From contig JAFQDR010000186.1 of NCBI GenBank assembly GCA_017415945.1, forward strand, positions 1 to 11,952: a stretch of DNA of 11,952 nt, read 5' to 3'. Origin of the DNA: Oscillospiraceae bacterium. GTDB lineage: Bacteria > Bacillota_A > Clostridia > Oscillospirales > Oscillospiraceae. Every line of letters begins with the position of its first letter. Positions within the stretch are counted from its first letter, which is position 1. Both the position numbers and the translations under genes were made by a program. Under the pieces are notes generated by a model that did no database searches, was not told where the DNA came from, and saw only the letters and a list, made by a program, of their open reading frames with translations. Below, in pieces: positions 1-11,952 of the stretch.

Positions 1-1
1 G

Positions 2-211
2 GTGGATTGCAGAGTCTTTGAACACGATGGCAAGACCTATGAAGTTCCCACCGGAGAGATGCTGGCTGACGCTATCTTGAAAGCAATCTATCATCCCAAT
101 GTCTGCACCTGTGGAGAATATCAGCTCCCCGAAAACTTAAAGCGGTTCTTTGCGGGTAAAGAGAAAAAGGCAGCATCTTCCTGCTGCTGCGGTACATCCA
201 ATTGTTGTTGA
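2..211 (+). CDS. Cys-tailed small protein of the arsenic operon, probably 5'-partial
   Basis: The frame is open from the first bases of the window and ends in TGA at 209-211. The first possible start is GTG at base 2, but no upstream sequence is available to show a ribosome site, so this may be a complete protein of about 69 residues or the C-terminal end of a longer one. The body is soluble-looking and holds a CxC pair (VCTCGEYQLPENL, about residues 34-46). A lysine-rich linker follows, then a tail of five cysteines: three in a row, a short GTSN spacer, then two more. The same Cys-triplet style recurs in the next gene 25 bases downstream, which argues for a shared metal or metalloid job. I do not recognise the family. 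Binding of As(III), Cu or Zn by the tail is inference from composition and from the adjacent arsC gene. Confidence 0.6.
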   Translation: MDCRVFEHDGKTYEVPTGEMLADAILKAIYHPNVCTCGEYQLPENLKRFFAGKEKKAASSCCCGTSNCC

Positions 212-221
212 TTCAAAAAAC

Positions 222-227
222 GGAGGT
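222..227 (+). promoter_or_regulatory. Ribosome binding site of the Cys-triplet thioredoxin gene
   Basis: GGAGGT lies 8 bases before the ATG at 236, within the 25-base gap after the upstream stop. It fixes the start and supports co-transcription with the upstream frame. Confidence 0.75.
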
Positions 228-235
228 AATATATT

Positions 236-622
236 ATGGCACTGTTTAACTTTGGCAAAAAGAAAGAAGTAAAGAAAGAAACCGGTTGCTGCTGCGGCAG
301 CACTGCACCCAAGGCAGAAGAGATCGGCTGTTGCTGTAGCTCTGCGCCCAAGGCAGAGAATACTTGCTGCTGCGGTAAGAACACCATCAAGGTTCTGGGT
401 TCCGGCTGCAAGAACTGCCACGATCTGTATGAAGCATCCAAGACTGCGGTACAGAATCTGGGTCTTGCAATCGAAGTCGAGTATGTGACTGATATGGAGA
501 CGATCATGGAGTATGGCGTTATGAGTATGCCTGCTTTGGTGGTCAATGAGAAGGTAGTTTCCATGGGCAAGGTCCTGAAGGCCACCGATGTAGAGAAACT
601 GCTGCACAAGCTGGGTTTCTGA
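236..622 (+). CDS. Thioredoxin-fold protein with N-terminal Cys-triplet repeats
   Basis: This 128-residue protein has two parts. Residues 1-50 are a Lys-rich, low-complexity head with three CCC clusters at residues 18-20, 32-34 and 44-46, separated by near-identical Ala-Pro-Lys-Ala-Glu linkers. Residues 50-128 form a small thioredoxin-like domain with the redox pair C58-K-N-C61 and the cis-proline loop SMPA (Pro99). This matches the small 'redox-active disulfide protein 2' type found beside permease and arsenic genes. A likely role is disulfide exchange with ArsC or metalloid handling at the permease; the Cys head could bind As(III) or a soft metal. No signal peptide or membrane segment is seen, so it should be cytoplasmic. 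The arsC start follows its stop by one base, so translation is probably coupled. The fold assignment is firm; the partner and ligand are inferred. Confidence 0.85.
   Translation: MALFNFGKKKEVKKETGCCCGSTAPKAEEIGCCCSSAPKAENTCCCGKNTIKVLGSGCKNCHDLYEASKTAVQNLGLAIEVEYVTDMETIMEYGVMSMPALVVNEKVVSMGKVLKATDVEKLLHKLGF
284..376 (+). repeat. In-gene Cys-triplet repeat, 2.3 units
   Basis: The stretch encodes GCCCGSTAPKAEEI (284-325), GCCCSSAPKAENT (326-364) and a partial CCCGK-type unit (from 365). Unit length is 13-14 codons. The DNA copies differ at synonymous sites (TGC versus TGT), so this is an older duplication kept at the protein level. TGC runs make it a plausible site of repeat-number variation. 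Confidence 0.75.
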
Positions 623-623
623 T

Positions 624-1013
624 ATGAAGAAAGTAGCTTTTATCTGCGTCCATAATTCCTGCCGCAGTCAGATTGCAGAAGCGTTAGGCAAGAAGCTGGC
701 TTCCGATGTATTTGAAAGCTATTCTGCCGGTACGGAAACGAAGCCGCAAATCAACCAGGATGCCGTCCGGCTGATGAAGCAAGTGCATGGCATCGATATG
801 GAAGAAACCCAGCACAGCAAGCTCCTGTCCGACATTCCGGAGGTGGATGTGGTCATCACCATGGGCTGCAATGTGGACTGCCCGTACCTGCCCTGCGAAT
901 ATCGGGAGGACTGGGGCTTGGAGGATCCTACGGGGAAATCCGACGAGGCGTTTTTGGATACCATCCGATTGATCGAACAGAAAATATTGGAGCTGAAAGA
1001 AAAGCTTAAATGA
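624..1013 (+). CDS. arsC: Arsenate reductase, LMW-phosphatase fold (thioredoxin-coupled type)
   Basis: This 129-residue cytoplasmic enzyme should reduce arsenate to arsenite for export. The N-terminal phosphatase P-loop is visible as C8-V-H-N-S-C-R-S (CX5R-S), with Cys8 as the nucleophile. Asp101 in the EDPTG loop corresponds to the general-acid Asp-Pro of the family. The redox cysteines lie in MGCNVDCPYLPC: Cys82, Cys86 and Cys91, one more than the Cys82/Cys89 pair of plasmid pI258 ArsC. That spacing is common in clostridial and archaeal forms. Length is normal. The ATG follows the upstream stop by one base (TGATATG) with only a weak ribosome site, so translation likely depends on the thioredoxin-like gene before it. 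That neighbour is a reasonable candidate reductant. A strong terminator follows directly. Confidence 0.93.
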   Translation: MKKVAFICVHNSCRSQIAEALGKKLASDVFESYSAGTETKPQINQDAVRLMKQVHGIDMEETQHSKLLSDIPEVDVVITMGCNVDCPYLPCEYREDWGLEDPTGKSDEAFLDTIRLIEQKILELKEKLK

Positions 1014-1054
1014 ACACAGCCGCTTCCGTATCATGAGAAGCGGCTGTGTTTTTT
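1014..1054 (+). terminator. Rho-independent terminator of the arsenic operon
   Basis: A perfect 13-bp stem, ACACAGCCGCTTC (1014-1026) with GAAGCGGCTGTGT (1037-1049), has a 10-base loop and is followed by a T run (1049-1054). It starts one base after the arsC stop. The stop codon of the convergent XRE gene (1053-1055) lies in the T run, so the stem may also slow transcription from the other side. Confidence 0.93.
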
Positions 1055-1757
1055 AGTTGTTACGGTTGCGGATATAGGAGGTAATGTTTAATACGAACGA
1101 AATGAATAGTAAAGTCATGGCTCCGAAGTTGTACCCACCCATGGTATCAAGAAACATAATGATGTCTTCCGTGTGGGAATAACCTGTCATCAGCAGAAGT
1201 GGGATCCACAGGCTTATGCTGCACAGGCAGAAGCTTGCAATGCTGTAGCTGCGCCATTGACCGTTAGGCAATCGTCTTCCATAGAGAATGCCCACAAGAC
1301 CACAGCCCCATGCTGCAAGACCGAGTCCGATTGCGAGAAGATTCAAGGCTACAGAGCCCTGTAAGCTTGTCAGAAAGGGAGCGATATTGCGGAGGGGAGC
1401 TATACGGACAATGAGCGCAAAGCCTATTAGGGATATCAGTATGACAAATGCGAATTGGGAGACCGTTTGTATATGACTGTGCTTTTGTTTCTTTCGAGAG
1501 AGTGTCAGAATGTCTTTTGCGGGGTCGGCACCACAGGCGTTTTGTTCTGTGCGACAGCCGCTGACCAGCTCCGTGACAGTGATATCCAGTGCGTTTGCCA
1601 AAGGCTCCAACAAAGAAATATCGGGAAAGCCGTGACCCGTTTCCCACTTTGAAACTGCGGCGTTGGATACGTTCAGCTGTTCGGCCAACTGCTTTTGTGT
1701 GATGCCTTTTTCGGTACGGATGCTGCGAATCAATTTACCGGTTTGTTCTGGGTTCAT
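1053..1757 (-). CDS. XRE-family regulator with a four-helix membrane tail
   Basis: The ATG at 1757 is chosen because AAAGGAGG lies 6 bases upstream; a longer in-frame reading to 1811 has no ribosome site. The product is 234 residues. Residues 7-63 are a Cro/C1-type helix-turn-helix (start of the turn at ITQKQLAEQL, recognition helix near SNAAVSKWE). After a polar linker come four hydrophobic segments at about 99-119, 134-158, 171-191 and 205-228, so the DNA-binding head should be anchored to the inner membrane. Such membrane-tethered XRE proteins are common in Firmicutes, and their signals are mostly unknown. It converges on the arsenic operon and lies 103 bases beyond the last AstE-like gene on the same strand. 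Whether it controls either neighbour cannot be told from the sequence. Confidence 0.85.
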   Translation of the reverse strand: MNPEQTGKLIRSIRTEKGITQKQLAEQLNVSNAAVSKWETGHGFPDISLLEPLANALDITVTELVSGCRTEQNACGADPAKDILTLSRKKQKHSHIQTVSQFAFVILISLIGFALIVRIAPLRNIAPFLTSLQGSVALNLLAIGLGLAAWGCGLVGILYGRRLPNGQWRSYSIASFCLCSISLWIPLLLMTGYSHTEDIIMFLDTMGGYNFGAMTLLFISFVLNITSYIRNRNN

Positions 1758-1807
1758 AGCTTCGCCTCCTTTGACTTGAGGGTAGCACATGATGCGGATT
1801 TTGTAAA

Positions 1808-1822
1808 TCAACGCTTCGTTGA
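1808..1822 (-). other. Small hairpin in the leader of the XRE gene
   Basis: On the minus strand TCAACG-AAG-CGTTGA forms a 6-bp stem with a 3-base loop, followed by TTTACAAAATC. It lies about 50 bases upstream of the XRE start. It could be a weak second termination hairpin for the AstE-like operon or a regulator site for the XRE gene. Confidence 0.35.
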
Positions 1823-1830
1823 ATACAGAA

Positions 1831-1856
1831 CATCCCCCGCCAAAGGGCGAGGGATG
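1831..1856 (-). terminator. Possible terminator of the ATP-grasp/AstE operon
   Basis: In minus-strand RNA, CATCCCTCGC (from 1856) pairs with GCGGGGGATG (to 1831) over 10 bp with one G-U pair and a 6-base loop. It begins 4 bases after the stop of the last AstE-like gene. The downstream bases are TTCTGTATTC rather than a clean T run, so termination may be inefficient and some transcripts could read into the XRE gene. Confidence 0.5.
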
Positions 1857-1860
1857 GTAG

Positions 1861-2793
1861 TTATTCGTTTGTTGCGATGAGCTTGAGTACCGCGGTGTTT
1901 GCGTAGGTTAAGGGCTCACTGTGGGCAAAGAACACGATGCTGTCTGTGGGGGCGCGGAGCTCCTCCAAAACCTCGCCTTCTAATGGGTCGAGGATGCGGG
2001 CCAGCAGCTGTCCTGCATAGACCTCGCTGCCGACTTCCATAAGGTTTTCGAAAATGCCTGCGCTTTTGGTGCGTACAGACAGCAGCCGGGAGTCACTGAT
2101 GACGGTGGACAGATAGCCGTCGTGGGTGTTGTAGTCAATGATGCCCTGTTTGGACAGGAAGCGCAGAACACTGTGTACGGCGTTATTTGCGCTTTTGGGG
2201 TCGATCTCCGTGGTGGCGGTGGAAAACAGGCTGAAGGCCTTGGTGTCCCAGATCTGCCAGTTATAGTTGAGGGTAGTGGTGTCGTAGGGGCGCACTTTTC
2301 GCCTGACAACGTACGGCAGCCCGAACTGCTTGGCCATTTCCACATCCTCGTAGCCTGTTTCCATCATGCGGACATGGGGCATGAATTTCCCCGGCATATA
2401 GAAGGAGGAGAATTGGATGCCGTAGCGGTAATCCTTAATGACATCAAAGATCCCTGCCGCAATGCGCTGGGTGGTTTCCCCTTGGTCGTAGCCGGGGAAC
2501 ATTCGGTTGATGTCGGTCTTATCCGTGGGCCAGAAGCGTTCCTTGCTGTTGACGGAGTAGGGGTTGGCGGCGGGAACGATGAGAATGCTGTGCCCATGGT
2601 GAATGCGTCCCTGCTCCTCCAAGCGTTTCATGGCCTTGACCAGTCGGGAGCAAATATAGATCTGCTGTATCTCATTGCCTCGCAGATTGCCGATGATGCA
2701 GGCAGTCTTTTCACCTGCGCCAAACTCGAAGCCCCGCACGGTATAGGGGGCACGGTACAAAGATTTTTCTTCAAATAGTACGATTCGATTCAT
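1861..2793 (-). CDS. AstE/AspA-like (M14-type) protein lacking catalytic residues, probable pseudoenzyme
   Basis: Start: ATG at 2793, with a modest GGAAAA site; an in-frame TTG at 2805 is possible but has no ribosome site. Length is 310 residues. It aligns almost without gaps to the gene just upstream (2808-3755). It keeps the NRMFPG substrate-loop motif (96-101), the HVRM region and the C-terminal beta-barrel-like domain (about 245-305, with LLARILDPLEGEVLEEL). However, the zinc motif GIHGDE of the paralog reads NLRGNE here (His to Arg38; Glu41 kept), the second zinc His is Ser129 (IDIHAS to IQFSSF), and the catalytic Glu of VVEMG is Ser191. Two of three metal ligands and the general base are therefore gone, although the frame is intact. 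It probably folds like a succinylglutamate desuccinylase or aspartoacylase but should not hydrolyse amides by the family mechanism. A binding or partner-stabilising role is inferred. Confidence 0.85.
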   Translation of the reverse strand: MNRIVLFEEKSLYRAPYTVRGFEFGAGEKTACIIGNLRGNEIQQIYICSRLVKAMKRLEEQGRIHHGHSILIVPAANPYSVNSKERFWPTDKTDINRMFPGYDQGETTQRIAAGIFDVIKDYRYGIQFSSFYMPGKFMPHVRMMETGYEDVEMAKQFGLPYVVRRKVRPYDTTTLNYNWQIWDTKAFSLFSTATTEIDPKSANNAVHSVLRFLSKQGIIDYNTHDGYLSTVISDSRLLSVRTKSAGIFENLMEVGSEVYAGQLLARILDPLEGEVLEELRAPTDSIVFFAHSEPLTYANTAVLKLIATNE

Positions 2794-2807
2794 TTTGTTT
2801 TCCAATC

Positions 2808-3755
2808 TTACGGTTTATAGGCTTCTTTCCGCAGAAGACGTCCCAATAGAGAGCCGCTGTTGACGATGGGGTACTCACGGATAGTGAACAGGATGCCATC
2901 AACAGGGGAGAGGATGGTTTCCAGCACTTCCCCTTGGAGGGGGTCGATGATTCGACCGATTTCGTCACCTTGCTTCAGGTGCACCCAATGCTTGACAGAG
3001 GGAACAAATACACCTGCGGTGGGAGCGTTCAGATAGCTGACATCATCGGGATCCTCGGAATAGATGGGGGTGCGGGGCTCGATGACCTCTCCGTCCCAGA
3101 TACCCAGCTTGTGCATGACACGGAAGATACCGTCGGTCAGCTGATCGCAATAATCTTTGGTGATGCGCATGCCAACACCCATTTCCACCACCAAGGTGGG
3201 GGTGCCGCGGCTGTTGAGGCTGTATGCCAAGGTGGATTCCAAAACGGTGCTGGCACCGTGTACCCAAATGAAGTCGATGTTCAGCTCCTTGGCAAGGGGG
3301 ACAAGGGTGTCCTTGTGGAGCTCATTGATGCGCACCTGCGGGATCTCTGTCAGAAAAATGTTGCTGGCGTGGATATCGATGCACAAATCGGAGCCTTCCA
3401 AATCTCCCACGATTTTGGAGGCGATGTATTCGGTCATGGAACCGTCCTTGTTCCCTGGGAAAAGTCGGTTCATGTCAAGGTCAAAGGCGGGGATGCCGCG
3501 GGTAACAGAGTCGATGCCCAAGGGGTTCATGGCGGGGTAGATATCCACGATGCCCTTCAAACAGTGCTTCTGCTCACGGATACGACGCTGCAGCTCAAAA
3601 CAGACAAACTGTCCTTCCAGCTCATCGCCGTGGATGCCCGTGACGATGCTGATGCGCTTTTCTCTGCCTGTGAGAACGTCAGGGGTGATGCGGTTCTTTT
3701 TGATTTCCAATACTTCATCGACGGGCAGTCCCACCGATGCAATGGTTGTGATCAT
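2808..3755 (-). CDS. AstE/AspA-like zinc amidohydrolase (M14 family), catalytic set intact
   Basis: The ATG at 3755 is chosen for its AAAGGAG site, which overlaps the stop of the transglutaminase-like gene; longer in-frame readings lack a site. The 315-residue product shows the family's metal-binding set: H42-G-D-E45, His129 in IDIHAS, and the catalytic Glu191 in LVVEMG. The substrate-binding loop reads DLDMNRLFPG (92-101). A C-terminal domain (about 246-308) resembles a lipoyl/biotinyl-type barrel seen in many members, with GRIIDPLQGEVLET. The family cleaves N-acyl or amide bonds of small molecules such as N-acetylaspartate or succinylglutamate. Here it sits between a transglutaminase-like protease and its degenerate copy, so the substrate is more likely the product of the ATP-grasp ligase encoded at the head of the operon. 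That link is inference. It has no signal peptide and should be cytoplasmic. Confidence 0.88.
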   Translation of the reverse strand: MITTIASVGLPVDEVLEIKKNRITPDVLTGREKRISIVTGIHGDELEGQFVCFELQRRIREQKHCLKGIVDIYPAMNPLGIDSVTRGIPAFDLDMNRLFPGNKDGSMTEYIASKIVGDLEGSDLCIDIHASNIFLTEIPQVRINELHKDTLVPLAKELNIDFIWVHGASTVLESTLAYSLNSRGTPTLVVEMGVGMRITKDYCDQLTDGIFRVMHKLGIWDGEVIEPRTPIYSEDPDDVSYLNAPTAGVFVPSVKHWVHLKQGDEIGRIIDPLQGEVLETILSPVDGILFTIREYPIVNSGSLLGRLLRKEAYKP

Positions 3756-3765
3756 AGTTTCTCCT

Positions 3766-4542
3766 TTAGGTGACACGAACGGTCACGGTTTGGTGTTGCT
3801 CCGCATAGCTGCGGATGATGCCCTTATTGACCATACAGTCTGCGGCATCTCTGCCGTGGGCGATTTTGATATAGCTGTCTGCGGCAATGCAGTCGTTGGT
3901 GGGATCCATTGCGTACCAGTAGTCTCCGCTCAGGATCTCCACCCATGCGTGGGTGGCACCTTCGCCAATCATCATCCCTGTGACATAGCGGGCGGGGATG
4001 CCTGCCAAATGGCACAGTGCGATGAAAATGTGGGCATAGTCCTGGCAGACGCCCTTACCCAGTGACCAAGCCTCACCCGCGGAGGTGCTGACACCTGTGA
4101 AACCTTGCTCATAGGAAAAGTCACGGTGCAGGCTGTGCATGAGATACAGGGCTGCTTCGTAATGGCTATTTTGGGGCATATCCGAAATGAGGCCGTCAAA
4201 GTAGCTTCGGATTCCCTCATCGGGACGGTTCAGCCCATGGGGATGCCGATACAGCATGGGGCTTTCGGTACAGCGCTGGCTGACAGCCAGCCATGTTTCC
4301 GCTGTGCCAGTGACGGTGACGGTGAAGCGGTCGTGGGGAAAATAGAGATTCCCATAGACCGTGAGATTGCCAAAGGAGTCGGTACCCCTTTGGCAATCAT
4401 GAGCGGGCGTGATGGTGAGTGTAAGGTCGGTGATCTGCTGCATATCTGTATCACGGGGGAGGCACTTGAGGGTATAGTGACTTTCGCTGACGGTTTGTGA
4501 GTAGGTCAGCTCCATGCAATATTCGAACTGCAGCTTTCGCAA
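3766..4542 (-). CDS. Transglutaminase-like cysteine protease with N-terminal beta domain
   Basis: The start is probably TTG at 4542, with AAAGGAG 8 bases upstream; the first ATG (4515) lies far from any site and would cut the conserved N-terminal domain. The 258-residue product has the usual bacterial transglutaminase N-terminal region (residues 1-80, with SHYTLKCLPR) and a papain-like core. The catalytic triad is visible: Cys166 in GKGVCQDYAH, His198 in THAWVE and Asp213 in AMDPTND. This is the COG1305 architecture. In operons with ATP-grasp and alpha-E proteins it is thought to cut or transfer amide or peptide bonds. It has no signal peptide, so it acts in the cytoplasm. It starts 13 bases after the alpha-E stop, and its ribosome site overlaps that stop, which suggests coupled expression. 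Confidence 0.9.
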   Translation of the reverse strand: MRKLQFEYCMELTYSQTVSESHYTLKCLPRDTDMQQITDLTLTITPAHDCQRGTDSFGNLTVYGNLYFPHDRFTVTVTGTAETWLAVSQRCTESPMLYRHPHGLNRPDEGIRSYFDGLISDMPQNSHYEAALYLMHSLHRDFSYEQGFTGVSTSAGEAWSLGKGVCQDYAHIFIALCHLAGIPARYVTGMMIGEGATHAWVEILSGDYWYAMDPTNDCIAADSYIKIAHGRDAADCMVNKGIIRSYAEQHQTVTVRVT

Positions 4543-4555
4543 ATCAAACGCTCCT

Positions 4556-5218
4556 TTATACGATGGATTCCACGGTGGCGACTACACGGTAGTAGTCGAT
4601 TTCTTCTGCCTCTGCCAGCTCCTTCAGCAGCATGAGGTTTTCTTTGTTATAGCTCAGACCGCTGCGCTCAATACGGGGGATGAGACGCTTGATCTCACGC
4701 AGCAGCTCCTTGCGTGGCATATGGAGACGGCCGTACAGGTCAATGCGCTCGATACGCTTGCCTGCCTTGATCATGTTGCGGGCGTGCTCGGAGTCGATGC
4801 TGTCGTCGGCGATACCCCAGAAAGCGAGGATATTGTCCATGACCTTCTGCATTTCAATGAGGGGAGCAGAGCTGATTTTTGCCTTGTTCATGGCGTAAAT
4901 GGCCAGCTGAATGTAGGAAATGACCTCCGAGCCGATCTCGTCGCGGAGCTCAATGGCGTTGTCGTAGGCACGGGTCAGGTTGGACATGATGGAGTTGGGA
5001 TCCTCGCTGTCGAAGGGATAGCGTTCCTCAAAGACCTCCATACTGCCGTACACATCGGGAATATCGATGGAGCGGCAGAAGCCGCGGTACAGGTCGCCGC
5101 TGCCGTCGATGAGCTCGTCGAAGCTCTCAAAATACAGTCTGATGGTGGTGTACACGCGCTCGGAGTATCTGCCCAGCCAGTACAGTCTGTCGGCCTGTTC
5201 AAAAGAAATAATGCTCAT
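4556..5218 (-). CDS. Alpha-E domain protein, short form
   Basis: The ATG at 5218 is preferred over the one at 5224 because GGGAGG is then 8 bases away rather than 2. The 220-residue protein is nearly all helical. It shows the alpha-E signatures: ADRLYWLGRYSERV near the N terminus (9-22), RAYDNAIELRDEIGSEV in the middle (83-99) and AGKRIERIDLYGRL (152-165). Typical proteobacterial members are about 310 residues, so this is a compact form; the C-terminal third appears shortened, and the frame shows no sign of damage. Alpha-E (COG2307) proteins have no proven activity and nearly always accompany a circularly permuted ATP-grasp protein, sometimes fused to it. A scaffold or product-binding role is inferred. 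It begins 16 bases after the ATP-grasp stop. Confidence 0.88.
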   Translation of the reverse strand: MSIISFEQADRLYWLGRYSERVYTTIRLYFESFDELIDGSGDLYRGFCRSIDIPDVYGSMEVFEERYPFDSEDPNSIMSNLTRAYDNAIELRDEIGSEVISYIQLAIYAMNKAKISSAPLIEMQKVMDNILAFWGIADDSIDSEHARNMIKAGKRIERIDLYGRLHMPRKELLREIKRLIPRIERSGLSYNKENLMLLKELAEAEEIDYYRVVATVESIV

Positions 5219-5234
5219 AATCATAACCTCCCAA

Positions 5235-6554
5235 TCACTTAGACAGTACCCAGGTATCCTTAAAGCCGCCGCCCTGAGAGGAGTTGACGATGAAGGAATC
5301 GGGGTTGCGGGAGAAACGGGTGAGGCCGCTCTTCCAAACCACAGTCTTGTCGGTGGTCAGAACATAGGCACGCAGGTCTGCCTTGCGGGGCAGGAACTCG
5401 CCGTTTTCCAGAATGTCCAGATCCAGGAAGTCAATGACCTCCTGTGCAATGAAGCGGCGGGGCTCTTTCTTCAGCAGATTGATGAAGGTTGCCTTTTCTT
5501 CCTTGGTCATCTTGCTGCCGAAGACTACACCGTAGCCGCCTGCTTCCGCTACGTCTTTCAGCACCAGATTGTCGAAGTTGTCCAGTGTGTACTTCATGTC
5601 CTCCTCGTAGTAGGGGAGATAGGTGGGCGCATTGGACAGGATAGGCTCCTCGTTCAAGTAGTAGCGAATCATCTTGGGAACAAAGTAGTAGATGCCCTTG
5701 TCGTCGGCGATGCCGTTGCCGGGGGCGTTCAGCAGAGCTACGTTGCCCTTCTTGAATACATCGTACAGATGGGGTACACCGATGAGAGAGCCCTCGTAGA
5801 AGTTGATGGGATCCAGATACTCGTCGGAAATGCGGCGGTACACGGCGCCTACTCGTTCCAGAGAACCGTCGTAGTTGACGTAGTAGAGATTGTCGTTTTC
5901 TACACGGAGATTGCGGCTGCTTACCAATCGGGCTCCTGTCTTTTCTGCAAGGTAGGAGTGCTCGAAATAAGCGGCGTTGTAGCGGCCGGGGGTCAGTACC
6001 ACGTTCAGCCCCCCTGTGTTCACATGATCCATGGTCTGCTTCAGGAGCTTGGCATAGTTGCGGTTGTCTTCCAGCTTGATGTTCTTAAAGGTGGTGGGGC
6101 TGGCACGGCGGCACAAATCACGGGCGATCATGGGGTAGGAGGCACCGCTGGGCACACGGAGATTATCCTCCAGTATGTACCAGTGCTTATCCTTGCCCTG
6201 CACCAGATCGATGCCCGAAATATGGGAATAGATATCCTTGATAGGGGTGACACCCTCACACTCTGCCATATAGCCTGAGGAGGAGAAGATAAATTCTTCG
6301 GGGATGACCTTATCCTTGACGATTTTCTTGTCACTGTAAATGTCCTTTAGGAACAGATTCAGTGCCATGACACGCTGCTGCAAGCCTCGTTCCAGTCGGT
6401 CAAATTCATCCGCCTCGATAACTCTGGGGATGGCATCAAAAGGAAAGAGTTGTTCATTGAATGTGTTGTTTTTGTAAATGCCGAATTTTACGCCGTATCT
6501 TGCCAAAAGCTCGTTGACCGTATCGGCCCGTTTCAGCAGATCCATATCGTACAT
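5235..6554 (-). CDS. Circularly permuted type 2 ATP-grasp amidoligase
   Basis: The ATG at 6554 follows GGAGG at a 7-base distance. The 439-residue product carries the conserved blocks of the COG2308 family: LEDNLRVPSG (128-137), RYNAAYFEH (191-199), YRRISDEYLDP (239-249), NAPGNGIADDK (276-286), an AEAGGYG nucleotide-loop segment (336-342) and the C-terminal SSQGGGFKDTWVL (425-437). These enzymes are predicted to use ATP to activate a carboxylate and form an amide or peptide bond, through an acyl-phosphate step shared by ATP-grasp ligases; the natural substrate is unknown. It heads a five-gene operon and has its own promoter and palindromic leader. It is somewhat shorter than the 470-500 residues common elsewhere, and no membrane or signal segment is present. 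The family call is firm; the reaction is inferred from the fold. Confidence 0.92.
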   Translation of the reverse strand: MYDMDLLKRADTVNELLARYGVKFGIYKNNTFNEQLFPFDAIPRVIEADEFDRLERGLQQRVMALNLFLKDIYSDKKIVKDKVIPEEFIFSSSGYMAECEGVTPIKDIYSHISGIDLVQGKDKHWYILEDNLRVPSGASYPMIARDLCRRASPTTFKNIKLEDNRNYAKLLKQTMDHVNTGGLNVVLTPGRYNAAYFEHSYLAEKTGARLVSSRNLRVENDNLYYVNYDGSLERVGAVYRRISDEYLDPINFYEGSLIGVPHLYDVFKKGNVALLNAPGNGIADDKGIYYFVPKMIRYYLNEEPILSNAPTYLPYYEEDMKYTLDNFDNLVLKDVAEAGGYGVVFGSKMTKEEKATFINLLKKEPRRFIAQEVIDFLDLDILENGEFLPRKADLRAYVLTTDKTVVWKSGLTRFSRNPDSFIVNSSQGGGFKDTWVLSK

Positions 6555-6571
6555 AGTAACCCCTCCGATGT

Positions 6572-6583
6572 GCGCATATGCGC
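6572..6583. promoter_or_regulatory. 12-bp perfect palindrome in the ATP-grasp operon leader
   Basis: GCGCATATGCGC lies between the predicted transcription start (about 6593) and the ribosome site (6562-6566). It could be an operator for a dimeric repressor or a small leader hairpin. No matching second copy was noticed in the window. Confidence 0.45.
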
Positions 6584-6599
6584 TCGTATAGATACTATC

Positions 6600-6628
6600 A
6601 GTTTACTACCGTTGGAAATCCTTGTCAA
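6600..6628 (-). promoter_or_regulatory. Sigma-A-type promoter of the ATP-grasp operon
   Basis: On the minus strand a perfect -35 TTGACA (6623-6628) is followed by a 17-base spacer and -10 TAAACT (6600-6605, 4 of 6 consensus). This predicts a start near 6593 and a leader of about 40 bases. It is divergent from the cyclophilin promoter, with about 40 bases between the two -35 boxes. Confidence 0.75.
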
Positions 6629-6670
6629 ACAAATTTCACAGTGTAAAGGGATAAAGTTTTCAAATTATAC

Positions 6671-6698
6671 ATGACATTTCCGAGAAACCGTGTATAAT
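6671..6698 (+). promoter_or_regulatory. Sigma-A-type promoter of the cyclophilin gene
   Basis: ATGACA (6671-6676, 5 of 6) and a perfect TATAAT (6693-6698) are 16 bases apart. The predicted start is near 6705, giving a leader of about 25 bases with GGGAGG (6717-6722) before the ATG at 6730. Confidence 0.75.
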
Positions 6699-6729
6699 GC
6701 TGTATATCTCAAATATGGGAGGAATACCA

Positions 6730-7350
6730 ATGAAGAAGATGACAACACTGATTCTGGCTCTGTGTCTGCTGCTGACGGTGACTGCCTGCGGCGGTACTCA
6801 GGGCGGAGAGAGTGCACAGACCACTGTGGTTACGATGGAACTGGATGAAACCGCAACCTATTATGCGGATATTGAAATTGCCGATTACGGCACTGTTACC
6901 GTGCAGCTGGATCAAGGGGCTGCGCCCATTACCGTGGCCAATTTTGTGGAACTGGCGGAAAGCGGCTTTTATGACGGGCTGACCTTCCACCGCATCATCA
7001 GCGGGTTTATGGTGCAGGGGGGCGATCCCGAGGGCAACGGCACAGGGGGCAGCGATACCAAAATCAAGGGTGAATTTGCCGCCAACGGCTGGGATAACCC
7101 CATCAAGCATGAGCGGGGCGTGATCTCCATGGCTCGCAGCAAGGCATACGATAGTGCGAGCTCCCAGTTCTTTATCATGCACGCGGACGCACCTCATCTG
7201 GATGGCGGCTATGCGGCATTCGGTAGAGTTACCGAGGGTATGGATGTGATCGATGCCATCTGCAACGATGCCAAGCCCACCGACAACAACGGCAGCATTG
7301 CACCCGATGCGCAGCCTGTGATCACAAGCGTGACCATCAGAGCTGAATAA
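6730..7350 (+). CDS. Cyclophilin-type peptidyl-prolyl isomerase, lipoprotein
   Basis: The ATG at 6730 is chosen because GGGAGG lies 7 bases before it and the reading then begins with a proper signal: MKK, a hydrophobic core, and the lipobox V-T-A-C20. The mature protein should be lipid-anchored on the outer face of the membrane. After a Gly/Ser/Thr linker, residues 43-205 form a cyclophilin domain with the catalytic FHR (86-88; Arg88 equals human CypA Arg55), FMVQGGDP (93-100) and SSQFFI (144-149). The position of the cyclosporin-contact Trp121 of CypA is His156, as in many bacterial cyclophilins, so drug binding should be weak. The role is proline isomerisation in folding of exported proteins. 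It is a single-gene unit with its own promoter and terminator, unrelated in obvious function to its neighbours. Confidence 0.93.
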   Translation: MKKMTTLILALCLLLTVTACGGTQGGESAQTTVVTMELDETATYYADIEIADYGTVTVQLDQGAAPITVANFVELAESGFYDGLTFHRIISGFMVQGGDPEGNGTGGSDTKIKGEFAANGWDNPIKHERGVISMARSKAYDSASSQFFIMHADAPHLDGGYAAFGRVTEGMDVIDAICNDAKPTDNNGSIAPDAQPVITSVTIRAE

Positions 7351-7355
7351 CCGAG

Positions 7356-7390
7356 AACCGAAATCCCATGCAAAGAGGATTTCGGTTTTT
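7356..7390 (+). terminator. Rho-independent terminator of the cyclophilin gene
   Basis: AACCGAAATCC (7356-7366) pairs with GGATTTCGGTT (7377-7387) over 11 bp, with a 10-base loop and a T run ending at 7390. It begins 5 bases after the stop codon. Confidence 0.92.
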
Positions 7391-7405
7391 GTATTTTATC
7401 CGAAC

Positions 7406-7434
7406 TTGCATTATTTTGCGTTTTCGGCTATACT
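7406..7434 (+). promoter_or_regulatory. Likely promoter of the topoisomerase operon
   Basis: TATACT (7429-7434, 5 of 6 consensus) lies 17 bases after TTGCAT (7406-7411, a weak -35). The predicted start is near 7441, giving a leader of about 47 bases with an AAAGGAGA ribosome site (7477-7484) before the ATG at 7488. This is the only gene-free stretch between the cyclophilin terminator and the operon. Confidence 0.55.
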
Positions 7435-7487
7435 ATATCAGTTAAAATAGGATAAGTATCAATATTTTTAGAGATAAAGGAGAACCC

Positions 7488-9473
7488 ATGGCGGAAAAAT
7501 ACGGTAATGACAGTATCTCACAGCTGAAAGGCGCCGACCGCGTCAGAAAGCGTCCCGGGGTCATTTTTGGTTCCGACGGGCTGGAAGGTTGCGAACACGC
7601 TGTTTTTGAAATCCTGTCCAACTCCATTGACGAAGCCAGAGAAGGCTATGGCACTACTATCAACCTGACGGCTTACGAGGATGGTTCTATTGAGATCGAG
7701 GACTTTGGCCGCGGCTGTCCCGTGGACTGGAACCCCAATGAAAAACGATATAACTGGGAGCTGGTATTCTGCGAATTGTATGCCGGTGGTAAGTATAAAA
7801 ACGAAGAAGGGGAGAACTATGAATTCTCTCTGGGCTTGAATGGCCTTGGCTCCTGTGCCACACAGTACGCATCCGAATATATGGATGTGACTGTTCGCCG
7901 TGATGGGAACCGCTACGACCTGCACTTCAAGAAGGGCGTGCCCGTAGGGAAGAAGGGTAAGGAGCTGTCCGTGCAGCCCACCGACCGCAAGGAGACAGGC
8001 TCCACCATTCGCTTTAAGCCCGATATCGAGGTCTTTACGGACATCAATATCCCCGAGGAATTTTACCACGATGTCCTGCGCAGACAGGCTGTGGTCAATG
8101 CGGGGGTCAAGTTTGTGCTGCGCATCCAGAAGGGCAGCAAGTTTGAAAAGACCGTGTATCTGTACGAAAACGGCATCAAGGACTATGTTGCGGAAATCGG
8201 TGGGGAAAAGGCTCTGACTGCCCCAGTGTTTATTCAGACAGAGCGTCGGGGCAAGGACCGTCCCGATAAGCCCGAATACAAGGTGAAGCTGTCCGCAGCC
8301 TTCAGTTTCTCCAACCAGACCAACCGTATTGAGTATTACCACAACTCCTCCTGGCTGGAGCATGGGGGTGCCCCCGAAAAGGCAACCAACTCCGCTTTTG
8401 TCAGTGCGGTGGATGATTATATCAAAAAGACCAATAAGTACCAGAAAAACGAATCCAAAATCAAGTTCCAGGATATTGCGGACTGCTTGATTCTGGTGAC
8501 CAACTGCTTCTCCACCCAGACCTCTTATGAGAACCAGACCAAGAAGGCCATCACCAACCGTTTCATTCAGGAGGCCATGACCGCCTTCTTCAAGGAGAAT
8601 CTGGAAATCTACTTCACGGAAAACAGACTGGAAGCGGATCGTGTCATAGACCAGATCCTCATCAACAAGCGTTCCCGTGAACAGGCGGAGCGCACCAGAG
8701 TGGCTGCCAAGAAGAAGCTGACGGGCACCATGGATCTTTCCAACCGTGTACAGAAGTTTGTAGACTGCCGCAGCAAGGACCCCAATGTCCGTGAGCTGTA
8801 TATCGTGGAAGGTGACTCCGCTTTGGGCGCGGTAAAGCAGTCCCGTGACTCCGAAACACAGGGCATTATGCCTGTCCGCGGTAAGATTCTCAACTGCCTT
8901 AAGAGCGACTACGCCCGTATTTTCGGCAGCGATATTATCACCGACCTGCTGAAGGTGCTGGGCTGCGGTGTGGAAGTAAAGGACAAGCACATCAAGGATA
9001 TTTCGCCCTTTGATATGGCGAACCTCCGCTGGAGTAAAGTCATCATATGCTCCGACGCGGACGTGGACGGCTACCAGATCCGCACCCTTATTATTACTAT
9101 GATCTATCGTCTCATGCCTACCCTCATTCAAGAGGGGCTGGTGTACATTGCGGAGACCCCTCTGTATGAGATCAACTGCAAGGGTAAAACTTACTTTGCT
9201 TACACCGATGAGGAAAAGAATAAAATCGTATCGGACTTCAAGGGTGCCAAGCACACCATTCAGCGCTCCAAGGGTCTTGGCGAAAATGACCCCGAAATGA
9301 TGTGGCTGACCACTATGTGCCCCGATACCCGCCGTCTGATTCGTGTGATGCCCGAGGATGCCGAGCGTACCCAGCTGATGTTTGATATGCTGCTGGGGGA
9401 CAATCTGGCAGGCCGTAAGGAGCACATTGCTCAAGAGGGCGGATATTACCTCGAATTTGCCGATTTGAGCTGA
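7488..9473 (+). CDS. Type IIA DNA topoisomerase subunit B, divergent ParE/GyrB-like
   Basis: This 661-residue ATPase and TOPRIM subunit should drive ATP-dependent strand passage with the downstream A subunit. The GHKL ATPase shows E41-ILS-N45 (catalytic Glu and Mg-binding Asn), D72-FGRG and GLNGLGS (117-122, normally GLHGVGA). The ATP-sensing QTK loop is present (350-352). The TOPRIM domain has EGDSALG (441-447, usually EGDSAGG), RGKILN (464-469), the DADVDG metal triad (523-528) and QRSKGLGEN (592-600). All catalytic residues are kept, but several signature positions differ from housekeeping GyrB/ParE. It lacks the long insert of E. coli GyrB. The gene overlaps nothing and is followed after 13 bases by the A subunit. 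It is best read as a clostridial topoisomerase IV-like or second type IIA enzyme; naming it parE would require comparison with the genome's gyrB. Confidence 0.9.
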   Translation: MAEKYGNDSISQLKGADRVRKRPGVIFGSDGLEGCEHAVFEILSNSIDEAREGYGTTINLTAYEDGSIEIEDFGRGCPVDWNPNEKRYNWELVFCELYAGGKYKNEEGENYEFSLGLNGLGSCATQYASEYMDVTVRRDGNRYDLHFKKGVPVGKKGKELSVQPTDRKETGSTIRFKPDIEVFTDINIPEEFYHDVLRRQAVVNAGVKFVLRIQKGSKFEKTVYLYENGIKDYVAEIGGEKALTAPVFIQTERRGKDRPDKPEYKVKLSAAFSFSNQTNRIEYYHNSSWLEHGGAPEKATNSAFVSAVDDYIKKTNKYQKNESKIKFQDIADCLILVTNCFSTQTSYENQTKKAITNRFIQEAMTAFFKENLEIYFTENRLEADRVIDQILINKRSREQAERTRVAAKKKLTGTMDLSNRVQKFVDCRSKDPNVRELYIVEGDSALGAVKQSRDSETQGIMPVRGKILNCLKSDYARIFGSDIITDLLKVLGCGVEVKDKHIKDISPFDMANLRWSKVIICSDADVDGYQIRTLIITMIYRLMPTLIQEGLVYIAETPLYEINCKGKTYFAYTDEEKNKIVSDFKGAKHTIQRSKGLGENDPEMMWLTTMCPDTRRLIRVMPEDAERTQLMFDMLLGDNLAGRKEHIAQEGGYYLEFADLS

Positions 9474-9486
9474 TTGGAGAACATAC

Positions 9487-11727
9487 ATGGCAAGAAAGAA
9501 AGCTGAAAAAGAAACCAAACGAACAAACGATAATCCCAATGTCATCGGTCTGGTGGGTCAGGTCGTAGAGCAGCCCATTACCGAGACCTTGGAGACCAAC
9601 TATATGCCCTATGCAATGAGTGTCATTGTGTCCAGAGCCATTCCCGAAATCGACGGCTTCAAGCCCTCTCATCGCAAGCTGCTGTACACTATGCATCTGA
9701 TGAATTTGCAGAAGGGCGCAAAGACCAAGTCCGCAAACATTGTGGGGCAGACCATGCGTCTGAATCCCCATGGTGATGCTGCTATCTATGAGACTATGGT
9801 ACGTCTGTCCAAGGGCAACGGGGCACTGCTGACTCCCTTTGTGGATTCCAAGGGCAACTTTGGTAAGGTGTACTCCCGTGATATGTCCTATGCGGCTCCC
9901 CGTTACACGGAAGCCAAGCTGGCGGATATCTGCGCCGAGCTGTTCCGTGATATTGACAGCGATACCGTGGACTTTGTGGATAACTATGACGGCACCATGC
10001 AGGAGCCTACGCTGCTGCCTACCACCTATCCCAATATTCTGGTCAGCGCCAATATGGGCATTGCGGTCGGTATGGCGAGCCAAATCTGCGGCTTCAATCT
10101 GAATGAATGCTGTCAGGCCACCATTGATTTCATCAATGATCCCGAATGTGATTTGATGGCATCTATGCCCGCTCCCGATTTTGCCACAGGGGGCGAGATC
10201 ATTTACAACGAAGGGGAAATGCGGAAAATCTACGAGACCGGCCGCGGCAGCTTCCCTGTCCGTGCACGCTGGCGGCATGACCAGAAGGCCAATATTATCG
10301 AAATCTACGAGATCCCCTATACCACCAAGTCCGAAATCATCATCGACAAGGTGGCGGAGCTGGTCAAGAGCGGTAAAATCAAAGAGATTTCCGATATGCG
10401 TGACGAAACGGGTCTGGACGGCTTGAAGCTGGCCATTGACCTGAAGAAGGGCACCGACCCCGCTTTGCTCATGCAGAAGCTTTTTAAGATGACTCCTCTG
10501 CAGGATAATTTCCCCTGTAACTTCAATATTCTCATTGGCGGCTACCCCAAGGTCATGGGTGTCCGTGAGATTCTGGGTGAGTGGACCGCATGGCGTACGG
10601 AATGTGTCAAGCGGAGAGTGCACTTCGACCTTGGCAAGAAGAAGGATAAGCTGCATCTGCTGCAGGGTCTGGGGCGCATTCTGCTGGATATTGACAAGGC
10701 AATTAAAATCATCCGCGAGACCGAAAAGGAAGCGGATGTTGTACCCAACCTTGTGAGCGGATTCCAAATCGATGAGATTCAGGCAAACTACGTTGCGGAA
10801 ATCAAGCTGCGCAACATTAACCGTGAATACATCCTGCGCCGCTTAGAGGAGACTACCAAGTTAGAGGAAGAAATCGCTGATTTGGAGGCCATCCTCAAGA
10901 GCAAGACCCGTGTGAAGAATATCATCATCCGTGAGCTGAAGGATGTAATGAAGAAGTATCCCACTCCTCGCCGTACGGGTATCGTCCGTGCGGAGGAAGT
11001 GGAAACACTGAATTTGGACGATATGGTGCCCGATTATCCCTGCACTGTGTTCCTGTCCAAGGAAGGCTACTTCAAGAAAATCACGCCCCAGTCTCTGCGC
11101 ATGAATGCCGAACAGAAGTACAAGGACGGGGATGGGCCTCTGGTCAGCTATGAGACCAGCAACCGCAAGGAATTCCTTGTATTTACCGACAGGCAGCAGG
11201 TTTATAAGCTGCGGCTGCGGGATGTGGAGGATGCCAAGGCCTCTGTGCTGGGTGTATACCTGCCCTCCAAACTGGAAATGGACGAAGGGGAAAGCGTGCT
11301 GACCATGATCCCCGCAGACCCCGATACCATGCTGCTTCTGTTCTTTGAGAACGGTAAGGTGGCAAAGTTCCCCACAAGCGTGTATGAAACCAAGACCAAC
11401 CGTAAGCGTCTGACAGGTGCTTACTCCGATAAGAGCCCTCTGGTACAGGTAGTACAAATGAAGGAAGAAGGCGAATATGTGCTGTTCACCACGGAAGGCA
11501 GAGCACTGCTTCTCCATTCCGAGATGCTGCAGGCCAAGTCCAGCCGTACCACGCAGGGTGTACAGGTACTGAAAATGAAGCCCAAGTATAAGCTGGAGCG
11601 TGTGACTCCCGTAGAAGAAAGCGGACTTCACGACAGAAAACGCTATAAGGCAAAGGCGCTGCCTGCGGCAGGTGCCCTGCTGCGCCCCGAGGACAGAGGG
11701 GAGACCCAGACCAGTTTACTCATTTAA
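9487..11727 (+). CDS. Type IIA DNA topoisomerase subunit A, divergent ParC/GyrA-like
   Basis: The ATG at 9487 follows TGGAGAA. The 746-residue product holds the winged-helix breakage domain with RAIPEIDGFKPSHRK (50-64), NPHGDAAIYE (93-102) and the catalytic tyrosine Tyr140 in APRYTEAKL. The C-gate coiled coil spans about 400-505, ending in YPTPRRTG. The last third (about 510-690) is a reduced beta-pinwheel with perhaps four or five blades. At the place where gyrase carries the GyrA box (QRRGGxG), residues 539-550 read MNAEQKYKDGDG, so DNA wrapping and negative supercoiling are unlikely; relaxation and decatenation are the expected activities. The residue matching E. coli GyrA Ser83 is Ala98, and that matching Asp87 is Glu102. 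The N terminus has a Lys/Glu-rich extension of about 18 residues. It forms a two-gene operon with the B subunit. Confidence 0.9.
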   Translation: MARKKAEKETKRTNDNPNVIGLVGQVVEQPITETLETNYMPYAMSVIVSRAIPEIDGFKPSHRKLLYTMHLMNLQKGAKTKSANIVGQTMRLNPHGDAAIYETMVRLSKGNGALLTPFVDSKGNFGKVYSRDMSYAAPRYTEAKLADICAELFRDIDSDTVDFVDNYDGTMQEPTLLPTTYPNILVSANMGIAVGMASQICGFNLNECCQATIDFINDPECDLMASMPAPDFATGGEIIYNEGEMRKIYETGRGSFPVRARWRHDQKANIIEIYEIPYTTKSEIIIDKVAELVKSGKIKEISDMRDETGLDGLKLAIDLKKGTDPALLMQKLFKMTPLQDNFPCNFNILIGGYPKVMGVREILGEWTAWRTECVKRRVHFDLGKKKDKLHLLQGLGRILLDIDKAIKIIRETEKEADVVPNLVSGFQIDEIQANYVAEIKLRNINREYILRRLEETTKLEEEIADLEAILKSKTRVKNIIIRELKDVMKKYPTPRRTGIVRAEEVETLNLDDMVPDYPCTVFLSKEGYFKKITPQSLRMNAEQKYKDGDGPLVSYETSNRKEFLVFTDRQQVYKLRLRDVEDAKASVLGVYLPSKLEMDEGESVLTMIPADPDTMLLLFFENGKVAKFPTSVYETKTNRKRLTGAYSDKSPLVQVVQMKEEGEYVLFTTEGRALLLHSEMLQAKSSRTTQGVQVLKMKPKYKLERVTPVEESGLHDRKRYKAKALPAAGALLRPEDRGETQTSLLI

Positions 11728-11744
11728 AAGCTCTGTAAGAGCTT
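11728..11744 (+). terminator. Weak hairpin after the topoisomerase operon
   Basis: AAGCTCT-GTA-AGAGCTT gives a 7-bp stem starting right after the stop codon. No T run follows (CTAAATGATATTTT), so it is a poor intrinsic terminator and may serve mainly as a 3'-end stabiliser. Confidence 0.4.
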
Positions 11745-11952
11745 CTAAATGATATTTTGCAGTCTGCTGTGCGCACTCGCTTTGCTCGCACACTTGCAGC
11801 CTGAGAAGTATTCTTCACTTCGTACATGCCGGCGCAAAAAATGATTTGATTTTATTCGCCGCTTACGCGTCGAACTCTGCGAGGCCTATATAGTTCCAAG
11901 ACATGGATGGGTTTTCGTTTATGAGGATGGCGGTTTGCTTAGATTTGATTTA
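11745..11952. other. Gene-poor tail with small inverted repeats
   Basis: No gene with a ribosome site is visible. TGTGCG and CGCACA flank CACTCGCTTTGCT between about 11769 and 11793, inside two TGCA tetramers, giving an imperfect hairpin. GAAGT and ACTTC form a second small stem near 11805-11821. On the minus strand a 28-codon stretch open between stops at the window edge and 11865 ends in WNYIGLAEFDA; it has no supported start. The region resembles an intergenic repeat or a decayed gene end, but only genome-wide comparison could tell. Confidence 0.35.

Follow-up and report, generated by a model that had tools for sequence, protein, structure and literature searches.

An ATP-grasp, alpha-E and transglutaminase-like operon of gut Clostridia carrying an AstE/AspA-type hydrolase and a paralog without its catalytic residues

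Operons that combine ATP-grasp, alpha-E and transglutaminase-like genes are widespread; the key paper on them is Iyer et al. 2009, which may contain an earlier mention of what is described here. In Proteobacteria and other bacteria these genes form part of the Anbu operon, Anbu being a proteasome-type Ntn hydrolase. According to passages of two reports (PMC5666114, PMC6376114), the chemistry of this operon has variously been proposed to be peptide synthesis, protein tagging or protein degradation. Passages of the latter also describe phosphate release from ATP by the ATP-grasp protein of the operon, no peptidase activity for Yersinia Anbu, and no specific interaction of the Yersinia operon proteins by pull-down (PMC6376114). 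In Pseudomonas putida grown on nitrate versus ammonium, an excerpt of PMC8050072 gives two operon genes as raised about 16- to 22-fold (log2 3.99 and 4.44), nitrogen-limitation data that come from Proteobacteria and not from Clostridia.

The locus considered here lies in a stretch of 11,952 nucleotides from an Oscillospiraceae bacterium (assembly GCA_017415945.1, contig JAFQDR010000186.1), hereafter the window. It has two AstE/AspA-fold genes, M14a and M14b, beside the three genes named above. New here are the origin of the M14 pair in a single duplication, the catalytic loss of M14b and the occurrence of the pair away from the operon; in passages of the literature on ATP-grasp with aspartoacylase and on pseudoenzymes, no AstE/AspA-type active/inactive pair was found.

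Layout and recurrence of the five-gene operon

On the minus strand of the window, from 6554 to 1861, genes for ATP-grasp, alpha-E, transglutaminase-like enzyme, M14a and M14b follow one another in that order (Table 1), and all five products exceed the curated Pfam cut-off in a profile search. The preliminary description had reported five minus-strand genes, which all lie where it placed them and whose identities Pfam confirms. It had also given gaps of 10-16 bases: the close spacing stands, but the coordinates yield 10, 13, 10 and 14 bases from first gene to last, hence a range of 10-14. Its "one good promoter" would be the 10/12 site, although the promoter scan as a whole ran near chance (12 found versus 9.7 +/- 2.6 in shuffles), and can be rated plausible. 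The hairpin past the last gene, read from 1856 to 1831, has a folding energy of -24.9 kcal/mol (z -5.55; 0/200 shuffles as low), and the terminator scan overall was likewise near chance (10 found, 10.5 expected). Among relatives the median gaps across the five genes are -19, 43, 20 and -4 bases, a pattern typical of what would be a single co-transcribed unit; counting against one unit, transglutaminase and M14a genes are more than 100 bases apart at 13 of the 88 loci measured.

Table 1. Operon genes and candidate signals in the window
Feature	Position	Strand	Support
Sigma-70-like promoter site TTGACA-17-TAAACT	6600..6628	-	10/12; ~46 bases before first ATG
Circularly permuted type 2 ATP-grasp (COG2308-type), 439 aa	5235..6554	-	CP_ATPgrasp_2 PF14403, 443.6 bits
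Alpha-E, short form, 222 aa	4556..5224	-	PF04168, 76.3 bits (cut-off 20.8)
Transglutaminase-like cysteine enzyme, 258 aa from TTG	3766..4542	-	PF01841 + PF08379; 68.1 bits
M14a, AstE/AspA-type zinc amidohydrolase, 315 aa	2808..3755	-	AstE_AspA_cat PF24827, 88.2 bits
M14b, AstE/AspA-fold pseudoenzyme, 310 aa	1861..2793	-	AstE_AspA_cat PF24827, 47.2 bits
Hairpin, probable terminator with weak T tail	1831..1856	-	directly past last stop codon

The ATP-grasp gene product, a probable amide-bond ligase, is related in sequence to 3n6x (E 7.6e-106), has many residues at least 98% conserved in 89 relatives, and, across 83-99% of its length, is 36-44% identical to 37 of 40 plasmid-collection records among the matches listed (117 matched). 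The alpha-E match spans profile positions 6-164 of 294 only, and alignment with long alpha-E proteins shows that about 90 of their residues are missing; the motif W-L-G-R-Y-x-E-R is kept, being invariant in 47 sequences, and the AF2 model (pLDDT 92.5) matched no PDB fold at E <= 0.001. The transglutaminase-like gene most likely starts at TTG 4542, with AGGAG ahead of the start, and its Cys161, His193 and Asp208 (numbering of 3766-4527) are conserved to 97% or more among 94 sequences.

All five genes recur in the same order at 69 of 80 named loci, a count that includes five in which one or two genes are broken into two frames, together with some whose first gene is cut by a contig edge. Of the other 11 loci, seven are cut short by the end of the contig, and genuine differences are seen in four: L009 is decayed, L037 is split, L044 carries insertions, and L046 has neither ATP-grasp nor alpha-E at the locus. 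In a class sample of 391 genomes, alpha-E occurs in 12, all of which have the M14 pair, and three further genomes carry the pair but no alpha-E (Fisher p 2e-20, ignoring kinship). In another class of the phylum, six of seven alpha-E genomes combine a long alpha-E with the M14 pair. The concern that the pair might adjoin these genes in this genome only is thereby removed, many more genomes having been found. Two contig-edge cases were also recorded: in G260 the alpha-E contig ends in an M14a fragment (52 bits) while the pair itself lies on a second contig, and the seventh genome of the other class, G895, has a short alpha-E on a contig that ends inside the transglutaminase gene.

A Klebsiella locus (L125) has the order ATP-grasp, alpha-E, transglutaminase, Anbu, and its ATP-grasp is homologous to that of the window. 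Among the further loci examined only L125 matched Anbu, and the Klebsiella Anbu query gave no match in the window or in L001-L080. The gene identities and the link to the known Anbu operon that had been drawn from the window are both upheld, and the suggestion that an AstE-like pair takes the hydrolase slot is borne out by Anbu in that place in L125 and by the pair in every alpha-E genome of the class sample. The operon is best taken as an Anbu-type ATP-grasp/alpha-E/transglutaminase operon in a variant form with an M14 pair.

An intact hydrolase and its paralog

The active site of M14a is complete (His42, Glu45, His129, Glu191), as is its substrate motif Asn96-Arg97; the roles of these residues are presumed to be those given in the AstE/AspA family literature. 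Of 99 distinct operon copies, 98 have the whole motif and one is incomplete; all six long-alpha-E copies have it intact. In M14b of the window, a zinc His is replaced by Arg38, the third ligand is gone and the catalytic Glu is replaced, with Asn96-Arg97 kept. The same holds widely: the catalytic Glu is absent from all 130 distinct M14b sequences, its position being taken by Tyr in 121, Met in 6 and Phe in 3; the zinc ligands equivalent to His42 and His129 are lost in 124/130; and Glu45 and Asn96 are kept in 130/130, Arg97 in 129/130. The contrast of an intact paralog with a degenerate one, drawn in the preliminary description, is therefore upheld, M14a having its catalytic residues and M14b having lost them. 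M14b positions were scored in a single MAFFT alignment with M14a (130 M14a rows, 125 distinct; 133 M14b rows, 130 distinct), from which short duplicate-type loci (L081-L092, L104-L112, L127-L156, L162-L179), five loci of the plasmid collection and frames shorter than 250 aa were left out.

In a tree of 50 M14a and 50 M14b rows (window included) and 10 outgroup rows, the M14a clade has an SH-aLRT value of 95 and the M14b clade 96; of 17 outgroup candidates, seven had been discarded because no motif-bearing frame was found close to their match, and rows longer than 420 aa were trimmed. On the sequence evidence, the pair is the product of one duplication. The M14b copies that accompany long alpha-E branch earlier, carry Met in place of the catalytic Glu and retain both zinc His (6/6), so the catalytic Glu appears to have been lost first. 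Solved sequence relatives of M14a include 2qj8, 3cdx, 3na6, DoeB and CphZ, the last of which also ranks with the best matches of M14b by fold. The preliminary description had suggested that the product may carry an N-acyl or side-chain amide cap; since DoeB is an N-acetyl-diaminobutyrate deacetylase and CphZ a beta-Asp-Arg hydrolase, either kind of amide may be the bond cleaved.

Proposed pathway and alternative roles of the pair

In many gut Clostridia, the five-gene set probably makes and breaks an amide compound. ATP-grasp, probably with alpha-E, would convert a carboxylate to an acyl-phosphate and couple it with an amine, so forming a small amide or isopeptide; this would be transferred or trimmed by the transglutaminase-like Cys-His-Asp enzyme and hydrolysed by the zinc enzyme M14a; and M14b, with its conserved Asn-Arg pocket devoid of catalytic residues, would act as a non-catalytic, probably substrate-binding, subunit of M14a. 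The whole, an Anbu-type module in which the M14a hydrolase and its M14b partner stand in the place of Anbu, has in our judgement about an even chance of being right, and the pathway may serve nitrogen or amino-acid economy. With an AstE-type enzyme as the hydrolase of this lineage, the range of likely products shrinks to small acylated amino acids and isopeptides, and the lineage supplies enzymes with which the orphan pathway could be assayed.

The pocket segments, picked by sequence and not by measured distance, are better conserved than the remainder of either protein (0.826 versus 0.632 in M14b, 0.864 versus 0.654 in M14a; 103 loci), and the Asn-Arg loop is more conserved in M14b (0.924) than in M14a (0.819). 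A pocket so conserved despite lost catalysis could also belong to a stand-alone ligand sensor or regulator, binding the product's acid moiety and controlling the operon enzymes or another target; moreover, animal M14 pseudopeptidases act via protein-protein contacts and several share the Glu-to-Tyr replacement, according to passages of PMC11266112. We consider such a sensor unlikely, as a stoichiometric complex better fits the adjacency of M14b to M14a at 31/31 places of a 120-genome family sample (one M14b being cut by a contig edge), the median gap of -4 bases between them (92 loci), and the resemblance of the two trees (pairwise identities r 0.875, without a control gene).

The pair is not confined to the operon. 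It had been presented as tied to the ATP-grasp pathway, a view that fails on 20 loci at which it stands apart from the other three genes and on the family sample, where unlinked places outnumber those with the operon (18/31 versus 12/31, one more lying on a contig whose shortness leaves its class undecided). In 15 draft genomes the pair is present without an alpha-E match, 14 of them also being without an ATP-grasp match over cut-off, and the pair would therefore have at least one role outside the pathway. Unlinked pairs often lie upstream of purL. Neighbouring genes on the same strand encode, among others, family-3 amino-acid ABC binding proteins (12/97 five-gene-type loci and one unlinked locus) and C26 gamma-glutamyl-type hydrolases (9/97 five-gene-type loci); at one locus they encode a GABA transaminase and a PucR regulator. 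Neighbours of these kinds, together with the unlinked loci and the genomes without alpha-E, speak for an independent amino-acid salvage module for imported N-acyl or gamma-glutamyl amides, merely co-expressed with the ATP-grasp genes. That reading is distinctly unlikely in the light of the pair's presence in all 12 alpha-E genomes of the class sample and of the M14a motif, which is altered only in unlinked copies (7/20 versus 0/109 linked rows, 104 distinct). The unlinked copies of M14a are intact in 13/20 and keep His129 and Glu191 in 20/20, and for two of the seven altered ones the genome also has the five-gene operon.

It is quite improbable that M14b is instead an enzyme with a new, metal-free or differently wired chemistry based on the set Arg38-Glu41-Asn96-Arg97-Gln127-Tyr: its replacing residues are near-fixed (Arg38 in 124/130 sequences, the catalytic position filled by Tyr or Phe in 124/130) and segment 171-180 has a mean conservation of 0.97, but the Met of the long-alpha-E copies leaves no replacing residue common to the whole clade. 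Finally, M14a is most improbable as the missing isoaspartyl dipeptidase of Firmicutes cyanophycin breakdown, an enzyme called undiscovered in a passage of PMC10206079, for despite the CphZ likeness of both proteins the cyanophycin synthetase is over cut-off in only one (G174) of 37 pair-bearing relatives' genomes.

Comparison with known systems

To our knowledge, DoeB has no dead partner. From this N-acetyl-diaminobutyrate deacetylase (DoeB/EutE; 6twm, 6twl) the pair is also set apart by score, M14a reaching 53.6 bits and M14b 38.3 on the DoeB equivalog TIGR02994, far under its cut-off of 402.7. CphZ (8ein, 8eip) differs in acting on cyanophycin dipeptides, the synthetase for which was not over cut-off in 36/37 pair genomes. 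As in most M14b sequences, the catalytic Glu is changed to Tyr in AEBP1, CPXM2 and CPD-III, as passages of PMC11266112 relate, although these are animal proteins of the carboxypeptidase branch and not of the AstE/AspA type. The same passages describe in the mitochondrial processing peptidase (M16) alpha/beta an active zinc subunit beside a paralog that has no zinc but supplies residues, a likeness to the heteromer we infer for M14a and M14b, in another fold and family (PMC11266112).

With the Anbu operon, the clostridial locus shares the first three genes and their order, a homologous ATP-grasp and the Cys-His-Asp triad, and it differs in having two AstE/AspA-fold genes where no Anbu was found and an alpha-E about 90 residues shorter. 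Tentatively, and with a probability somewhat short of even, Anbu may have been functionally replaced in a large part of the Clostridia by an obligate AstE/AspA hydrolase/pseudohydrolase heteromer, in which M14b lost first the Glu and then the zinc site while keeping the pocket; since an AstE-type enzyme for small acyl-amino acids or isopeptides would then fill the slot, the pathway would make a small amide and not a protein tag.

Organization and recurrence of the five-gene unit

Between positions 6554 and 1861 of the window lie five minus-strand genes separated by gaps of 10, 13, 10 and 14 bases, whose proteins all score over the Pfam cut-offs: CP_ATPgrasp_2, Alpha-E, Transglut_core with Bact_transglu_N, and AstE_AspA_cat for both M14a, with an intact active site, and its adjacent paralog M14b, which lacks the catalytic Glu. 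The five minus-strand genes, identities and short gaps of the preliminary description are thereby confirmed; of its one good promoter, a promoter-like site is present, but the scan overall was near chance. Elsewhere in the window, a thioredoxin-like protein has a Cys-rich N-terminal extension with repeated CCC; the gene that follows is low-molecular-weight phosphatase-like, and we take it to be arsenate-reductase-like.

Coordinates of features in the window and two related loci
Feature	Position	Strand	Observation
Cyclophilin-type gene		divergent	upstream of unit; Pfam
Promoter-like site			5' of first gene (ATP-grasp); 10/12 matching
Alpha-E	4556-5224	minus	lacks roughly 90 residues found in long alpha-E proteins
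Transglutaminase-like gene, most likely start	4542	minus	TTG, preceded by AGGAG
M14a	2808-3755	minus	
M14b	1861-2793	minus	
Hairpin			3' of last stop codon (M14b); -24.9 kcal/mol, z -5.55
HTH-domain gene		same as unit	downstream of unit; Pfam
Thioredoxin-like protein	236-622		
Phosphatase-like gene	624-1013		
Klebsiella alpha-E match (L125)	7278-8212		spread over two overlapping frames
CP_ATPgrasp_2-start match (G1021)	C24:26843-26959		39 positions, 43.3 bits

The pair adjoins the other three genes in more than this genome, as had been proposed. A scan of named genomes with the M14b alignment matched at least 596 stretches, at least 582 of them confirmed; among the best 80 loci kept (L001-L080), many titled Lachnospiraceae, all five genes occur in the window order in 69, a count that takes in five loci with one or two genes split into two frames and some with the first gene cut at a contig edge. 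Seven of the remaining 11 stop at a contig edge (L010, L024, L026, L031, L035, L066, L076), and four are real departures: L009 is decayed and L046 lacks ATP-grasp and alpha-E, neither genome having an alpha-E match; at L037 the pair lies elsewhere on the contig than the other three genes; and at L044 multi-kilobase insertions separate the five. At L044 and L121, on the same contig, the genes keep one strand with several kilobases of other frames between them, one of 997 aa, which looks like insertions into an operon. Family-3 ABC binding proteins neighbour 12 of 97 five-gene-type loci, and C26 gamma-glutamyl-type hydrolases, one member identified, neighbour nine on the same strand (L024, L025, L026, L031, L038, L042, L062, L077, L103), in six no more than 200 bases away.

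Co-occurrence with alpha-E and origin of the pair

Among 391 genomes of the class of Eubacterium plexicaudatum (G001), alpha-E is present in 12 and PF24827 in 34, including all 12, each with two matches. The five genes stand in order in ten fetched neighbourhoods and in G001 (named locus L025). In G260, ATP-grasp and a 514-aa frame with an alpha-E match share a contig end and are followed by a 52-bit M14a fragment, with no transglutaminase match there, and the pair sits on a different contig; three further genomes (G174, G249, G271) carry the pair without the other genes. Association of alpha-E with the tandem pair gave a Fisher p of 2e-20, genomes being counted as independent of kinship.

Of 398 genomes sampled across the phylum, nine have alpha-E, four short as in the window and five long. 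The short ones belong to three genomes already among the 12 and to G637, also pair-bearing; long alpha-E accompanies the pair in G711 and G690, and no pair was found in the 15-16 kb fetched around the locus in G418, G610 and G562. In the class of G690, alpha-E occurs in seven of 82 genomes: six long, all with the pair, and one short (G895), on a contig that stops in the transglutaminase. Because some long-alpha-E genomes also carry the pair, either it is older than the short form of alpha-E or the two came together separately. This shortening coincides, on one branch, with loss of the M14b zinc ligands.

In a tree of 110 rows (quick search, SH-aLRT support only), M14a (95) and M14b (96) are sister clades. 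Since copies from long-alpha-E loci form the earliest branches within each, the catalytic Glu would have been lost before the zinc ligands, an order that is tentative pending a fuller tree, because the tree program warned of long branches coming together within the outgroup and where M14b splits.

Pairs apart from the operon

In a family sample of 120 genomes centred on G249, M14a occurs at 31 places in 26 genomes, and M14b adjoins every one. Twelve places are with the operon (one cut at a contig edge), 18 are apart, and one (L206) sits on a 5-kb contig that, with 1.4 kb upstream, is too short to place it in either group, alpha-E and ATP-grasp lying on another contig of that genome. L189, among the 18, starts 88 bases from a contig edge in a genome without alpha-E or ATP-grasp match. 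Five genomes hold two places, one linked to the operon and one unlinked. Adding L157 and L158, which come from the class sample, brings the unlinked loci examined to 20, and five of the genomes carrying them have the operon elsewhere. The 15 others gave no alpha-E match and 14 of these no ATP-grasp match over cut-off, absences that are provisional in draft genomes; in the fifteenth (G1021), a match to the start of CP_ATPgrasp_2 may be what is left of an operon since lost, or a fragment at the end of a contig.

M14a is altered in seven of the 20 unlinked copies (His42 in three, Arg97 in six, both in two), requiring five changes on the tree, and no alteration is seen among the 109 linked rows (104 of them distinct); His129 and Glu191 are retained in all 20. 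Because of this difference, the M14a active site seems, from sequence, to be kept fixed only where linked to ATP-grasp genes, and the role of unlinked pairs may differ or be shifting. Two altered copies (L184, L194) come from genomes also holding the operon.

In 12 of the 20 loci the pair is followed on its own strand by an FGAM-synthase (purL) family gene, in ten (L184-L187, L190-L192, L194-L196) at -3 to 249 bases, measured to the open frame and not the start codon, and in L183 and L189 farther away; the arrangement may be functional or may be synteny by descent. One was confirmed as TIGR01857 (1787.6 bits), and a family member also follows the five-gene locus L208, at a distance of 2.6 kb. 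In G174 (L158, L216), the genes upstream of the unlinked pair encode a GABA transaminase, beside the pair, as well as a PucR regulator and amino-acid ABC transporter components; this genome also encodes a full cyanophycin synthetase (1188 bits).

Proposed function and the Anbu-type operon

The ATP-grasp protein would most likely form an amide via an acyl-phosphate, since a relative from the Anbu operon releases phosphate from ATP, according to passages of PMC6376114. The transglutaminase-like enzyme retains its triad. By family and residues M14a is classed as a zinc amidohydrolase, solved relatives including N-acetyl-diaminobutyrate deacetylase and cyanophycin dipeptide hydrolase, and M14b would be its non-catalytic partner. 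The neighbouring family-3 ABC binding proteins, C26 hydrolases and GABA transaminase hint at a possible role in amino-acid and nitrogen economy, and so do data from other bacteria: Anbu operon expression is described as nitrogen-responsive in Pseudomonas putida (passages of PMC8050072 and PMC6376114), and an NtrC-regulon table for Burkholderia cenocepacia lists ATP-grasp and alpha-E genes (PMC5491218). Excerpts of PMC5666114, however, run counter to such a role, reporting unchanged expression under various conditions and favouring protein degradation. The product may also be bioactive, because antinematode activity is listed in a review table (PMC7764037) for a marine clone that carries genes for an ATP-grasp, an alpha-E, a transglutaminase and a protease.

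The suggestion that the AstE-like pair takes the hydrolase slot, its intact member removing an N-acyl or side-chain amide cap from the product, holds for the slot, occupied in a Klebsiella record by the proteasome-type protein Anbu, for which a query found no match in the window or L001-L080; the chemistry we only infer. Five loci were examined among 117 plasmid-collection records matching ATP-grasp: one carries Anbu, and no M14 match lies closer than about 6 kb to any of them. The alpha-E of the Klebsiella record (L125) looks frame-broken or mis-sequenced. The five-gene unit appears to be a new form of the Anbu-type operon in which an active enzyme and its dead paralog are conserved side by side: ATP-grasp, alpha-E and transglutaminase are common to the window and to the Klebsiella operon, where they stand in this order followed by Anbu, whereas in the window the M14 pair follows them.
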